Below are positions 1 to 64,000 of a stretch of DNA of 64,000 bases, one piece after another. The notes beneath the pieces were generated by a model, which was given only the letters and a program-made list of their open reading frames with translations, ran no database searches and was not told where the DNA came from. Numbering within the stretch: position 1 is the stretch's first letter; every line of letters starts with the position of its first letter. Source of the DNA: Succinivibrio dextrinosolvens (GTDB taxonomy: Bacteria; Pseudomonadota; Gammaproteobacteria; Enterobacterales; Succinivibrionaceae); the NCBI RefSeq assembly GCF_011065405.1, contig NZ_CP047056.1, forward strand, positions 2,254,747-2,318,746, read 5' to 3'. A program made the position numbers and the translations under genes.

Positions 1-76
1 TCTTATTGTTAAGATATTCTGGTATATGGCGAATCTGTGCAATCTTGCCACAACCGATTATTCCTACGTTCAACAT
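1..76 (-). CDS. Gfo/Idh/MocA-family oxidoreductase, N-terminal fragment
   Basis: Only the first 25 codons are inside the window; the gene runs off the left edge. The start of the protein reads as a beta strand followed by GIIGCGKIAQ, the glycine-rich dinucleotide-binding turn of a Rossmann fold, and then RHIPEY, which is typical of NAD(P)-dependent sugar or inositol dehydrogenases of the Gfo/Idh/MocA family. It is transcribed divergently from the LacI-type regulator, so it is the obvious candidate target of that regulator. The substrate cannot be told from this fragment. Confidence 0.7.
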   Translation of the reverse strand, partial: MLNVGIIGCGKIAQIRHIPEYLNNK

Positions 77-120
77 AAAATCACCTTAAGTTTGTTTGAA
101 AAGTTTTTTTCTGAAATAAA

Positions 121-257
121 CTGAAATAATTTCATAATAGTTTCAGTAAATATAATTTTAGGGAAGAGTATTTACAATCTAATTAGTTGCATAATTGGGC
201 TTAAATCACAGTTTGATAATGATGTAAAATATAATCTGATTTCTTTGAAATATTTCA
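121..257. promoter_or_regulatory. Candidate LacI-family operators in divergent promoter region
   Basis: The spacer between the oxidoreductase start and the LacI gene contains TGAAAT/ATTTCA inverted repeats. One is imperfect at about 122-134 and one is a perfect 12-bp palindrome, TGAAATATTTCA, at 246-257. A divergent local regulator with palindromes between the two genes is the usual arrangement for autoregulation plus control of the neighbour. The sequence is so AT-rich that short palindromes can arise by chance. Confidence 0.35.
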
Positions 258-353
258 TGGTTTTTGAAATATGTTTTTGTTTTATAATAATCGTCATTAT
301 TTCTAAGCTTCAATTACATAAGCGATAAATATAAGAAGAGACCGGGGATTAAC

Positions 354-1352
354 ATGAGAAACACGCGATATAAGACACATGAGATTGCAAAGCAGGCAGG
401 AGTCTCCCCTGCAAGTGTTTCCCGTGCCATCAATCATCCTGAGCTTTTAAGCGGAGAATCACTTGAGAAGATCAGAGCAACCATGCAGACAATGGGCTAT
501 GATGTTAATGAAATATTTCAGACGGATTCAAAGGAAATAATTCTTATCAACTGTCCTCAGGGAACCAATCCTTTTTACGAGGAAGTCCTGGACGGAGTTA
601 TCAGTTCAGCTGAATGCAACGGTTACTACACTCTTCTAAACTATACTGAGCTTGATGAAAACAATATCGAAGATTTTCTGAAGATGCTGCAGATTGCAAA
701 GATCAAGGGCCTCATTGCATTAAGTCAGCTGTCAGTTGAGATTCTGAACAAGATAAACTCCTTTGTGCCAGTGGTTCAGTGCTGTGAGTTCAATGATCAA
801 TCCTCTCTTCCATATGTAAGTATCGATGACTATATGGCCGCAAAGAATGCGGTTAAATATCTGATTGCTGCTGGCAGAAGAAAAATCGCCTTTCTGAACG
901 GACCTAGACACTACAAGTATGCCCGCGAGCGCCTAAGGGGCTTTATGGATGCCTTAACCGAGGAACATATTGCTGTACCTGATGAATGGATAATGCATGT
1001 GCCTCAGATTGACTATCAGATGGCTGATACCCTTATCAGCAGGGTCCTTTCTGATGATCACAAGCCTGACGCTGTCTTTGCTGCTTCCGATGTGCTGGCG
1101 GCTGCGGTGGTAAACCGTGCTGTATACAGTGATCTCAAGGTTCCAGAAGATCTTATGGTAATAGGCTTTGACAATATTTCTCTGTGTCAGATCGTAAGAC
1201 CTGCCTTAACCTCGGTAAACCAGCCAAAACATAAGCTTGGTTACACTGCCTGTGAAATGCTGCACGAGAAACTCAAAGGAAAAACTCTTAAGGTTAATGA
1301 GGTTCTTCTCTCAACAGAGCTGGTGTTAAGAGGTTCAACTGAGCATCAGTGA
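354..1352 (+). CDS. LacI/GalR-family transcriptional regulator
   Basis: This 332-residue protein has the standard LacI layout. An N-terminal helix-turn-helix lies at about residues 8-27 (HEIAKQAGVSPASVSRAI), followed by the hinge helix and a periplasmic-binding-protein-like effector domain from about residue 60 to the end, including the conserved VIGFDNISL segment near residue 280. Such proteins bind palindromic operators and release or bind them on sensing a sugar. The ATG has a GGGG ribosome site about 8 bases upstream. It is divergent from a Gfo/Idh/MocA oxidoreductase, which suggests control of a small sugar or polyol catabolic operon to the left. The effector is unknown. Confidence 0.9.
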   Translation: MRNTRYKTHEIAKQAGVSPASVSRAINHPELLSGESLEKIRATMQTMGYDVNEIFQTDSKEIILINCPQGTNPFYEEVLDGVISSAECNGYYTLLNYTELDENNIEDFLKMLQIAKIKGLIALSQLSVEILNKINSFVPVVQCCEFNDQSSLPYVSIDDYMAAKNAVKYLIAAGRRKIAFLNGPRHYKYARERLRGFMDALTEEHIAVPDEWIMHVPQIDYQMADTLISRVLSDDHKPDAVFAASDVLAAAVVNRAVYSDLKVPEDLMVIGFDNISLCQIVRPALTSVNQPKHKLGYTACEMLHEKLKGKTLKVNEVLLSTELVLRGSTEHQ

Positions 1353-1399
1353 TAGGATCGGAATTGGTTTAAAGATTAGCTTTTAAGCAGATAAAGATA

Positions 1400-1445
1400 A
1401 AAAGGCGCAGAATCCAAGTTTTGATCGGTGATTTCTGCGCCTTTT
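1400..1445. terminator. Bidirectional rho-independent terminator
   Basis: A 13-bp perfect stem, AAAAGGCGCAGAA paired with TTCTGCGCCTTTT, encloses a 20-base loop. The stem begins with A residues and ends with T residues, so it gives a U-tract on both strands. It sits between the converging LacI regulator gene and the lipoprotein gene. Confidence 0.9.
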
Positions 1446-1458
1446 GGTAATTTTGCTG

Positions 1459-2112
1459 TTAATAGTTGTGTCCGGGCAGTTCTTGTATTGATGAAGCCGG
1501 TATCTCATATAAGGTTCCATAAAGGTCATTTGCGTTCTTGAATAGCTGGCATTTATATTCGCAGTCTTTATAGGTGCTGCTGTTTTCTTCTTTTCTGCTG
1601 TTATATTTATTCTGAGCTAAAAGCTTCTGATGTTTTGTGTAGATATAATCTGCAGTGAATTCTTTTTTATTCAGAATCTCATCAAGATCAAGAGGAATTC
1701 TGGCTTCATTTCTTATAAAGAAATATTTCCTTTCGACCCAGGCTGAACCTGCAAGTTTAAATCCGGTGATAACATTGTTTTCATCGAGTTCAAGAAATAT
1801 ATTCTTGGTAATCTTGGGGATCAGAGTGGATTTCTCTCCGAAAGTCATGGTCCCGTTAATGATATTGTTGGAGTAATCTTCGGTAAAGGCTTTGTTTTCA
1901 AGGTTAAAGCCTGCAATTCTTTTACCGTCTTTCGTTTCTGATATAAAGACCGGCTCCCCGATTTTCAGCATTGCCTCACTGAGAGTGGTACGGTTTTTCC
2001 TGATTGAGGATGCAACACGTCCTGCATCGAGATTGTTATCCTGTGAGGCGGTATTCTTGCAACCGGATAAGAGTGCAAGAGCAACACCTATTGGAATAAA
2101 GAGTTTGAGCAT
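1459..2112 (-). CDS. Putative small outer-membrane lipoprotein
   Basis: The protein begins MLKLFIPIGVALALLSGCK, a short charged start, hydrophobic core and a lipobox ending in the lipidated Cys (LLSGC), so it should be processed by signal peptidase II. I chose the ATG at 2112 rather than an upstream in-frame TTG because an AAGGA site precedes it by about 9 bases. The mature part (about 200 residues) has a segment, LKIGEPVFISETKDGKRIAGF, that resembles the small BamE/OmlA-like fold (turn after a GxP motif). That resemblance is weak and I do not assign a function. It is a single gene, convergent with the LacI regulator and separated from it by a strong terminator. Confidence 0.7.
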   Translation of the reverse strand: MLKLFIPIGVALALLSGCKNTASQDNNLDAGRVASSIRKNRTTLSEAMLKIGEPVFISETKDGKRIAGFNLENKAFTEDYSNNIINGTMTFGEKSTLIPKITKNIFLELDENNVITGFKLAGSAWVERKYFFIRNEARIPLDLDEILNKKEFTADYIYTKHQKLLAQNKYNSRKEENSSTYKDCEYKCQLFKNANDLYGTLYEIPASSIQELPGHNY

Positions 2113-2139
2113 GTTCAAAAATCCTTGAAGTTGATTCAA

Positions 2140-2577
2140 ATTTTTAATAATTCTTTTCTAAGTATTTTCTGTTATGAAAAATTAAAAAAGCGCCTAATAC
2201 TAGCATCTAAAAAATACTTTTACAATTAGATTATTAAGCAAAAATTAAAAAATATTATTGAATAATAAGGAAAAACTTAAAAATATTTACTTTTTTGTTT
2301 TAAATAAAAAGAGCATTATTTATTGCCTTTTTAAATTAAAACTGCAATTTGTTTAAATAAAGTGATCTGTATTTTTTTATATCCGACTTTAAAGAAAATG
2401 TGATTTAATCGGCACTTATGTGGTAATACTGGTGAATTTTGTTATCGGAATAGGGCTTTTCTGTTATAGAAAAAATTCAGTTGAATATAGTGAAATGGCA
2501 GGTTAATTTTGTTCAATATTCAGTAAAAGGGACAGCGCTGATGTCTGTCCCAAATAAAACTTAGCAAAATGAGAATG
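2140..2577. other. AT-rich intergenic stretch between lipoprotein and cupin genes
   Basis: About 440 bases without a convincing gene. It holds the promoter side of the lipoprotein gene on the right-hand flank and the cupin terminator hairpin at 2529-2551. Otherwise I see only AT-rich sequence with no conserved-looking element. Confidence 0.5.
2529..2551 (-). terminator. Terminator of the marR-cupin operon
   Basis: GGGACAG pairs with CTGTCCC around a 9-base loop. On the minus strand the stem is followed by TTTT, 25 bases past the stop of the cupin gene. Confidence 0.75.
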
Positions 2578-3039
2578 TTACAACATTTCTGCGTCTGTCA
2601 TGGTATAGCTTTCAAGAGAGTTGCGCTTGGTCTGAATACAGATATAAGTCAGTCCCTTATCTCCAGATGACAATTTGCGCACACCTTTAGGATCAACTCT
2701 CATTACAGAACCTTCCTTCAGTGGATAATCCTTGCCGTCTACAGTCATGATACCGTTTCCGTTAAGCACAAGATACACTTCTTCGTTCAGCTTGTGTTTG
2801 TGTGAAAATGGTCCAACTGTGTCTGGTTCCATATAGCCAAAGGACATTTCCATTCCGGTTAACTTCAGCAGATCTTTTAAGAACAGTTTTGAGTTCATGG
2901 TAAGCTTGGCATCAGGACACTCCATGATATAGTCCTTAATGCCATCAAACGAACCTAGATCTGCAAAGGATACGTTGGCTGCCTCAGCCTGATGCTCTGG
3001 TTTCTTTGACTTGTCTGATAGTAGAACTTCAAATGCCAT
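2578..3039 (-). CDS. Single-domain cupin protein
   Basis: The 153-residue protein contains one small beta-barrel cupin domain at about residues 65-140. Motif 1 reads HKHKLNEEVYLVLNGNG, with His80, His82 and an acidic residue at 86/87 available as metal ligands, and a G-rich turn follows. The second cupin motif lacks its usual His, so the metal site may be incomplete. The gene starts 17 bases after the stop of the MarR-family gene upstream and shares its operon and terminator, so it is probably induced together with that repressor. The role is unknown; a stress or small-molecule-binding function is inference. Confidence 0.8.
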   Translation of the reverse strand: MAFEVLLSDKSKKPEHQAEAANVSFADLGSFDGIKDYIMECPDAKLTMNSKLFLKDLLKLTGMEMSFGYMEPDTVGPFSHKHKLNEEVYLVLNGNGIMTVDGKDYPLKEGSVMRVDPKGVRKLSSGDKGLTYICIQTKRNSLESYTMTDAEML

Positions 3040-3056
3040 TTTTAATTACCTCTCTG

Positions 3057-3482
3057 TTATTTATTAAAGCCTGATATAGCTCTGGTTAAAAGATTTTCCA
3101 GAAGATTTGCCTCATCTTCTGTAAGATTATTCATTACTCTGCTGTTCATATTTTCAGCTATCTGATTGAAAAGCTGCTCATAGGATTTGCCTTTCTCGGT
3201 TAAGGAAACCAGATATACACGGCTGTCCTTCTCAGATTTAACTCTTGATACGAGCTCAAGTTTTTCAAGCTTATCCACAAGTACCGTGGTTGTAGCTTTG
3301 GTTCTGTTGATCCTTCCTGCCAGCTCCTGCATTGTAAGAGTCTGCTTCTGATACAGACTTGCCAGGATATCTCCATGGGAAGGTACGATTCCTTTAAGAC
3401 CGTTCTCTTTAAGCTGTCTTTCCAGAAACTCTCTTGCGAAGCGGTGTAGTGTTGAAGATAAAGCGACGATGCAGTGTTTCAT
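3057..3482 (-). CDS. MarR-family transcriptional regulator
   Basis: This protein of about 141 residues has a MarR winged helix. The recognition region reads LTMQELAGRINRTKATTTVLVDKLEKLELVSR and is followed by the wing with the conserved DSR(V) motif (KDSRVYLVSLTEKG). I chose the ATG at 3482, preceded by AAAGG, over an in-frame TTG two codons upstream. It is the first gene of an operon with the cupin protein. Two near-perfect palindromes lie just upstream (3526-3574), the expected place for MarR autorepression. The inducing ligand is unknown. Confidence 0.9.
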   Translation of the reverse strand: MKHCIVALSSTLHRFAREFLERQLKENGLKGIVPSHGDILASLYQKQTLTMQELAGRINRTKATTTVLVDKLEKLELVSRVKSEKDSRVYLVSLTEKGKSYEQLFNQIAENMNSRVMNNLTEDEANLLENLLTRAISGFNK

Positions 3483-3525
3483 AACCAAGCCTTTCTTAGC
3501 TGAAATATTCCGTAAATCAAAATAT

Positions 3526-3574
3526 AGTTAGATGTCTAACTAATCTGCAGATAAATATAATTAGATATCTAACT
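3526..3574. promoter_or_regulatory. Tandem palindromic MarR operators
   Basis: Two copies of one palindrome, AGTTAGATGTCTAACT at 3526-3541 and AATTAGATATCTAACT at 3559-3574, lie 38 bases upstream of the MarR start. Their centres are 33 bp apart, about three helical turns, so dimers would sit on the same face of the DNA. Size and symmetry fit MarR-family operators. The first copy lies closer to the gene and probably overlaps the promoter. Confidence 0.75.
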
Positions 3575-3743
3575 AAATGCAACTTAATTTTTACATTTAA
3601 TTTTCTTCTTTTTGTTTTATCAGACAATTTAATTTTGTGTTTATTGATATTTGCGAGTTTGATCGGTTATTTCTTTCCTCATTTTTCTTAAAATTTGAGA
3701 ATAGCTTTGAAAAAAGAATAAATATAACTATAGGACTCCAAGA

Positions 3744-4307
3744 ATGATAAATCTGAACAACCTAGTTAAGGCATGTGTTATTTCTCCACTTCTGTTCATG
3801 GGATTTTCAGCTAGTGCACAGACCTCCTGTGTTGAAGGCTGGGATTTTCAGGCCGAATATCTGAAGCATAACAAGTCAGATAAGCATGTAGATAACTATA
3901 ATCTGCATGTCTATAAACATTTATGGAATAACGACTATCTGTCACTCTACTATGGCGGAACTGCTTCCATAGCCAACGGCTACATGGATAAGGATGAAAA
4001 GAAGGATTCAGATGCCTTTGGTATCGGACCATCAATAATGGGTCGTCTTGAATTCAATCCTTTCGGCAGCTTCTACACCGGTCTTGAAGCCGGCGGTACC
4101 ATGAGATTCTTCACCAAGGCTCATCCTGCTGGCGGCCGTGCCTATGATTTCCTGTGGAGAGTAGGTCCACGCTTCAGCTATAAGCTGGGAAATTATTCTG
4201 CCTTAGGTCTGACTCTTCTCTATGCTCATGCCTCAAACGGTATGAATTCACATAACCCTGGATATGAGATGAAGGGTGTAAACCTGGATTTCGAATATAA
4301 GTTCTAA
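3744..4307 (+). CDS. pagL: PagL-type lipid A 3-O-deacylase, outer-membrane beta-barrel
   Basis: The 187-residue precursor has a signal peptide ending near residue 25 (FSASAQ). The rest alternates polar and hydrophobic residues like an eight-stranded barrel and ends in Phe. Near the C-terminus it carries HASNGMNSHNPGYE, which matches the catalytic His-Ser and following Asn-Pro-Gly of the PagL family. PagL removes the 3-O-linked acyl chain from lipid A at the outer leaflet, lowering endotoxin activity and altering sensitivity to cationic peptides. It is monocistronic, with an AGGA ribosome site. No regulator site was recognised. PagL family assignment is by motif and topology. Confidence 0.82.
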   Translation: MINLNNLVKACVISPLLFMGFSASAQTSCVEGWDFQAEYLKHNKSDKHVDNYNLHVYKHLWNNDYLSLYYGGTASIANGYMDKDEKKDSDAFGIGPSIMGRLEFNPFGSFYTGLEAGGTMRFFTKAHPAGGRAYDFLWRVGPRFSYKLGNYSALGLTLLYAHASNGMNSHNPGYEMKGVNLDFEYKF

Positions 4308-4337
4308 AAAAAATGCCTGAAAATGATCTTTCAGGCA
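4305..4337 (-). terminator. Terminator of the thioredoxin gene
   Basis: TGCCTGAAA pairs with TTTCAGGCA (4314-4337). On the minus strand the stem is followed by a run of eight or nine T, and the run overlaps the stop codon of the opposing pagL gene. Confidence 0.85.
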
Positions 4338-4366
4338 TAACAGCTGTTGGTTACTTTTTTTGCGTG

Positions 4367-4684
4367 CTATAGGTAGGTCTTAACGATCTCACCAAGCTCC
4401 TGCTTGGACAGAGCGCCAACCTTTCTTAAAACTTCTTTCTTATCCTTGAAGACCAGAGTGGTTGGAATACTGGTAATTCCGAATTTACTTAAGAGTTCTT
4501 CTGATTCGTCAGCATCTGCATAGCAAAGCTTAATCTCAGGATTCTCAGATGAAAATTCCATTACACCTGGTTTCATGGCTTTGCAGTGTCCACACCACTC
4601 GGCACCGATGAACATCATCTTGAAGCCATCGTCTCCTAAAACTTCCTTATCAAAACTTTCTGTATTTACTGGCATCATTGACAT
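4367..4684 (-). CDS. Thioredoxin
   Basis: This 105-residue single-domain protein has the active site WCGHC (Cys31 and Cys34) and the cis-proline segment SIPTTLVF near residue 74, both hallmarks of thioredoxin. There is no signal peptide, so it acts in the cytoplasm as a disulfide reductant. The CGHC active site is more oxidising than the classical CGPC and is common in eukaryotic protein disulfide isomerases and some bacterial thioredoxins. The start has a GAGGAA ribosome site. It is a single gene ended by a strong terminator, and it lies next to an OhrR-like peroxide sensor gene, which fits an oxidative-stress neighbourhood. Confidence 0.9.
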   Translation of the reverse strand: MSMMPVNTESFDKEVLGDDGFKMMFIGAEWCGHCKAMKPGVMEFSSENPEIKLCYADADESEELLSKFGITSIPTTLVFKDKKEVLRKVGALSKQELGEIVKTYL

Positions 4685-4929
4685 AATTAATTCCTCTTTA
4701 TTTTTAGTGATGTTTAATATATTATGTATTATATAGTAAAATTAAATTGTGTCAAATTAAATCTAATAAAATTTTAAATTATAATCGAAGTATAGATTCA
4801 GAATCTGCGGTTGTATGGCCGATTAAGGCTAGAAAGACCTCAGAAAACTGCTACAATAAAAACATAAGAGTGAATTGGCTCTGTCATGAAGACAGTCTAA
4901 AAATATTTTTTCACCTTGGATTTTAAGCT

Positions 4930-5385
4930 ATGACTAAAAAAGATAAGAACGATCCTCTGCTTTTAGAGAACCAGGTCTGTTTCCCTCTGTATGCCTGTGC
5001 CAGAAGAGTGGTTAACACCTATGCCAGCCTGCTTAAGGAACTGGATCTGACCTATACCCAGTATGTAACCATGATGGTAATGTGGGAGCATGAGAAGATC
5101 TCTGTCAAGGATTTAGGCGCCAAGCTGTATCTGGATTCAGGAACTCTGACCCCGGTTCTCAAGAAACTCTGTGCCCTGGGCGTGATCAGAAAATATCGTG
5201 ATGAGTCAGATGAACGTGTGGTAATAGCTGAAATTACTGAGGAAGGACGTAAGCTTAGGGAAAAAGCTCTGGTTATTCCTCAGCAGATCTGCTGTAAAAT
5301 CAGCAATAACAGCAGCGGTTTTACTATGGATGATGCAATGCAGTTAAAGGGGCTGTTGTTAAAGCTGCTTGGCAGTGTTGATTAG
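4930..5385 (+). CDS. OhrR-like MarR-family redox regulator
   Basis: A 151-residue MarR-family protein. Its N-terminal ENQVCFPLYACAR resembles the segment of OhrR that holds the peroxide-sensing Cys, here Cys17, with a second Cys at 23. The winged helix follows (LGAKLYLDSGTLTPVLKKLCALGVI) with the DERV wing motif. OhrR proteins repress organic hydroperoxide resistance genes until the Cys is oxidised. No ohr gene is visible here; the adjacent convergent gene is an aldo/keto reductase whose 3' end overlaps this gene by 4 bases, and a thioredoxin gene is divergent on the left. The target is therefore not certain. Confidence 0.82.
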   Translation: MTKKDKNDPLLLENQVCFPLYACARRVVNTYASLLKELDLTYTQYVTMMVMWEHEKISVKDLGAKLYLDSGTLTPVLKKLCALGVIRKYRDESDERVVIAEITEEGRKLREKALVIPQQICCKISNNSSGFTMDDAMQLKGLLLKLLGSVD

Positions 5386-6236
5386 CATACATCCAGAGGT
5401 ACCTTGTGATTAGGGGCTGGAAAGGCCTGATTTAAAAGCTCCAGCTCTTCAGCGGTCAGGGTAATGTTTCTTACCGCCGCATTTTCAAGAGTGTGTCTGG
5501 CGCTTGAGCTTCTTGGAATTGCAATCATATCCTCATTTGCCAGTACAAAAGCCAAAAGTACCTGAGATGTGCTCAGATTATGACTCTTGGCTATCGTCAG
5601 GACGGTTTCATTCTGAAGAATTCCTTTTGCAAGTGAGCCTCCCTGAGCTAAAGGACAGTAGCTCATAGGATAGATGTTCTTCTCCTTCATGTATGGCAGC
5701 AGATCGTATTCAATACCGCGTGAGCCTAGATGATAGAGCACCTGGTTTACGACGCAGTTCTCTCCACCGCTGTGTTCCACAAGCTCAACCATATCCTCGG
5801 TATCAAAATTTGAAACACCCCAGGATCTGATTATTCCTTCCTCAACAAAACGCTCCATGCTTTCTACCACCTCAGGGAAAGGTGTATCTCCAATCCAGTG
5901 GTACAGATACATATCAAGATAATCAGTCTCAAGACGTTTCAGTGAATGCTCAAGGGAATAGCGGATGTGGTTACGACCGGCATTTGATGGAAGTACCTTT
6001 GACACCAGGAACAGAGAGCTTCTGTCATAGTTTTTAATGGCTCTGCCTACAAAGGATTCAGAACGGCCCATTCCATACATTTCAGCTGTATCAATCAGTT
6101 TTACGCCGGAATCTATCCCCATACGGATAGCCTCATATTCACTACGGGCTTTTGATGACTCCTCGCCTATGTACCACATGCCCATACCTAAACGAGGCAT
6201 CTTTAATCCGTTCTTCAAGGTTACAAATTCTTTCAT
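5382..6236 (-). CDS. yeaE: Aldo/keto reductase (YeaE-like)
   Basis: This 284-residue protein has a TIM-barrel AKR sequence with the catalytic tetrad Asp49, Tyr54, Lys80 and His113 (DTAEMYG, SKVLP, LYHW). Segments such as VSNFD and NQVLYHLGSRGIEYDLLP closely match what I remember of E. coli YeaE, a methylglyoxal/aldehyde reductase using NADPH. Its stop codon overlaps the convergent OhrR-like gene. The context with thioredoxin and OhrR suggests detoxification of reactive carbonyls. Family call is firm; the substrate is inference. Confidence 0.88.
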   Translation of the reverse strand: MKEFVTLKNGLKMPRLGMGMWYIGEESSKARSEYEAIRMGIDSGVKLIDTAEMYGMGRSESFVGRAIKNYDRSSLFLVSKVLPSNAGRNHIRYSLEHSLKRLETDYLDMYLYHWIGDTPFPEVVESMERFVEEGIIRSWGVSNFDTEDMVELVEHSGGENCVVNQVLYHLGSRGIEYDLLPYMKEKNIYPMSYCPLAQGGSLAKGILQNETVLTIAKSHNLSTSQVLLAFVLANEDMIAIPRSSSARHTLENAAVRNITLTAEELELLNQAFPAPNHKVPLDVC

Positions 6237-6581
6237 TATTAAATAGCCTTAGGTTAATTGACTGATATGACACTATATCGTTTAAATTACATGTGGATGA
6301 TTTTATATTCACTGTTTTGCATATTTAAGCCAAAGGAGTGTTCTTTGGCGCAACAGATTAATAATACCAAAGCATTATAGATTCTTCTTGCTAATACAGC
6401 ACAGTTTTATGAATGCACTGTTTTAGGCAACCATAACACGATAAAGATTGCAGTTAAGATAAACTTTTAAGCTGTATCTCAGTTTTTTACAGAAAAATAA
6501 ATTCTTTTGTGATGTAAATTCAATTGATTATTCTATTAGACATATTTTTTTTCTAAAATGAAGATAGCTAGGAGAAAATGC

Positions 6582-6656
6582 ATGGTAAATAACGTTACCC
6601 TCTGTAGAGAATACATTTATTTACGTGAACTATTGACTGCTGCACATTTGAAATAA
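6582..6656 (+). CDS. Possible 24-residue leader peptide
   Basis: A short frame opens at ATG 6582 seven bases after an AGGAG ribosome site and encodes 24 residues, with a central REYIYLREL segment, before a TAA. It is the first of two short frames with good ribosome sites ahead of a hairpin and the small gene at 6796. It could be a leader peptide, a small regulatory protein or chance. I do not recognise the sequence. Confidence 0.4.
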   Translation: MVNNVTLCREYIYLRELLTAAHLK

Positions 6657-6687
6657 GAGACAGTTCGTATACCAGGAGGTTATAGAT

Positions 6688-6720
6688 ATGTGCACAGAGA
6701 CTTTGTCACCCCGATGTTAA
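6688..6720 (+). CDS. Possible 10-residue leader peptide MCTETLSPRC
   Basis: An unusually strong AGGAGG ribosome site lies 9 bases before ATG 6688, which encodes MCTETLSPRC and stops at TAA. Twenty-five bases downstream is a hairpin followed by seven T (6746-6775). A short translated frame just before an intrinsic terminator is the layout of transcription attenuation leaders. The Cys codons at both ends are the only composition bias. Translation is not proven. Confidence 0.4.
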   Translation: MCTETLSPRC

Positions 6721-6745
6721 ACAGTCAGACATTACCGAGCGCAGA

Positions 6746-6775
6746 CCGTTACACTTTATAGTTAACGGTTTTTTT
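6746..6775 (+). terminator. Hairpin with T-tract, possible attenuator
   Basis: CCGTTA pairs with TAACGG across a 10-base loop and is followed by TTTTTTT. It lies between the 10-residue mini-ORF and the gene at 6796, only about 20 bases before that gene's start, so it would have to be read through or relieved for expression. Confidence 0.6.
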
Positions 6776-6795
6776 GTGCCCGTAAGGAGCAAACC

Positions 6796-6984
6796 ATGGT
6801 CAGAGTCAAACAGTTTTTAGATGACTTCAAGAGCGGATCAAAAAGAAGAAAGACTTCTATGGCATTACAGCAGTTTGAGGAATGGCAGAGGCAGAATTCC
6901 AATGTCATGATCATAAGACTTGAGGAATATGGGGAAAAAGGGAAAAGCTCTGTGATCTTCGTGGTATATGACGATCTGATATAG
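6796..6984 (+). CDS. Small hypothetical protein
   Basis: A 62-residue protein preceded by a good AAGGAG ribosome site. It is basic at the N-terminal half (KSGSKRRKT) and ends in a beta-like strand SSVIFVVYDDLI. The overall pattern, a short MVRVK strand, a helix and a VxxVVY strand, faintly resembles the small Cse60/DUF2758 proteins of Firmicutes, but I would not rely on this. It is preceded by two mini-ORFs and a terminator-like hairpin, which suggests its expression is attenuated. Function unknown. Confidence 0.55.
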   Translation: MVRVKQFLDDFKSGSKRRKTSMALQQFEEWQRQNSNVMIIRLEEYGEKGKSSVIFVVYDDLI

Positions 6985-7056
6985 CTTTTTTCAAGGTCAG
7001 CTAAGAATATAAGAGTAGAGATATATTTCTCTGAAAGGCTCTGTCACCCAAAAAAG

Positions 7057-7082
7057 AAGGCAGCATATAAGCTGCTACCTTT
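7057..7082 (-). terminator. Terminator between small gene and glycerate kinase
   Basis: GCAGC pairs with GCTGC inside a longer imperfect stem (AAGG/CCTT with a small bulge). On the minus strand the stem is followed by TTCTTTTTT, so it mainly serves the glycerate kinase gene, whose stop is about 18 bases away. It may also act for the small gene on the plus strand. Confidence 0.65.
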
Positions 7083-7099
7083 TATAAGAGCAATGAACA

Positions 7100-8254
7100 T
7101 TATTTTCTATTTAGCTTTGTACCTATCAAAACCAGTCTAATCAACCGTTCTGCGGCATCTTCCAGCATTGTTGCCGCGTTCTCTATACAACTATTAAGGC
7201 TTATAGGAGCACAAGGAGTTCCACTCACCGCATCTATTCCATGATTATAGAGCGCAGAGGCATCAGAGCTGATACCGCCAGAAAGACATATAACCGGAAT
7301 CTTATATTTCTTAGCAATGGCAGCGACTCCAACAGGGGCTTTCCCGTTTGCTGTCTGTGAGTCTGTAAAGCCCTCTCCGGTGAACACCAGATCTGCGTCT
7401 TTAGCAATGTTTTCAAAACCGATAATATTTAATATCAGTTCTATTCCAGGTTCCATTTTGCCGTTGGCAAATAGCATCAGTCCTGCCCCAAGACCACCGG
7501 CAGCACCAGCTCCAGGAACATTTCTGATATCAATGCCTACATCTCTTCTGGCAATAGCAGCATAATTTTCAAGCGCCTTGTCAAGAATCTCAACATCCTT
7601 AGCCGTTGCTCCTTTCTGCGGACCGTAAACTACTGAACAGCCATGTGATCCACAAAGAGGATTCTTTACATCTGAGGCAATAAGAATCTTTGTATAGTTA
7701 AGTCTGGGGTCGAGATTTCTTAAATCGATACTGTGCAGTTTCGAAAGCGCCTCTCCTCCTTTTGGCAGAATCTTCCCCTCACTGTCGTAGAACTGTGCTC
7801 CTAAGGCCTGAGCCATACCGGCCCCACCGTCATTGGTGGCAGAACCTCCAATACCGATGATAATACATGAAGCTCCACTGTCTAAGGCTGCCTTGATAAG
7901 CTGTCCTGTTCCGAATGTGGAGGCTTTTTTTACGTTTCTTTTTTCCTGCGGAGTTATTAGAATGCCTGAGGCGGCTGCCATTTCAATTACAGCGGTTTTT
8001 CCATTTTCTGTCGTACACAGTCCTCATACAGCGTCAACATTTTCTCCCAAAGGTCCTTCTACCTTTGTATGAACATACTGTCCGCCGGTCATGGAAACAA
8101 TGGCTTCAACAGTGCCTTCACCGCCGTCAGCAATCCATACTTTCTCAATCTGTGCGTCCTTTAATACTTTTCTGATTCCTCTTTCCATGGCAGACGCAGC
8201 CTGAAAAGAGGTTAGACTTCCTTTAAATGAATCAGGAGCCAGTACTACTTTCAT
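7100..8254 (-). pseudogene. garK: Glycerate 2-kinase interrupted by one in-frame UGA
   Basis: Two segments in the same frame form a complete glycerate kinase of 384 codons, close to the usual 380. The first starts MKVVLAPDSFKGSLT with an AAGGAG site. It continues to GPLGENVDAV and then meets TGA at 8024-8026 (codon 77). Reading on without any shift gives GLCTTENGKTAVIEMAAASG and the rest of the enzyme, including GIGGSATNDGGAGMAQALG and VPGAGAAGGLGAG. In the E. coli GarK sequence as I remember it the UGA position is Trp. One G-to-A change of TGG explains it. The enzyme phosphorylates glycerate to 2-phosphoglycerate. The remainder is intact, so the nonsense change is recent, a sequencing error, or read through. 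Restart at ATG 7981 would lack the N-terminal nucleotide-binding part. Confidence 0.88.
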
Positions 8255-8285
8255 TTTATTCTCCTTATTGGTACAGTTATGTAGA

Positions 8286-8300
8286 GCAAGAAGCGTGCCA
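8286..8300 (-). promoter_or_regulatory. Sigma-54 (-24/-12) promoter of the glycerate kinase gene
   Basis: On the minus strand the sequence TGGCACGCTTCTTGC matches the sigma-54 consensus (TGGCAC, five bases, TTGC) exactly in all conserved positions. It lies about 32 bases upstream of the kinase start codon, and the gene upstream encodes a sigma-54 activator. Confidence 0.9.
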
Positions 8301-8361
8301 TGCACTAATAGATTTATTTCTAAGAAGTTAGTTGTTTTAATAAAATCTTGATGCTACATAA

Positions 8362-8391
8362 AGTGTTGCAATCAACTACTTCTGCAACACT
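8362..8391. promoter_or_regulatory. Upstream activating sequence for the sigma-54 activator
   Basis: AGTGTTGCA and TGCAACACT form a perfect 9-bp inverted repeat with a 12-base spacer. It is centred about 80 bases upstream of the -24/-12 promoter, the usual distance for an enhancer-binding protein, and overlaps the last codon of the activator gene. The same 9-mer recurs twice at the activator's own promoter (10327-10354). Confidence 0.8.
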
Positions 8392-10315
8392 ATTTCTTTT
8401 GCTCTGTTTTCATCCTGCGATAGATTGTGCTTCTGTCAATTCCAAGTATTCTTGCGGCTTTACTTATATTCCCTTCAGCCTGTTCTATTGCCTGTCTGAT
8501 ACGTTCCTCCTCATCTGATACAGGTTTTAAAGAAGCGCTGGCATTCTGAGAACTACTCAGATCCTGGTCATCCCAGTAGGTCATAAGCTGACCACCACTG
8601 ATTTCTTTCTGTTTAGTAACAATAACCATTCTTTCAATGAAGTATCTGAGTTCACGAACATTTCCTGGCCAGCTGTATTTTTCAAGCAGATTCAGCGCCT
8701 CCTTTGAAAAAGCCCTGACTCGACCGTGTTTGCTGCAGTAATGGTCAAGAAAATATTTTGCAAGTACCCTGATATCACCGCTACGGTCTCTTAGAGGAGG
8801 TACTCTGAAGGTTAATACCTTAAGACGATAATAGAGATCCTGTCTGAATTCTCCTTTGCTTACCTGTTGTGCCAGAGGCTTGTTAGTTGCCACAATGATT
8901 CTTACATCCACAGGAATGTATTTGTCATCACCAAGTCTCATTACCTGTCTTTCCTGAATCACTCTGAGTAGTCTGCTCTGGGCATACATTTCCATCTCCG
9001 AGATTTCATCAAGAAAAATCGTACCGTGATGGGCCATTTCAAAAAGGCCTGCCTTTCCTTTATGTTTTGCCCCCGTAAATGCACCTTCTACGTATCCGAA
9101 CAGCTCACTTTCCAGAAGATTAACTGGGAGAGCTGCGCAGTTAACAGCCACAAAAGGTCCGTTTCGTCTGGATGAGGCATTGTGGATACTCTGAGCAAAA
9201 AGTTCTTTTCCCGTTCCAGACTCTCCTGTGATAAGTACAGTCGTATCTACTGCTGCAAATTCTCTGGCTAGTCTCTTGGTTTCTGTGATTTCAGGAGAAC
9301 TTCCAACCAGACTTTCAAAACGGTATTTTGCCAGAAACTTATTTTTTATAACTTCGTTACGTACTTTGATTTCTGTTTCCTGGATTCTGGTAACATCCAT
9401 GAGGGTTATAACCATGCTTACAACTTTAGAATTGACAATAACAGGTTCAATACCAAAGGCTATAAGTTTAGAATTTATCTCAAGAAGAATATCCTGATAG
9501 CATTCCTGTTTATTCTTACAGTTGATTAACGCATTATTGAGTTCCTCCAAAGACGTCTTATCAGAGAATATATTCTGAAGTTCTTTTCCTTTTATGTCCT
9601 CACATTTCAGATTGAATAAGACTTCTGCCTGGGAATTTACATACTGAATCCTGAGATCGCAACTGATGTAAATTACGCCTTCTCTTACAGAATTAACCAG
9701 AGTCATAAATTCTTCAGTATGACGTCTTTCGTTTCGCTTTGCCAGAATCACCTTTTGAGCGGACTTGAAGGCTTCCCTGAGAGCACAGTCACCGGACTCA
9801 ACGATCTGTGTTATAAACCCCTTTTTACTTCCATACGCCATGGAGGTAGCACCTCCCATTAGGATATCTGTTGATTTACGAGGAATGGCGTCAATGATTC
9901 TTTTGATATCTTCAGGTGATTCAAGCTCTAGAATTTCAAGTTCGATTCCCATGATCCTGCTTAGTCTCTGAATATCATTAGACATATTACTGAAAGCAAG
10001 ATAAGTGATTTTAGGATGTTTTACTCCGGTTCTAATTTTTGCTTCGTAGAAGGCCTGAGCAAGATCCTGTCCTGTAACCATAATTTCTATAACCGGAACA
10101 TTAAGCTTTTCCTGCATGAGCATATGGGCAATACCGTATCTGGAGATAATTGCATCTACACTGTCATTCCTGTCAAGTTCTTTTGCCAGAGCAATTGCAT
10201 CATCAATATCATTTCGGAAGAACTCAACCTGATCTTCCATTTTGAGTTCTCTGCAGATTTCCTGACTTCTTTTTATAAGTTTGTTATCAGGAAGTATGAA
10301 GGCGATTTTTGTCAT
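8390..10315 (-). CDS. PrpR-like sigma-54-dependent transcriptional activator
   Basis: The protein of about 641 residues has four parts. A PrpR-type N-terminal sensor domain (about 1-190) is followed by a PAS domain (about 205-310), a AAA+ sigma-54 interaction domain with Walker A GESGTGKE, the GAFTGA loop that contacts sigma-54 and Walker B FLDEI, and a C-terminal Fis-type helix-turn-helix ([20 protein letters not shown]). I prefer the ATG at 10315 because an in-frame ATG at 10339 lacks a ribosome site and lies inside a repeat that looks like an operator. It drives the adjacent glycerate kinase through a near-perfect sigma-54 promoter. Known PrpR senses 2-methylcitrate; the signal here is unknown and could be glycerate-related. 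Confidence 0.9.
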
Positions 10316-10326
10316 AGTTTTCTCGT

Positions 10327-10354
10327 AGTGTTGCAACATGAAAAGAGTGTTGCA
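10327..10354. promoter_or_regulatory. Probable autoregulatory sites of the sigma-54 activator
   Basis: The 9-mer AGTGTTGCA occurs at 10327-10335 and 10346-10354 as direct repeats 19 bp apart, just upstream of the preferred start of the activator gene. The same 9-mer forms the inverted repeat upstream of glycerate kinase. Binding here would let the protein repress its own transcription. Confidence 0.65.
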
Positions 10355-10627
10355 TAAATTGTATCAGCCATTGATAACTAACTGGATTTAAAAGAATAAA
10401 AATGAGATGTATTACAACAGTTTTATTGATATAACAAAGCCATCTGATAAATAGATGTTTTTTTGTTAAGTTAAACTGCTATACTGATATGAAGAAAAAA
10501 ATAATTTTATTCTTATTATCAAATAAATATCTTTTCTTTTGAAAAAAATGGATATGCTTACGTGCAGGTCCAAAAATTTGTCGTTTATGATTTTCTTTTC
10601 CTTTTTTTACATCACAGGAATAATTAA

Positions 10628-11581
10628 ATGACAAATATTAATAACGAATCACGACGTCAGATTATCCTTGAAGAGATAGAAGCTGTCGGACATATCAGTA
10701 CCACCAATGATGCCTTTGCCAAGAAACTGTTCTCGCACAAGGATATTCTTATCGATTTCTTAAACGCTATTCTACAGAGAGAAGGCGAGAATCTGATTAC
10801 AGAACTTAACTACACGGATACAGAATTACACGCCGAAAATTCTTATGGAAAAATCTCCCGACTGGATATCTGCTGTACGCTCGTATCCGGAGAGCAGATA
10901 GATATTGAAATTCAGGTTGCAAATGAAGGTTCATGGATAGGCAGAAGTCTATTCTACTGGTCAAAGCTATATGAGGGAACACTGGTTAAAGGCGAAAGCT
11001 ATGATGAACTCAAGCCGGTTATCTGCATAAACGTGCTTAAATTTAATATATTTACAGATAGCTCAATGCAGGAGCCACACACCACTGCTAAAATATGTAA
11101 TATGGAGAACAGAGAACCGATAACCTCTCTGCTGGAGCTTCATTTTCTTGAGCTTCAGAAGTTTAAAATGAAGAAAATCTCGGAAATGAGTCGCGCTGAA
11201 AAGTGGCTTGCCTATTTTTCAGGTAAGCTTACCAGAAAAGATGAAGCTACAATGCAGAGTGACCAGATTTTAAGTAAGGCAATCGATATAAGGAACAGCT
11301 TTATGAAAGATCCAGAAAATTATGCTGCTTACCTGAACCGTGAGATGGAAATTCTTGACTACAAAAGCATGATGAAACAAAAATTGGAAGAAGGTCGAAA
11401 GGAAGGTCGAGAGGAAGGTCGAGAGGAAGGTCGAGAGGAAGGTCGAGAGGAAGGTCGAGAAGAAGAAAAGATTAGAATCCTACGCAATATGATAGCCAAT
11501 GGTTATAAAACAGATGAAGCTCTAAGAATTATGGGAATTCCTGAAGCACAATGGGAGGCTTTAAAAGCAAAGCTGAAATAA
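10628..11581 (+). CDS. Rpn-family PD-(D/E)XK nuclease / putative transposase
   Basis: The 317-residue protein has the N-terminal TNDAFAKKLF motif and the nuclease core RLDICCTLVSGEQIDIEIQ (Asp80, Glu94, Gln96), typical of the PDDEXK_2/Rpn (recombination-promoting nuclease) group. The C-terminal third is a helix with six EGR(K/E) four-residue repeats encoded by 12-bp units at 11390-11461, followed by a small helical tail IRILRNMIANGYKTDEALRIMG. An internal ATG at 11303 (Met226) has an AGGA site 8 bases upstream and would yield a 92-residue C-terminal protein. E. coli Rpn proteins are known to be toxins controlled by such intragenic C-terminal antitoxins. Three stand-alone copies of the same C-terminal module follow downstream. 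Confidence 0.85.
   Translation: MTNINNESRRQIILEEIEAVGHISTTNDAFAKKLFSHKDILIDFLNAILQREGENLITELNYTDTELHAENSYGKISRLDICCTLVSGEQIDIEIQVANEGSWIGRSLFYWSKLYEGTLVKGESYDELKPVICINVLKFNIFTDSSMQEPHTTAKICNMENREPITSLLELHFLELQKFKMKKISEMSRAEKWLAYFSGKLTRKDEATMQSDQILSKAIDIRNSFMKDPENYAAYLNREMEILDYKSMMKQKLEEGRKEGREEGREEGREEGREEGREEEKIRILRNMIANGYKTDEALRIMGIPEAQWEALKAKLK
11303..11581 (+). CDS. Possible internally initiated Rpn-S-like C-terminal protein
   Basis: The ATG at 11303 is in frame inside the nuclease gene and follows AGGA with an 8-base spacer. The resulting 92-residue product starts MKDPENYAAYLNREMEILD. This aligns position by position with the starts of the three stand-alone copies (MTDQDKNFNYAALINREMEILD-like), so the duplicated unit begins where this internal frame begins. 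Internal translation is inferred, by analogy with E. coli Rpn small proteins. Confidence 0.5.
   Translation: MKDPENYAAYLNREMEILDYKSMMKQKLEEGRKEGREEGREEGREEGREEGREEEKIRILRNMIANGYKTDEALRIMGIPEAQWEALKAKLK
11390..11461 (+). repeat. 12-bp tandem repeat encoding EGR(K/E)
   Basis: Six units of GAAGGTCGARAR lie head to tail, each encoding Glu-Gly-Arg-Lys/Glu. Shorter arrays of the same unit occur in the three downstream copies: three units at 11726-11761, two at 12026-12049 and two intact units at 12362-12385 amid degenerate ones. Length differences by whole 12-bp units indicate slippage or unequal recombination. Confidence 0.9.
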
Positions 11582-11629
11582 CGTTATCGTTGTAAACAAA
11601 TCCGAATCAGACAGACATGAGGTTTACAA

Positions 11630-11881
11630 ATGACAGATCAGGATAAAAACTTCAATTACGCCGCTCTAATAAATCGTGAGATGGAAATTCTTGACTTCAA
11701 AAGCATGATGAAACAAAAATGGGAAGAAGGTCGAGAGGAAGGACGAGAAGAAGGTCGAGAGGAAGAAAAGATTAGAATCCTACGCAATATGATAGCCAAT
11801 GGTTATAAAACAGCTGAAGCTCTAAGAATTATGGGAATTCCGGAAGCACAATGGGAGGCTTTAAAAGTCAAGCTGAAATAA
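11630..11881 (+). CDS. Stand-alone Rpn C-terminal module, copy 1
   Basis: An 83-residue protein equivalent to the last part of the upstream nuclease, with its own ATG and GAGG ribosome site. It has three EGRE repeats, then the shared tail IRILRNMIANGYKTAEALRIMGIPEAQWEALK. It lacks all nuclease residues. If the C-terminal module works like the E. coli Rpn small proteins, it would dimerise through the repeat helix and inhibit the nuclease. It differs from the parent by only a few substitutions (for example Trp for Leu before the repeats, Ala for Asp in the tail). Confidence 0.75.
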   Translation: MTDQDKNFNYAALINREMEILDFKSMMKQKWEEGREEGREEGREEEKIRILRNMIANGYKTAEALRIMGIPEAQWEALKVKLK

Positions 11882-11929
11882 CGTTATCGTTGTAAACAAA
11901 TCCGAATCAGACAGACATGAGGTTTACAA

Positions 11930-12169
11930 ATGACAGATCAGGATAAAAACTTCAATTACGCCGCTCTAATAAATCGTGAGATGGAAATTCTTGACTACAA
12001 AAGCATGATGAAACAAAAATTGGAAGAAGGTCGAAAGGAAGGTCGAGAGGAAGAAAAGATTAGAATCCTACGCAATATGATAGCCAATGGTTATAAAACA
12101 GATGAAGCTCTAAGAATTATGGGAATTCCTGAAGCACAATGGGAGGCTTTAAAAGCAAAGCTGAAATAA
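11930..12169 (+). CDS. Stand-alone Rpn C-terminal module, copy 2
   Basis: A 79-residue protein that begins like copy 1 but has only two repeats (EGRK, EGRE). Its tail is identical to that of the full-length nuclease gene. It has the same 48-base spacer with hairpin and GAGG ribosome site. The near identity at DNA level to its neighbours points to recent duplication. Likely role as for copy 1. Confidence 0.75.
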   Translation: MTDQDKNFNYAALINREMEILDYKSMMKQKLEEGRKEGREEEKIRILRNMIANGYKTDEALRIMGIPEAQWEALKAKLK

Positions 12170-12217
12170 CGTTATCGTTGTAAACAAATCCGAATCAGAC
12201 AGACATGAGGTTTACAA

Positions 12218-12532
12218 ATGACAGATCAGGATAAAAACTTCAATTACGACGCTCTAATAAATCGTGAGATGGAAATTCTTGACTATAAGAGCATGATGAA
12301 ACAGAAATTTAAAGAAGGATTTGAAATAGGGCTTAAAGAAGCACGTGAAGAATTGCGTGAAGAAGGTCGAGAGGAAGGTCGAGAGGAAGGGATTTTACAT
12401 GGTGAAGAAAAAGCAGAGATTAGAATCCTACGCAATATGATAGTCAATGGTTATAAAACAGATGAAGCTCTAAGAATTATGGGAATTCCGGAAGCACAAT
12501 GGGAGGCTTTAAAAGCAAAGATTAAAAAATAA
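12218..12532 (+). CDS. Stand-alone Rpn C-terminal module, copy 3 (diverged repeats)
   Basis: A 104-residue protein with the same start and the same C-terminal tail, but an expanded and diverged repeat helix (EGFEIGLKEAREELREEGREEGREEGILHGEE). It keeps the four-residue periodicity with hydrophobic substitutions and ends KIKK instead of KLK. This helix pattern differs from the nuclease upstream and might recognise a different partner. It is the last gene before a terminator hairpin. Confidence 0.75.
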   Translation: MTDQDKNFNYDALINREMEILDYKSMMKQKFKEGFEIGLKEAREELREEGREEGREEGILHGEEKAEIRILRNMIVNGYKTDEALRIMGIPEAQWEALKAKIKK

Positions 12533-12553
12533 GGAGCTAAAGGTTAGCTCCTT
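12531..12553. terminator. Terminator between Rpn array and dehydrogenase gene
   Basis: AAGGAGCTAA and TTAGCTCCTT form a perfect 10-bp stem with a 3-base loop. The minus strand has ATTTTTT after the stem, so it is best for the dehydrogenase operon; the plus strand has little U-tract. Confidence 0.8.
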
Positions 12554-12584
12554 AAATATGAGGAGGTTATTGAAATTTACTTGA

Positions 12585-14192
12585 TTAAGAAAGATATTTT
12601 TTCAGTGTTCTGCGCACAGCACCTGGACCTTCAATCAATTCGCTAACTATCGTTTCGATCTTATTTCCCAGTCCGGTACTATATAAATCCAAACCAAAAA
12701 TATTCTCGTTAGAAAGAATTGGTTTTAGATTATCTTTAACTGAGTCAGCATCCCCAAGTTTTACATCTGACAGAAGTTCTGTAAGCTCTTTGAGCATAGG
12801 ATCAGGGGATAACTCAAATTTGTTTCCCTCATCATCCACTGCCAGCAGATATCTTATCCAGCCAGCGATAGCCAGAGGCAGAGCTATAAGCTTGTCTGTA
12901 CCGTCAGTTTTTATATGTTCTTTGATGGTATGACCAAAACGGATACCAACCATCTGAGAAATATCAACAGCAATTCTTGCAGAGGTATCTCCCATATAGG
13001 CATTAGGGAATCTAACATTCAGTACTTCATCCAAAAATGTCTTTGGAGACAGAATCTTTGGATCTTCAACTACAGGCAGCCCTTCTACATAACCCAGCTG
13101 TTTAGCCAGCTTTGAGAGTTCTGGATCTTTCATACCGTCAGCAAAGAAGGTATAACCTAAAAGACAGTCATAAGTGCAGAGCGCGGTATGAATAGGGTTC
13201 AGACAGACGGTAACCTTCATGCGTTCTGATTTGTTAACCGTCTCTCTGTCAGTCATGAATACGCCTGCCTTCTCAAAAGGAGGTCTTCCGTTAGGGAAGG
13301 AAGCTTCAATAACAAGATACTGAGGACCTTCGGCATTAACAAAAGGAGCGATATAGGTCTTTTTGGAGGTAACAACTACGTCCATATCCTCAATCCCCAT
13401 ATCCTTGAGATCTTTTGCCAGAGCCTCTCCTGGACGAGGAGTGATTTTATCAATCATTGACCATGGGAATGATACTCTCTTTTCATCTCCAACGTAGGCC
13501 AGAAAATCCTTTTCAAGATAGCCTTTTTCTATCCATTTCTCGGTCATTTCAAGAACACTTTCACGAAGCTTCTTTCCGTTCTGAGAAACGTTATCCATGG
13601 AAACCAGAGCTAGAGGAGTGGCACCAGCTTTAAAACGTCGGTATAACATTGATGTTACAATCGCCATGGCACCGACACATTTATCAGGTCCGTTTTCAAT
13701 ATCGTTTTTAACGTATGGCAGGTAATTGCCATCTGCTCCTTTAAGAGCATAACCTTTTTCAGTGATGGTAAAGCTTACCAGCTGCAGTTCTCTGTTACTA
13801 AAGATTTCCTCAAGACGTTTCATTGCAGATGTGTCTTTAGTATCAGCCTTCAGAGCCTCGCACAGTGACCCTAGAATACTGAAATCTCTTTTGCCATCCT
13901 GATGCAGGGTTGCTGCCAGAACAAGATTGTCAAAAGGTTTGTAGATCTTGTCTACAACGTCATAATCAAAGGTTTCAACACAGGTAATACCTCTGTCTAG
14001 GAGATTATCAGAGATAAGCCTGTCAGCTATTCCACCGATAAAGATTCTGAAGATGTTGCCGATTCCCAGATGAACCCAGCGAGGAGATTCAATAGTTTTA
14101 CGGGCAACCTCCCGGACGTTGTAGGAAGGGAGTTTTACTCCCTTTTCTTTCCAGAAATCCTTACTCTCAAGTGTTGCATATGAAAGTTTCAT
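12585..14192 (-). CDS. Mannitol dehydrogenase-family (long-chain) oxidoreductase
   Basis: The 535-residue protein belongs to the polyol-specific long-chain dehydrogenase family (mannitol, fructuronate, tagaturonate, arabinitol dehydrogenases). The N-terminal half is a Rossmann-like NAD domain (VHLGIGNIFR near residue 40). The catalytic Lys-Asn-His set appears as MKVTVCLNPIHTAL near residue 330. It catalyses ketose/polyol or ketouronate/aldonate interconversion in the cytoplasm. It is the last gene of a long minus-strand unit with a zinc dehydrogenase, an FGGY kinase and an ABC sugar transporter. This favours a sugar alcohol or sugar acid such as a pentitol, but the exact substrate is open. 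Confidence 0.85.
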   Translation of the reverse strand: MKLSYATLESKDFWKEKGVKLPSYNVREVARKTIESPRWVHLGIGNIFRIFIGGIADRLISDNLLDRGITCVETFDYDVVDKIYKPFDNLVLAATLHQDGKRDFSILGSLCEALKADTKDTSAMKRLEEIFSNRELQLVSFTITEKGYALKGADGNYLPYVKNDIENGPDKCVGAMAIVTSMLYRRFKAGATPLALVSMDNVSQNGKKLRESVLEMTEKWIEKGYLEKDFLAYVGDEKRVSFPWSMIDKITPRPGEALAKDLKDMGIEDMDVVVTSKKTYIAPFVNAEGPQYLVIEASFPNGRPPFEKAGVFMTDRETVNKSERMKVTVCLNPIHTALCTYDCLLGYTFFADGMKDPELSKLAKQLGYVEGLPVVEDPKILSPKTFLDEVLNVRFPNAYMGDTSARIAVDISQMVGIRFGHTIKEHIKTDGTDKLIALPLAIAGWIRYLLAVDDEGNKFELSPDPMLKELTELLSDVKLGDADSVKDNLKPILSNENIFGLDLYSTGLGNKIETIVSELIEGPGAVRRTLKKYLS

Positions 14193-14204
14193 GGCAGTTT
14201 TTCC

Positions 14205-15251
14205 TTATTCCTCAGATGGATCAACGTCGATTAAAACTTTCATTGTGCTTTCACGATTGTTATCAATATATTCGTATGCCTTGTTGTAATCAGCAAATGC
14301 GAACTTGGCACTCTGAAGAGGCTTCAGCTTGATCTTGCCTTCGTTTACGAATCTGATTGCATCAACGAAATCTTCATGACGGTACATCATTGAGGTATTC
14401 AGATCCAGCTCTGAGTCATTAAGTTTTGCCAGATCAACATTTGCTTTCTTTCCGAATACAGCAACCAGAATGATGGTGCTGCCCTTTCTTGCATTCTGAA
14501 TAGCCTGGTCCATGGTGATATCGGTGCCGGCACACTCGTAGATTACATCTGCCTTATCAGGACCAAATGCTTCTACCAGTGCCTTGGCATAGTCTTCCTT
14601 CATGGTGTTTACAACGTAGTCGGCTCCTAATTCCTTTGCCAGAGCAAGTCTGCCGTCTGAAATATCTGTTGCAAATACTTCCTTAGCGCCAAGAGCCTTT
14701 AGTGACTGAATCAGAAGAATACCGATAGGACCGCAGCCTAATACTACAGCCTTTGCTCCCTTTAAATCAGGGAAGCGTTTTGCGGCGTGAACTGTTACAG
14801 CCAGAGGTTCCATCATTGCACCCTCAGAGTAGGTCATTTCCTCTGGAATTGGGGTGATCTTGCTTGAATCTACAGCAAAGAACTCACTTGCGGTACCGGT
14901 GGTCTGGAATCCCATCACCTTCAGTTTTTCGCAAAGGTTGTATTTGCCGTGAAGACATGGGTAGCATCTGCCGCAGAATACCTGTGGCTCAATGATAACC
15001 TTCTGACCAATCTTTAAATCTTTTACGTACTCACCTAAGCCCACAATCTGACCTGAAACCTCATGACCCTGAGTTACAGGATATGAAGTATAAGGGTGTG
15101 ATCCATGATATACATGAATATCTGAACCGCAGACGCCGATTTTTTTAATTTTTACCAGAACCTGATCTGGACCTACCTTTGGTACTGGAACATCTCTAAA
15201 GGTGATTTTTCCTGGAGCGGTCATTACCTGCTGGATCATTGTGTCTTTCAT
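14205..15251 (-). CDS. Zinc-dependent medium-chain polyol/alcohol dehydrogenase
   Basis: A 348-residue MDR dehydrogenase. The catalytic zinc site is present (VCGSDIHVYHG and GHEVSG), as are the four-Cys structural zinc loop (CGRCYPCLHGKYNLC) and the NAD-binding turn (VLGCGPIGI). It is closest in character to sorbitol/L-iditol or L-threonine-type dehydrogenases that oxidise a secondary alcohol of a polyol to a ketose. It starts at an ATG with AAGGAG, 12 bases before the mannitol dehydrogenase-family gene, so the two are co-translated and may catalyse successive steps. Confidence 0.88.
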   Translation of the reverse strand: MKDTMIQQVMTAPGKITFRDVPVPKVGPDQVLVKIKKIGVCGSDIHVYHGSHPYTSYPVTQGHEVSGQIVGLGEYVKDLKIGQKVIIEPQVFCGRCYPCLHGKYNLCEKLKVMGFQTTGTASEFFAVDSSKITPIPEEMTYSEGAMMEPLAVTVHAAKRFPDLKGAKAVVLGCGPIGILLIQSLKALGAKEVFATDISDGRLALAKELGADYVVNTMKEDYAKALVEAFGPDKADVIYECAGTDITMDQAIQNARKGSTIILVAVFGKKANVDLAKLNDSELDLNTSMMYRHEDFVDAIRFVNEGKIKLKPLQSAKFAFADYNKAYEYIDNNRESTMKVLIDVDPSEE

Positions 15252-15294
15252 TTTTTACTCCTTACTAATTATTTTATATAGGATTTTTGCCTAT

Positions 15295-15864
15295 TTATTT
15301 CTTGAAATCTTTTTCTAGTTCCTGGAATCTTGCCTCGCAGGATGGCTCGTAGGCGATAAGCTCTGCATAGCATGCGTCACACCACAGAGCCAGTTCTTTC
15401 TCAAGTCCGTATACACGGGCTATTCCCCGGGACATTTTCCAGATATCCTCTGTGGTTCTCTGGAATTTTTCATCGTCAGAGGCTTTTTTCAGACCAAAGA
15501 AGCTTGATGCGTACTTTGCGCTCTTGCAGGTTGACAGGTATCTGCGTACTGCATTGCGCATTTCAAGGTACAGCTCTTCACGCTGTTCGTCATTAAGCTG
15601 TTCTCTTAAAAAGAACTCATCTATGGTCAGATTGACCTCTCTTAAGGTCGCTTTCTTTAAAAACTTGCGACGGTACAGTCCTGGCAGGTAGACGCATTTG
15701 AAAAGCCACAGATCTGCGATACGGTCAGGTTTACGTCTGAATTCAAAGCGTTTTTTGTATAATTCACGGCGGAAACTTGCCTTATCCTTATCTATTTCCT
15801 CTAAAAGAGCCTTTCTCTTTTCAGGATCAAGTTCTTCAAAATACTGTCTTACCTGTTCTTCCAT
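15295..15864 (-). CDS. Uncharacterised protein in the sugar operon
   Basis: A 189-residue, highly charged and mostly helical protein with no signal peptide or membrane segment. It is rich in Arg, Lys and Glu, with a C-terminal segment containing ELALWCDACYAEL. I do not recognise the family. It sits between the FGGY kinase gene (19 bases upstream) and the zinc dehydrogenase gene with its own AAGGA site, so it is produced together with the sugar enzymes. The tight placement suggests a role in the same pathway or its control. Confidence 0.75.
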   Translation of the reverse strand: MEEQVRQYFEELDPEKRKALLEEIDKDKASFRRELYKKRFEFRRKPDRIADLWLFKCVYLPGLYRRKFLKKATLREVNLTIDEFFLREQLNDEQREELYLEMRNAVRRYLSTCKSAKYASSFFGLKKASDDEKFQRTTEDIWKMSRGIARVYGLEKELALWCDACYAELIAYEPSCEARFQELEKDFKK

Positions 15865-15883
15865 TTTTATTCCTTTCTATCAT

Positions 15884-17485
15884 TTACCAGTTCATGGCCT
15901 TGATAGCAGCCTTTTCAACTTCAAGGCCTGCTACATAATGACGGGTAAATGTTTCAAAACCTTCTACCTCTTCAGGAGTTGCCATAATTACTTCTCCCTT
16001 GAGGTTCTTAAAGATGCGGTTATTGAGGAAATCCTCAAGCTTGCCATCTTTCTTGCCGTCTGCAAGATAAGCTGCAAGCAGGGCAATACCCCAGGCGCCG
16101 CCTTCTGAAGCGGTCTCCATAACTGCAACCGGAGTGTTGATAGCTGCTGACAGAATTCTCTGCATTACTCCAGGAGTCTTGAATAGACCACCATGACCGA
16201 GAATCTGTTCAAGCTTAACTCCTTCATCCTTAAGCAGAATATCCATACCCAGCTTTACTGCGCCTAATGAGGTATAGAGATTTGCTCTCATGAAGTTTGC
16301 CAGGTTAAATCTGCTGTCAGGCATTCTGGCAAACAGAGGACGCCCCTCATTGATAAAGGTGATATTCTCACCTGAATAGTATCCGTATGACAGAAGTCCT
16401 CCGCAGTCCTTATCTCCGGTCAGGGCATGATTATACAGCTTGTAGTAAAGTTCGCCCGCATCAGCCTTGATTCCCATCAGATCACAGAACTCCTTGAACA
16501 TCATAATCCATGCATTCAGATCAGTGGTTCCGTTGTTGGCATGAGACATTGCACAAGGGAATCCTGATGGTGTTGCCACCATGTCAATTTCTCTGTAGAC
16601 CTTGGAAAGCTGCTTCTCTAATACCACCATTGCAAAGGAGCTCGTACCTGCAGATAGGTTACCGAAGCGAGGGGCAACACTGTTTGTGGCTGTCATGCCG
16701 GTTCCAGCATCCCCCTCAGGCGGACATAAAGGAATTCCTGCTTCTAGATCACCTGTCTTGTCTAATAGTTTTGACCCCTCGGCGGTTAGTTTTCCTGCAT
16801 CATCACCTGCAACCAGAATCTTAGGGAAAACTTCTCTCAGTTTAAGCTTTGAGCCCTTTGAAGACAGCAGAGCATCAAACTTGTCTGCCATCTTCTGATC
16901 GTAATCTTTAATTTCTGAATCGATAGGGAACATACCTGCGCCATCACCGATTCCGATAACCTTGCAGCCGGTCAGCTTATAATGAATCCAGGCAGCAAGG
17001 GTAAATACTGAAGCTATCTTTTCAACATGTTCCTCTTTGTCTAAAAGTCTCTGATATAAGTGAGCTACTGACCATCTTAAAGGAATGTTGTAGTTAAACA
17101 GTTCTGTCAGTTCATCAGCTGCAGCTGTTGTATTGGTATTTCTCCAGGTCTGGAATGGGGCCAGCTGTCTGTCATCCTTATCAAGTGCAATGTAGCCGTG
17201 CATCATGGCACTGATACCTATGGCTCCGATTTTCTTTAAGGTAACCTGGTAGTTGTCTGAAACCTCTTTTTTCAGGTTTGCATAGCAGTCGCTAAGTCCG
17301 TTTAAAGCATCTTCAAGGGAATAGGTCCAGATTCCGTTTACAAGAGAGTTTTCCCACTCATGAAATCCTACTGCCAGCACATTGCCTTCGTAATCTGTTA
17401 ATACACCCTTGATTCTGGTTGATCCCAGTTCAATTCCTAATGCTGTCTTTCCTTCTGTTATAACTGTAGCAACTGACTTATCCAT
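15884..17485 (-). CDS. FGGY-family pentulose kinase
   Basis: A 533-residue sugar kinase with the FGGY fold. The N-terminal nucleotide loop is LGIELGSTRIKGVL, and a second ATP-site segment in the C-terminal domain reads ILGHGGLFKTPGVMQRILSAAINTPV, followed by ETASEGGAWGIALLA. It resembles the approximately 530-residue kinase found in Bacteroides L-arabinose gene clusters, from memory, and would phosphorylate L-ribulose or D-xylulose. It is transcribed after the ABC transporter genes. The only L-arabinose isomerase gene of the window lies 19 kb away without its own kinase, so this could supply that step too. Confidence 0.85.
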   Translation of the reverse strand: MDKSVATVITEGKTALGIELGSTRIKGVLTDYEGNVLAVGFHEWENSLVNGIWTYSLEDALNGLSDCYANLKKEVSDNYQVTLKKIGAIGISAMMHGYIALDKDDRQLAPFQTWRNTNTTAAADELTELFNYNIPLRWSVAHLYQRLLDKEEHVEKIASVFTLAAWIHYKLTGCKVIGIGDGAGMFPIDSEIKDYDQKMADKFDALLSSKGSKLKLREVFPKILVAGDDAGKLTAEGSKLLDKTGDLEAGIPLCPPEGDAGTGMTATNSVAPRFGNLSAGTSSFAMVVLEKQLSKVYREIDMVATPSGFPCAMSHANNGTTDLNAWIMMFKEFCDLMGIKADAGELYYKLYNHALTGDKDCGGLLSYGYYSGENITFINEGRPLFARMPDSRFNLANFMRANLYTSLGAVKLGMDILLKDEGVKLEQILGHGGLFKTPGVMQRILSAAINTPVAVMETASEGGAWGIALLAAYLADGKKDGKLEDFLNNRIFKNLKGEVIMATPEEVEGFETFTRHYVAGLEVEKAAIKAMNW

Positions 17486-17552
17486 ACTTGTTCCTGTTTG
17501 TTTAATTGATTGAAATTTATTATTTTTTTTACTTATCTGCTTTGTTTTTGCA

Positions 17553-17578
17553 GTCCGGTACAGAGCGCGGTACCGGAC
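17553..17578. other. Intercistronic hairpin, permease/kinase junction
   Basis: GTCCGGTAC pairs with GTACCGGAC (9 bp, 8-base loop) between the permease stop and the kinase start. The minus strand has no U-tract after it, so it looks like an RNA processing or stability element inside the operon rather than a terminator. Confidence 0.55.
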
Positions 17579-17595
17579 CGTGATTGAGTTATGTC

Positions 17596-18543
17596 TTATC
17601 TCTTGCGACGCTTCTTGGACATACAGTCGATACCTACGGCTACAGCCAGTACCAGACCTTTTACCACCATCTGGGTGTATTCACTAACGTCCATCAGAAT
17701 CATACCGTTGGTCAGGGAGCCGATAATCAGCACACCTGCGATAACACCTGACATGGAACCTACACCACCGTATACTGATACACCGCCCAGTACTACGCAG
17801 GTGATAACGTCGAACTCAAGACCTTTACCTACGGTACTCTGTGCTGAGTTTGCACGTGATAGCAGTACGATACCTGCTAAGCCTGCAAAGAAGCCTGAGA
17901 ATGCGTAGATCAGATACTTAACACGGTTTACGCGGATACCTGACAGTTCTGCTGCTTCCTCATTACCACCGATAGCATAGAAGTAACGGCCGAAATAGGT
18001 CTTGTTCAGAATGAAGCTGCCAAGTGCAAAGCAGATAATCATCAGAATTGCGCAGATTGGCAGGAAGTCAAAGGCTGACCAGCGACCGAAGATACCGAAG
18101 TCTGAATCAAAGCCTGCAATTGGACGACCACCTGAAATCAGATAGGCAACGCCTTCAAATACAGTCTGAGATGCGAAGGTTGCAATCAGAGCAGGAATAC
18201 CTACTGCTGCCACCATTACTGCATTGATAAGACCGATACCGGTAGCCATGATTAGAGAAATTGCCACAGCAACCCACATGTTTACACCAGCAGCTACCAT
18301 CAGCCAGGCACAGACTACGTTTACCAGGGTGATGATGGAACCGATTGACAGGTCGATATCTGCAATCAGAATAACGAAGGTCATACCGATTGCAGCGATT
18401 CCATAGTAGGAAACCTGACGTGAGATGTTGATGATGTTTCTTCCTGTAATAAAGGTTCCATCACTGGCAATAGCGAAGATGATGATTTCAGCGATGAAAA
18501 CCAGCCAGATTGCGTTCTGTTTTAAAAAGTTTGCGTTTAACAT
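17596..18543 (-). CDS. Ribose-type ABC transporter permease (RbsC family)
   Basis: A 315-residue inner-membrane protein with about eight to ten hydrophobic segments. Typical RbsC-family motifs are present, including GMTFVILIADIDLSIGSI near residue 60 and the cytoplasmic NEEAAELSGIRVNRVK loop that contacts the ATPase. It would form the homodimeric channel for a pentose, hexose or polyol. Its start codon immediately follows the stop of the ATPase gene (no gap), so the two are translationally coupled. Confidence 0.92.
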   Translation of the reverse strand: MLNANFLKQNAIWLVFIAEIIIFAIASDGTFITGRNIINISRQVSYYGIAAIGMTFVILIADIDLSIGSIITLVNVVCAWLMVAAGVNMWVAVAISLIMATGIGLINAVMVAAVGIPALIATFASQTVFEGVAYLISGGRPIAGFDSDFGIFGRWSAFDFLPICAILMIICFALGSFILNKTYFGRYFYAIGGNEEAAELSGIRVNRVKYLIYAFSGFFAGLAGIVLLSRANSAQSTVGKGLEFDVITCVVLGGVSVYGGVGSMSGVIAGVLIIGSLTNGMILMDVSEYTQMVVKGLVLAVAVGIDCMSKKRRKR

Positions 18544-20058
18544 TTATCGAGACTCCTTTGCCTCATCAGTGATACCGGATGCATACTGCATAATCTTGTC
18601 TGAGTCGAACTCATCTTTCTGTAGTTCGCCAGTGGTGCGATTTTCTGCAAGAACGATGATGCGATCCGACATACCCATTAACTCTTCCATTTCTGATGAA
18701 ATCATCAGCACACTGCGGCCTGATTCAACCAGCTCATTGATAAGTTTGTAGATTTCATATTTGGCACCTACGTCAATACCACGGGTTGGTTCATCGAAAA
18801 TAATCAGTTCACAGTCAGCGGCCAGCCATTTGCCTAGAATAACTTTCTGCTGATTACCGCCTGAAAGATTCTTAACCAGCTGATTCAGTGTAGGACACTT
18901 AATCTGGATTTCCTCACGGTATTTCTGAGCAATTTCTTTTTCCTTTTTGGAGTTTATTACACTCAGTTTGGAAATACGCTCATAAATAGGCATATTGATA
19001 TTGTTCTTGATGGAAATACCTAAAAGGGCACCATGACGTTTTCTGTCTTCTGGTACCAGGGCGATTCCAAGATCAATTGCCTCTCTTGGAGACTGAGGAT
19101 TGATTTCCTTTCCGTTGAAAATAATGGATCCTGACTCTTTAGGCTTAGAGCCGAAAATAATCTCGGCAAGCTCGGTTCTTCCTGCGCCTACCAGACCCCC
19201 CAGACCTAAAACCTCACCTGCATGAAGCTTCAGAGAAATATCCTTATCTCCGTTGCCGGTAACATTCTTAAGTTCAAGTACCACCTTGTCCTTGTTTACG
19301 CAGCTCTTGCGTGGTGGATATTTCTGGGTAAGCTCACGACCAACCATCAGCTTGATGAGTTCATCTACGGTTGCTTCAGGAGTGATCAGTGTTGTTACGT
19401 ATTCACCGTCACGGATAACCTCGATTCTGTCTGATAATCTGAAGATTTCCTCAAGACGGTGTGAAATATAAATGATGGATACGCCTTTCTTTCTTAAAAG
19501 CTCAACTACCTTAAACATATTCTCAACTTCGTTTGAGGTAAGAGGAGCACTTGGCTCGTCCATAATCAGAACCTGTGCGTTCTGCTGTATTGCCTTGGCA
19601 ATCTCAATCATCTGCTGGTAGCCTACGGTAAGGTTCTTTACCAGCTCTTTTGGATTGATTTTAATGTGCAGCTGATCAAAGGCCTTCTGGGCTTCTCTTT
19701 CCATAGCTGCTCTGTCAATTATCATTCCCTTGCGGATTGGTCTGCCTAGAAATAGGTTTTCTGCTGCTGAGAGTTCACCAACGTTGTTGAACTCCTGATA
19801 GATAACTGCAACTCCGTTCTCAGCTGCAAGCTGAGGACTCATTCTGTCGAATTCTTTTCCGTTGACACGGATTTTTCCTGATGTTGGAATCTCTGCTCCG
19901 GTACAGCATTTGATCAGTGTGGATTTACCTGCACCGTTCTCACCGATAAGACCTAATACTTCTCCCTTTCTAAGTCTGAGGGTAACGTCTTTTAGGGCTA
20001 CTACACCTGGGTATTCCTTTCTTATATGTTCAAGTTCCAGAACATAGTTCTCGCTCAT
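18544..20058 (-). CDS. Sugar ABC transporter ATP-binding protein (RbsA family)
   Basis: A protein of about 504 residues made of two fused ATPase domains. The N-terminal half has Walker A GENGAGKST and Walker B VLIMDEPSAPL. The C-terminal half has the degenerate Walker A VGAGRTELA typical of these proteins, but an intact LSGGNQQK signature and IIFDEPTRG. I chose the ATG at 20058, eight bases after AGGAG, over an in-frame TTG two codons upstream. It energises the adjacent RbsC-type permease and is coupled to it. Confidence 0.93.
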   Translation of the reverse strand: MSENYVLELEHIRKEYPGVVALKDVTLRLRKGEVLGLIGENGAGKSTLIKCCTGAEIPTSGKIRVNGKEFDRMSPQLAAENGVAVIYQEFNNVGELSAAENLFLGRPIRKGMIIDRAAMEREAQKAFDQLHIKINPKELVKNLTVGYQQMIEIAKAIQQNAQVLIMDEPSAPLTSNEVENMFKVVELLRKKGVSIIYISHRLEEIFRLSDRIEVIRDGEYVTTLITPEATVDELIKLMVGRELTQKYPPRKSCVNKDKVVLELKNVTGNGDKDISLKLHAGEVLGLGGLVGAGRTELAEIIFGSKPKESGSIIFNGKEINPQSPREAIDLGIALVPEDRKRHGALLGISIKNNINMPIYERISKLSVINSKKEKEIAQKYREEIQIKCPTLNQLVKNLSGGNQQKVILGKWLAADCELIIFDEPTRGIDVGAKYEIYKLINELVESGRSVLMISSEMEELMGMSDRIIVLAENRTTGELQKDEFDSDKIMQYASGITDEAKESR

Positions 20059-20075
20059 TCCCAATCTCCTTATGC

Positions 20076-20103
20076 AAGCCTTCCCATTTGAATGAGAAGG
20101 CTT
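20076..20103. other. Hairpin between binding-protein and ATPase genes
   Basis: AAGCCTTC pairs with GAAGGCTT, and the loop can add a CATT/AATG inner stem. The operon reads on the minus strand, where no U-tract follows. Such hairpins between the binding-protein gene and the rest of an ABC operon often protect the upstream mRNA and so raise binding-protein levels. Confidence 0.6.
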
Positions 20104-20130
20104 TTTTTGTTCTGTTTGGCTAGTTATTTA

Positions 20131-21159
20131 TTATTTCATGCCAGAACTGATTTTTTCTACGTTTTCCTTGGTAATAGGAGCTACACCACGGATTACGTTG
20201 TGCTCTGGAAGCTTGTTCTCTAGAATTAAAGCGAACATGCTTGCACAGCTGGTAGCGGTATCAACGTCTGAACCCTCAAAACCGATGATGCCCTTAGCAG
20301 GATAGGTAGGATCTGATAGGTGCTGTAACTGCTGCTTGGTTACGTCAGTTGTAAATACACCCATATCCTCTGGGATCTTGCCGTTTGTTGCGATCTGTAA
20401 GGCTTCATCTGCACCGATCATAGGACCTGCACCGATACCGGTAACAACCTTGCAGTCTGGTTCACGCTGTAAAATTGTTTCGATTGCTGTCTGTGCCTCG
20501 TTTGGACGAAGAGCTGCCTGACTTGCAACAATTTCATACTTGCCGTCAGCAACGTTCTTCATACCCTCACGGATACCTTCTTCACGCTCTAACAGGATCT
20601 TGGTCTGAGGGAAGCCTAGAACTGCAACCTTTGCCTTCTTGTCTGTGGTGTAGTGCTCATTGATGAAGTTACCAGCCAGCTCACCGATTGCAATACCCAG
20701 GTTGGTGTTGTTTAGAATCCAGTTACCGTCGGTATTTGTCATAGGATCATCCCAGCACATTACCTTGATGCCCTGCTTTCTTGCTTCTGCACATGCATCT
20801 TCAACTGCAGCTGCATCTGATGGGTGAACCAGAATGAAGTCACAGCCTGATGAGATGAAGTTCTCGATCTGAGCTACCTGCTTTGCAGACTTGTCATCGC
20901 ACTCAACAATAGTGAATTTTGCTCCGTTGGCACTTAGAACATCTTCTAAAGCAGCCATAACACCTGCCCAGTATGCGTTACGCAGTGACTGAATGGTAAT
21001 GCCGATCTTCTTGCCTTTTAAAGCACTCAGATTTGCCTTTGCATAGAACTCAGGACTTGCCTGGATACCCTGTGTTTCACTGGTAGTTGCAGCGAATGAA
21101 GGTGCTGTAAATGCTAGTGTAGCTGCACAGAAAAGTGCTGATAATAAAGTTTTTTTCAT
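20131..21159 (-). CDS. Periplasmic sugar-binding protein (RbsB family)
   Basis: The 342-residue precursor has a clear Sec signal peptide (MKKTLLSALFCAATLAFTAPSFA, cut near residue 23). The mature protein has the type I periplasmic binding fold: a KIGITIQSLRNAYWAGVMAALE start, DFILVHPSDAAAVEDA and KVVTGIGAGPMIGADEAL near the second domain. It delivers a sugar or polyol to the RbsA/RbsC-type transporter encoded just downstream. It follows the SDR gene and is followed by a stabilising hairpin. Confidence 0.92.
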   Translation of the reverse strand: MKKTLLSALFCAATLAFTAPSFAATTSETQGIQASPEFYAKANLSALKGKKIGITIQSLRNAYWAGVMAALEDVLSANGAKFTIVECDDKSAKQVAQIENFISSGCDFILVHPSDAAAVEDACAEARKQGIKVMCWDDPMTNTDGNWILNNTNLGIAIGELAGNFINEHYTTDKKAKVAVLGFPQTKILLEREEGIREGMKNVADGKYEIVASQAALRPNEAQTAIETILQREPDCKVVTGIGAGPMIGADEALQIATNGKIPEDMGVFTTDVTKQQLQHLSDPTYPAKGIIGFEGSDVDTATSCASMFALILENKLPEHNVIRGVAPITKENVEKISSGMK

Positions 21160-21206
21160 TTGTAAACTCCATGTATGTTTGTGGTTATATACTCTTGCGA
21201 GCGAGA

Positions 21207-21986
21207 TTAGAAACAGGTGAATGCACCATCAACTATTACATCTGAACCGGTTGTAAATGAGCTTGCATCACATGCAAGATATAAGGTTACAGACTGTAAT
21301 TCCTCTGGTTCGCCTAAGCGGTGCATTGGAGCCATCTCATTCCAGGTCTTGATTAGAGGAATCAGAGTTGGGCTTGCCTTAACCAGTTCAGTTCCGATGT
21401 AGCCTGGGCTGATTGAGTTAACTCTGATACCGTGCTTTGCCCATTCAATAGCTAAAGACTTGGTTAACTGAATTACACCTGCCTTTGATGCGTTATATGC
21501 GCACTGTGGCTGTGGAACGTTAACGATATGAGCTGACATTGAAGCGGTATTGATGATTGAGCCCTTGATACCCTTGCGGATCATGTACTTACCAGCTGCC
21601 TGTGCAGTCAGGAATACACCAGTCAGGTTGATATTGATAACCTTGGACCACTGCTCAAAGGTCATTTTATCTGCTTCTGCATTGATACATATACCTGCGT
21701 TGCAGAATGCGATATCTAATCTTCCAAATTCCTGATCGATAACGTCTATCAGATTGTTAACGCTATCAGGATTGGTTACATCAGTCTTAACAGCAATGCT
21801 TTTTACCTTGTACTCCTCGCTGATGAATTTAGCTGTTTTCTGAGCTTCTGTATCATCCAGATCAGCGATTACGATATTTGCTCCTGCCTGAGCAAATCCC
21901 TCTGATACAGCTTTACCAATGCCGCGGGCACCACCGGTTACAAAAGCGGTTTTACCTGTTAGTCTGAATTTATCTACTAGATTCAT
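21207..21986 (-). CDS. Short-chain dehydrogenase/reductase, polyol-type
   Basis: A 259-residue classical SDR. The NAD(P)-binding motif is TGGARGIGKA, NAG appears in FCNAGI, the catalytic Ser is in NTASMSAH, and Tyr and Lys are in YNASK. It ends with the usual VDGAFTCF. Asp at the end of beta-strand 2 (VIADLDD) predicts NAD preference. It is the first gene of the large minus-strand sugar operon and lies directly beside the ROK-type regulator with shared operator sites between, so it is probably the first catabolic step, for example polyol to ketose. Confidence 0.9.
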   Translation of the reverse strand: MNLVDKFRLTGKTAFVTGGARGIGKAVSEGFAQAGANIVIADLDDTEAQKTAKFISEEYKVKSIAVKTDVTNPDSVNNLIDVIDQEFGRLDIAFCNAGICINAEADKMTFEQWSKVININLTGVFLTAQAAGKYMIRKGIKGSIINTASMSAHIVNVPQPQCAYNASKAGVIQLTKSLAIEWAKHGIRVNSISPGYIGTELVKASPTLIPLIKTWNEMAPMHRLGEPEELQSVTLYLACDASSFTTGSDVIVDGAFTCF

Positions 21987-22056
21987 GAAGAAACTCCTTA
22001 CAAATACGTGTGTTTGTTAAATATGGAATATTATTTTTGTAAATTTCCTGTAAAAT

Positions 22057-22111
22057 ACTTTAACAAAGTTATTTTAATAAAGTAACTTTTATTATATGAC
22101 TTTATATAAGT
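22057..22111. promoter_or_regulatory. ROK-regulator operator cluster (ACTTT-N3-AAAGT)
   Basis: Three related 13-mers lie between the SDR operon and the ROK regulator gene: ACTTTAACAAAGT at 22057, ATTTTAATAAAGT at 22071 and ACTTTATATAAGT at 22099. The first two are 14 bp apart. The same 13-mer with the same 14-bp spacing appears upstream of the orphan binding-protein gene at 25787-25833. They resemble NagC/XylR-type ROK operators in length and AT-richness. Confidence 0.65.
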
Positions 22112-22248
22112 AATTTGATATAAGTCAAAAAACAATAAAATTACCCCTTAAAAACGAGATATAAATCATGTTTTATGGCTTTTTTCGATTTTTTGGCACC
22201 GGCTATACGGTACATTGTTTTTATGAAAGCTATAAAAAGGATGTGGAT

Positions 22249-23421
22249 GTGAACGATTATTATATAGACCCTAAAAAAGCTAATAAGGAAAGGATATTAG
22301 GTCTGTTCTTCCTGCATGATGCTCTCTCAAAACCTCAGATTGCAGAACTCACAGGCTTCAGTCTTCCAACCATTAACGGTCATATGAAAGATCTTGAGAA
22401 TATGGGAATGATTGGTCCTGGTGAACTTATGGATTCCTCAGGGGGCAGACCTGCAATTTCATACAGACTTCTTCCTAGATCAAAACTTGCTCTTGGCGCT
22501 GAGATCAGAAAGGATTTTGTGAAAATCTGTCTTTGTGATTTAAAAGGCGAGGTGGTGAAGCTCTGGAATATAGGCATCGAATATAAAAATGAGAAAGCCT
22601 ACTCCGCGAAGCTTAACAGTTTACTTAAGGAAGCAATTTCAACCTGTGGTTATCCTCTGGACAACATACTCGGTATCGGTGTTGCCATACAGGGTGTGGT
22701 CAACAAGGCTGGAACCGAGATTATTTTCTCAAAGATTCTGGATACCTCAGAGCTTGATCTAGAAATAATTAAAAAGGATATCTCAATTCCGGTCCGTCTG
22801 TGTCACGATGTCAAAACTGCAGCCTTAGCAGAACTGTGGCACAACCGAAAGATTTCCAACGGTATATACATAGCGATGTCAGAGCATCTTGGAGGTTCCC
22901 TGATAAAAAGCCGCTGTATTGAACACGGCCGTTCCGGATATGCCGGTTCCTGGGACCATGTGACCTTTTCAAACAAGGGAAAGCTCTGCTACTGCGGAAA
23001 ACGCGGCTGTATTGATACCTACTGTAATTTTGAAACCCTGTTTGAGGGAGAGAGCATTCCTGATTTCTTCTTTAAGTTAAGAGAGGAGAAATCCAAAGAA
23101 TATAAGGTTCGCTGGTCAAAATATCTGTCAACTATTGCTTTTGGTCTGTATCAGGCCTGGCTGATTCTAGAGCGACGAATCATTCTAGGCGGCGAGCTGG
23201 CTATGTGGCTTAATCCTGAGGATGTGGCCTTTGTTGAAAACGAGATTATCAACAGAAGCACCTTTACCTGCAGACCTGGTTTTGTGATTAAGGCAAATGT
23301 TGAGCATCATGCATGTGCCATAGGTGCTGCTCTGCCATATCTTGCTGATGAGATTCCAGAGCCGGTGAGACCTATTGAGGGCTGGTCAACCTACTGCAAA
23401 CCAGAAATAATAGAATATTAA
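22249..23421 (+). CDS. ROK-family transcriptional regulator
   Basis: A protein of about 390 residues with an N-terminal winged helix (LSKPQIAELTGFSLPTINGHMKDLENMGMI) followed by a ROK sugar-kinase-like domain. That domain includes the zinc motif CYCGKRGCID and an actin-like fold start (LALGAEIRKDFVKICL). I prefer the GTG at 22249, eight bases after AAAAAGG, because the upstream ATG at 22168 adds an odd aromatic-rich tail with a poor ribosome site. Such proteins are repressors or activators that respond to sugars. It is divergent from the SDR-led transport operon and is followed by the DUF4432 gene, probably in one unit. Confidence 0.88.
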   Translation: MNDYYIDPKKANKERILGLFFLHDALSKPQIAELTGFSLPTINGHMKDLENMGMIGPGELMDSSGGRPAISYRLLPRSKLALGAEIRKDFVKICLCDLKGEVVKLWNIGIEYKNEKAYSAKLNSLLKEAISTCGYPLDNILGIGVAIQGVVNKAGTEIIFSKILDTSELDLEIIKKDISIPVRLCHDVKTAALAELWHNRKISNGIYIAMSEHLGGSLIKSRCIEHGRSGYAGSWDHVTFSNKGKLCYCGKRGCIDTYCNFETLFEGESIPDFFFKLREEKSKEYKVRWSKYLSTIAFGLYQAWLILERRIILGGELAMWLNPEDVAFVENEIINRSTFTCRPGFVIKANVEHHACAIGAALPYLADEIPEPVRPIEGWSTYCKPEIIEY

Positions 23422-23466
23422 GCTTTAAAAGATAAAAATATAAACATTTTTCAAGGAGTAATTTAA

Positions 23467-24429
23467 ATGAACCCATATATTGGTCACGCTTCCCAGCTTT
23501 TTGGAGTTGAAGAGCATCGTCTTGTCGGCGGCAAGGGTGATGGAATGCGTATTTTTGAAATACACAACGGCAAAGGTATTGATTTAACCGTCTGTGCTGA
23601 TCGCTGTGCCGATATTTCAAGACTGCGCTTTAAGGGACAGAACCTGAGCTACATGACAGCCTGCGGTTATGTTGCACCTGCATACTATGACAGCATCGGA
23701 GCCAACTGGTTAAATTCATTTACTGCAGGATTCCTGACCACATGCGGTTTCCAGAATGTCGGTATTCCAAATGAGGATGAGGGCGAAGAGCTTTCACTGC
23801 ACGGATCAATCGGCAACACTCCTTGTGAGCACATCTATTACCGTGAAGAAGGAGATGAACTCAATATTTATGCAACAGTTAAGGACGAGACTATTTTCGG
23901 CCGCAAACTGGTTTTAGAGCGTAAGATCAGTGTATCCACCAAGGAAAACGTCATTGTCATCACCGATAAGATTCTGAACACCGGAGACAAGGATGAACAG
24001 GTTGGTATCCTTTATCACATGAATATGGGCTATCCTCTGTTAGATGAGGACAGTATCATCACCATTCCATCAACCCAGGTTATTGCCCGTAATGCTCATG
24101 CCCAGGAAGATATTGAAAACTGGATGAAGGTTGAGAAGCCAACTCCACACTATGAGGAGCGCTGCTACTACCACTACTTCAAGGATGGCAACGGCTATGC
24201 CTCTATTGAACAGCCTAAATCAGGAATGAAACTTGAGATTTCTTATGATGCAAAGACTCTTGATCATTTTGTTCAGTGGAAGATGATGGGCGTTCGTGAT
24301 TATGTAATGGGTCTTGAGTGCGGTAATACCCTGCCAGAGGGCAGAGCCGAGATGCGCAGACGCGGTCAGCTCAAGTTTGTAAAACCTGGTGAGTCTCTGG
24401 ATTACAAGGTAACCATAAGATTAAGCTAG
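23467..24429 (+). CDS. DUF4432 family, aldose 1-epimerase-like protein
   Basis: A 320-residue protein of the galactose mutarotase-like superfamily. The sequence shows the all-beta pattern, an early VCADRCADISRLRFKGQNLSY and SLHGSIGNTPCEHI, in the place where mutarotases keep an active-site His, and GILYHMNMGYPLLDED. These segments match DUF4432, a group often found in sugar catabolic operons that may act on the anomeric carbon or on an acyclic ketose. It has an AAGGAG ribosome site and a strong terminator after it. Confidence 0.85.
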   Translation: MNPYIGHASQLFGVEEHRLVGGKGDGMRIFEIHNGKGIDLTVCADRCADISRLRFKGQNLSYMTACGYVAPAYYDSIGANWLNSFTAGFLTTCGFQNVGIPNEDEGEELSLHGSIGNTPCEHIYYREEGDELNIYATVKDETIFGRKLVLERKISVSTKENVIVITDKILNTGDKDEQVGILYHMNMGYPLLDEDSIITIPSTQVIARNAHAQEDIENWMKVEKPTPHYEERCYYHYFKDGNGYASIEQPKSGMKLEISYDAKTLDHFVQWKMMGVRDYVMGLECGNTLPEGRAEMRRRGQLKFVKPGESLDYKVTIRLS

Positions 24430-24479
24430 TCTGATGTTCTTCTTCGTTGTTGCAGCATATCATTTCGACGAAGAATTAA

Positions 24480-24511
24480 GGCCAGTGAGTTTTTTCTCAC
24501 TGGCCCTTTTT
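24480..24511 (+). terminator. Terminator of the ROK-DUF4432 unit
   Basis: GGCCAGTGAG pairs with CTCACTGGCC (10 bp) around a T-rich loop and is followed by CTTTTT. It could also serve the opposing binding-protein gene. Confidence 0.92.
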
Positions 24512-24541
24512 GATCTGTAACTACTATCTTTCGGATTAAGT

Positions 24542-25591
24542 TTACCTTGCAAGTTCCTTCATCAGGAAATCAATATCACGGTTCTGGAAGGTCTTGAAGT
24601 TATCCTTTGTAATCAGCTGCTGAGGAGTAACCACTACGCGGGGAATACTCTGACCTTTTAGAATTCTTGCTGCAACCTGTACAGCGATCGCACCTGTAAC
24701 CTCAGGGAAGGAATCTACAGTTCCGGTCAGCTCTCCTTTTTCAATTGACTCATAGGCCTGTGCAATACCGTCAGTTCCAAAAACAGGGATACTTCCAAGT
24801 CTGCCTTTTTTCTTTAAGGCTTCAACCGCACCTAAGGCCATAACATCATTGTGGCAGTAAATCCCGATGATATTTGGATGTTTTGAAACGATCTCTTCGG
24901 TAAGCTTCTTTGCATCATCAAAAGCCCAGTTACCACAGACCTGTTCTACAACCTTGAACTCATGATTCTTCTTGAGAGTATTGATAAAACCGCGTGAACG
25001 CTGCGTGGTTGCATATACTAGAGGCAAACCTTCGATAACAGCAACTTCACCTCCTTTAGGGTATTTCTCTAAAAACCATTCTGCTACATCCATACCGTTG
25101 CGGTAATGCATCCCTCCAACGAAATAACGAGTCTGAGGTACAACTGCGTCTGAAACATTAATAAAAGGTATTTTTGCGCCTAAGGCTTCCTCAAAAGGAA
25201 GCTGCAGAGTCACATCCGTCTGAGGTGAGGCTAAGATTGCGGTAACTTTTTTTGCAAGCAGTGTTTCGGCAATATCCAGCTGCCCAATAGGATCCTCTTC
25301 ATCCTTAGCCGCCTGACATTCAAGTTTTACTCCCATTTTCTGAGCCATAAACATATAGCCTTTGTCGATGTTATCCCAAAAAGGAATATCCTTGGTTTTT
25401 ACAATGGCTCCGATAAAGGCATCCTTTGGAAAATCAGGTGCTTTGCCATATTTCTGTTCAAGCTTAATCCAGCTGATGCGATCAGCTTCAGTATCTGGAC
25501 TTAAATCGGCTAACTCAGCACTGAAAGCTGTTAATGAGGTAAAAACAAGAGAGGAAACAAAAAGTTTTAGGCCGGTTTTCAGATTTTTCAT
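24542..25591 (-). CDS. Orphan periplasmic sugar-binding protein
   Basis: The precursor of about 349 residues starts MKNLKTGLKLFVSSLVFTSLTAFSA, a Sec signal peptide; I chose the ATG at 25591 over an upstream ATG that would spoil the signal. The mature part has the type I periplasmic binding fold (AFIGAIVKTKDIPFWDNIDKG, ILASPQTDVT, GIYCHNDVMALGAVEAL). No permease or ATPase gene is beside it, so it either shares the RbsAC-type transporter of the same locus or serves as a sensor ligand-binder. Sites resembling the ROK operator lie about 200 bases upstream. Confidence 0.88.
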   Translation of the reverse strand: MKNLKTGLKLFVSSLVFTSLTAFSAELADLSPDTEADRISWIKLEQKYGKAPDFPKDAFIGAIVKTKDIPFWDNIDKGYMFMAQKMGVKLECQAAKDEEDPIGQLDIAETLLAKKVTAILASPQTDVTLQLPFEEALGAKIPFINVSDAVVPQTRYFVGGMHYRNGMDVAEWFLEKYPKGGEVAVIEGLPLVYATTQRSRGFINTLKKNHEFKVVEQVCGNWAFDDAKKLTEEIVSKHPNIIGIYCHNDVMALGAVEALKKKGRLGSIPVFGTDGIAQAYESIEKGELTGTVDSFPEVTGAIAVQVAARILKGQSIPRVVVTPQQLITKDNFKTFQNRDIDFLMKELAR

Positions 25592-25786
25592 AGACCACCA
25601 TACACAAATCAAACAACGCAGAGGTTATAAAATAACCTTTGCATAAGGAACGATTTTCTTCAAAAGAAAAACATATAAGAAAATTCACCTTGAATTATAG
25701 GCTAAGTTTTTGTCATGTAAAGTTGAAAATGATGTTTTTTTTAAATTTATATGCGGCGTGTGTCTGATATTTACGGGTTTTATACA

Positions 25787-25833
25787 ACTTTTATAAAGTC
25801 ACTTTTATAAAATGCCGTTGACTTTTATAAAGT
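25787..25833. promoter_or_regulatory. Second ROK-type operator cluster
   Basis: Three copies of ACTTTTATAAAGT (25787-25799, 25821-25833) or its one-base variant (25801-25813) lie upstream of the orphan binding-protein gene. Motif and 14-bp spacing match the cluster at 22057-22083, which argues that one regulator controls both. Confidence 0.65.
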
Positions 25834-25927
25834 GCATAATTTACTTAAAAGGAAAATAACTTTCAGACAATAGTACGATTTTATCTGAATATTGAAAATT
25901 TATTTCTGATTTTTTTTACTGATAAGT

Positions 25928-25968
25928 AAACCACCTCCTGCGTTGAGAATAAGTCAGGCAGGTGGTTT
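25928..25968 (-). terminator. Terminator of the GH1 glycosidase gene
   Basis: AAACCACCT pairs with AGGTGGTTT (9 bp), with an inner CTG/CAG extension, about 30 bases past the stop of the GH1 gene. The T-tract on the minus strand is short. Confidence 0.7.
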
Positions 25969-25997
25969 AAACTGTAAGATTTTACCTAATCAAATTT

Positions 25998-27329
25998 CTA
26001 TAGGTTGGCTCCATTGGAAGCAATTACCTCTTTATACCAGTAAGCGGAGTCCTTAAGAGTTCTCTTCTGGGTTCTGTAATCCACATAAATCAGTCCGAAT
26101 CTTGGATCATATCCCTCCGCCCATTCGTAATTGTCCATGATTGACCAGTATATATAGCCGATAAGTTTATATCCTTCATCAACCGCTTTTCTTGCTGCCA
26201 GAAGATGTCTGTGTATATAGTCAATTCGCTGAGGATCATGAACCTTGCCGTCAAGCATCACAAAATCATTGTTACACATGCCGTTTTCAGTGATCAGAAC
26301 TGGAAGTCCATATCTCTCATTGAGGAATCGTATAGCCCAGTACATGCAGTCAGGATCGATAGGCCAGTTAAGAGAGTTTCTAGGACAGCCGATGTACTCG
26401 TTGGTTTCATATGCACTATTGCCTTCCTTGTGACCAGCAGCGATATAGATATTGAATCCAAGAAAATCTAGAGGCTGTTGAATTTCCTGAAGTTCTTCAG
26501 ATGTGAACAGAGGTTTCCCAAAATAATCTTCTAGGTCAGCAGGATTCTTTCCCAGTACCGCAGGATCAATCCACCAGCCAGTGGAGAACGGCCCCTTTAT
26601 ACTGTTGGAGAAGGTCTTTTCATAGGCAATTCTGATAGCTTCCTCAGAATCATTCTCTGGCTTGAAGATTGGACCAGTAGGGGCAAAGCCTACTATAGGA
26701 GCTGTCTTTGCTGTTTCTCTTATAACCTTTACTGCTCTGGCATGGGCAAAGAGAACATTTCTGGTACATGGATACAGAGCATCCTTATCATTAAGGAAAG
26801 GAGCATGGGTAGCCCCCAGATAGCTGATACCGATAAAGCAGTTTGGCTCATTGATGGTCATCCAGTATTTAACCTTATCTGATAAGGCCTCAACTACAAC
26901 CTTTACATACTGTGCAAACCATTCTGGTGATTCGTCATTCTGCCATCCGCCTTTTTTGTAAAGCTCATATGGAAGATCCCAATGATAAAGAGTAATCATA
27001 GGTTCAATACCAGCCTTAAGCAGTAAATCCACTAGCCTTCTGTAGAAATCCAGGCCTTTCTGATTAACACTACCTTTGCCATTAGGAATAATTCTTGGCC
27101 AGCTTACAGAGAATCTGTAGTATTTCAGTCCGATTTTCTTCATGTTCTCAACGTCTTCCTCAAGACGATGGTAATGGTCACAGGCCACATGGGGTGAATC
27201 ATTGTGTCTGGTATGTCCGTCATAGAGAACATCCCAGATGCTAAGGCCCTTTCCGTCCTCATTATATGCACCTTCGACCTGGGCTGCGGCAGATGCTGCT
27301 CCCCACATGAAATCAGATTTGAATGCCAT
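25998..27329 (-). CDS. Glycoside hydrolase family 1 beta-glucosidase
   Basis: A 443-residue cytoplasmic TIM-barrel enzyme. The acid/base Glu is in TINEPNC (about residue 165) and the nucleophile Glu is in LITENG (about 350). The usual N-terminal FMWGAASAAAQVEGAYNEDGKG and the C-terminal WSIMDNYEWAEGYDPRFGLI complete the GH1 signature. It hydrolyses beta-glucosides or related disaccharides such as cellobiose; there is no phosphate-binding pocket signature that I can identify, so a 6-phospho enzyme is less likely. It is a single gene beside the ROK-controlled sugar locus. Confidence 0.93.
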   Translation of the reverse strand: MAFKSDFMWGAASAAAQVEGAYNEDGKGLSIWDVLYDGHTRHNDSPHVACDHYHRLEEDVENMKKIGLKYYRFSVSWPRIIPNGKGSVNQKGLDFYRRLVDLLLKAGIEPMITLYHWDLPYELYKKGGWQNDESPEWFAQYVKVVVEALSDKVKYWMTINEPNCFIGISYLGATHAPFLNDKDALYPCTRNVLFAHARAVKVIRETAKTAPIVGFAPTGPIFKPENDSEEAIRIAYEKTFSNSIKGPFSTGWWIDPAVLGKNPADLEDYFGKPLFTSEELQEIQQPLDFLGFNIYIAAGHKEGNSAYETNEYIGCPRNSLNWPIDPDCMYWAIRFLNERYGLPVLITENGMCNNDFVMLDGKVHDPQRIDYIHRHLLAARKAVDEGYKLIGYIYWSIMDNYEWAEGYDPRFGLIYVDYRTQKRTLKDSAYWYKEVIASNGANL

Positions 27330-27544
27330 ATGTTTCCCTTCTTAAAAGAAATTTAAATGTTGAACTTCACAATAGACCATTTTCTTTGGACAATTATTCT
27401 CAAAAAATGTCTGTGCTCAAATATCTGAAGATTTGTGTTATGAAATTAGATGATATTTCAACGCACTCCTAGAACAATGTCCAGTATAGAGCTAGAATAT
27501 TTTTGATCTGCAGAATATTAAATTAAGCGAATATATAAATCAAA

Positions 27545-28912
27545 ATGCCCTTTGTCCGTTTTCTGATTCTGGCCGTCTGTATAAATTCCTTCTGCGGCTC
27601 TTTTATGGGATCATCAATATTTATTGCAATTCCGGCTATTTCCTCTGATTTCCATGTGCCTCCTGAGTATATATCTGCAGTAATCAATGCCTATGTGATT
27701 GCGGTTACTGCTTTTTTGGTTCCCACCATAGCCATAGTTCAGAGGATAGGGCATAAACGAGGTTTTGTTGTCGGATCAGTTGTATCCGCCATAACTTCTG
27801 TGCTGATTGCTTTGTCGCCAAACTTCTATACCCTGATTGCCTTCAGAACTCTTCAGGGACTCTCAAACGCCTTTATTTTCAGTACAACCTATGCACTGCT
27901 TATAGACAATATCGACAGTAAATCCAAGGGCAGTGCTATCGGGATGACTACAGCATGTGTTTATGCTGGAATATCCTGTGCTCCTTTTTTAGGCGGTTTT
28001 CTGACTGATACTATTGGCTGGTGGTCTATGTTTATTATCAGTGCCTGCGGAAATTTTTCAGCGGCTCTGTTATGCAGAAATATTCCAACCGATAATCCTG
28101 AGCCACATAAGCTCGCCTATCTTAAAGGAATACTGTCTCTTATAGGTTTTGTAACCTTCTTTACCGGTCTTTCCATGTTTATCAATAATCATGATGGCCT
28201 GTATCTATTGGCGGCAGGTATTGTACTTCTGACTTTTTATGTTTATAGAGAACTTACCTCAAAAAATCCTCTATTGAAACTCAGCGTGGTGCTTGAGAAT
28301 CGGATCTTAAACGGAAGTCTTCTAAGCTCCATGTTTCATTATCTGTCCACATTTGCCATAACCATGCTGCTGTCAATGCATCTTCAGCTTATAAACGGCT
28401 ATACGGCCTCAATGGCAGGCATAATCCTGGTGATTCAGCCGGTGGTTCAGTGTCTGGTTTCTCCGTTTGCAGGAAAGGCTGCGGACAGATTCTCGCCGCA
28501 TATGATTTCATTTATTGGTCTTGTGATCTCAGGTTCATCTCTTTGTATTCTGAGCTTTATTGAGCCTAAAACACCTTTTTATATGATTGCGCTGGCTCAG
28601 TTCCTGTCCGGTCTTGGCTTTGGGCTCTTCTCTGCTCCTAACTCCACTATCATCATGAGCTCTGTACCACGTGAGTACTATGCTATGGGATCAGGGCTGC
28701 AGGCTCTGGTTAGAAACAGTGGTATGGCTTTCTGTATGGCGATGGTGACTTCTGTACTGTTTTATGCCATTAACTCCGAGGAAGGGACCACCTTATATAT
28801 AAGAGAGTTATCTGCTGCAATGCAGATTATCTTTACTTTTTCAGCAATTCTGACTCTAATCTCCGCACTGTTTCTGTTAAGAAGCTTCAGAGCCATAAAA
28901 CAAAAGCCTTAA
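27545..28912 (+). CDS. MFS transporter, DHA2/EmrB-like drug exporter
   Basis: A 455-residue membrane protein with about 14 hydrophobic helices. It starts with the TM1 segment INSFCGSFMGSSIFIAIPAISSDF typical of DHA2 antiporters and has a motif A-like loop (RIGHKRGFVVG) and a motif C-like helix (GISCAPFLGGFLTD). Such proteins export drugs, bile salts or organic acids using the proton gradient. The start codon has no obvious ribosome site. It appears to be monocistronic and divergent from the GH1 gene. Confidence 0.85.
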   Translation: MPFVRFLILAVCINSFCGSFMGSSIFIAIPAISSDFHVPPEYISAVINAYVIAVTAFLVPTIAIVQRIGHKRGFVVGSVVSAITSVLIALSPNFYTLIAFRTLQGLSNAFIFSTTYALLIDNIDSKSKGSAIGMTTACVYAGISCAPFLGGFLTDTIGWWSMFIISACGNFSAALLCRNIPTDNPEPHKLAYLKGILSLIGFVTFFTGLSMFINNHDGLYLLAAGIVLLTFYVYRELTSKNPLLKLSVVLENRILNGSLLSSMFHYLSTFAITMLLSMHLQLINGYTASMAGIILVIQPVVQCLVSPFAGKAADRFSPHMISFIGLVISGSSLCILSFIEPKTPFYMIALAQFLSGLGFGLFSAPNSTIIMSSVPREYYAMGSGLQALVRNSGMAFCMAMVTSVLFYAINSEEGTTLYIRELSAAMQIIFTFSAILTLISALFLLRSFRAIKQKP

Positions 28913-29031
28913 CTATCGGATTGGTTGGGATTTTTACTGAGAGTTTTCACACGCTTTGAATCCCCTATAATTTCTGTGTCTGGATAACTGTGCTAGTATG
29001 GTCTGAAACAGAATATTTTTAGGAGATTAAA

Positions 29032-29538
29032 ATGCAGGAAGATACAGTCTCATCAAACGAACAGCACCCAGTCAGTATCAAGTGGATTCAGCGTTATTTT
29101 AAAATTGCCGAGCAAGTAAGCTCCTGGTCTAAAGATCCTTCATCTAAAATCGGTGCCATCATTGTTGGAGACAAGGGGCAGATCATATCTCAGGGCTATA
29201 ACGGTTTCCCTCGTGGCGTCATCGACAGCGAAGATCGCTACAATCAGCGTGAAATTAAATACAAGCTGGTGGTGCATGCTGAAATGAACGCAATTCTAAA
29301 TGCTTTATACAATGGCTCTTCCGTGGATGGAGCGACTCTGTATGTTCACGCTCTTCCTGTCTGTCATGAATGTGCCAAGGCTATTATTCAGGCAGGTATC
29401 GCCAAAGTATATATTGATACCAATATTAATGAGCGCTGGCAGGAGAGCTGGCATTACACCAAGACCATGTTTTCTGAGGCAAAGGTGGAATGCTATTACT
29501 ACAATGATGAAGACGGCTCAATAACCAGACAGTGTTAG
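29032..29538 (+). CDS. dCMP/cytidine deaminase-family protein
   Basis: This 168-residue protein has the zinc-dependent deaminase motifs HAEMNAIL (His ligand and catalytic Glu) and PVCHEC (two Cys ligands). The conserved DPSSKIGAIIV and GYNGFPRG segments characterise ComEB-type dCMP deaminases, which make dUMP for thymidylate synthesis. It lies 61 bases upstream of ydfG on the same strand and may be co-transcribed with it, though the functions are unrelated. Confidence 0.88.
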   Translation: MQEDTVSSNEQHPVSIKWIQRYFKIAEQVSSWSKDPSSKIGAIIVGDKGQIISQGYNGFPRGVIDSEDRYNQREIKYKLVVHAEMNAILNALYNGSSVDGATLYVHALPVCHECAKAIIQAGIAKVYIDTNINERWQESWHYTKTMFSEAKVECYYYNDEDGSITRQC

Positions 29539-29599
29539 CCGTATACTCAGACGGCTGATTCCGTTTTTGGTCAAAGATAAAACACATAAGGAGTTTAAA

Positions 29600-30373
29600 G
29601 TGAGTCTATATAACACAGTGCTGGTAACAGGGGCTTCTGCTGGTTTTGGCTATGCTATAGCAGAACTACTGGCAACTAACGGTTATAAGGTGGTGGCATG
29701 TGCCAGAAGAGCAGAGAAACTAAAGGCCCTCGCCGCAAAGAGTTCAAACATCTATCCCTTTGAACTGGATGTAACCGATGAGAAAAGTGTTGAATCAATT
29801 CTGTCTAAACTTCCTGCTGAGTTTCAGAAGATTGATGTTTTGGTTAATAATGCCGGTCTGGCTTTAAGTCAGGATAAAGCCTTTGATTGCAAGGTTGATG
29901 AATGGAAAACTATGGTTAATACCAACATCAACGGGCTTTTATACATGACTCATGCACTGCTGCCTCAGATGGTGAAGAGAAACCACGGATATATTATCAA
30001 TATAGGTTCAACCGCTGGTTGCTGGCCTTATACCGGTGGCAATGTCTATGGTGGTACCAAGGCTTTTGTTGAGCAGTTCAGCAGAAATCTTAGAACTGAC
30101 CTTAAGGAGACTGCAGTAAAAGTTACTGTTTTAAAACCAGGTCTATGTGGTAACACTGAATTTTCAAATGTCCGTTTCCATGGAGACAGTGCAAAGGCTG
30201 AATCTGTATATACTGATACCAGATCAATTGGCCCTGAGGATATCGCCAATACTGTGCTCTGGCTACTGAGTACTCCTGCTCATATGAATGTCAATGATAT
30301 GGAAATCATGCCTGTCTGTCAGACCTACGGTGGACTTGCTGTAACCAGAAAACTGAACCTTAACGAAATTTAA
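29600..30373 (+). CDS. ydfG: YdfG-type NADP-dependent 3-hydroxy acid / L-allo-threonine dehydrogenase
   Basis: A 257-residue SDR whose sequence closely follows E. coli YdfG as I remember it (VTGASAGFG, NNAGLAL, HGYIINIGSTAG, GGNVYGGTKAFV, PGLCGNTEFSNVRF). YdfG oxidises L-allo-threonine, serine and 3-hydroxy acids and also reduces malonic semialdehyde. I chose the GTG at 29600, six bases after AAGGAG, rather than an upstream in-frame ATG at 29567 without a ribosome site. Catalytic Ser, Tyr and Lys are all present. Confidence 0.92.
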   Translation: MSLYNTVLVTGASAGFGYAIAELLATNGYKVVACARRAEKLKALAAKSSNIYPFELDVTDEKSVESILSKLPAEFQKIDVLVNNAGLALSQDKAFDCKVDEWKTMVNTNINGLLYMTHALLPQMVKRNHGYIINIGSTAGCWPYTGGNVYGGTKAFVEQFSRNLRTDLKETAVKVTVLKPGLCGNTEFSNVRFHGDSAKAESVYTDTRSIGPEDIANTVLWLLSTPAHMNVNDMEIMPVCQTYGGLAVTRKLNLNEI

Positions 30374-30795
30374 CCTGCCTTTACTGATTCTGATGCTGAC
30401 GTTTTCTCTTAATCTGTCAGCATCTGCCTACTTCTATCCTTATTCATTAAAAATTATAATTCCTTGTAAAAGTGAATATCTTTATAGTAGTTAATATAGA
30501 AAATCTTTATTATAATTTACATGAAATACCTAGATAATGACATATATGTCATTACCGTAAAATGTGCACGGTTAGTCTTTGTGGTGTTTAATGGATTAAA
30601 CAAGATAAAAAATATGAAGAAAATTTTTATTTATTTTAATGACAAAAATATGCAAGTACGTCAGCTATTGAGAAATAGGATTTCAATACGTTAGAAATAA
30701 AATGTGAATGTTTTATACAAGAAATAATGTATATAAGTAGTGAAAAATCAACCATCGAAATGTGATCGGTATTTAATTTCTGTAAAATAAAGTGC
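30374..30795. other. Intergenic region upstream of ompA with 20-bp palindrome
   Basis: About 420 AT-rich bases without a gene. The notable element is a perfect 20-bp palindrome at 30535-30554, built on ATGACAT/ATGTCAT. It is more than 250 bases upstream of the ompA start, so it is either a distal regulator site or a DNA structure element. Nothing else stands out. Confidence 0.5.
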
Positions 30796-30840
30796 TACTA
30801 TAGCCCCCGCTTTTTTAAGCACTGTTATGAAAAAGTCGGG
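30793..30840 (+). promoter_or_regulatory. ompA promoter and 5' leader stem-loop
   Basis: An extended -10 element, TGCTACTAT (30793-30801), predicts a transcript start near 30807. The RNA would then begin directly with the stem CCCGCTTTTT (30806-30815) paired with AAAAAGTCGGG (30830-30840, one bulge), ending just before the ribosome site of ompA. The E. coli ompA mRNA likewise begins with a stem-loop that protects it from decay. The -35 region is poor. Confidence 0.55.
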
Positions 30841-30850
30841 TATGTGAATA

Positions 30851-31891
30851 ATGTTTAAAAAGTTAGTTTTTTCTTTCCTTTGTTTTTATGTTGCTTTAAC
30901 TTCATCCGCTTTTGCTGCATTACAGGACAGCTGGATCTTTGGTTTAGGCGGTGGCTGGGCTCATGCCTATGATCACAAGATTGGTTCTCATTATAATTTC
31001 GGACCTTACACCTATACTACTTATGTTGAGAGTGATGGCTACGGCATCAAGGCTCTGGCTGAAAGAAACTTCAAAGACTGGTTCGGTGTAGGTTTAGGCT
31101 ACAACTACATTAAGGATCAGAAGATCATTTTTTCCTGTAATGACTGCAAGTTCCGAATGGAGGATCATTACAATATCGTTGAGCTTTATTCTCGTTTTGC
31201 ATATCCTCTTGATGAGAAGGGCTCAGATGCTTTCTTCAAAGTTGGTCCTACCTACAACTGGCATTCTTTTAACCACGAGACACACAGTGTATGGGGCGGT
31301 GTTGCTGGTGCAGGTATTCAGTATGCTTTCACTCCTAAGTTCAGTATTCGCGGTGGCTATGATTATTTCTACAGAGCAGCTGATCGCAAGTTCCACCCAG
31401 ATGATGAGAGAAAGATCCGTATTGATCAGGGCTTACTGTATTTAACTTTCCAGTATACTTTTCAGGACGATCCAAAACCAGCTCCTGCCAAGCAGGCTGT
31501 TAAGACAACCGAGAAGGTTATCCACACTTTAGATGCAGGCATTCTGTTCCCATTCGACAGCTCAGTTCTGTCAAACGAAGGCAAGAACGCAGTTTCTACC
31601 ATTATCAAGTCTTCAGAGAAGTTTGAGGAGCCTGAGTTTGAGGTTTATGGCTATACCGACCGTTTAGGTTCAGAAGCTTATAACAGCAAGCTGTCTCAGG
31701 AGCGCGCTGACTCAGTTTCTGCAGAGTTTGCAAATCAGGGAGTAAATACCAAGGTTGCTCAGGGGAAGGGTAAGTCAAATCCTGTAACCGGTGACAAGTG
31801 TGCAAATATCAAGTCACGTAAGCCTTTAATCGACTGTCTGGCTGCAGACCGCAGAGTAGAGGTGGTAGTATCAGGAAAGACTGCTAAATAA
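30851..31891 (+). CDS. ompA: OmpA family outer-membrane protein
   Basis: The 346-residue precursor has a signal peptide (about 1-22). An eight-stranded N-terminal beta-barrel (about 23-210) begins WIFGLGGGWAHAY, followed by a Pro/Ala-rich linker and the C-terminal OmpA peptidoglycan-binding domain. That domain includes the motif YTDRLGSEAYNSKLSQERA and the paired Cys of GDKCANIKSRKPLIDCLAADRRVEV, as in enterobacterial OmpA. It links the outer membrane to the cell wall. A stem-loop leader lies immediately upstream and a strong terminator follows, consistent with a highly expressed single gene. Confidence 0.93.
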   Translation: MFKKLVFSFLCFYVALTSSAFAALQDSWIFGLGGGWAHAYDHKIGSHYNFGPYTYTTYVESDGYGIKALAERNFKDWFGVGLGYNYIKDQKIIFSCNDCKFRMEDHYNIVELYSRFAYPLDEKGSDAFFKVGPTYNWHSFNHETHSVWGGVAGAGIQYAFTPKFSIRGGYDYFYRAADRKFHPDDERKIRIDQGLLYLTFQYTFQDDPKPAPAKQAVKTTEKVIHTLDAGILFPFDSSVLSNEGKNAVSTIIKSSEKFEEPEFEVYGYTDRLGSEAYNSKLSQERADSVSAEFANQGVNTKVAQGKGKSNPVTGDKCANIKSRKPLIDCLAADRRVEVVVSGKTAK

Positions 31892-31938
31892 ATTAAAAAA
31901 AACAATAAGTTATAAAATCAAAACTGATTGAAATTTGT

Positions 31939-31971
31939 CATCCTCATCCTTTATGATGGGGATGTTTTTTT
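31939..31971 (+). terminator. ompA terminator
   Basis: CATCCTCATC pairs with GATGGGGATG (one mismatch) and is followed by TTTTTTT, about 50 bases past the stop. Confidence 0.88.
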
Positions 31972-31990
31972 ATGCATGGCGCATTTTTTC

Positions 31991-32761
31991 TCAGAAACTC
32001 TCTTTCTTTTCTCCTGAATGAGGATGTCTGATCCTCAGTCTGCATTTTTCAGTTACAAACGGATTGTCATTTCCCTGAATTTTCTGAATCATGTAATTAC
32101 GTTTGCACTCGTTGTCTGTTGGTTTGTATTTCTGATTCCACTCTCTGTAAAGACGAAGATGCTCACTGTCAAGATTAAGTCCGTAGCGGGCATACATGTA
32201 AAGATAGGCTCTGGCAATAATTCCTCTTGCTCTCTCTGTAGGCTCGGCAAGATAATTACTTTTATTGAAATACATCTGGCACTGACCAAAGCCCTCTGGG
32301 TTATCCCTGTTGGTGAGTTTATCTACAAAGGCATAACTGCTTCGTCTTTTATTAACCTCACCTACTGCAGGATATAGATTGTGCAGATCTGCTTCAATCC
32401 GGTTGAAGCGTTCATCCGTATTTTCGCAGTTGTCTCTTCCTTCTCTTTTTGGCGCTGAAGTCCAGCATCTCATGCTGTGGGCAAATTCCCATACTGGAAC
32501 AATATGTTCTGCCTCGATTCTGTTTCCTCTTTCGTAATCCTCGTTAATCTCGTAGCCACAGCTTTTAAGATCGGGCTTATAGCCACGCTTCGTGAAAACA
32601 ATGCTGCAGCCGCAGTAGAGTGTAGTTGGCTTGTTTAGCTTGCCGAAGATTTTAACCATCTGCTTTTTTGCTTCCATAAAATTGGCTGGAGGCTCACTGC
32701 TGTTTGCAAAAGCTGATGGAATAAGAAACATCAGGCTTAAAGCTGTAAGTGTTTTTTTCAT
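31991..32761 (-). CDS. endA: Endonuclease I (EndA), periplasmic
   Basis: A 256-residue precursor with a signal peptide (MKKTLTALSLMFLIPSAFANS). The catalytic core reads NRIEAEHIVPVWEFAH and NRIEADLHNLYPAVGEVNKRRS, the His-Asn type beta-beta-alpha metal site of the endonuclease I family. Several Cys residues probably form disulfides in the periplasm. It cuts double-stranded DNA non-specifically. It is convergent with ompA and shares the intergenic terminator zone. Confidence 0.92.
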   Translation of the reverse strand: MKKTLTALSLMFLIPSAFANSSEPPANFMEAKKQMVKIFGKLNKPTTLYCGCSIVFTKRGYKPDLKSCGYEINEDYERGNRIEAEHIVPVWEFAHSMRCWTSAPKREGRDNCENTDERFNRIEADLHNLYPAVGEVNKRRSSYAFVDKLTNRDNPEGFGQCQMYFNKSNYLAEPTERARGIIARAYLYMYARYGLNLDSEHLRLYREWNQKYKPTDNECKRNYMIQKIQGNDNPFVTEKCRLRIRHPHSGEKKESF

Positions 32762-32944
32762 GATAATGCTGGATCTAGAATCTTTAACTGAACATAGAGT
32801 AGTATAGATGATTTTTTTGTCAAAAACTCAATAGAACACTGCAGGTTTAATATTCTAATGTTTTGCTATGTCTTCATCTTTATCATTTTCCTAATCCATC
32901 ACAAACAGATCAGACTGTATAATTACGGAGAAAAGGTTAAAAAA

Positions 32945-33191
32945 ATGGATAAAGCTAAAAGAATGAAAGCTCTTGAAGGTTACAGAGATTTTTTTTGATG
33001 TATATCTGAACCGTCCGATGAATGCTCAGGAACAGCAGATTTTCGATGACTGCGCTGACTGTAAAATCAGCTTTGAAGCGTATAGAGATAAGCTGATTGA
33101 GCTTACTATGGAGCAAGGCAGAAAACTTACCTGCCTTTTCTCTGATAATGATGAAGCAAATGAAGGCAGAAAAGCAGAAACAGCCTGCTAG
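32945..33191 (+). pseudogene. Small gene with frameshift in an eight-T run
   Basis: The frame starting at ATG 32945 reads MDKAKRMKALEGYRDFF and then stops at TGA. Removing one T from the run of eight T at 32989-32996 joins it to DVYLNRPMNAQEQQIFDDCADCKISFEAYRDKL and continues to 33191, giving a coherent acidic protein of about 81 residues. The two halves share a register of charged and aromatic residues, so this is one gene. Either it is a recent frameshift, a phase-variable tract, or one corrected by slippage of RNA polymerase on the T run. The family was not recognised. Confidence 0.65.
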
Positions 33192-33261
33192 TCAATTCAA
33201 GCTATCGCCGGCTGTCACCATCATAGCTGCAGATAACTTTCTTTAGAGAATTAAGATTATG

Positions 33262-33293
33262 CGAAAAAAAATCCTGCACAAAGATGTGCAGGA
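33262..33293 (-). terminator. Terminator of the TRAP transporter operon
   Basis: TCCTGCACA pairs with TGTGCAGGA (9 bp, 4-base loop). On the minus strand a run of eight T follows. It lies 19 bases past the stop of dctM. Confidence 0.93.
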
Positions 33294-33311
33294 ATGAGGA
33301 GATTTTCCCTT

Positions 33312-34592
33312 TTAATGCATCATATCCGGTACGAATGTGATGATTGAAGGGAAATATGTCAGAACGAGTAAATCGACAATGAACATTGCAAGGTAAGGCA
33401 GAATCTTTGCGGTTACCTTGTCTACAGAAATACCTGTAATTGAGGACACAACGAACAGATCCAGACCAACAGGTGGGGTTACACAGCCGATAGCCAGGTT
33501 AACTACCATCAGCACACCGAAGAACATAGGATCGATTCCCATGCCGACAGCAACTGGCAGTAGAATTGGGGTAAGAATAACAACAGCTGCAGAAGCGTTA
33601 ACCAGAGTACCGATGATCAGTAACAGAACGTTAATCATCATCAGGAATACGAACTTGTTGTCAGTTACGCTTGCGAAGAACTCTGCCAGCATGTGAGGTA
33701 CATGTGCATTGGTCAGGATCCAGCCGAACAGGTTTGCGGCACCAACCACGAACATGATCATGGTGGTATTGTAAGCTGCACTTAGAAGAGTTTTTGGCAG
33801 ATCACTCCACTTTAACTCCTTATAAATGAACAGACCTACAACTGCACCGTAGACTGCAGCAACAGCTGCAGCCTCAGTTGGTGTAAACAGACCCAGATAG
33901 ATACCGCCTAGAATAATAACCGGCATCATCAGCGCCCAGAAACATTCCTTGAAGGATTTTGCTACCTTGATAATTGAGAAGCTGCCTTCTCCGCTGTATC
34001 CGTTTTTCTTGGAAATAAACCAGGAAACGATACACATGGTAATACCCATCAGAATACCTGGAGCGAAACCTGCCATAAACAGATCTGCAACAGATACGTT
34101 AGCGATGGAACCGTAAACCACCATGGTGATTGAAGGTGGAATAATAATACCCACCGTACCGCCTGCCGCCACTACAGCTGCTGCGAAGGCTCGAGGATAT
34201 CCTCGTTTTTCCATCTCATCGATCATAGAGGCACCGATAGCCGCGGTAGTTGCTGCGGATGAGCCTGACAGGGCAGCAAAGAACATACCTGCAACTGATA
34301 CCACCAGTGCCAGACCTCCTGACAGAGAACCTACCAGTGACATTGAGAAATCAACGATTCGCTTGGTAACTCCACCGTCAGACATGAAGGCTCCTGCCAG
34401 CATGAAGAAAGGCACAGCCATGAAGGAGAAGGAATCCACTGAAGTGAACATACGCTGCACAATAACCAGAAGCGGAGGCATATGTTCGCCGAAGAATAAA
34501 CCTGCTGCAGAAGCCAGACCCAGACCAACACCAATCGAGGCACCGGTAGCCAGGATTACTGCAAAGGATACTAAAACGATTAATAGAACCAT
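33312..34592 (-). CDS. dctM: TRAP transporter large membrane subunit (DctM)
   Basis: A 426-residue protein with about 12 hydrophobic segments and the DctM/YiaN-family pattern: GLGLASAAGLFFG near the N-terminus, PFFMLAGAFMSDGG, SGSSAATTAAIGASMIDEM and GVLMVVNLAIGCVTPPVGLDLFV. It forms the sodium-coupled channel of a tripartite C4-dicarboxylate, sialate or sugar-acid uptake system. It begins 19 bases after the DctQ gene. The substrate cannot be deduced. Confidence 0.94.
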   Translation of the reverse strand: MVLLIVLVSFAVILATGASIGVGLGLASAAGLFFGEHMPPLLVIVQRMFTSVDSFSFMAVPFFMLAGAFMSDGGVTKRIVDFSMSLVGSLSGGLALVVSVAGMFFAALSGSSAATTAAIGASMIDEMEKRGYPRAFAAAVVAAGGTVGIIIPPSITMVVYGSIANVSVADLFMAGFAPGILMGITMCIVSWFISKKNGYSGEGSFSIIKVAKSFKECFWALMMPVIILGGIYLGLFTPTEAAAVAAVYGAVVGLFIYKELKWSDLPKTLLSAAYNTTMIMFVVGAANLFGWILTNAHVPHMLAEFFASVTDNKFVFLMMINVLLLIIGTLVNASAAVVILTPILLPVAVGMGIDPMFFGVLMVVNLAIGCVTPPVGLDLFVVSSITGISVDKVTAKILPYLAMFIVDLLVLTYFPSIITFVPDMMH

Positions 34593-34611
34593 ATTTTCCT
34601 AAGCTCCTATA

Positions 34612-35106
34612 CTATTCACTGCCCTTTGGCTTAATCTCTGATGCAGGTGTTTTCAGTGTCTTGATAAGATTGGCAATGACATAAACAAGCATAACTGCAC
34701 AGCCAAATGGTATTACCACATATACATATGACATAGGGAGCTGCATAGCAGGTGAGGTCTGGAAACTGGTCCTTGCTACCATGATACAGCCGTAGTAGAC
34801 CATTATTCCCAGGAATACAATTGAGAATACGTCGGCGACAATATTAAGGAACTTAAGAGTTGCGCCCCTAACTCGACTGGTTAAGGTTTCAATACACATG
34901 TGTCCGCCGTAGCTGGCTACAAGAGGCATTGAAAGGAAAACGACCCAAACGAAAAGATAGCGAGCCAGCTCTTCACCCCAGGCAGGAGTCCAGCTGAAGA
35001 TGTATCTGGTGATTACCTGAGCGAAAACCAAGAGCAGCATCAGTCCGTTGGCGAATGTAACCAGAAGCTTTAGGAATTTTTCTAATGCCTGAAATAAAGC
35101 TAGCAT
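34612..35106 (-). CDS. dctQ: TRAP transporter small membrane subunit (DctQ)
   Basis: This 164-residue protein has four transmembrane helices and the DctQ signature region around WGEELARYLFVWVVFLSMP near residue 40. It associates with DctM as the scaffold subunit of the tripartite transporter. It is located between the DctP and DctM genes on the same strand with short spacers, so the three form one operon. Confidence 0.93.
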   Translation of the reverse strand: MLALFQALEKFLKLLVTFANGLMLLLVFAQVITRYIFSWTPAWGEELARYLFVWVVFLSMPLVASYGGHMCIETLTSRVRGATLKFLNIVADVFSIVFLGIMVYYGCIMVARTSFQTSPAMQLPMSYVYVVIPFGCAVMLVYVIANLIKTLKTPASEIKPKGSE

Positions 35107-35163
35107 AAAATCATCCTTGAATTCTGTTAAAAAAATCCTCGCCCTAAGGCGAGGAAGTAGGTT

Positions 35164-36138
35164 TTATTTTACGTTTACAATTGCGTCAACGGTTTCGTTA
35201 CCGAATTTCTTTGTATAGATTTCCCAGACGCTCTTGGTTGCATCGATGAATGCCTGCTTATCAACATCATCGTTGATCTGAGCTCCACCCTCTACAATGG
35301 TCTTGGCGAATTTGTCCTCAAGATCACGGCATAGCTGACGCTGCCAGTCTTTGGTCTCAATTGCAGCCTTGGAAATGATTTCCTTCTGGGAATCATTAAG
35401 TCTGTCCCATGCAAACTTGCTGATCAGCACAACTTCAGGTGCATAGGTGTGAGCAGTTAGAGAAACATATTTCTGAACCTCGTAGAAATGTTTTGTAGCA
35501 ATCTGACTTAATGGGTTCTCCTGACCGTCGATAACGCCCTTTTGAAGTGCTGTATATAGCTCACTCATTGCCATTGGGGTTGGGCTTGCCTTAAGAGCCT
35601 TCATAAGTTCAATGTAAATTGGCTGTTCCATAACACGAACCTTTAGACCTTCCATGTCTTTAGGTGTCTTGATTGGACGCTTGTTGTTGGTCATATGACG
35701 GATACCGTTTTCCCAGATGGCCAGTGTAATCATGCCTTTTGGCTCAACATATTTCTTGCACAGATCCATACCGATGGTATCCAGTGCCTTATAGGCGTGG
35801 GCTGTATCTCTGAACAGGAATGGAAGATCGAATACTGAAACTTCTGGAGCAAAGTTTCCTAATACTGCGGTACCTGTCAGGGTCATCTCAACAGTACCTA
35901 AGGTTAGACCTTCAACAAGATCACGCTGGTTACCTAGCTGTGATGAAGGGAATACCTGAACCTCTATGTCTCCGTTTGAATAGTTCTTAACCAGTTCTGC
36001 AAAATGATCTGCACCCATGCCGTATGGGTTTGAAGGCTCTGCGATATGTCCCAGTTTAAGAGTTACTGAAGCGGCATTTGCAGCACTTAGAGAAAACATG
36101 CAGGCTGCAATGCAGGTTGCAACAAAACGAAACTTCAT
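35164..36138 (-). CDS. dctP: TRAP transporter periplasmic binding protein (DctP)
   Basis: The 324-residue precursor has a signal peptide (ending near residue 22, ANAAS). It carries DctP-family segments LKLGHIAEPSNPYGMGADHFAELV, SSQLGNQRDLVEGLTLGTVEM and the ligand-contacting Arg region GLKVRVMEQPIYIELMKALKASPTPM. It captures an organic acid with a carboxylate by the conserved Arg. It is the first gene of dctPQM. The 305-base region upstream has no recognised operator. Confidence 0.94.
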   Translation of the reverse strand: MKFRFVATCIAACMFSLSAANAASVTLKLGHIAEPSNPYGMGADHFAELVKNYSNGDIEVQVFPSSQLGNQRDLVEGLTLGTVEMTLTGTAVLGNFAPEVSVFDLPFLFRDTAHAYKALDTIGMDLCKKYVEPKGMITLAIWENGIRHMTNNKRPIKTPKDMEGLKVRVMEQPIYIELMKALKASPTPMAMSELYTALQKGVIDGQENPLSQIATKHFYEVQKYVSLTAHTYAPEVVLISKFAWDRLNDSQKEIISKAAIETKDWQRQLCRDLEDKFAKTIVEGGAQINDDVDKQAFIDATKSVWEIYTKKFGNETVDAIVNVK

Positions 36139-36443
36139 ATGAGCTCCTTTATATCTGTAAAAAACGTAATAAAAACCTTAAAAAGTTTCAGATATGTTCA
36201 GAAAACGACGCCTGTGCACGTTTAATAAAACATACATCCGTTGTCAAAAATTAAAATCTAGACGGAAATTAGTCAAGAAACATAAGTATTTATGTATAAC
36301 ATCTGATAGCTTTCTCACACTTGAATTAATTTCTAAAAAATATTTTTGAAGTGTGTCACTTTTGAGGAGGTTTTTTGAAAAAAAAAGCCTGCAGACGTGA
36401 GCCATGGACTGCAGGCAAAACAATAAAGACTTAAAACTAGAAA
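36139..36443. other. Promoter side of the TRAP operon
   Basis: About 300 bases between the DctP start and the araA stop. It contains the araA terminator at 36377-36416 and AT-rich sequence with the presumed TRAP promoter, but I recognise no operator or small gene. Confidence 0.5.
36377..36416 (-). terminator. araA terminator
   Basis: GCCTGCAG pairs with CTGCAGGC (8 bp), with further pairing possible in the 14-base loop. On the minus strand a long T run follows. It is 28 bases past the araA stop. Confidence 0.9.
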
Positions 36444-37889
36444 CTATTTGTAGTACTGAGTAGCAATCTTCTCAAGATCAGCCTCAGTGGTGTCTTCACC
36501 GATGCAGATAAGTTCAGTGCCGGTTAACTTGGCGAACAGAGCAATATCCTCACGGGTCAGAGCGGTTGATACAACGCTGTGGTGAGCACCACCGGCGTAG
36601 CACCAGCCTGCAGTACCGATACGGAAGTTTGGCTTGTGACGGTACATGATTCTTGCAACTGGAAGTTTTGGCATTGGCTTAGGCTGCTTTACAAGCTCGA
36701 TATCAGCACAGATGATTCTAAAGTGGGTTCCCATATCAACTAAGGTTACCTGAATACCGTCACCTTCGACACCGTCGAAGATCAGACGTGCAGGATCTTC
36801 CTTGCCGCCGATACCTAAAGGTAGAACATCAATCTCAGGCTTGGTTGCAGCGAAGGTTACAGGAACCTCAAGCATGTGAGATGCAAGCTCAAGCTCCTTG
36901 CCCTCGGTTAAATCGTAGGTGTAATCCTCGATAAAGCCAGTTGCACCTTTACGTCCTTCTGCCATGTTCATCAGAACAGCTGACAGAGCTGAAATCTTGT
37001 AGTCACCCTCAGGACCAAAGCCGATACCCTTGCCCATCAGATTCTGAGCTGCAATACCTGGAAGCTGCTTTAGACCATGCAGATCCTGGAAGGTATCAGC
37101 AAATGCACCTAGCTTTCTTGCTGACAGGAACTTCTCTAAACCAACCTCATAGCGAGCCTGTTCACGAACTGCTGCAATATTGGTGGTCTTCATGGTGTAC
37201 TTTGAGGTGTACTCATTCATCTTGGTATCAACTTCAGCTTCTGAAACAGCATTGATTTCCTTAACCAGATCACCTAGAGCAAAGTAGTTGCACTCCCAAC
37301 CGTAACGGATCTGAGACTCAACACGATCACCATCGGTAACTGCAACTTCACGCATGTTGTTACCGAATGAAGCAACCTTCAGATGTCTTGAGAAGTTGAT
37401 TGCTCTTGCAACATCAACGAATCTTGAAATTCTGTCGATTACGTCCTGGTGCTCATAGTAGCCTGCAACAACCTGGTGAGGTATACGTAGACGGGCTAGA
37501 ATAAAGCCGTATTCACGGTCACCGTGGGCAGCCTGGTTCAGGTTCATGAAGTCCATATCAATTTCGTCGTATGGTAGCTTCTCATTTGCCTGAGTGTGCA
37601 GGTGAAGCAGAGGCTTGCGCAGCTCCTGTAAACCCTTAATCCACATTTTTGCAGGAGAGAAAGTGTGCATCCAGGTCATAACACCGATACAGTCATCATC
37701 AGTGCTTACCTTTCTCATGTCTTCAATACAGGTTTCTGAGTTAACAACGGTTGGCAGAAGCTCTACCTTAACGCCCTGAAGTTTCTTGTTAAAGAACTCG
37801 GTCATTCTGGCAGCATCTGCTGCAACCTGCTTTAAGCACTCATCACCGTATAGATCCTGTGAGCCTACAACGAAATATAACTTAGCCAT
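36444..37889 (-). CDS. araA: L-arabinose isomerase
   Basis: A 481-residue protein that fits AraA (about 500 residues). It begins YFVVGSQDLYGDE, includes WMHTFSPAKMWI, HTQANEKLPYDEIDMDFMNLNQAAHGDREYG and the metal-ligand segments GFGPEGDYK and AHHSVV near the C-terminus. It converts L-arabinose to L-ribulose. It lies downstream of two permease genes and an ATPase gene of a sugar ABC system but is separated by a terminator hairpin, so part of its transcription may be independent. No araB or araD gene follows it. Confidence 0.95.
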   Translation of the reverse strand: MAKLYFVVGSQDLYGDECLKQVAADAARMTEFFNKKLQGVKVELLPTVVNSETCIEDMRKVSTDDDCIGVMTWMHTFSPAKMWIKGLQELRKPLLHLHTQANEKLPYDEIDMDFMNLNQAAHGDREYGFILARLRIPHQVVAGYYEHQDVIDRISRFVDVARAINFSRHLKVASFGNNMREVAVTDGDRVESQIRYGWECNYFALGDLVKEINAVSEAEVDTKMNEYTSKYTMKTTNIAAVREQARYEVGLEKFLSARKLGAFADTFQDLHGLKQLPGIAAQNLMGKGIGFGPEGDYKISALSAVLMNMAEGRKGATGFIEDYTYDLTEGKELELASHMLEVPVTFAATKPEIDVLPLGIGGKEDPARLIFDGVEGDGIQVTLVDMGTHFRIICADIELVKQPKPMPKLPVARIMYRHKPNFRIGTAGWCYAGGAHHSVVSTALTREDIALFAKLTGTELICIGEDTTEADLEKIATQYYK

Positions 37890-37943
37890 AATTTATGTTT
37901 ATCCTTAAATGAATTTGATTGAAAAAAATTATTCTTATTGTCC

Positions 37944-37970
37944 AAAAAACACCCCGCATAAAATGCGGGG
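37944..37970 (-). terminator. Terminator between ABC permease and araA
   Basis: CCCCGCAT pairs with ATGCGGGG around a 3-base loop and is followed on the minus strand by TGTTTTTT. It lies 6 bases past the permease stop, so only a share of transcripts would reach araA unless a promoter lies in the short gap. Confidence 0.88.
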
Positions 37971-37976
37971 GAACTG

Positions 37977-38957
37977 CTACTTGATAACGTGAATTGCTTT
38001 TCTGTCGGCAAAGATTGCTACGAAGATTAAGAATACGATACCCTCGATTAACTGCATCATTGGGATGCTGAAACCGATCATGTTCAGACCTGAGTTCAGA
38101 ACTACGAACAGCAGAGAACCTACGATGAAGTTACCGAATCTTGCCATAGCACCGCCAGAGATTGGCATACCGCCTAAAACCAGAGCGATAAGGATCTGGG
38201 TCTCTAACTGGTTACCGCCTGAAGAGGTAACAGAACCATTCTTGATTGAAAGAATGAATGCTGCGAAACCGGTAATAGCACCTGATAATACGTAAACCAG
38301 GAACTTGATTCTGTCGGTACGGATACCTGAGAACTTGGCAGCCTTCTCACCAGCACCGATAGCCTTTAGGTAGGTACCGAACTTGGTGAAGCAGAAGAAT
38401 ACGAAGCCAACAGCAACTACTGCAGCGGTACAGCTAACCTTAAGTGCAGTGCTGTCCAGCTCAATCAGTTCGAATGAACCTGCAACAGGAGCCTCAGTGG
38501 TCAGATACTTGATTAAGCCTCTGAACAGGAACATGGTACAGATTGTTACAATGAAGGATTTGATCTTACGGTTTACGTAGAAATATCCGTTGATTGCACC
38601 GATTGCTGCACCGGTCAGAATACCACCGATGATTGCCAGAGGAATGCTGTACTCAGACAGTGAGCAGACCACGATTGCGGATAAGCCCAGAATTGACCCC
38701 TGTGAGAAGTCCAGACCGCCCATGGTCATGATGAAGAACACGCCCATTGATGCAATCATGATTACGTATACCTGAGACATAGCCAGTGGCAGTTTTGCCA
38801 TCATCTTGCCGTCGGTCAGGAAGTTGAACAGGAAGAATACTAAAACAAGTCCAACAATTGGCAGAAGAGAGCGAATCAATCTCATTCTGCGAAGTTTTTT
38901 CTGTTCCAGTTCTTTCTTGTTGTTATTCTGGTCTTTATTTCCTAGTGTGTCTGACAT
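37977..38957 (-). CDS. Sugar ABC transporter permease 2 (YjfF/RbsC family)
   Basis: A protein of about 326 residues with 8-10 membrane segments and the RbsC-family pattern (MTMGGLDFSQGSILGLSAI near the start, GAGEKAAKFSGIRTDRIK loop). I prefer the ATG at 38957, which has AAGGAG at the right distance, to an upstream ATG at 39011. Together with the other permease (40543) it forms a heterodimeric channel as in E. coli YtfT/YjfF for galactofuranose. The adjacent araA suggests L-arabinose as substrate. Confidence 0.9.
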   Translation of the reverse strand: MSDTLGNKDQNNNKKELEQKKLRRMRLIRSLLPIVGLVLVFFLFNFLTDGKMMAKLPLAMSQVYVIMIASMGVFFIMTMGGLDFSQGSILGLSAIVVCSLSEYSIPLAIIGGILTGAAIGAINGYFYVNRKIKSFIVTICTMFLFRGLIKYLTTEAPVAGSFELIELDSTALKVSCTAAVVAVGFVFFCFTKFGTYLKAIGAGEKAAKFSGIRTDRIKFLVYVLSGAITGFAAFILSIKNGSVTSSGGNQLETQILIALVLGGMPISGGAMARFGNFIVGSLLFVVLNSGLNMIGFSIPMMQLIEGIVFLIFVAIFADRKAIHVIK

Positions 38958-39027
38958 GGTCTGGCTCCTTAAACCAATATCTAATGTTGTATTGTTTGCA
39001 ATGTCTGTCATTTTCGTTATTGCCCCA

Positions 39028-40527
39028 TTAAACCATCATGGAGATCAGGCTGTTTTCATTCAGTTCGCGGGAACGTGGCAGCTCACCCTTTAGAGCACCG
39101 TCCTTCATAATGATGATACGGTCGCACATACCGATAAGCTCCATCAGCTCCTCAGAGATCATGATGATTGACTTACCCTCTTTTCTCATGCGGTCCATCA
39201 GCTGGTAAATATCCTGCTTTACCTTGATATCAATACCACGGGTAGGGGAATCAAGTACCACGATGTCTGAACCCTTACCAATCCAGCGAGCCAGAACAAC
39301 CTTCTGCTTGTTACCGCCAGACAGCTCAGATACAAACTGATCTGTATTTACCATCTTTACAGACATTTCCTTTGCATAGTCGATTGCAAATTTCTTAATC
39401 TTGCCCCAGTTTAGAATACCGGCATTGTTTGATAATTCACTCAGTGAAGGCAGTGCAATGTTGTCACGGATACTCTGATTTAAAACAACTGACTCATTGT
39501 CTCTATCCTTTGAGGTGTAGGCGATAGAGTGGGAGATTGCTGTTGGAATATCGTTAATCTGTGTGCCGTCTGCAAGTACAACAGAACCTTCTCTGTCGAA
39601 GCTAGCTCCGAAGATTGCCTTGCCGATTTCGTGCATACCGGACTCTGACAGACCACCGAAGCCTAAAATCTCACCCTTGTGAAGATCGAAGCTTACGTTG
39701 GAAATCAGACCTGGAACAGTAACGTTCTTAACTGAAAGCACAACCTCATCGCTTACCTTCTCACCGTAGTCTGAACGGTAGTAGTCACCGGTAACTTCAC
39801 GGCCAACCATCAGTTTCTTCAGATCATCCTCATTTACATCCTTGCTCTTTACGGTGTCGATGTACTCACCGTCACGAAGGATGGTAATGGTGTCGGATTT
39901 GTCGAGAATTTCTGATAAGTCATGGGAGATGAAAATAACTGTATTTCCCTGCTCACGGATGCGGTTCATGTGCTTGTACAGCTCTTCACGGCCTTCCTGT
40001 GAAAGTGCAGTGGTGGTCTCATCGATAACCACAATCTTTGGATTGAAGTAGGTTGCCTTTACGATTTCGATCAGCTTTCTTTCCTCGAAATTGTAGTTGT
40101 CTACAAGATCGGATGACTTGATGAAATTGAATCCGTATTCGTTTAACAGGCGCTGTGCCTCAGCATTCATAGCAGCGGTATTTCTGAATCCGTAGGTGAT
40201 GAATCTTTCTTCATGACCTAAAAAGATGTTCTCTGCAACGGTCAGACCTGATAGAGTACCCAGTTCCTGAACAATGATGGATACGCCTCTGTTGTTGGCA
40301 TCAACCTGATTCTTTGGATGGATATCCTCTCCGTCTAAGGTAAAGGTTCCGCTTTCCATTGGATAGATACCGGTTAACATGTTGGTCATGGTTGACTTGC
40401 CAGAGCCGTTTTCACCGATAAGTGCGTGTACTTCACCTTTGTTGATATCAAAAGAAACGTTGTTTAATGCTCTGTTGATACCGAAATGTTTGGTAATGTT
40501 TCTAACCTGTAATCTTACTTCGCTCAT
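39028..40527 (-). CDS. Sugar ABC transporter ATPase
   Basis: A 499-residue double ATPase of the RbsA/MglA/YtfR type. The N-terminal half has Walker A GENGSGKST and Walker B VVIDETTTAL. The C-terminal half has LSGGNKQK and VVLDSPTRG, where the catalytic Glu of Walker B is Ser, so this site is probably regulatory or weak. It is preceded by AAGGA and followed 16 bases later by the permease 2 gene. It powers the arabinose-linked transporter. Confidence 0.92.
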   Translation of the reverse strand: MSEVRLQVRNITKHFGINRALNNVSFDINKGEVHALIGENGSGKSTMTNMLTGIYPMESGTFTLDGEDIHPKNQVDANNRGVSIIVQELGTLSGLTVAENIFLGHEERFITYGFRNTAAMNAEAQRLLNEYGFNFIKSSDLVDNYNFEERKLIEIVKATYFNPKIVVIDETTTALSQEGREELYKHMNRIREQGNTVIFISHDLSEILDKSDTITILRDGEYIDTVKSKDVNEDDLKKLMVGREVTGDYYRSDYGEKVSDEVVLSVKNVTVPGLISNVSFDLHKGEILGFGGLSESGMHEIGKAIFGASFDREGSVVLADGTQINDIPTAISHSIAYTSKDRDNESVVLNQSIRDNIALPSLSELSNNAGILNWGKIKKFAIDYAKEMSVKMVNTDQFVSELSGGNKQKVVLARWIGKGSDIVVLDSPTRGIDIKVKQDIYQLMDRMRKEGKSIIMISEELMELIGMCDRIIIMKDGALKGELPRSRELNENSLISMMV

Positions 40528-40542
40528 TTTTTCTTATCCTTG

Positions 40543-41493
40543 TTACTTAACGATTTCGCCCTTAGATACCTTGGTTGTTAATGTGATGATTACCAGCAGA
40601 GCCAGACCAGTGATAACGTCCTGGATAGCTGTTGGAGCACCAAGTGAAATGAAGCCGAAGAAGATGATATTGACGATGAATTCTCCTAGGATAATTGCCT
40701 GAAGTGGAATTCCGTATTTCATGAATGCTAGTCCGAAGAAACATCCCATGGTAGGGACGAAGTTACGAGCCATTGATGACATACCAGTAGCTGCAACCAT
40801 TGATGAACCGTAGCTGATAGTTAAAACTGCCATTGCACCGAAGAATGCGCCTGAAAGAATGAATGCGTATACCTTGAACTTGTCAACATTGATACCCATG
40901 TTTTTGGCTACAAACTCATCAGAACCGATTGCATAGGTGTAGGTGCCGAACTTTGTGTAGTTGAGTACACCATATGCGATGATGAATGTGATAACCGCAA
41001 GAATGACGTTGCCTGGCATTGAACCGAAAGCACGCAGCGATGAAGGTAGAGTCTGAACTACACCGCCTGCCATATAGTTGGCAATTGACTCATAGATAAG
41101 TGCTAAACCGGCGGTAACAATCATTGATGGAATACGGAGTTTAACATACAGCACACCGTTAACCAGACCAACTAAAGCGCCTGTAACAATTGCGCCACCG
41201 ATAAGACCTGTGTAACCCATGCCAAACTGGTTGGCAAGCTGGCAGCCTACAACAGCAGACAGAATAATGTTAGCACCGATAGAAAAGTCGAACAGCCCCA
41301 TATCCATCACGAAATAGAATCCGATGGCACCAACTGTTGCAATTAAACTTGCCTGAAAGTAGTTAAGCAGATTGTCTGGTGATCCGAAGTTATCTGGAGT
41401 TAGTACTTTGAATATAGCCCAGGATAGAAAAACCAGCGCTACTAAAACTATGTAACCTTTAGTTGCACCGGAGAGATTTTTTATTCCAGTCAT
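40543..41493 (-). CDS. Sugar ABC transporter permease 1 (YtfT/RbsC family)
   Basis: A protein of about 316 residues with 8-10 hydrophobic segments and RbsC-family features (MDMGLFDFSIGANIILSAVVG, GSDEFVAKNMGINVDKFK). The ATG at 41493 follows AAGGA and starts just before the first membrane helix; the upstream ATG at 41583 would add a basic tail of about 30 residues without a ribosome site. It is the first gene of the three-gene unit and diverges from the binding-protein gene at 42095. Confidence 0.9.
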   Translation of the reverse strand: MTGIKNLSGATKGYIVLVALVFLSWAIFKVLTPDNFGSPDNLLNYFQASLIATVGAIGFYFVMDMGLFDFSIGANIILSAVVGCQLANQFGMGYTGLIGGAIVTGALVGLVNGVLYVKLRIPSMIVTAGLALIYESIANYMAGGVVQTLPSSLRAFGSMPGNVILAVITFIIAYGVLNYTKFGTYTYAIGSDEFVAKNMGINVDKFKVYAFILSGAFFGAMAVLTISYGSSMVAATGMSSMARNFVPTMGCFFGLAFMKYGIPLQAIILGEFIVNIIFFGFISLGAPTAIQDVITGLALLVIITLTTKVSKGEIVK

Positions 41494-41583
41494 GATGTTG
41501 ATTCCTTTTTTTGCATGTGAGGTTAAACCTGACATGGGTTTGTTTTGAGTCTCAGGCGGAAGCCTTTTGTTGTATTTATGCAC

Positions 41584-42079
41584 ATTTGTGCATTTGCGCT
41601 AAATTAAATGTATACGAAATTTAATTTAAAATCACGTAAACGGTTACGATAATATATGAATGTGCACAAAATTTTATTAAATTTGGTTGTTTTTATGAAT
41701 TAAATCACAAAAACTTTAAAAATTTTTTTGTGCACACAGAGGTTAAGACTCTTTGTTTTATCTGTATTTGTAAAGAGTTAATCATTTATTTGCTCAATAA
41801 ATACGCAATTAGTTGTTTTTGCCAAAAATAATTACAAATCTTTTCGCTGAGTTTTTTGTTGAATAAAAAAAATACACAAATGTAAATTTTGAATATAAAA
41901 GTTAACTATCTGAAATTTAAATTAAAAAGACAAATATCCTGTATCTGCTGAAAAATAGTTTTCTAATTTTGTGATCTCCGCACACGTTTACGTTAAAAAA
42001 ATTTGTATTATTTACACATGTAACGAACGAGAGTTTTCTCTTCATTACGTGCAACCATAATTAAGTTGCCAATCAAACA
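41584..42079. promoter_or_regulatory. Divergent arabinose-transporter control region
   Basis: About 500 AT-rich bases between the permease operon and the binding-protein gene. A LacI-type palindrome, CGTAAACGGTTACG (41635-41648), lies about 140 bases from the permease start. An ACGTTTACGTTAA half-palindrome lies near 41985, close to the binding-protein side. The motif GTAAACGGTTA recurs upstream of the porin gene at 46596-46615, so both may answer to the same repressor. The regulator itself is not identified. Confidence 0.55.
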
Positions 42080-42094
42080 TTGAAGGATAAATAT

Positions 42095-43237
42095 ATGAAA
42101 TTTACTATGAAAAAATTTGCAAAAGCAATTGCTTGCGCAGCTGTTGCTACTACAATTGCATCTTTCAGTACTACTGCAAATGCAATTGAAAATAAGGATA
42201 TCAAGATTGGTGTTTCAATTTGGTCATCAACTGACGTTCTGGGTTCATGCTGTAAAAAGGTTCTTGATGCAGCTGCTAGTGCTTTAGGTGTTCAGGTTCA
42301 GTACATCGACCAGGCTCACGTATCTGAGAAGGTTACTTCTTCAGTAGAGCAGTTAGCTGCAGCTGGTTGTCAGGGTATTATTATCTGTAACTCATCAGAT
42401 ACTGAAATGACCTCTGCAATCAAGACTGCAAATGATAATGAAGTATATTTAACTCAGTTCTTCCGTATTATTTCCAAGGATGCAAGCCCAGCTATCTACA
42501 AGATGGCAGAGAAATCACCTTACTACATCGGTGCAGTTCACGAGAATGAGCCTGAGAATGGTGAGAAGTTAGTTGGTATCCTTTTGGACAAGGGGTGCCG
42601 TAACATTGGTTTGATTGGCTGGGAGCAGGGTGATGCTACTTGGTTAGGTCGTTGGGCTGGTTATAAGGCAGGCGTTGAGAAGTGGAATAAGGAGCATCCA
42701 AATGATAAGGCTGTTCTATCAGATCCTCAGTACGCTGGTACTACTTCCGAAGGTGGTTCAAAGGCTGCTGAAGCTTTAATGGCTGCAAATCCTAAGCTGG
42801 ATGCTTTAATCCCAGCTGGTGGTGGCGGTGATCCATTACAGGGTGCTATTGCTGCTGTTGAGCGTGCAGGTAAGACCGGCAAGATCCAGATTGTTTCAAC
42901 CGATTTCCTACCTGATTTAGGTGAAAGATTAAAGAATGGTTCTATGGCAGGTCAGTCAGGCGGTCACTACTGCGATCCTCTATTTGCTTTCATGATGACC
43001 TACAATGCAATCAAAGGCAACTACAAGGATTTCGAAGGCAAGTTTGAAGATGTTAACTTCCCATATCTATATGTATCTTCTCCAGCTGACTATGCTGAGT
43101 ACGAGAAGTATTTCGTAGAGAAGTTACCATATACTGCTGAAGAGTTCGTTGAGATGTCTAAGTTAGATATGGAAGGCTTAAAGGCTGCAGCTGCTAAACT
43201 ATCAATCCAGGACGCAGCAGCTCGTTCAGCTAAATAA
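42095..43237 (+). CDS. Periplasmic sugar-binding protein, arabinose-linked
   Basis: The precursor of about 380 residues starts MKFTMKKFAKAIACAAVATT, a signal peptide ending near ANA. I chose the ATG at 42095, seven bases after AAGGA; a TTG at 42080 is less likely. The mature protein has the type I periplasmic fold (IKIGVSIWSSTDVLGSCCKK, IIICNSSDTEM, NIGLIGWEQGDATWLGRWAGY). It probably delivers L-arabinose, perhaps as the furanose, to the divergent YtfRT-YjfF-like components. It is monocistronic with a strong terminator. Confidence 0.92.
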   Translation: MKFTMKKFAKAIACAAVATTIASFSTTANAIENKDIKIGVSIWSSTDVLGSCCKKVLDAAASALGVQVQYIDQAHVSEKVTSSVEQLAAAGCQGIIICNSSDTEMTSAIKTANDNEVYLTQFFRIISKDASPAIYKMAEKSPYYIGAVHENEPENGEKLVGILLDKGCRNIGLIGWEQGDATWLGRWAGYKAGVEKWNKEHPNDKAVLSDPQYAGTTSEGGSKAAEALMAANPKLDALIPAGGGGDPLQGAIAAVERAGKTGKIQIVSTDFLPDLGERLKNGSMAGQSGGHYCDPLFAFMMTYNAIKGNYKDFEGKFEDVNFPYLYVSSPADYAEYEKYFVEKLPYTAEEFVEMSKLDMEGLKAAAAKLSIQDAAARSAK

Positions 43238-43267
43238 TTTCTAAAATTCGATTTAAATAATGCAATG

Positions 43268-43298
43268 CTCCGGCTTTAAAACAGCCGGAGTTTTTTTT
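43268..43298 (+). terminator. Terminator of the sugar-binding-protein gene
   Basis: CTCCGGCT pairs with AGCCGGAG (8 bp, 7-base loop) followed by eight T. Confidence 0.93.
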
Positions 43299-43407
43299 AT
43301 GTTTTTTGGTTATATAACTTGTTTTTGGATGAAGTTCTGTATAAAAGTTTTTTTATACTATCGTATAATGATATTGATGAATCATATGTAAGAGAAGGAC
43401 TTATTAG

Positions 43408-45009
43408 ATGTCAGAGTATTTAAATTGTGGCAATGAAAGCTTTTTTTCTGAAGTCGATAATTATTATGTTGATAAATCAGAAACTCTTGCTATTTTAAAT
43501 AACTCTTTAAATAAACGTGATCGATATATCTGTCTTACTCGTCCCCGTCGTTTTGGAAAATCTGTCAATGCCAAAATGATCAATGCCTACTACTCCAAAG
43601 GCTGTGATTCAAAAGAGCTGTTCTCTGTATTAAAATTTGCCAATGAGCCTTCTTTTGAAAGAGAACTCAACAAACACAATGTCATAAGTTTGGACATTGT
43701 AAAGATGATTGGTGCAAACAACGGGATAAATGGCATCATAGAGTATATAACCAATCAGGTTATAGCTGAATTAGAAAGGACTTTTCCTAACAGTTTTACA
43801 ACCAAGAATAATCTCTTTAAAGCTTTATCTGAAATCAATAGTAAAACAGGTGAAAAGTTCATTGTTATTATTGATGAATGGGATGGAATTTTCAGAGATC
43901 ACTCTCATGATGAGAAACTAGAAATTGACTATGTTGATTTCTTAAGAACCATGTTCAAGGGTAATGACTCAGATAGAGTGATTGAGCTTGCTTACATTAC
44001 CGGCATTCTTCCAATAAAAAGATACAATACCCAGTCTGCGCTGAACAACTTTACAGAATATACTGTTTTATCTTCAGGGGATTTTTCTCCTTTTTACGGC
44101 TTCACCGAAGATGAAGTAAAAGTAATCTGTAAAGAGCATGATTTAGATTTTAATGAAACCAGAAGATGGTATGACGGATATGTTCTTGGTGGTTTACACA
44201 TGTATAACCCAAACTCCATCATGCAGCTTATAAAATTCAAAGAGCATAAATCTTACTGGGGAAATACCGCAAGTTTTGAGAGCGTATCAGACTTAATCAG
44301 CATGAATTTTGAAGGCCTTAAGGACGATATCTTCATGATGCTGGACGGCAGTAAAATTCCATTAAGAGATACTCTTGGTTTTAATGTCAGTCTCTCATCA
44401 ATCAAGACCAAAGATGATGCCATGACATATCTTACTCATTTAGGTTATCTTGCCTATACAAATGGCAGAGTATATGTACCTAATGAAGAAGTAAGGATCA
44501 TTTTAAAGAAGGTAGTAGAAGACTGTCATTTTGATGAATACATCAGGCTTATAAAGGACTCACAGGAAATACTGGAAAAGACCTACGAAGGTGATTGCAC
44601 CTATGTTGCTGACTGCATCAGAAAATACCACTCAAAGTATTCATCAGTCATCAAATACAACTCTGAAGAAACTCTAAGCTACGTGGTACAGAATGCCTAT
44701 CTGGCCTGTATTGAGAATTACTATAAGCCTGTAAGAGAAATGCCGTCAGGTGAAGGCTTTGCTGATATTGTGTATATTCCTAAAAGAGAAGCAGATAGAA
44801 ACATACCGGCACTTGTCATAGAGCTTAAATGGAATAAAGATGCCCAAACAGCTCTTGAGCAGATAAAAGAGAAACTCTACACCGAATCTCTTGAAGATTA
44901 CTGTGGCAATATTATTTTAGTTGGCATTAACTATGATAAAGCCACAAAGGAACATTCCTGTCTTATTGAGCAGATGAAAAAGAACGTTGAATGCATTAAA
45001 AGTTTCTAA
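43408..45009 (+). CDS. AAA-ATPase with C-terminal PD-(D/E)XK nuclease domain (DUF1703-type)
   Basis: A 533-residue protein. At the N-terminus VDKSETLAIL and Walker A RPRRFGKSV (about 45-53) are followed by Walker B FIVIIDEWDGI (about 150-160). The C-terminus carries the nuclease core GFADIVYIP and ALVIELKWNK (about 450-475). Such ATPase-nuclease fusions are common and often multi-copy in gut bacteria; their role is not settled, with mobile-element or defence functions proposed. A -10 box TATAAT lies at 43364. The first 31 bases of the gene occur again at 48566. A paralogue is present at 57632. Confidence 0.9.
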   Translation: MSEYLNCGNESFFSEVDNYYVDKSETLAILNNSLNKRDRYICLTRPRRFGKSVNAKMINAYYSKGCDSKELFSVLKFANEPSFERELNKHNVISLDIVKMIGANNGINGIIEYITNQVIAELERTFPNSFTTKNNLFKALSEINSKTGEKFIVIIDEWDGIFRDHSHDEKLEIDYVDFLRTMFKGNDSDRVIELAYITGILPIKRYNTQSALNNFTEYTVLSSGDFSPFYGFTEDEVKVICKEHDLDFNETRRWYDGYVLGGLHMYNPNSIMQLIKFKEHKSYWGNTASFESVSDLISMNFEGLKDDIFMMLDGSKIPLRDTLGFNVSLSSIKTKDDAMTYLTHLGYLAYTNGRVYVPNEEVRIILKKVVEDCHFDEYIRLIKDSQEILEKTYEGDCTYVADCIRKYHSKYSSVIKYNSEETLSYVVQNAYLACIENYYKPVREMPSGEGFADIVYIPKREADRNIPALVIELKWNKDAQTALEQIKEKLYTESLEDYCGNIILVGINYDKATKEHSCLIEQMKKNVECIKSF

Positions 45010-45314
45010 CGTATGAAAGTTTCCTCTAGGGTATTTTTCAAAAAGTTAAGGAATGACTGTTTTGCATTAAATCCAACTTGGATCTTCTATTGATAAAAAA
45101 CGGATCAGAAATAATTCCCTACACATCGACGATCTACACGACTAAAGTAGTAGGATTGTCAATTCTCAACAGTTAGTAAATACCACAAGACAAAAGCTCT
45201 TCTGGAAAATAATATCAGTCATGGATGATCCTGCGGAGTAACTTCACAAAAGATTATTGTTCAGGACTGACAGTGATCTAATCTAAATGAATACGTCCAT
45301 TGATTTTATGAAAA
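45010..45314. other. Non-coding stretch with possible transposon scar
   Basis: About 300 bases without a gene between the ATPase and the porin terminator. At about 45130-45170 a segment CTACACGACTAAAGTAGTAG forms an imperfect hairpin followed by GGATTGTCAATTCTC. It resembles the subterminal hairpin and flanking sequence of IS200/IS605-type elements. No transposase is attached, so this is a weak call. Confidence 0.35.
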
Positions 45315-45344
45315 AAATCTCTAAGGATTGCTCCTTAGAGATTT
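45315..45344 (-). terminator. Porin gene terminator
   Basis: AAATCTCTAAGGA pairs perfectly with TCCTTAGAGATTT (13 bp, 4-base loop). A run of T follows on the minus strand. Confidence 0.93.
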
Positions 45345-45387
45345 GAACTTTCGGATTTATATTATATTTTGGTTTTATATTTTCTGA

Positions 45388-46560
45388 TTAGAAGGTGTAA
45401 CGGGCACCTACAGACCATACAAACTTATCAACTTTCTTAGCAACAGCTAGTTTATCGCCTTCAAAATTCAATTCATCATCTGAACCAGCATTAAATCCGC
45501 ATTCAGTCCATACGTTGAAATTGCTATTTAGCTTATAATTAAAGAAAACAGGAACACGACGAACAGTAATCTTAGAAGACTCACTATCCCCTTTTTCATA
45601 GTTGCCTGTAATTTCATAACTAGCCACTTCATAGCCTGCTAATAATGACATACCGTTATCCCAAGCATAACCAACAGCTAGCTCTACGCCCTTTTGTGTA
45701 ATATCGTAACGATCAGTAGAATTTACTTCGTCATTAAATCCATTTAATTTGGCGTACTCGTATAAACCTGCTAAATAAAGACCTGAATCTAAGTTACCCC
45801 AAGCAATAGCACCTGTAGCATGTTTAAAATTCTTAAATTCGCTTCCTGCTCTGAACTCGTCTTCACCGTCGTCGTTAGTCTTAACTAAATCATTTCCAGT
45901 CTGACCCTTTAAATAAGCATAGCCTGCACGGAAGGTTAAAGGTGCGCCCAAAACATCGTCAAATGTATAGCCTAAAGCTCCGTTAAAGCCAGAATCAAGA
46001 GCAACTGAAGATGCATCTCTATCTAGAACAGAGAAGTTAGCGATATTAGCATTATCCTGTGCTGTCTGAGCTCCTAACTCGGCATGTAATCCAAAATTAT
46101 CGTAAACATATTTAAACTGACCAGAACGACGTGCTCCGTTAAATTTACCCTGAGAAGTTCCAGCTGCATCTTCATAATGGTCGGTTACATTTTCTGCGTA
46201 GTATGTTGCATCAACCCAACGTCCAGCAAAAACCTTACCAAACTCTCCAAAATCAGCACCTACATACTGATCACGAGTTTTCCAACCATTGTCACCGTTG
46301 TGTCCTGAAGCAACATCCCACTGAGTGTAAGCAAATCCAGAAACCCAATCTGCAACTTGAGTTCTACCTTCTAAACCAAAACGACCGGAATTCTTAATGG
46401 TAGAATCATTCTCTCCCGCGTTATTATGATTTCCACTATAGAATACAGACTGGATTCGTCCATTGATACCTAATGAAGTACCGTCTTTATCATAAACGGT
46501 AGCTGCGTTTGCTGAAGCTGCTACAGCAACAACTGCTAAAGCTAATAATGACTTTTTCAT
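45388..46560 (-). CDS. Gram-negative general porin
   Basis: The 390-residue precursor has a signal peptide (MKKSLLALAVVAVAASANA) and then VYDKDGTSLGINGRIQSVFYSG, the first strand and turn of trimeric porins. The rest alternates in beta strands (GRFGLEGRT, WVSGFAYTQWDV) and it ends WSVGARYTF with the terminal Phe used for outer-membrane assembly. It lets small solutes cross the outer membrane. A 20-bp palindrome resembling the arabinose operator lies just upstream (46596-46615), so its expression may be tied to sugar. Confidence 0.92.
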   Translation of the reverse strand: MKKSLLALAVVAVAASANAATVYDKDGTSLGINGRIQSVFYSGNHNNAGENDSTIKNSGRFGLEGRTQVADWVSGFAYTQWDVASGHNGDNGWKTRDQYVGADFGEFGKVFAGRWVDATYYAENVTDHYEDAAGTSQGKFNGARRSGQFKYVYDNFGLHAELGAQTAQDNANIANFSVLDRDASSVALDSGFNGALGYTFDDVLGAPLTFRAGYAYLKGQTGNDLVKTNDDGEDEFRAGSEFKNFKHATGAIAWGNLDSGLYLAGLYEYAKLNGFNDEVNSTDRYDITQKGVELAVGYAWDNGMSLLAGYEVASYEITGNYEKGDSESSKITVRRVPVFFNYKLNSNFNVWTECGFNAGSDDELNFEGDKLAVAKKVDKFVWSVGARYTF

Positions 46561-46595
46561 AATATAATTTCCTAAAAATAAAAAATAATAATGTA

Positions 46596-46615
46596 GTAAA
46601 CGGTTAACCGCTTAC
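46596..46615. promoter_or_regulatory. Palindromic operator upstream of the porin gene
   Basis: GTAAACGGTTAACCGCTTAC is a 20-bp palindrome with one mismatched pair, 36 bases before the porin start. Its half-site GTAAACGGTT also occurs in the arabinose transporter control region at 41636. The shape fits a LacI or AraR-type operator. Confidence 0.6.
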
Positions 46616-46770
46616 ATTTATAATTCTACATATATTTTTTTTTTGTATGTGATTTTGCTCGCATATTTATTATATTGTCTTTTGATCACATAAATTATCA
46701 GGGATAAATTCACGCAGGTTATTTCTATGACGATTTTTTTTTGAGTAGGATAAATTAGCTAATCATGCAT

Positions 46771-48196
46771 GGTTGTTTAAGCATTTTTAGGCATCCTTGG
46801 AGTTTTAGATACAACTTCAATTATATGTCTAATGCTTTTACCTCTCATGCGGTTAGTAAAACTAGGAGCGCTTTTGGTATACGTTTTGAACAGTTCTAGA
46901 TGTCGTTCAATGTATGACTTCAAGCGTTCTGCACTATCAAGTGCCAGCTCTATTATGTCCATGAAGTGGCACTTTATACGATTCACCAGTTTCTTTGGTG
47001 AAAAGGCTGTATCAGCAGCCTTTTGCAGCTGCTGTCCAATAATCAGCTTGAGCAGATAAACAATCTGGCTCAGGTAAATAAGGGACTGCACAATACCTGA
47101 TTTACGGGTATTACACTTTTTGAGTGAGCAGAATCCCTTAAGTATTCTGAAGGAGATTTCGACCTGCCATCTGGCTCGGTACAGTTCTCCTATCTGAATG
47201 GCATCAAGAGTAGCCTTCGGGATATTTGTTGCGAAGTATACATGTTTATCCAAAGCTTCATTGTATACGGCAACAATTCTCTGTATTGAGCCTTCAGCAG
47301 TTAATACTTCAAAATCAAAGGTGCATTTTTTGTTAAAGAATTCATCTTTGATTCTGTAGTAGGTATTAAACCTTGTTTTAACATTTTTAAATTCGTTAAC
47401 TGTTCCATCGGTGTTGTACTGATTGTAACTTACAACTTCCAGAGCAGAACCTGATTTGAGCTTTATAAGATAGTATCCCTTTGCATGGGCTATCTTAGGA
47501 AACAGCTTTTTTGATGGATATCCGGCATGGGCCAGCAGCAGTCTGTTTTCAAGTTTATACAGGCTGATTTCTTTTCTCTCAGAGGCAACTCCTGAGGTTA
47601 TAGAAGAACTCAGCTCTGTAAATGAACTTAATGACAGGGTGCGATGCAGTTTGGCTTCATTGGCATCTTCAAATTTGCCTTTGTACTCTCTGCAGTTGCA
47701 AGCAATTTCACTGCCGTCCTGAATCAGGATATCAGTAAGGTTAGGCAATTTTAACCTTAACGCATCAACAAGCGCTTTTGTATCTGACAGAACCTCATTG
47801 ATACTTATTTTATTGAGTCTGTCACATAGAGACTTAAGGAATACCGGCATTTGCTTTTTATCAAGAAAATCGTAAAAAGGCTCCCAGGATAGAGACTCTT
47901 TACCTTTCTTAAGCATGTTGCAGGTGTATTCGTAGTGAATATTCCTGAGAGTAAATTCCTTGTCTCTGTTTAAAATTCCAATGACCGTGTAAATAAATAC
48001 AGCAGGGTCAAACAGGCGGCTTCTGACAACAAGTTTGGTGTCATGAGCCAGATTATTAATTTCGAGATCTGATAATACAGACTGAAGTAATGAGCTTAGA
48101 GAATTTGAAGAAAGATCTGATCTAGGATACAATGAGGACATGCGGTTGCTCCATTTTGTTTAGTTGTTTCCAAAAGTAATAATAAAATGAACAACC
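46771..48196 (-). mobile_element. IS4-family insertion sequence (ends uncertain)
   Basis: An intact transposase gene fills the element. Short inverted ends, GGTTGTT at 46771-46777 and AACAACC at 48190-48196, are candidate terminal repeats, but they are only seven bases long. I could not see a target-site duplication. The boundaries are therefore tentative; the transposase is not. Confidence 0.55.
46777..48141 (-). CDS. IS4-family transposase
   Basis: A 454-residue DDE transposase. The first Asp is in LIQDGSEIACNC, and the YREK signature of the IS4 family is intact as Tyr-x2-Arg-x3-Glu-x6-Lys in ELYRARWQVEISFRILKG. The beta-rich insertion carries SGSALEVV and FATNIPKATLD. There is no frameshift or truncation, so the element should be competent. 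It separates the porin gene from the island containing the CesT-like chaperone. Confidence 0.92.
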   Translation of the reverse strand: MSSLYPRSDLSSNSLSSLLQSVLSDLEINNLAHDTKLVVRSRLFDPAVFIYTVIGILNRDKEFTLRNIHYEYTCNMLKKGKESLSWEPFYDFLDKKQMPVFLKSLCDRLNKISINEVLSDTKALVDALRLKLPNLTDILIQDGSEIACNCREYKGKFEDANEAKLHRTLSLSSFTELSSSITSGVASERKEISLYKLENRLLLAHAGYPSKKLFPKIAHAKGYYLIKLKSGSALEVVSYNQYNTDGTVNEFKNVKTRFNTYYRIKDEFFNKKCTFDFEVLTAEGSIQRIVAVYNEALDKHVYFATNIPKATLDAIQIGELYRARWQVEISFRILKGFCSLKKCNTRKSGIVQSLIYLSQIVYLLKLIIGQQLQKAADTAFSPKKLVNRIKCHFMDIIELALDSAERLKSYIERHLELFKTYTKSAPSFTNRMRGKSIRHIIEVVSKTPRMPKNA

Positions 48197-48281
48197 GCTT
48201 CTTTGAAGCCTCATCTTTTTAGATCGATATCTTTTCTAAATTAATCAGCTAATTACCCGTATAGTATTTAAGATCCCGTGT

Positions 48282-48440
48282 ATGTTTAAGCTTGAGCCTA
48301 ATGGAGAACAGCGTCGTTTTTTCAGCAGGACAGCAGGTTGTACCAGATTTGTATATAACCATTTACTCTTCAAATGCAGGGAAGACTTCAGAGAATATCT
48401 TGAGGAAATAGATTCCAGACAGAGTAATGGTGAAGCTTAG
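48282..48440 (+). pseudogene. N-terminal remnant of TnpB (IS200/IS605 family)
   Basis: A frame of 52 codons starting at ATG 48282 reads MFKLEPNGEQRRFFSRTAGC and continues TRFVYNHLLFKCREDF before a stop. This is the start of TnpB proteins (FKFRLYPN..Q..L..T.G.CRFVYN). The remaining 85-90% of the gene is absent, replaced by the RE-like hairpin at 48487. It is a deletion scar. Confidence 0.8.
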
Positions 48441-48477
48441 AGGCCTAGTTAACATTAGAAAAAATAGTTAACGGGCG

Positions 48478-48520
48478 GTATTGAATCCCCTGGCTTCAGC
48501 CATGGGGAGCAGGTCAAAGT
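48478..48520 (+). mobile_element. IS605-type right-end/omega-RNA hairpin remnant
   Basis: CCCCTGGC pairs with GCCATGGGG (48487-48507) in the context GAATCCCC...GGGGAGCAGGTCAA, the typical form of the hairpin before the right end of IS200/IS605 elements and the 3' end of the TnpB guide RNA. It follows the TnpB fragment, so one element has lost its middle. Confidence 0.6.
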
Positions 48521-48596
48521 ATCGTATAATTGTATTGTAGATTAGAAAAAAGAAGATCTCATTCAATGTCAGAGTATTTAAATTGTGGCAATGAAA
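48520..48596 (+). repeat. Partial duplicate of the promoter and first ten codons of the ATPase gene at 43408
   Basis: Thirty-one bases at 48566-48596 are identical to the first 31 bases of the 43408 gene (encoding MSEYLNCGNE), and the bases upstream, including TATCGTATAAT (48520-48530), are similar to the region ahead of that gene. The homology stops abruptly. It is the leftover of a second ATPase-nuclease gene. Its TATAAT at 48525 now points toward the CesT-like gene. Confidence 0.85.
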
Positions 48597-48639
48597 TTTC
48601 CAACCCCTACACTAGGGGGGCAAAACGTCCGAGGTTTAT

Positions 48640-49239
48640 ATGCAGACTGAAGTTTTAAATCAGATGTTGAGTTCTTTTAAAGACCTTAACTTATCGGAAT
48701 TTGATGATAATCAGATTTCTAAAACAGCTCTGTCAGAGGGGGGGATTCTTTTTTTAAGCTCTGCAAACAATTCTGTGCTTGCCTATATTAAAGTTGAAAA
48801 GCTTGGAAAAGATTCTGCGAAAAAACAGATTTTTGAAGAGCTGTTGTCCTCAAATCTTTTTGGTGGGGAGTTTGGTAATATCCGAATTGCGTATGATCAG
48901 GATACTTCTGTAGTCTGGCTTTGCCATAACATCATGTTAGAGAATCTTAATGCTTTTTCTTTTGAAGAGCAGATCCGTAAATTTATTTCAGATGCTTTAA
49001 ACTATAAGGTTTTGATCCTCAGTCAGGTTTTCTCGAAACTGTTTTCCTATTCTGATGGCGAATCAGCTGTCGTAACAGAACAAAATCATATTTTAAATAG
49101 TTTTCAGAATATACACAGTTCTCCTAAAGTAGACTCAGAAGCAGGAAAAGACCAGAATGCAGCTTCATCTAATGCTGCGGTACCAGAGAATCTTGCGGTG
49201 GATAAAATTCTTCATCAAGCATTATTTATGATGGCCTAA
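48640..49239 (+). CDS. CesT-like type III secretion chaperone candidate
   Basis: A 199-residue acidic protein. Residues about 20-125 show the class I (CesT/SycE) pattern: a beta strand GGILFLSS, IFEELLSSNLFGGEFGNIRIAYDQDTSVVWLCHNI (helix, the typical LL..N.F, then paired strands) and FEEQIRKFISDAL. The C-terminal tail is Ser/Ala/Asn-rich. Class I chaperones bind the N-terminal disordered part of secreted effectors. No type III apparatus gene is in the window, but a 1775-residue effector-like protein is encoded 2.6 kb away. It has a GAGG ribosome site. Assignment rests on pattern, not search. Confidence 0.6.
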   Translation: MQTEVLNQMLSSFKDLNLSEFDDNQISKTALSEGGILFLSSANNSVLAYIKVEKLGKDSAKKQIFEELLSSNLFGGEFGNIRIAYDQDTSVVWLCHNIMLENLNAFSFEEQIRKFISDALNYKVLILSQVFSKLFSYSDGESAVVTEQNHILNSFQNIHSSPKVDSEAGKDQNAASSNAAVPENLAVDKILHQALFMMA

Positions 49240-49274
49240 CATTATTTTTTTCTTTTTGTGGTGGTAGATACATT

Positions 49275-49502
49275 GTGAGAAAGTTTCTGGAATATACTTT
49301 CTTGTATTATCGGTATGATTATAAAACGGGAGACATAACAAAAGAGTACTGTTGTGTTGTTGTTGATGGTAGTCGTCCATCTTCAAAAAATTTTGCTATT
49401 GCTTCAAGAATTGCTGCAAATGAAAGCTTTAACAATGAGGATGACTTGGAGTTTGTTAGTGTAAAAGCTGTTAATTCCGATGATTTAAATCTTCCGTTCT
49501 GA
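49275..49502 (+). CDS. Small hypothetical protein downstream of the chaperone-like gene
   Basis: A 75-residue protein with a GTG start 35 bases after the chaperone-like gene on the same strand. It is rich in aromatic residues at the start (RKFLEYTFLYYRYDYKTGD) and acidic at the end. I do not recognise it. Co-directional placement suggests co-expression with the chaperone candidate. Confidence 0.5.
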   Translation: MRKFLEYTFLYYRYDYKTGDITKEYCCVVVDGSRPSSKNFAIASRIAANESFNNEDDLEFVSVKAVNSDDLNLPF

Positions 49503-49546
49503 GAAAAAAAAAACGCTTTTCTATATCTGCTTGATTGATTTTTGCT

Positions 49547-49580
49547 CATAATCTGGAGAGTATAATCTTTCCAGATTATG
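49547..49580. terminator. Convergent terminator-like hairpin
   Basis: CATAATCTGGA pairs with TCCAGATTATG (11 bp, 12-base loop) between the small gene and gltS, 9 bases past the gltS stop. The U-tracts are weak on both strands. Confidence 0.65.
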
Positions 49581-49588
49581 CTTGAGTG

Positions 49589-50785
49589 CTATATAAGCTT
49601 GATGAAATACTCAATTACAAGTGAATTAATTGGATCAGCAAACATTGTGCCTGCAATTGGTACAAGAAGATATGCTTTGATTGAGTAGCCGTATTTTCCA
49701 TTTAAGGCGATAATACTTGAAATGCCACTTGGTGTTGCTCCTATTCCAAAACCTAAGCTGGCCCCACTTAAAATTGCAGCATCATAGTTTTTTCCTGAGA
49801 ATTTGAAGATACACAGCGCAAATGCCAGTATCAGTATAACCTGAAGCGCGAGTAAAAACAGCTGAATTGGTTTTAGATCAAATAGATAAAACAATTCAAG
49901 TTCTGAGAAACTGATCCCAAGGAAAAGCGATAGAGAAAGACCGCCGATGTAACTTATTTCACGAACATGAAAATCAAAAACATCTCTATTTATAAATACA
50001 TTTTTGATGATAATGGCGCTTATCATTGTTCCAATATAGAGTGGGACCACAAAACCTATCTGTTTTAATATCTGACAGATGGTTATGCCAATGGCCATGG
50101 TAATAATAAGCTGATAAGAGGCTCTTCCGATTCTTTCAAAGATTCTGCTGTTATCATCTGGTTCATTTTTATCCCTTCCGGAGAGAAAGACTTCGAGTTC
50201 TTTTTGATCTGGTTTTAGATTGTGCTTTACAATAAGATATCGTCCTAAAGGGCCTCCAAGTACGGCTCCAATGATAAGCCCCATAGTGGCAAGTCCATGG
50301 GTTAAAGAAATACCATCAAGCAGATTAAAGTCCATTAGAATCGGACCATAAATCCTTGCCAGCCCTTCTCCTCCCATCATGGTTATTGAGCCTGCTGTCA
50401 TTGCAAGATATGGATTTGTGCCGTTTAAATTAGCTATTGTAAGCACCAATACGTTCTGCAGAACAATGCAGACTGCAATGCAGCAGATCATTACAAGCAA
50501 TGGTCGCATAATATTACGCAGAACATAAAGATTGACCTGAAAACCAATGGAAGTGAAGAATACAATCATGAATATATCTTCTATGGTTTCATCAAGAGTG
50601 AGAAATATTCCTGATACTTTATAAAGAATTGATAGAATGATACTTACTACCAGTCCTCCTACTACAGCAGAAGGAATACAGTATTTATCCATAAACTCAA
50701 AGCGATTTTTGATTTTCAGTCCTATAAAAAGAGATATAACTGCAATCGCCGCTGTCTGAATAAGACTAAGCTCAAACTGATTCAC
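49589..50785 (-). CDS. gltS: Sodium/glutamate symporter (GltS family)
   Basis: The 398-residue membrane protein has about 10-12 hydrophobic segments and GltS-type repeats: PSAVVGGLVVSI, GSITMMGGEG in one re-entrant loop, GAVLGGPLGRYLI and GASLGFGIGATPSGISSI in the other. The GTG start has AAGGAG. It lies 11 bases after the TAXI-type lipoprotein gene with no TRAP permease nearby, which suggests that the two work together. The substrate is probably glutamate or a related dicarboxylate. Confidence 0.88.
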   Translation of the reverse strand: MNQFELSLIQTAAIAVISLFIGLKIKNRFEFMDKYCIPSAVVGGLVVSIILSILYKVSGIFLTLDETIEDIFMIVFFTSIGFQVNLYVLRNIMRPLLVMICCIAVCIVLQNVLVLTIANLNGTNPYLAMTAGSITMMGGEGLARIYGPILMDFNLLDGISLTHGLATMGLIIGAVLGGPLGRYLIVKHNLKPDQKELEVFLSGRDKNEPDDNSRIFERIGRASYQLIITMAIGITICQILKQIGFVVPLYIGTMISAIIIKNVFINRDVFDFHVREISYIGGLSLSLFLGISFSELELFYLFDLKPIQLFLLALQVILILAFALCIFKFSGKNYDAAILSGASLGFGIGATPSGISSIIALNGKYGYSIKAYLLVPIAGTMFADPINSLVIEYFIKLI

Positions 50786-50796
50786 TGTAAAACTCC

Positions 50797-51786
50797 TTAA
50801 TCCTGTCCAATCAGAGTGGTATTTAGGCTGACATTTTTTTGAAATGTTTCAACCTCTATTCCATATTCGTCATAAAGTTTTGCTGCCGCAGGGTGATATT
50901 TCAAATAATAATTTTTCTTGCACATCTGAGCCAACTGTTTCTTAAGTTGCTGATTCGGATGTTTACTTTCGCTAGAAGTATCCTGTTTTGAGAGATTGTG
51001 TTTGGCAAGTTCTAGAATTAAATTTTTGATGACACTGTCTGGAACATTCTGATGAGTCATTAGTACCGAATTTACTTTTATTGCAGTCACTTCTGAATCC
51101 TGTCCTTTGAATGTTCCTTTTGGAATCTGTCGTAAAAAATATCCTCGCTTGTAGCTTAAAAGAGGCTTAATTGCATCTTCATCAAGAGTAATTAGTTTAA
51201 TAGGAAGTTTTTCAGATAAAGCTTTAATATTGGGAGAAGGGAAGATATCAACACAAAAAAGTGCATCAATTTCTCCTGATATCAGCATTTCAGAGGATTC
51301 TTCAAAAGGAGCATAAACTGGGGTGATTAGAGAGGATTTGAATCCATGTGCATTAAAAATATTTCCTGCAACATGAATTGTTCCGTGTTCCTTTCTGCCA
51401 ATGGCAACTTTTTTACCTTTTAGATCAAAAATGTTTGTTATGTCAGAATCTTTACGGGCAATAAGATAACACGTTTCATCCACTACATTTGCTACTGCAG
51501 CATAGACGGGTTTTACACCTGCTTTTATCTGATCTTCATTTGACTTATTAAGAATATCATTTCTAACTACCGCAAAATCAAGTAAACCTTTCTGAAGCAG
51601 TCTTAAAGATGCAGCAGAACCATTGGTTCCAACATATTTTAAAGGTTCGTGTTCAAGAGCTGTACTTAGCTCCTTCATAGATGCTGAATTAATTGAAACA
51701 CCAGTTCTGTATAGATAGTTCTTATGTTCACAGCCGCAGACCACAAACAACGCAATAATACTTATTAAGCAGGTTATATTCTTCAT
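50797..51786 (-). CDS. TAXI-family solute-binding lipoprotein
   Basis: A 329-residue protein whose N-terminus (MKNITCLISIIALFVVCGCEH) has a lipobox-like end at CGC, so it is probably membrane-anchored. The mature part has TAXI-type features: YLYRTGVSINSASMKELSTAL, KYVGTNGSAASLRLLQKGLLDFAVVRND and GKKVAIGRKEHGTIHVAGNIF. TAXI proteins normally serve fused TRAP permeases. Here the only transporter beside it is a GltS homologue. It follows the giant protein gene by 23 bases, implying one transcript. Confidence 0.85.
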   Translation of the reverse strand: MKNITCLISIIALFVVCGCEHKNYLYRTGVSINSASMKELSTALEHEPLKYVGTNGSAASLRLLQKGLLDFAVVRNDILNKSNEDQIKAGVKPVYAAVANVVDETCYLIARKDSDITNIFDLKGKKVAIGRKEHGTIHVAGNIFNAHGFKSSLITPVYAPFEESSEMLISGEIDALFCVDIFPSPNIKALSEKLPIKLITLDEDAIKPLLSYKRGYFLRQIPKGTFKGQDSEVTAIKVNSVLMTHQNVPDSVIKNLILELAKHNLSKQDTSSESKHPNQQLKKQLAQMCKKNYYLKYHPAAAKLYDEYGIEVETFQKNVSLNTTLIGQD

Positions 51787-51809
51787 ATTTTTTCTCTATA
51801 CAAATTGTC

Positions 51810-54800
51810 CTATAGTTTGCTCTTTTCTATTTTGATTACTGTTGTACCCTTAGCGGTTGCAGAACTGCTGTAACTTACAAATCCAAGACTTATAAGATTT
51901 GCAAAATCATAGTGCTCAACTTTCTTTTCACTGTCAGAAATTTCCACACTGAAGGATATCAGCTCATAATTCTTTTTGACATCTTTTGCGGCTCTGGCAA
52001 GAGCTTTAGGATCGTTTTGATATCTGTCTATTACGCTCTGTTTGAGCCTCATTACCTGAGAAACCTTGACAATATCCGATTCAGACTCTTTAAGCTGGTT
52101 TTCCAGTGTTTCGTTGATAAATCCCTGTGCTTTCAGATTTTCTAGCTCCTTGTCACTTAAGGCAGTGGTTACTGTTGTATCGGTAGCGTAATCAATAGAT
52201 CCTGTGATATCTGAGGTATGAACAGTGTGATAGTTTTCTCCGTAGTTTATTCCCATTGCTTTCAGTGGTTTATTCAATAACTCGTTAATCTTCCCGTCAA
52301 TATTGTCTTTGTGATCCGAGATTTTTTCTAATGGTTCAATACCATTTTTTAAGACCTCAGAGGTCTCATTTGCAATAACTTGATATTTTCCGGCAAATGC
52401 AAAAGAAGAAAACTCGGTTTCCACCTTCCACTGGCGGTGAGTTTCCGTGAGAACACCGCTATTGTCAGTAACGGTTTTAGATTCGTGATTATATCCGCCG
52501 CTAAGCTTTAGATCTGCAATATCCGCATTACTCATAACTGTGTCCAGAATTGGATGGTTTTTTGCAAATTCTTCCTCTGGATCGGTGATAGTATCACTGT
52601 AACCTGCGCTTTCTTCATTGAAGGCGGCAAGATTGAGTGCGGCTCCGGCCTTGGCATCAATACCAATTTCTGTTCCGGCTTGAAAGATGGTTCCTGTTGC
52701 AGCTTCGTTTGCAAGTCTAACATCGTCAGCGTTCAGCTGTCCTGTGAACATCTTGCAGATAAATACAGCTGCTTCATCATCTGAGTCAAATTTTAGATTA
52801 AGAACTTTTCCTCCTCCGATGTTACCATTTGCTTCAGCCGAAGCTCCGCAGGCTTCAATAAGATCGATATCCGCCGTGGCTGTGGCTCCAAATATGGTAC
52901 TGGTGTTAACCGCAAGATTTATTTTTCCATTCTGCTCTCGGTTTAAAACCATTCCCGATTTATTCATCAGAGCTAGCGCAAGTTTTAAGGTTACAACTCC
53001 ATTTTCCTGAAGCCCAGTTGATGCTATGGCATCGGTAACATCAAATGGTTTTATTGTAAGCTTGAATTCTTTATCGTTATCAAAGTACTTAACGTTATCC
53101 TTTCCGATGGAGTTTACCATTTCGGTAACAGCTGGCAGATAGGTAGTGAATTCCTGCCTCTTTCGTCTGATTCTAGCAAGATCATTTTCGTTTAGTTTCG
53201 AAAAAGCCGACTGAATTTTAGCTAGACCATTGAACATTTTATTTCTGACGAAAGTCCATGTTCTGGCTAGAATATTCTGGTGTTTACCTTCGCGGAGCCT
53301 TGCCATTGCGAGAATGGTGGAGAGATTGCGGTCAAGTCCACGTTCATTCAGAGCATGAACCATCTCAGAGAGGATCTTATTTTTTTCCTCTCTACTAATT
53401 TCATTAGACTGGTATGCCTCGATAAGTTCATCTTTTCCTGAATAACCGAGTTGAGCTGCAGCATAGCTTGCTGCGAGTCGAACTTGGCTTCTTACCGTAA
53501 GATTTCCAAGCAGCTTGTCTCCAACTGTATAGATCTGTTCACTTAATGCCTTACTGAAAACAGATGCTTTCTCCTGTACAGATCCAAGCTTTTCTCCATA
53601 GTTATTCTCAAAGTCATTTGATATTTTCTTCAGAGTGTTATTTTGTGTAAGAGCTGTCTGAGTGTAAGCACTGGAAAGTGCCTGTTTAGTAGCTTCTGTT
53701 TTATCAACACCATGATTGATATATGAAATCAGTGCATCCGCCTGAGTCATCTTTTCAGAGAACAGATAACTGCCTGCAAAGTTTTTTAGTTTCTCATTAA
53801 AGTCATTTTCTAACGTATTATTCAGGTTGCGTAAATCATCACTGAATGATGTTTTCTGAGAATCTCGAGGATCTGCTGCTTCAAAGGAATCAAGATTAAC
53901 ATTCATTGGAAGCAGTTTTATAGAGGCTATAAGCTCTTTTTTCTCGTCAAATGAAAGCTTGCCTTCTGTTACAGCTGCATATAGAGACGTTTCCTCCTCA
54001 TCGTCAAAGCCAAGCTGTTGACACAGATCATTTAAAATAAGTTTCTCAATTGCAACAAGCTCTTTGTCATCAGTTTTTAAATTTCCTGAACTTAAGGATG
54101 TAAGTTTTGCATTGATTTTTACGTTTTCTTCAAAGGTCAGCTGCTGAGCCTTTTTTATATTAGTTTCGCTGTCTCCGTTTTTTAAGATAAATGCCGTTCC
54201 TTTGTCTTTTGCGATAAATTGACTATAGCTATCACCATATCTTAAAGCTGTAATCTGCACGTACTTTGAAAGTAAAAGCTTTGCTGTTTTACTTAGAGGC
54301 TTTACTCTGCAGTCCTGAGTAAATCTGTCCTTGAGAGTGAGGAGGAGCTCATCACATTTCTTTTCAAACTCGGCAATTTTATCTGCTGAAAACTTTGGAT
54401 CTGACGGAGGTGTGTTAATGCCGCTCGCTATAAGCATATGCTGTTTGGCCAGATAGTTGTTTAGCTCTTTTCCAAAGCTGTAATCCTCAGATGTCAGACT
54501 TAATTTTTCAGGATGTTCAATACCAATTGCTTTTAGAGCTCTGTTATCAAGTAAATCCAAATCATCTATCAGATTGTCTCTTAGGGTAACCAATGTTACT
54601 GCAACATCCTCACCCTTGGGGATTTGACCTGGTTCTAATCCCTGAGCTGCAAGAAGTTGTGAGAGAACTGGATTCTGCAGGACCTCATTTCTGGATTTAA
54701 TAAGAGAGGAGAATTTTTCTCCTATCCCTTTGTATTTGCTGTTAACTTCATCCATTAAAACAGATTTGTCAATGGATTCATGCAGTAGTTTTTCTGGATC

Positions 54801-57137
54801 GGCTATGTCCTTAAACTGACTAGTACCGCCTTTAAGTATGTTCTGGTTGATGAAAATCAGCTCTTTGCGCATTTCATCTAGGCACAGCATTTTCTTTCCT
54901 GCCATGCTTTCATTAGACATGGCTTTTAAAATTTTTCCGTCATTGAGTGAATTCAGTTTGCTTGTGATCTCATCAACATTCTTTGACTGAGACTCTTTTC
55001 GGAATAAACCGAAAGACTGAGTCTTCATGAGTTTTTTTACATTGTCAGATAATGAATTCTGAAAATCCTTTCTAGCGTTTTCTCCTGAGTGGTTTGCAGG
55101 AGCTAACAGAGGAATATCTGGTGACGATTCCTCTGCTGTAATTGAGTAGATTTGTTTTGGAACTCTAGAAATCTCATTCCTTTCAAGTTTTGTTGCCATT
55201 TCTGTATGATAGGCTGCACCTAGAATGCTATTCCAAATTGTTCTGCAGTGTTTGAGTTTCCCTAAAACCGCAGCATCTAAAAGGTCTTTTAATAAACTAC
55301 TATCAATTTCTGATGGTTTTCCATTTAATATTTTAATAAGTTTCTGTTCCAGTATGAAATCTTCATACTGCTGTGGATTTGCCTTTAATTCCTCTGGAGT
55401 TGGAGGAATATTCCAGTGTTGAAGATCTCCCTTTTCAAGATCAAGTTTAGCGGCCTGTTTGATTAGGTTGAGATTTAAGTACTTTCCACATTTCTGAGAA
55501 AGTAGTTCATCATGACTCTGAGAAAGCACAGAGGCAACGGCAGCAAATGCGTCGCTAGAAGACTCTGACTGTTCTATATTATCTGCAAGTCTGTCTATGA
55601 ATGCGGCTCCGTTTTCCTTTCCATCAAGAATACTGCAGATTCTTTCAATTACTTCAGTACACTTTGCAGAGGTAATTTCATATGAATCGTTCTTTTTTGC
55701 TCCCCCTAAAATAGCAAAACTCTTTAGATCGAACTGATTTAAGGTAAGAGTCTGGATAATATCAGGAAAGTGATTAAGTAGATTATCATCGCTGTTTATA
55801 GTATTTAAAATTGACTTTAGAGTTTTTAGATTTTGTGTCGAGTCAAGAGAATCGCTCTGAACCGGAATTTTTGCAAGGTTAAGACTCAGGATTTTAGATA
55901 GAGGTTTACTGTGTTCTTCTAACAGCTCTCGACCAATCATATCTCCAATTTTCGTAAGCTCTGATGCCAAATTGATATTGGAGAGAGGATTATCCAAAAG
56001 AGAAACTATCCTGCCACCGATTTTCTCAAAGGCCTCTCTTGAATAATTCTCAATCTTCTGTTTAAGATAAGTATTTTCTGTCTCACCTTCCAATCTTTTC
56101 CGAAGATTGCTGAGGGTAAGTCCTTTTAAATTCTTTGCCTTAAAGGTAAGCTCGATATCTTTTGCTATTTTTTTTAGATTATCAATTCGCGGTTTCAGAT
56201 CTTGCTCAATCTCTTTTTTTAGTTCTCCTAACACCTCACCTTCAATCAGAGAACTTATTCCGCACATAGATGGAACGTTAGCAGTCTGCGAGGATTTGTT
56301 ATAGCTTAATGTGGTAAATTTTAAGGTTTCTGGATTTACATTCTTAAGATTTGCGATTGCCTGTTTGTATTCTTCGTGAAGCTTTTTAATCTCAGATGCA
56401 ACTGTTTTCTTATTTTCTGCGATTGCATTGATTTTATTCTTAAACTCATTGAGGGCATGAGTTTCCTTTAATTTTTTGTTAGCAGGCAGATTATTTAACA
56501 GTTCTAACAGGTTAGCTTTGGCTTTATCAATATCTTTTTCTTCACAGGATAGAAGTTCTCCCATAAGCCCCAGAAGTTGCATTTGAAGTTTACTGTCAGC
56601 TCCTGTTTGATTCTCTTTTGCAAATTGGTTGCAGAAAGTGCTAGTGAATTTGAAAGCAAACATTAGATCTAGAAATGCTTTTTGTTCACTTGTTTTTGCT
56701 GACTTATAGACATTACCCTGTGTGTTAAGATTGTTGTTTCCATCAAGAATGGATAGACATTTTTCTTTAAAGTTAAGATCGCAGTCTGCTGCCTTCATCT
56801 GAAGCTGCATTAGGTGAGGAGCCTGTTTTGTAAGAATATTGCTGATTAGCGTATTCTCTAGATTGGTTAGAAAGAAAAGTTTCTGTTCTTTTAATAGAGT
56901 TTTGCTGCCTCCTTTATTTCTTATAGAATCTTCAAGAGTCATCAGTTGAGAACGTACCTTTTCAATTGAATTTCCCTTTGTTATTGATAGATTTTTTATT
57001 TTTTTATGCAGTGACAGTCCTTCTTTTAGATTATCTTCTTGAGCTTGGGAAGTTTTTTTCTCTGCATTCTGATTTTGCTGAATTTGAATATTAGCTGTAT
57101 TGATATTGTCTCGATTTTTAACTGAAAAATCACTCAT
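51810..57137 (-). CDS. Giant (1775-residue) effector-like protein of unknown family
   Basis: The start has an AAGGAG ribosome site. Residues about 1-40 are polar and disordered (Asn, Gln, Ser, Lys; no signal peptide), as expected for type III effectors. Most of the protein to about residue 1330 is helical and Leu/Lys/Glu-rich with no enzyme motif seen. The last 430 residues are rich in amphipathic beta strands (INLAVNTSTIFGATATADID, TGTIFQAGTEIGIDAKAGAAL, ISLGFVSYSSSATAKGTTVI). Size and a barrel-like C-terminal region recall AvrE-family effectors, but I see no conclusive motif. It heads an apparent operon with a TAXI lipoprotein and GltS. Function unknown. Confidence 0.75.
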   Translation of the reverse strand: MSDFSVKNRDNINTANIQIQQNQNAEKKTSQAQEDNLKEGLSLHKKIKNLSITKGNSIEKVRSQLMTLEDSIRNKGGSKTLLKEQKLFFLTNLENTLISNILTKQAPHLMQLQMKAADCDLNFKEKCLSILDGNNNLNTQGNVYKSAKTSEQKAFLDLMFAFKFTSTFCNQFAKENQTGADSKLQMQLLGLMGELLSCEEKDIDKAKANLLELLNNLPANKKLKETHALNEFKNKINAIAENKKTVASEIKKLHEEYKQAIANLKNVNPETLKFTTLSYNKSSQTANVPSMCGISSLIEGEVLGELKKEIEQDLKPRIDNLKKIAKDIELTFKAKNLKGLTLSNLRKRLEGETENTYLKQKIENYSREAFEKIGGRIVSLLDNPLSNINLASELTKIGDMIGRELLEEHSKPLSKILSLNLAKIPVQSDSLDSTQNLKTLKSILNTINSDDNLLNHFPDIIQTLTLNQFDLKSFAILGGAKKNDSYEITSAKCTEVIERICSILDGKENGAAFIDRLADNIEQSESSSDAFAAVASVLSQSHDELLSQKCGKYLNLNLIKQAAKLDLEKGDLQHWNIPPTPEELKANPQQYEDFILEQKLIKILNGKPSEIDSSLLKDLLDAAVLGKLKHCRTIWNSILGAAYHTEMATKLERNEISRVPKQIYSITAEESSPDIPLLAPANHSGENARKDFQNSLSDNVKKLMKTQSFGLFRKESQSKNVDEITSKLNSLNDGKILKAMSNESMAGKKMLCLDEMRKELIFINQNILKGGTSQFKDIADPEKLLHESIDKSVLMDEVNSKYKGIGEKFSSLIKSRNEVLQNPVLSQLLAAQGLEPGQIPKGEDVAVTLVTLRDNLIDDLDLLDNRALKAIGIEHPEKLSLTSEDYSFGKELNNYLAKQHMLIASGINTPPSDPKFSADKIAEFEKKCDELLLTLKDRFTQDCRVKPLSKTAKLLLSKYVQITALRYGDSYSQFIAKDKGTAFILKNGDSETNIKKAQQLTFEENVKINAKLTSLSSGNLKTDDKELVAIEKLILNDLCQQLGFDDEEETSLYAAVTEGKLSFDEKKELIASIKLLPMNVNLDSFEAADPRDSQKTSFSDDLRNLNNTLENDFNEKLKNFAGSYLFSEKMTQADALISYINHGVDKTEATKQALSSAYTQTALTQNNTLKKISNDFENNYGEKLGSVQEKASVFSKALSEQIYTVGDKLLGNLTVRSQVRLAASYAAAQLGYSGKDELIEAYQSNEISREEKNKILSEMVHALNERGLDRNLSTILAMARLREGKHQNILARTWTFVRNKMFNGLAKIQSAFSKLNENDLARIRRKRQEFTTYLPAVTEMVNSIGKDNVKYFDNDKEFKLTIKPFDVTDAIASTGLQENGVVTLKLALALMNKSGMVLNREQNGKINLAVNTSTIFGATATADIDLIEACGASAEANGNIGGGKVLNLKFDSDDEAAVFICKMFTGQLNADDVRLANEAATGTIFQAGTEIGIDAKAGAALNLAAFNEESAGYSDTITDPEEEFAKNHPILDTVMSNADIADLKLSGGYNHESKTVTDNSGVLTETHRQWKVETEFSSFAFAGKYQVIANETSEVLKNGIEPLEKISDHKDNIDGKINELLNKPLKAMGINYGENYHTVHTSDITGSIDYATDTTVTTALSDKELENLKAQGFINETLENQLKESESDIVKVSQVMRLKQSVIDRYQNDPKALARAAKDVKKNYELISFSVEISDSEKKVEHYDFANLISLGFVSYSSSATAKGTTVIKIEKSKL

Positions 57138-57631
57138 ACCCGATTCTCCTTCCTGTGCTCAATTTTTTTCGTCTCATATTTAAAATTTACTGTTGAGTAT
57201 AACTTTTTATGCACAAGGTCTTTAAATTTTATTTTCAAAATATGGACTGAATATGAATTTACTAATCAACAAAATGATTTTTCACATAAGGTATGATTTG
57301 AGATCGGTAAAGAACAAACTTGTTTTATTTGGATTTTCATGAAAAAAAGGATAAAGTTAAGGAGTAAAAAAGTTAATAACTTGTGACTAATCTATTGCAG
57401 GGCATACGCACGATTTATCTATATAAATTCATGCGTATGCCCTGAATTTATATATTTTTTTCTTTATTAATCAATAGACTAATAAGAACTTGAGCATGAA
57501 TAGGAATTCTTTTTTTTAACTTATGCTGGCGTGAAAACTACGGTTTTAACCGTGTGGATGATAGCCCGCAAAGAATAAAGCAAAAACTTCAAAATAATAA
57601 CTTGTACATTTTGTGTGTTGCAGTATTTTGC
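57138..57631. other. Intergenic region with two hairpins
   Basis: About 490 bases containing the promoter of the giant gene and two structures. A 13-bp perfect stem, CAGGGCATACGCA/TGCGTATGCCCTG (57398-57444, 21-base loop), stands alone. Near 57538-57560 CTACGGTTTTAACCGTG forms a hairpin in the context GAAAA...GTGGATGATAG, which resembles an IS605-type end. No coding frame is convincing. Confidence 0.5.
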
Positions 57632-59260
57632 TTATTCAACTTTCTTGTACATGGAGATCTGACGTTTGGTCTTGGCTCCATTAAATACGCAGGCAATCTG
57701 AATCAGTTCTCTGCCACCAAGATCCTCAAAACCATAACCCTTTTCTATGATTTGTTGTTCAGCTTCAGCTAACTTTGCTTTCTCGCTATTTACTTTATCT
57801 GTGTATTTCAGCTCAAGGACAACTCTACGTTTAGGGAAGTTTACAATAATATCGCTTCTGCCTTTGCTGTTGTTCTGTTCAATTCTGACATCATGGTTCT
57901 TACCAATCAGATAAACCTGAAGCAGAGCTCTTAGAACAGGTTCGTCCTTTACAGGATATTTGTCATAGGATAGGGCAGCTAAAACTTCGTTGAAAAGATT
58001 AATAATATCTTCGACAGTTCCTTGTTCAAGAACGTATTTTTTTCCTGATGCATATGGAGATATGTTTCTTTCATATATTCTGAGAGTTAAAAGAGAAAAT
58101 AAGGCAGATCGAACTTCTCGATTAGCTGGTCCGAGTAGCACGTTATCATAAGGATCAAGTTCTGATTTTAGTGTCAGATATCCTGTCTGACACATCAGAA
58201 CATTCTCGTTGATATCTATAAGAGAAGTTGGATTTTTAAAATCGTTGTATGGGATTTCAATCTCTGAAGTCAGAAGTTTTTCGATATCAAGATTATGAGA
58301 ATCCATATAGTTCATAAGAATAGATGGAAGTCCCCCCACGTCATACCAGTAATCTCCGAATCTTACTGTCCTTTTCTCGTATAAATCCTGTAAAAAACCG
58401 TTAACAGAATAGGTAGAGAATACTTTATTTTTATTGAATTCATCAAAACAGTAGCTATCGTAATGAGATGCCATTCTGTCGATAAGATTTTCTATTTCAG
58501 AGTCTGTAACGTTTTCTGGTGCTTTATCTTTTTCATAGGACACTCCAAGTTTCAGATAATCCAAATAGAAGTGTTTTATCTCATCTCTGGTAAAACCTAT
58601 CAGCTTGGAATAGGCATTGTTATAGCTTAAATCCTTAATATCAGAACCAACTGAAAAGATTGATACATCCTTAAGTCTGGTTACTCCGGTTACCGCAAGG
58701 AATTTAATTTGCTTGGCTCCTTTTAGAGCAGCATAAAATTCACGAATACAGATTCTAAACTTTTCATACAGTTCCGGATTGTTAATATTGGCTGTCAGCT
58801 GACAGTCATATTCATCAATAAGAATAACAATTCTTTTTTCATCCAGAGCACTAAAGAGTTCTGAAATTGCGAGATCTGGTTCTTTGCTTTTAATTCTCTT
58901 TGTTAACTTAAGCGAATCTGCAAATTCGGCAATTTTTCCTGAAAATATTTCTTTAAACTCTTCTACACTGGTTGTTCGATATTTCAGAAAATTCAGATGA
59001 AGTACAGGATATTTATCCTGCTCCCATTTATTGTAAATCCAGGTTCCTTTGAAATAAGGCTCTACACCTTTCTCAAAAAGAGTTCCTATAGTGTTCAGCG
59101 TAAGAGATTTACCAAAGCGACGAGGTCGAGAAATAAAGACTCTATCATATTGTTTTGTAAGATTGTAAATATATTCTGTCTTATCAACGTATATTGAATC
59201 TTTATCAACAAGGTTCTCTATATTTTCTGACTGTGCAATAACTTTCATTTCACGACCCAT
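57632..59260 (-). CDS. AAA-ATPase with C-terminal PD-(D/E)XK nuclease domain (DUF1703-type), paralogue
   Basis: A 542-residue protein with the same architecture as the 43408 gene: Walker A SRPRRFGKSLT (about 45-54), Walker B IVILIDEYDCQL (about 148-158), a regulatory middle and a C-terminal nuclease core RSDIIVNFPKRRVVLELKYTD. Sequence identity to the other copy looks low apart from motifs, so they are old paralogues. The start may be the ATG five codons in. The two copies bracket the island with the chaperone-like and giant genes. Confidence 0.9.
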   Translation of the reverse strand: MGREMKVIAQSENIENLVDKDSIYVDKTEYIYNLTKQYDRVFISRPRRFGKSLTLNTIGTLFEKGVEPYFKGTWIYNKWEQDKYPVLHLNFLKYRTTSVEEFKEIFSGKIAEFADSLKLTKRIKSKEPDLAISELFSALDEKRIVILIDEYDCQLTANINNPELYEKFRICIREFYAALKGAKQIKFLAVTGVTRLKDVSIFSVGSDIKDLSYNNAYSKLIGFTRDEIKHFYLDYLKLGVSYEKDKAPENVTDSEIENLIDRMASHYDSYCFDEFNKNKVFSTYSVNGFLQDLYEKRTVRFGDYWYDVGGLPSILMNYMDSHNLDIEKLLTSEIEIPYNDFKNPTSLIDINENVLMCQTGYLTLKSELDPYDNVLLGPANREVRSALFSLLTLRIYERNISPYASGKKYVLEQGTVEDIINLFNEVLAALSYDKYPVKDEPVLRALLQVYLIGKNHDVRIEQNNSKGRSDIIVNFPKRRVVLELKYTDKVNSEKAKLAEAEQQIIEKGYGFEDLGGRELIQIACVFNGAKTKRQISMYKKVE

Positions 59261-59343
59261 CTACAGATTTACTACAGTAATTATAACATTTACGCTTATA
59301 CAATCAGATTTGTTCTAGTTCTTTTATGAACTGATCGCACAAT

Positions 59344-59887
59344 AAAAGGACTGATAAGCCCACATTAACTCCGTCCTGTGAATTTCCAGATAATATCCGT
59401 TCAGAGTTTATAAATATGCAGGTTAAACGTATCAGTGACAGCGGTAATGAGGTTATTGCAAGAGTGGTTAGAGTTAGAACTCCTGATGGAGAATTCTCTT
59501 ACTACGGAACCAATCTGCTAATGGATAAAATTCCTGCAAAGGCAGTCTATCTCCTTTACAGATGCAGAAGGGAAAGACTCTGAGCTTACTTTTAAGACTT
59601 TGCAGTCGGGAGACGGTATGAGAACAATAAAATCCAGCCTTATGGATGTAATTCTTACCTTTATGCTTGGAAATATTCTGACGTACTGCTTTAAACAGCT
59701 CGTTGCTACTGTTGCTAAGAGGATTGCTAAATCACAGGACTCTTTCAGCATTCTTAGAATTCATACTGTGCATGAAGCAACAGATAAGCTCATTAAAGCT
59801 TTTACCAGAGGTGTGCGAAGTTCTATATATAGTAATACACAAGCAACTAGACAGGATCTTGGAATCGTGTACCAGAAAAGAAGCTAG
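59344..59887 (+). pseudogene. Decayed IS4-type transposase fragment
   Basis: Two fragments in different frames form the C-terminal half of a transposase. The first, open from about 59344 to the stop at 59581, ends VRTPDGEFSYYGTNLL...KAVYLLYRCR, the strand and Tyr-Arg part of an IS4-type signature. After a frameshift the second, to 59887, reads FKTLQSGDGMRTIKSS then LMDVILTFMLGNILTYCFKQL, as in the helices that follow the Glu of the DDE site. The N-terminal half is missing. It is not the same as the intact IS4 gene at 46777. Confidence 0.7.
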
Positions 59888-60035
59888 CTTACGTGAAAAA
59901 AAGACTTTTAAAGATCTACCTACTGTTGTGAAAACCGTAGATAAATTGGTAAATGTTTCGGACTCGATTTATTAAGTTCTTGGGTATGATTTTAAATAAT
60001 ACACAAGTAAGCTTGGTTCGCAGAATATGATAAGA

Positions 60036-60064
60036 ATACTCCACAGCATAATACTGTGGAGTAT
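60036..60064 (-). terminator. Terminator of the NSS symporter gene
   Basis: ATACTCCACAG pairs perfectly with CTGTGGAGTAT (11 bp, 7-base loop), 10 bases past the stop. The minus strand continues TCTTATC, a weak U-tract. Confidence 0.75.
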
Positions 60065-60073
60065 AGAGAAAGT

Positions 60074-61477
60074 TTATCCGAATTTTATTCCAAATAACTG
60101 AGTTACCATGATGAAGATAATCAGAATAGGAATGATGAACTTCAACAGAATCAGGAATGGTCCTACAAGAGTGAACTTATGGGCACCATTTGAGGTAAGT
60201 TCCTGAATAAGCTGTGATCTCTGCATTCTGTAGCCAACGAAAAGAGCTGCACCTAAACCAGTCAGAGGCAGAATGATCTGTGCTGTGAAGAAGTCAAGGA
60301 AATCGAAGAAATTCATTCCGAAGAATACCTTAACATCCCAAGGACCGTATGACAGCGATGCTGCAATACCAATTACAAAAGTACCAAGGGTAACTACCAG
60401 AGCAGCTGTTTTTCTGGACATATTAGCTTTTTCAGCAATGAATGCAGTTCCAACCTCATGCAGGAAGATGCATGAAGTGATAGCAGCAACCAGTAGAATC
60501 AGATAGAAAGCTGATGGAATAATCCAGTTGAAGAATGGCATGGTGTGTAATGCACTGTGGAATACGTTTGGTAAGGAGATAAATACCAGTCCAGCACCAG
60601 CAGATGGCTCAACACCTGATACAGAGAATACAGCAGGGAAGATAATCAGACCAGCCATTAAAGCAACTAGGGTATCAAGTCCTGCGACAGACAGAGCTGT
60701 ACGTGACAGATTAACCTCAGATCTGAAGTAAGAAGCGTAGGTAACAATACCCATACCTAGTGAGAATGAATAGAAACACTGTCCCAGTGCAGCAAGCCAT
60801 ACGTCAGGATTTTTGATTGCTTCAAAATCAGGTTTGAAAAGGAAAGAATATGCTTCATTTGCTCCTGGCATGGTTGCTGCGAAGATTACTAGCATAATCA
60901 TAATAACGAACAGAGCAGGAACAAGCAGTTTAGATGATCTCTCAATACCTTTCTGAACACCACAAACGATAATTCCGTGAATGATTGCAAGAACGATGAA
61001 TAGGGCAAGGATTGGCTTCCATGGATTGGAAATAAATCCTACGAAGTGATCTGTAAATACATCCTTACCAGCTTCAGCTGTTGCCTGAATTGCTGCTAAA
61101 TCATTAAAGGTTCCAGTTACAGAATCCCAAGCATAATACAGAACCCAGCCTACAACCACGTTGTAGTAGCACAGAATAACAGTTGCAACGGCAACTGAGC
61201 CTATACCAACAAACTTCCATAAGGAATTAGGAGCCAGAACGCTATAGGCATTGCCTACGTTAGCTCTTGAATGACGACCAATTGAGAATTCTGCAATTAA
61301 AAGAGGAATTCCGAATGAAACAATAATTAGGAAATACACTAGTAAAAAGGCTGAACCTCCGTTTTCACCACACTGGGTAGGAAAACGCCAGATGTTACCT
61401 AAACCGATAGCAGAACCGGCAGCGGCTAGCAGTCCACCAATTTTAGATGAAAAGCCTACACGTTTTGTAGAAGTCAT
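60074..61477 (-). CDS. NSS-family sodium-dependent amino-acid symporter
   Basis: A 467-residue membrane protein with 11-12 helices of the LeuT fold. The unwound TM1 sequence GLGNIWRFPTQCGENGGSAF holds the sodium- and substrate-binding residues of the neurotransmitter:sodium symporter family, and LGQCFYSFSLGMGI marks TM6. Bacterial members take up tryptophan, tyrosine, leucine or alanine. It is monocistronic. A promoter lies in the AT-rich 300 bases upstream. Confidence 0.93.
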   Translation of the reverse strand: MTSTKRVGFSSKIGGLLAAAGSAIGLGNIWRFPTQCGENGGSAFLLVYFLIIVSFGIPLLIAEFSIGRHSRANVGNAYSVLAPNSLWKFVGIGSVAVATVILCYYNVVVGWVLYYAWDSVTGTFNDLAAIQATAEAGKDVFTDHFVGFISNPWKPILALFIVLAIIHGIIVCGVQKGIERSSKLLVPALFVIMIMLVIFAATMPGANEAYSFLFKPDFEAIKNPDVWLAALGQCFYSFSLGMGIVTYASYFRSEVNLSRTALSVAGLDTLVALMAGLIIFPAVFSVSGVEPSAGAGLVFISLPNVFHSALHTMPFFNWIIPSAFYLILLVAAITSCIFLHEVGTAFIAEKANMSRKTAALVVTLGTFVIGIAASLSYGPWDVKVFFGMNFFDFLDFFTAQIILPLTGLGAALFVGYRMQRSQLIQELTSNGAHKFTLVGPFLILLKFIIPILIIFIMVTQLFGIKFG

Positions 61478-61746
61478 AGTCTTACCTAAAGTTGAAAAAC
61501 AAAACTTATTATTAAGTCTAATAAAGCGCTCAATTATAAGGCGTTATAGTAGATAAAATAAAGCGTTGTTTTATTAAGCAATGTATAAAAATGTTGAATT
61601 TAACATTGTTTATTTTAGATTCTAAGACTATTAAAAAAAATGTTTATATGCTTTTGCTGTGTTTTGGTGCAGAAAAATAAATAATGTAAAGAAATGAGTA
61701 CTGTAACTTTTCGTATCAGTGCAGAAATTATGAGTTTAAAATTAAA
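61478..61746. other. AT-rich intergenic stretch
   Basis: About 270-300 bases upstream of the NSS gene, containing its promoter region and, at the far end, the flavodoxin terminator. No gene, repeat or operator that I can support. Confidence 0.5.
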
Positions 61747-61770
61747 AAGGCTAACCGTCTAGTTAGCCTT
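61747..61770 (-). terminator. Flavodoxin gene terminator
   Basis: AAGGCTAAC pairs with GTTAGCCTT (9 bp, 6-base loop) and is followed on the minus strand by TTTAATTTT, 9 bases past the stop. Confidence 0.88.
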
Positions 61771-61778
61771 CTGAAAAC

Positions 61779-62288
61779 TTAAATGCCTAATAGAGGTTTT
61801 ATCTGACTGCACCATTCCTTAATGCGTTCGTCTGTCAGCTCAGGCTGATTGTCTTCATCGATTGCCAGACCAACAAAATGATCATGATCTAAAAGAGGCA
61901 GCGGACTGGTGAAATCATAGCCAACTGTTGGCCAGTAGCCTACAAAGTTTGCTCCTCTGTACTGGAATGTTTCATAAAGCATTCCCATCCCATCAAGAAA
62001 TGTATCTGGGTAGCCTACCTGATCGCCTGTGCCAAAGAGGGCTACTGTTTTGCCGGTAAAGTCCATCTTCTGTAGCTTAGGCATAAAATCATTCCAATCT
62101 TCCTGAAGTTCTCCGATACTCCAAGTTGATGTTCCGATAATGAGCTTCTTATAGTTTTCCATCTTATCGCCGTCTTTGCTGATATTGAAAATATCAACCT
62201 TATCAGCTCCAAGCTCATTAACTATTTTCTGGGCAACCTCTCCAGTTACGCCTGTATAAGTTCCATAAAAGAGTGCTACTTCTTTCAT
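61779..62288 (-). CDS. fldA: Flavodoxin, long-chain type
   Basis: A 169-residue flavin mononucleotide protein. The phosphate loop is TYTGVTGEVA, the first ring-stacking loop is GTSTWSIGELQEDW, and ALFGTGDQVGYPDTFLDGMG and DDHFVGLAID-like segments (HDHFVGLAIDEDNQPELT) match E. coli FldA. The approximately 20-residue insertion of long-chain flavodoxins is present. It is a one-electron carrier for anaerobic enzymes and biosynthesis. Single gene. Confidence 0.92.
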   Translation of the reverse strand: MKEVALFYGTYTGVTGEVAQKIVNELGADKVDIFNISKDGDKMENYKKLIIGTSTWSIGELQEDWNDFMPKLQKMDFTGKTVALFGTGDQVGYPDTFLDGMGMLYETFQYRGANFVGYWPTVGYDFTSPLPLLDHDHFVGLAIDEDNQPELTDERIKEWCSQIKPLLGI

Positions 62289-62505
62289 AAATCTTCCGAA
62301 TTTTAAAAATAACCAACACAGGAATTATATTTTTTACATGCGAAATAAAAAAGGCTTTTTGCTAACCTTTATCATCTTTGACGAAAAATCTTTGGTTTTG
62401 GAGAAAAAAGCCTGTAATACTGTTTTTTGGGGGGGTCAATGCGTTAGACTTGATAAACTTAATTGCTGTGGAGAATGCGTAAATTACGATATTTCTTGTC
62501 AAAGA

Positions 62506-62538
62506 GCTCTTTTCAGTTGAAAATTAATAGAAAAGAGC
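62506..62538 (-). terminator. Possible terminator after hpt
   Basis: GCTCTTTTC pairs with GAAAAGAGC (9 bp, 15-base loop), 27 bases past the hpt stop. It lacks a clear U-tract, so confidence is modest. Confidence 0.5.
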
Positions 62539-62564
62539 CTGTGTTGCGAAAAGTGTTATGAATA

Positions 62565-63104
62565 TTATTCCTCTTTAATAACAGCTTCATAAACAGCAGG
62601 AAGATTACGGTATCTACCGTCAAAATCCATGCCGTAACCTAAAATAAAGCCCCTATCTAGCTCAAAGCCGTAGTAGTCGATGTTAACGTCAACCTCACGA
62701 CGCTCTTTCTTGTTAATAAGTGCACAGAGCTTTACTGAATTGGCTCCTCGTTCTTTGAATACTTCCTGAACTCTTTTCATGGTCAGTCCTGAGTCAATTA
62801 GATCTTCGACTATAAGCACATTTTTTCCTGCCATATTGAATTTAACGTCTTCAATAATTTTTACAACACCTGTGGTTTCAGTGGCACTTCCGTATGAGGA
62901 TACTCGCATGAAATCTAAAGAAACTCTTGTGGAATCAATATTCTTGAGCAGATCTGAAAAGAAGATGACAGCACCACTTAAAACACCAACACAGATGAAG
63001 TCTTTTCCTTCATAGTCTCGGGTAATCTGTTCTCCTAGCTCTTTTACTCTTTTCTGAATCTGTTCTGCGGTAAATACTGGTTTTAATTCCTGAATTGTAA
63101 TCAT
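62565..63104 (-). CDS. hpt: Hypoxanthine phosphoribosyltransferase
   Basis: A 179-residue type I phosphoribosyltransferase with the PRPP loop VLIVEDLIDSGLT, the flexible-loop region MRVSSYGSATETTG and the purine-contact segment FELDRGFILGYGMDFDGRYRNLP. It salvages hypoxanthine (and guanine) to the nucleotide. I chose the ATG at 63104, preceded by GGAG, not the in-frame ATG 14 codons upstream. Single gene. Confidence 0.93.
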   Translation of the reverse strand: MITIQELKPVFTAEQIQKRVKELGEQITRDYEGKDFICVGVLSGAVIFFSDLLKNIDSTRVSLDFMRVSSYGSATETTGVVKIIEDVKFNMAGKNVLIVEDLIDSGLTMKRVQEVFKERGANSVKLCALINKKERREVDVNIDYYGFELDRGFILGYGMDFDGRYRNLPAVYEAVIKEE

Positions 63105-63338
63105 AATGAAAACTCCAGACAGGTTTTTCCTGTAGGTTATATTCAAGCAGAGAGGTTCTCTCTCGTACCTATAAAAATCTATGTATTATCACAATAGTAT
63201 GGTTTACTATTAGAAGTTATGAAGGGGTAATTATATCACTATTAGGCAGATAAATCGAAAAATGTGATGAGTTAGATGTTTTGAAAAAAATGATAGAGAA
63301 GTAAAGAGAACACAAAACAGAACGATAAGGTAAAATCA

Positions 63339-63414
63339 GCGTCCTGAGAAACAGGACGCAACAAATACATGTCATCATTAGATGAACATTTCAAATGTAG
63401 TTATCACTACATTT
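63339..63414. terminator. Two adjacent hairpins downstream of the DUF805 gene
   Basis: GCGTCCTG/CAGGACGC (63339-63359, 5-base loop) and AAATGTAGT/ACTACATTT (63393-63414, 4-base loop) lie in tandem after the DUF805 stop on the minus strand. The first is followed by TGATTTTA on that strand. Either may terminate. Confidence 0.55.
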
Positions 63415-63432
63415 CTACTTATTTTTTTCTTA

Positions 63433-63888
63433 CTATGCGTTAACAGCGGCCTTGTTTTCAACAAATTCGTAAGGCTTCTCTCCATACTTGTTAGGCCCTT
63501 GAGTACCTGGGAAAATGAAGTAGATGTTTAAGGCAATTGTTCCTAGACCTCCAATAGACACTACGAATATTCCAAAGTAAAGAAGTCCTGTACTTTGTAA
63601 ATAAATTCCTAGAATCATGATTAGAGTACCCACAAGAAAAACTAATGCAGGTGCAAACAGAATCTTTCCACTCCTACCTAGATCATGACAACGTCTTATG
63701 CACACTGTAATGCTTGGAACTATAAGTCCCAATGCGATCACTATGCCGATTAGTGGAATAAAATTTCCAATAAAATTCAGAATGTAGCATAACAGTATAA
63801 ACCACCAGTATTCGGAACGGCTTGCTCTACCCTGAATTGAAAAGTATTTTTGCATTAGGCAGGTTTTGATTGATTCTACGAAGGTCAT
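63433..63888 (-). CDS. DUF805 family inner-membrane protein
   Basis: A protein of about 151 residues that starts with a conserved polar segment, KYFSIQGRASRSEYWWFIL. It has four hydrophobic helices and the family's RRCHDLGRSGK motif after the second helix. I prefer the ATG at 63888, preceded by GGGA, over a TTG four codons upstream. Proteins of this family (E. coli YhaH, YhaI) are membrane proteins without a settled role. The region to its right (63901-64000) is AT-rich with no gene seen. Confidence 0.88.
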   Translation of the reverse strand: MTFVESIKTCLMQKYFSIQGRASRSEYWWFILLCYILNFIGNFIPLIGIVIALGLIVPSITVCIRRCHDLGRSGKILFAPALVFLVGTLIMILGIYLQSTGLLYFGIFVVSIGGLGTIALNIYFIFPGTQGPNKYGEKPYEFVENKAAVNA

Positions 63889-64000
63889 TTGATTTCCCAA
63901 TTTTCAATGTGTTTGTTTATGATAAAGGACAGTATTCTTTAATGAAAAACATAAATGAAATTTATTTTAATTTAAATATCTTGATAAATTAAAATTTATA

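Follow-up and report, generated by a model that had tools for sequence, protein, structure and literature searches.

A full-length Rpn-family nuclease gene of Succinivibrio dextrinosolvens is followed by three free-standing copies of the antitoxin-like module that forms the nuclease's own tail, and comparison with relatives indicates that RpnL tails and free modules have exchanged segments in the past. This exchange is new. Whether the whole is best read as an Rpn toxin-antitoxin locus (RpnL plus an intragenic RpnS) with a recombining bank of free RpnS tail cassettes we regard as evenly balanced; the cassettes are probably translated.

All four open reading frames lie on the forward strand of the window (the whole 64,000-nt stretch that was analysed), where the first-pass annotation had placed them: RpnL, 317 aa, at 10628–11581, and free RpnS modules 1, 2 and 3 at 11630–11881 (83 aa), 11930–12169 (79 aa) and 12218–12532 (104 aa). 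Each module is preceded by a 48-base leader with a GAGG ribosome site, identical in all three cases (11582–11629, 11882–11929 and 12170–12217). The EGR[E/K] units in the translations number six, three and two, followed by a diverged series in module 3 (KEGFEIGLKEAR...GILHGEEKAE), just as previously counted; in RpnL they correspond to a 12-base repeat of 6.3 copies (11390–11465, TRF score 138). With KQK...IRIL as fixed anchors, helix length comes to 29 residues in RpnL and to 17, 13 and 37 residues in modules 1, 2 and 3. TRF also finds tandem repetition with unit lengths of 300 and 288 bases (scores 1587 and 1556), and the small proteins align to the RpnL tail with scores of 324–344, against at most 55 for shuffled copies (60 each). 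Because of these tandem scores and of alignments so far above the shuffles, we do not regard the array as a product of chance. The tail alignments and identical leaders likewise bear out the earlier description of the small frames as RpnS module copies with ribosome sites of their own.

RpnL matches PF12784 (E = 1.4e-50, 172.6 bits, cut-off 27.4) and TIGR01784 (E = 8.3e-42, 143.9 bits, cut-off 52.1), which together with alignment to E. coli Rpn proteins upholds its assignment as an Rpn-type PD-(D/E)XK nuclease with the catalytic residues kept. According to PMC5350276 the catalytic residues of RpnA are D11, D63, E82 and Q84. RpnL appears to carry their equivalents: D28 and D80 occupy invariant columns when aligned with K-12 RpnC, RpnB and RpnE, and an E94-x-Q96 motif is present, its E94 and Q96 invariant in a 15-row RpnL alignment and placed four columns off the E. 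coli ExQ motif in the alignment with the K-12 proteins. The RpnL profile matched 7TH0 (the RpnS fold, a three-helix bundle and dimer) weakly, at E = 0.27; 7TH0 was not listed for the free-module profile search, nor was it among the 50 Foldseek matches listed for either of two AlphaFold models (pLDDT 63.6 and 77.1). The only PADLOC matches were weak ones (E = 0.0093 and 0.041), to a profile labelled 'putative invertase', and no weight is given to them.

Inside rpnL, an in-frame ATG at M226 (11303) stands 8 bases downstream of AAGGA (11290–11294), its likely ribosome site, and is predicted to start a C-terminal small protein, the intragenic RpnS, of 92 aa (11303–11581) with the 29-residue helix. 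AGGA or AAGG precedes this ATG in seven of the seven closest RpnL frames (window, L021, L052, L061–L064), and M226 is, besides the gene start, one of only two ATG, GTG or TTG codons in the three forward frames to be preceded by a Shine-Dalgarno-like motif. Around the start (residues -8 to +7), 9 of 12 codons are kept, whereas the block keeps 31 of 127 (hypergeometric P = 1.4e-4; the region was picked once the data had been seen); no other stretch of the block beats it in synonymous conservation, and AAGGA lies inside the strongest run. This synonymous conservation at the putative RpnS start is new.

The free modules also look like genes. Modules 1, 2 and 3 match the end of TIGR01784 (E = 1.2e-8, 2.7e-6 and 2.8e-5, all under the family's whole-protein cut-off). 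Module 3 matches FliH models about equally (best E = 3.9e-5), which we take as a composition effect of its charged helix. The first eight residues, MTDQDKNF, are absent from RpnL and specific to free modules. The ribosome-site core of the leader is largely kept in relatives while the remaining leader has diverged, and eight module pairs, each including the G031 module or DSM 3072's second one, give dN/dS of 0.07–0.14 with dS above 1.3; one close pair gives 0.52, and the three pairs within the window, with few changes, 0.11–0.34. Because ribosome site and frame persist in spite of saturated synonymous sites, we infer that the free modules are translated. Some of the selection on them could come from RpnL tails via exchange. 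Two further features were tried and set aside. Each leader is framed by an inverted repeat (TTGTAAAC/GTTTACAA), but G031 and DSM 3072 lack it in their leaders and the RNA folds no better than shuffles (z -0.24), so it is rejected as a conserved element; six promoter-like internal sites were found against 6.4 in shuffles, no excess.

These observations bear on the reading that the free copies are a neutral by-product, in which slippage and unequal crossing-over at the 12-base repeats and near-identical flanks would leave truncated tails that persist briefly and decay. Outside the helix, modules 1 and 2 hardly differ from the RpnL tail and so are recent; arrays are not all of one size, and at the same site DSM 3072 carries RpnL with no module (L062). 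Decay also occurs, since the last module of RUG260 at the window site has a premature stop and the site-B RpnL of the present genome is split by an IS21-like element; to judge from contig ends, the DSM 3072 RpnL is perhaps split by an IS-like element too. Set against this are the own start and ribosome site of every copy, an N-terminus that only free modules have and that has relatives in other species, the low dN/dS at saturated dS, the largely kept leader core, and the association of a module with 15 of 50 RpnL frames of the family compared with 1 of 40 in a sample from the rest of the class. On balance we find the neutral reading unlikely.

Exchange is seen at the clpX site, where L023 and L066 are collinear over 3.5 kb at 89.6% identity and their RpnL bodies agree at 188 of 200 residues (94%), while the RpnL tails agree at only 20 of 37. 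The L066 tail instead agrees at 30 of 37 residues with the L023 free module, which belongs to the present genome; the reciprocal match is missing (L023 tail against L066 module, only 20 of 37). This case is independent of the repeats, and L066 is a draft. Within the helices, all four pairings of a 5' type (L or F) with a 3' type (EEEK or HGEEKAE) are represented in the window, site-B and RUG260 sequences, as read from six of the seven (module 1, which begins with W, was set aside). This pattern rests on RUG260, which was assembled from metagenome reads, and its 12-base repeats could have been wrongly joined. At the site of the window array, RUG260 has a bank with another tail type (L059). In the window, module 2 joins the leader and N-terminus of a free module to a tail identical to RpnL's: its last 36 codons show no difference from RpnL, compared with four each for modules 1 and 3. 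The view that modules 1 and 2 are both established chimeras was considered and rejected; the N-segment bases that they have in common with RpnL are also found in DSM 3072. Because these shared bases may be ancestral, only the identical tail of module 2 is kept as chimera evidence. The first-pass annotation had the antitoxin module duplicated out of the gene. The modules are indeed copies of the RpnL tail, but duplication is not the only process: the make-up of module 2, and RpnL tails in relatives that are free modules elsewhere, indicate that sequence also moved between RpnL and modules. Selection is not needed for tandem copies to exchange sequence.

Helix length is 1 modulo 4 in 13 of 13 sequences (range 9–37); in the genus Succinivibrio the helix, as read from translations, varies only in steps of four. 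The helix region of the free module differs from that of the adjacent RpnL in 17 of 21 modules of the family (tallied by hand), 14 of them by a multiple of four; no difference was seen for L096, L097, L083 (overlapping in part) and L067's first module. In the sample from the rest of the class, the G174 modules differ from their RpnL by -12 and -24. The usual disagreement in helix length between a free module and the toxin tail beside it is new. Each E. coli RpnS is specific to its cognate toxin and, in the case of RpnC, to the repeat number too (PMC10327210). Because a one-repeat mismatch abolishes inhibition in RpnC (PMC10327210, text and Fig. 4D legend), we predict by analogy that most free modules do not restrain the neighbouring RpnL. 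The same result, with the mismatch in 17 of 21 family modules and in all 11 rpnC pairs from E. coli (10 of them distinct), makes it improbable that the free modules are an extra dose of cognate antitoxin that raises the RpnS supply for the adjacent RpnL and tolerates the length difference. That reading would suit their position on the same strand directly after the toxin, the one matched pair (G031, RpnL and module both 33 residues), and a post-helix part identical at 32–36 of 36 residues among the window and RUG260 sequences compared. Of the 11 rpnC differences in E. coli, just three are multiples of four, and eight leave a remainder of two.

Because module helix lengths differ from that of the adjacent toxin, action of the free modules on other alleles is supported, though unproven. 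A bank of immunity, in which free RpnS would neutralise Rpn toxins of other helix lengths such as alleles arriving by gene transfer, agrees with these lengths and with the specificity known from E. coli. Alleles do meet, since the present genome holds two RpnL proteins whose bodies are 98% alike and whose tails have helices of 29 and 21 residues, the latter gene being split today. Among close relatives, however, the seven RpnL tails read, that of the window included, measure 29, 25, 21, 33, 13, 25 and 17 (L064) residues: none has the 37 of module 3, and where the 17 and 13 of modules 1 and 2 turn up again (L064, L063), the tail type is a different one. We hold this explanation to be rather unlikely.

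Our own tentative proposal is a tail-switching locus, in which expressed cassettes differing in helix length and tail type would be brought by recombination into the 3' end of rpnL. A single exchange would re-specify toxin and antitoxin together and never unmatch them, and leftover copies would protect against former or foreign Rpn alleles while the change takes place. The bank would hold alternative tails, and recombination between near-identical stretches would rewrite the tail of RpnL; because RpnS lies inside that same tail, toxin and antitoxin would change together and stay matched. The free copies may then bind Rpn proteins of other lengths, be they other alleles or older versions of the cell's own toxin. 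How a toxin changes specificity without killing its cell before the antitoxin catches up is an open problem, and with the antitoxin inside the toxin gene, as in Rpn, exchanging the tail would alter the two simultaneously. Since the repeat lengths of the tails in this natural bank are known, such a matched change is testable with a few plasmids.

Two-module arrays occur at four other loci among the 50 RpnL frames of the family, at a fifth locus seen by hand, and once among the 40 frames from the rest of the class. Because only that 1 of 40 class frames has modules, free modules do not seem to be a general need of Rpn toxins; no module was present at four Clostridium/Lachnospiraceae loci fetched by similarity. 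Phage-borne free modules were sought with a window module and an E. coli module in 50,697 phage records, and none was found; in IMG/VR, two peptide patterns that reach close relatives matched 32 stretches, none of which encodes a relative.

CDI/Rhs systems are built on a large secreted CdiA or Rhs body. The window locus resembles loci with their orphan modules in having a conserved body, a variable C-terminal specificity module and spare modules in the locus, and in that one strain's spare module is nearly equal to the main-gene tail of another strain (Poole et al. 2011, PMC3150448). The proteins are unrelated, and the CDI/Rhs modules described there are toxin and immunity pairs of contact-dependent inhibition, whereas the window cassette is the antitoxin/dimerisation tail of an intracellular nuclease. 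Scans of the four window proteins against Pfam and NCBIfam revealed no CdiA or Rhs body domain, and the likeness is one of arrangement only. Repeat number also sets specificity in the type I restriction enzymes EcoR124I/II, which have two or three four-residue repeats; there it concerns DNA-target spacing and not toxin-antitoxin pairing, and PMC10327210 mentions no spare-tail bank for them.

The closest parallels are the RpnL/RpnS toxin-antitoxin systems of E. coli (RpnA-E, RpnP2; Zhong et al. 2023, PMC10327210). Like the window locus, they have a PD-(D/E)XK nuclease, an intragenic C-terminal RpnS with an in-frame start, four-residue repeats of variable number and, for rpnE (ypaA) and some rpnC, a free RpnS downstream. 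The nuclease family differs (PF12784/TIGR01784 in the window, PF04754 for E. coli RpnC), E. coli has one free module where the window has three (17, 13 and 37 residues, toxin 29), and the evidence for exchange between tails and modules belongs to the window family, unlike E. coli Rpn as described. The first-pass annotation knew of no description of such an expanded array. Single free-standing RpnS copies are known in E. coli (ypaA/RpnE-S, and rpnC-S in some strains; PMC10327210), and what is unusual is a bank of three in several lengths, which appears neither in the main text of the Zhong et al. 2023 preprint nor in the literature searched; the accessible part of PMC12707154 mentions Rpn twice, once as a reference. 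The window locus also raises the question of what the downstream RpnS of E. coli (ypaA, rpnC-S) do, their lengths being unlike those of their neighbours in the strains compared. In K-12, ypaA is by eye one tetrad longer than rpnE.

Four open reading frames (ORFs) make up the Rpn locus. The first-pass annotation had described a full-length Rpn nuclease (RpnL; 10628-11581, 317 aa) followed on the same strand by three free copies of its C-terminal module (RpnS, the predicted intragenic antitoxin), and ORF calling and leader comparison bear out the four ORFs, their coordinates (modules 1, 2 and 3 at 11630-11881, 11930-12169 and 12218-12532) and the identical 48-base leaders. The large ORF belongs to the Rpn family (TIGR01784, 143.9 bits, cut-off 52.1; PF12784, 172.6, cut-off 27.4), whereas matches of the small ORFs are confined to the end of TIGR01784 and fall under its whole-protein cut-off; their alignment scores against the RpnL tail far exceed shuffled controls. 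The two flanking genes, both on the minus strand, encode a PrpR-like sigma-54 regulator (8390-10339) and a mannitol-dehydrogenase-family reductase (12585-14192); neither is a defence gene. Elsewhere the window holds a very long ORF (51810-57137, minus; 1775 aa). The window's genome is a single contig of 3.47 Mb. Among named records, uncultured Succinatimonas RUG260 (95%, best segment) comes closest, along with Succinivibrio dextrinosolvens DSM 3072 (71%). Such bacteria belong to the family Succinivibrionaceae and originate from the rumen.

Several comparisons suggest that toxin tails and free modules exchange sequence. Across the window, site B (a second RpnL copy in the same genome) and RUG260, the tail helix has a 5' half of type L-EEGRK or F-KEGFEIG and a 3' half of type REEEK or GI[LV]HGEEKAE, and with module 1 (starting W) excluded all four combinations occur: L with EEEK in window RpnL, module 2 and the site-B tail, F with HGEEKAE in module 3, L with HGEEKAE in RUG260 RpnL, and F with EEEK in the RUG260 module. 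Since such block differences hardly arise twice through mutation, we conclude that recombination within the repeats produced the combinations; the main caveat is a possibly mis-joined RUG260 metagenome assembly. A case that does not involve RUG260 is module 2, which joins the leader and N-terminus of modules 1 and 3 to 36 final codons exactly like those of RpnL; over that stretch modules 1 and 3 each differ from RpnL by four bases. We read this as a probable recent copy event, in either direction. At the clpX site, the window's genome (L023) and genome G031 (L066) are collinear (3.5 kb at 89.6%); the RpnL bodies are identical at 188/200 residues and the tails at 20/37, and the L066 tail matches the L023 free module at 30/37. 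The reciprocal match is absent at this site, the L023 tail being 20/37 identical to the L066 module and 22/37 to its own. The two modules of DSM 3072 have a common N-terminus and two tail types, one of them 22/23 identical to an RpnL tail in that genome. At the window's own site (site A), where RUG260 has 95.3% identity over 3 kb of flank, the last RUG260 module (L059) is of another tail type and is cut short by a premature stop, and DSM 3072 has RpnL alone (L062).

These patterns could reflect a recombining bank of alternative RpnS tails. As the RpnL tail encodes its own antitoxin, the two would remain matched after a tail swap; we give this combined reading about an even chance of being correct. 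According to PMC3150448, one strain's spare module at CDI/Rhs loci is nearly identical to another's main-gene tail, and the orphan modules described there are arranged much like the window's RpnL and free modules. A chimeric origin of module 1 was also considered but is not claimed here. Our estimate of the combined reading is unchanged, because the main exchange cases rest neither on that chimera nor on the E. coli length remainder described below.

Measured between fixed anchors, the tail helix of window RpnL is 29 residues long, and those of free modules 1, 2 and 3 are 17, 13 and 37. In a hand tally of the family, the helix region differs from the adjacent RpnL tail in 17/21 modules, and in 14 of these 17 the offset is a multiple of four. 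The three exceptions come from L067 (its diverged second module) and L086 (both modules; the RpnL there includes an undetermined base). Four modules show no difference: the first of L067, those of L096 and L097, and that of L083, where the overlap is only partial. G031, outside the tally, carries a matched pair (33 and 33). For E. coli, 13 rpnC loci were taken from 60 evenly spread rows, and the 11 with a module, chosen for suggestive span or annotation, were all unequal in length to the rpnC tail (10 distinct pairs, as L123 equals L132 in tail and module; the modules of L126 and L129 are annotated incomplete). Three of the 11 offsets (-12, +8, -20) are divisible by four; in the remaining eight (-14, -10, -6) division by four gives a remainder of two, and whole repeats do not account for them. 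The reported second copy of RpnE-S in K-12 (ypaA; L122) is by eye one tetrad longer than rpnE and therefore not length-matched; the annotation there calls RpnE inactive and ypaA a pseudogene. One added repeat costs RpnC-S its block of RpnC-L, and the reverse is also true (Zhong et al., PMC10327210). From this mismatch result, which comes from one published pair, and from the mostly unequal helix lengths, we predict that the majority of free modules do not act as antitoxins to the RpnL beside them. The proposal that they neutralise several other Rpn alleles is compatible with the helix lengths, but none of the window modules matches any of seven close RpnL tails in length and tail type together.

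Three further Rpn loci occur in the window's genome, of which L022 and L023 have one free module each. The third, site B (L021; G000:C1:3181000-3189500, minus), lies beside a heavy-metal P-type ATPase, and its RpnL is 98% alike to the window's over residues 1-232. It is interrupted by an IS21-like element directly after FMKDP, the internal-start position, leaving a tail piece with a 21-residue helix. The main rival to the tail bank is that slippage and unequal exchange generate the free modules neutrally, as a by-product; decay, by premature stop or IS insertion, shows that not every copy is retained. At site B in both L021 and L052 the array ends in the leader and a module's first four codons, running into an A-run (L021, about 1745-1807, minus; L052, about 1245-1310), apparently a common remnant of a lost module. 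A different insertion into the site-B RpnL of DSM 3072 is suggested by L064 and L101 (assigned to this strain by inference), where one contig stops at an RpnL tail and a matching remainder of the tail lies close to the end of another. In G031, the end of L061 and the start of L076 break off within an identical leader; such breaks would be expected of an array whose modules share one leader and could not be assembled.

The putative internal RpnS start, M226 of window RpnL (11303), is in frame with AAGGA eight bases upstream and, the gene's own start excepted, is among only two start codons with a Shine-Dalgarno-like motif in the three forward frames. It is kept in 7/7 of the closest RpnL frames. 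The more distant L022, L023, L066 and L115 keep the methionine without the ribosome-site motif, and L065 lacks both. From residues -8 to +7 around M226, six RpnL genes use the same codon at 9/12 invariant residues versus 31/127 across the block (hypergeometric P 1.4e-4; the region was chosen once the data had been viewed); this stretch has the joint-highest codon conservation, tied with an overlapping one, and omitting the near-identical RUG260 row changes nothing. The region thus looks like an internal start under selection.

For the free modules, eight pairs involving G031's module or DSM 3072's second module have dS >1.3 and dN/dS 0.07-0.14 (where DSM 3072's first module was compared, dS was not finite in two pairs). 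RpnL tails against that of G031 give 0.05 (window) and 0.04 (RUG260). With few changes, pairs within the window give 0.11-0.34, and against the RUG260 module, module 3 gives 0.52 and module 1 0.08. Window RpnL against DSM 3072 site-A RpnL is an outlier at 0.78, because the tails belong to different types. The leader core CAGACAGACATGAGGTTTA is identical in DSM 3072, one base off in RUG260 and two in G031; the upstream half of the leader is divergent in both G031 and DSM 3072. The dN/dS values and kept leader core speak for translation of the free modules, but the selection signature could instead belong to RpnL, lent by exchange.

The toxin-antitoxin family is known and single free RpnS copies are a known arrangement; PMC10327210 mentions that rpn genes form arrays by tandem duplication and proposes that downstream copies arose through recombination. 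The three-module bank, the frequent length mismatch and the tail-exchange evidence are absent from its main text, and our literature searches found no further paper plainly on RpnS. Among family loci chosen by search with window RpnL (a non-random sample), 56 RpnL frames were examined and 17 had matches; leaving out duplicates L053 and L060 and four module-less Clostridia loci, at least 15/50 have downstream free modules, a lower bound since several loci reach a contig edge soon after RpnL. A 16th match row, the second gene of L083, has upstream matches only. Arrays comprise three modules in the window and two each in L067 (the second only 34% alike), L075, L080 and L086; DSM 3072 site B, found by hand outside this count, has two in tandem. 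In the rest of the class, 1/40 RpnL frames has modules, the 40 loci coming from a search in which 29/184 genomes matched. This one, L175 of G174, is also an array, with module lengths -12 and -24 relative to its toxin; a more distant frame of 211 residues shows no difference in length. The locus (G174:C1:3793300-3801500) is a cluster of Rpn genes with several free tails of RRFGPLP type with QQGL-like repeats, and between them lie palindromes that resemble REP elements.
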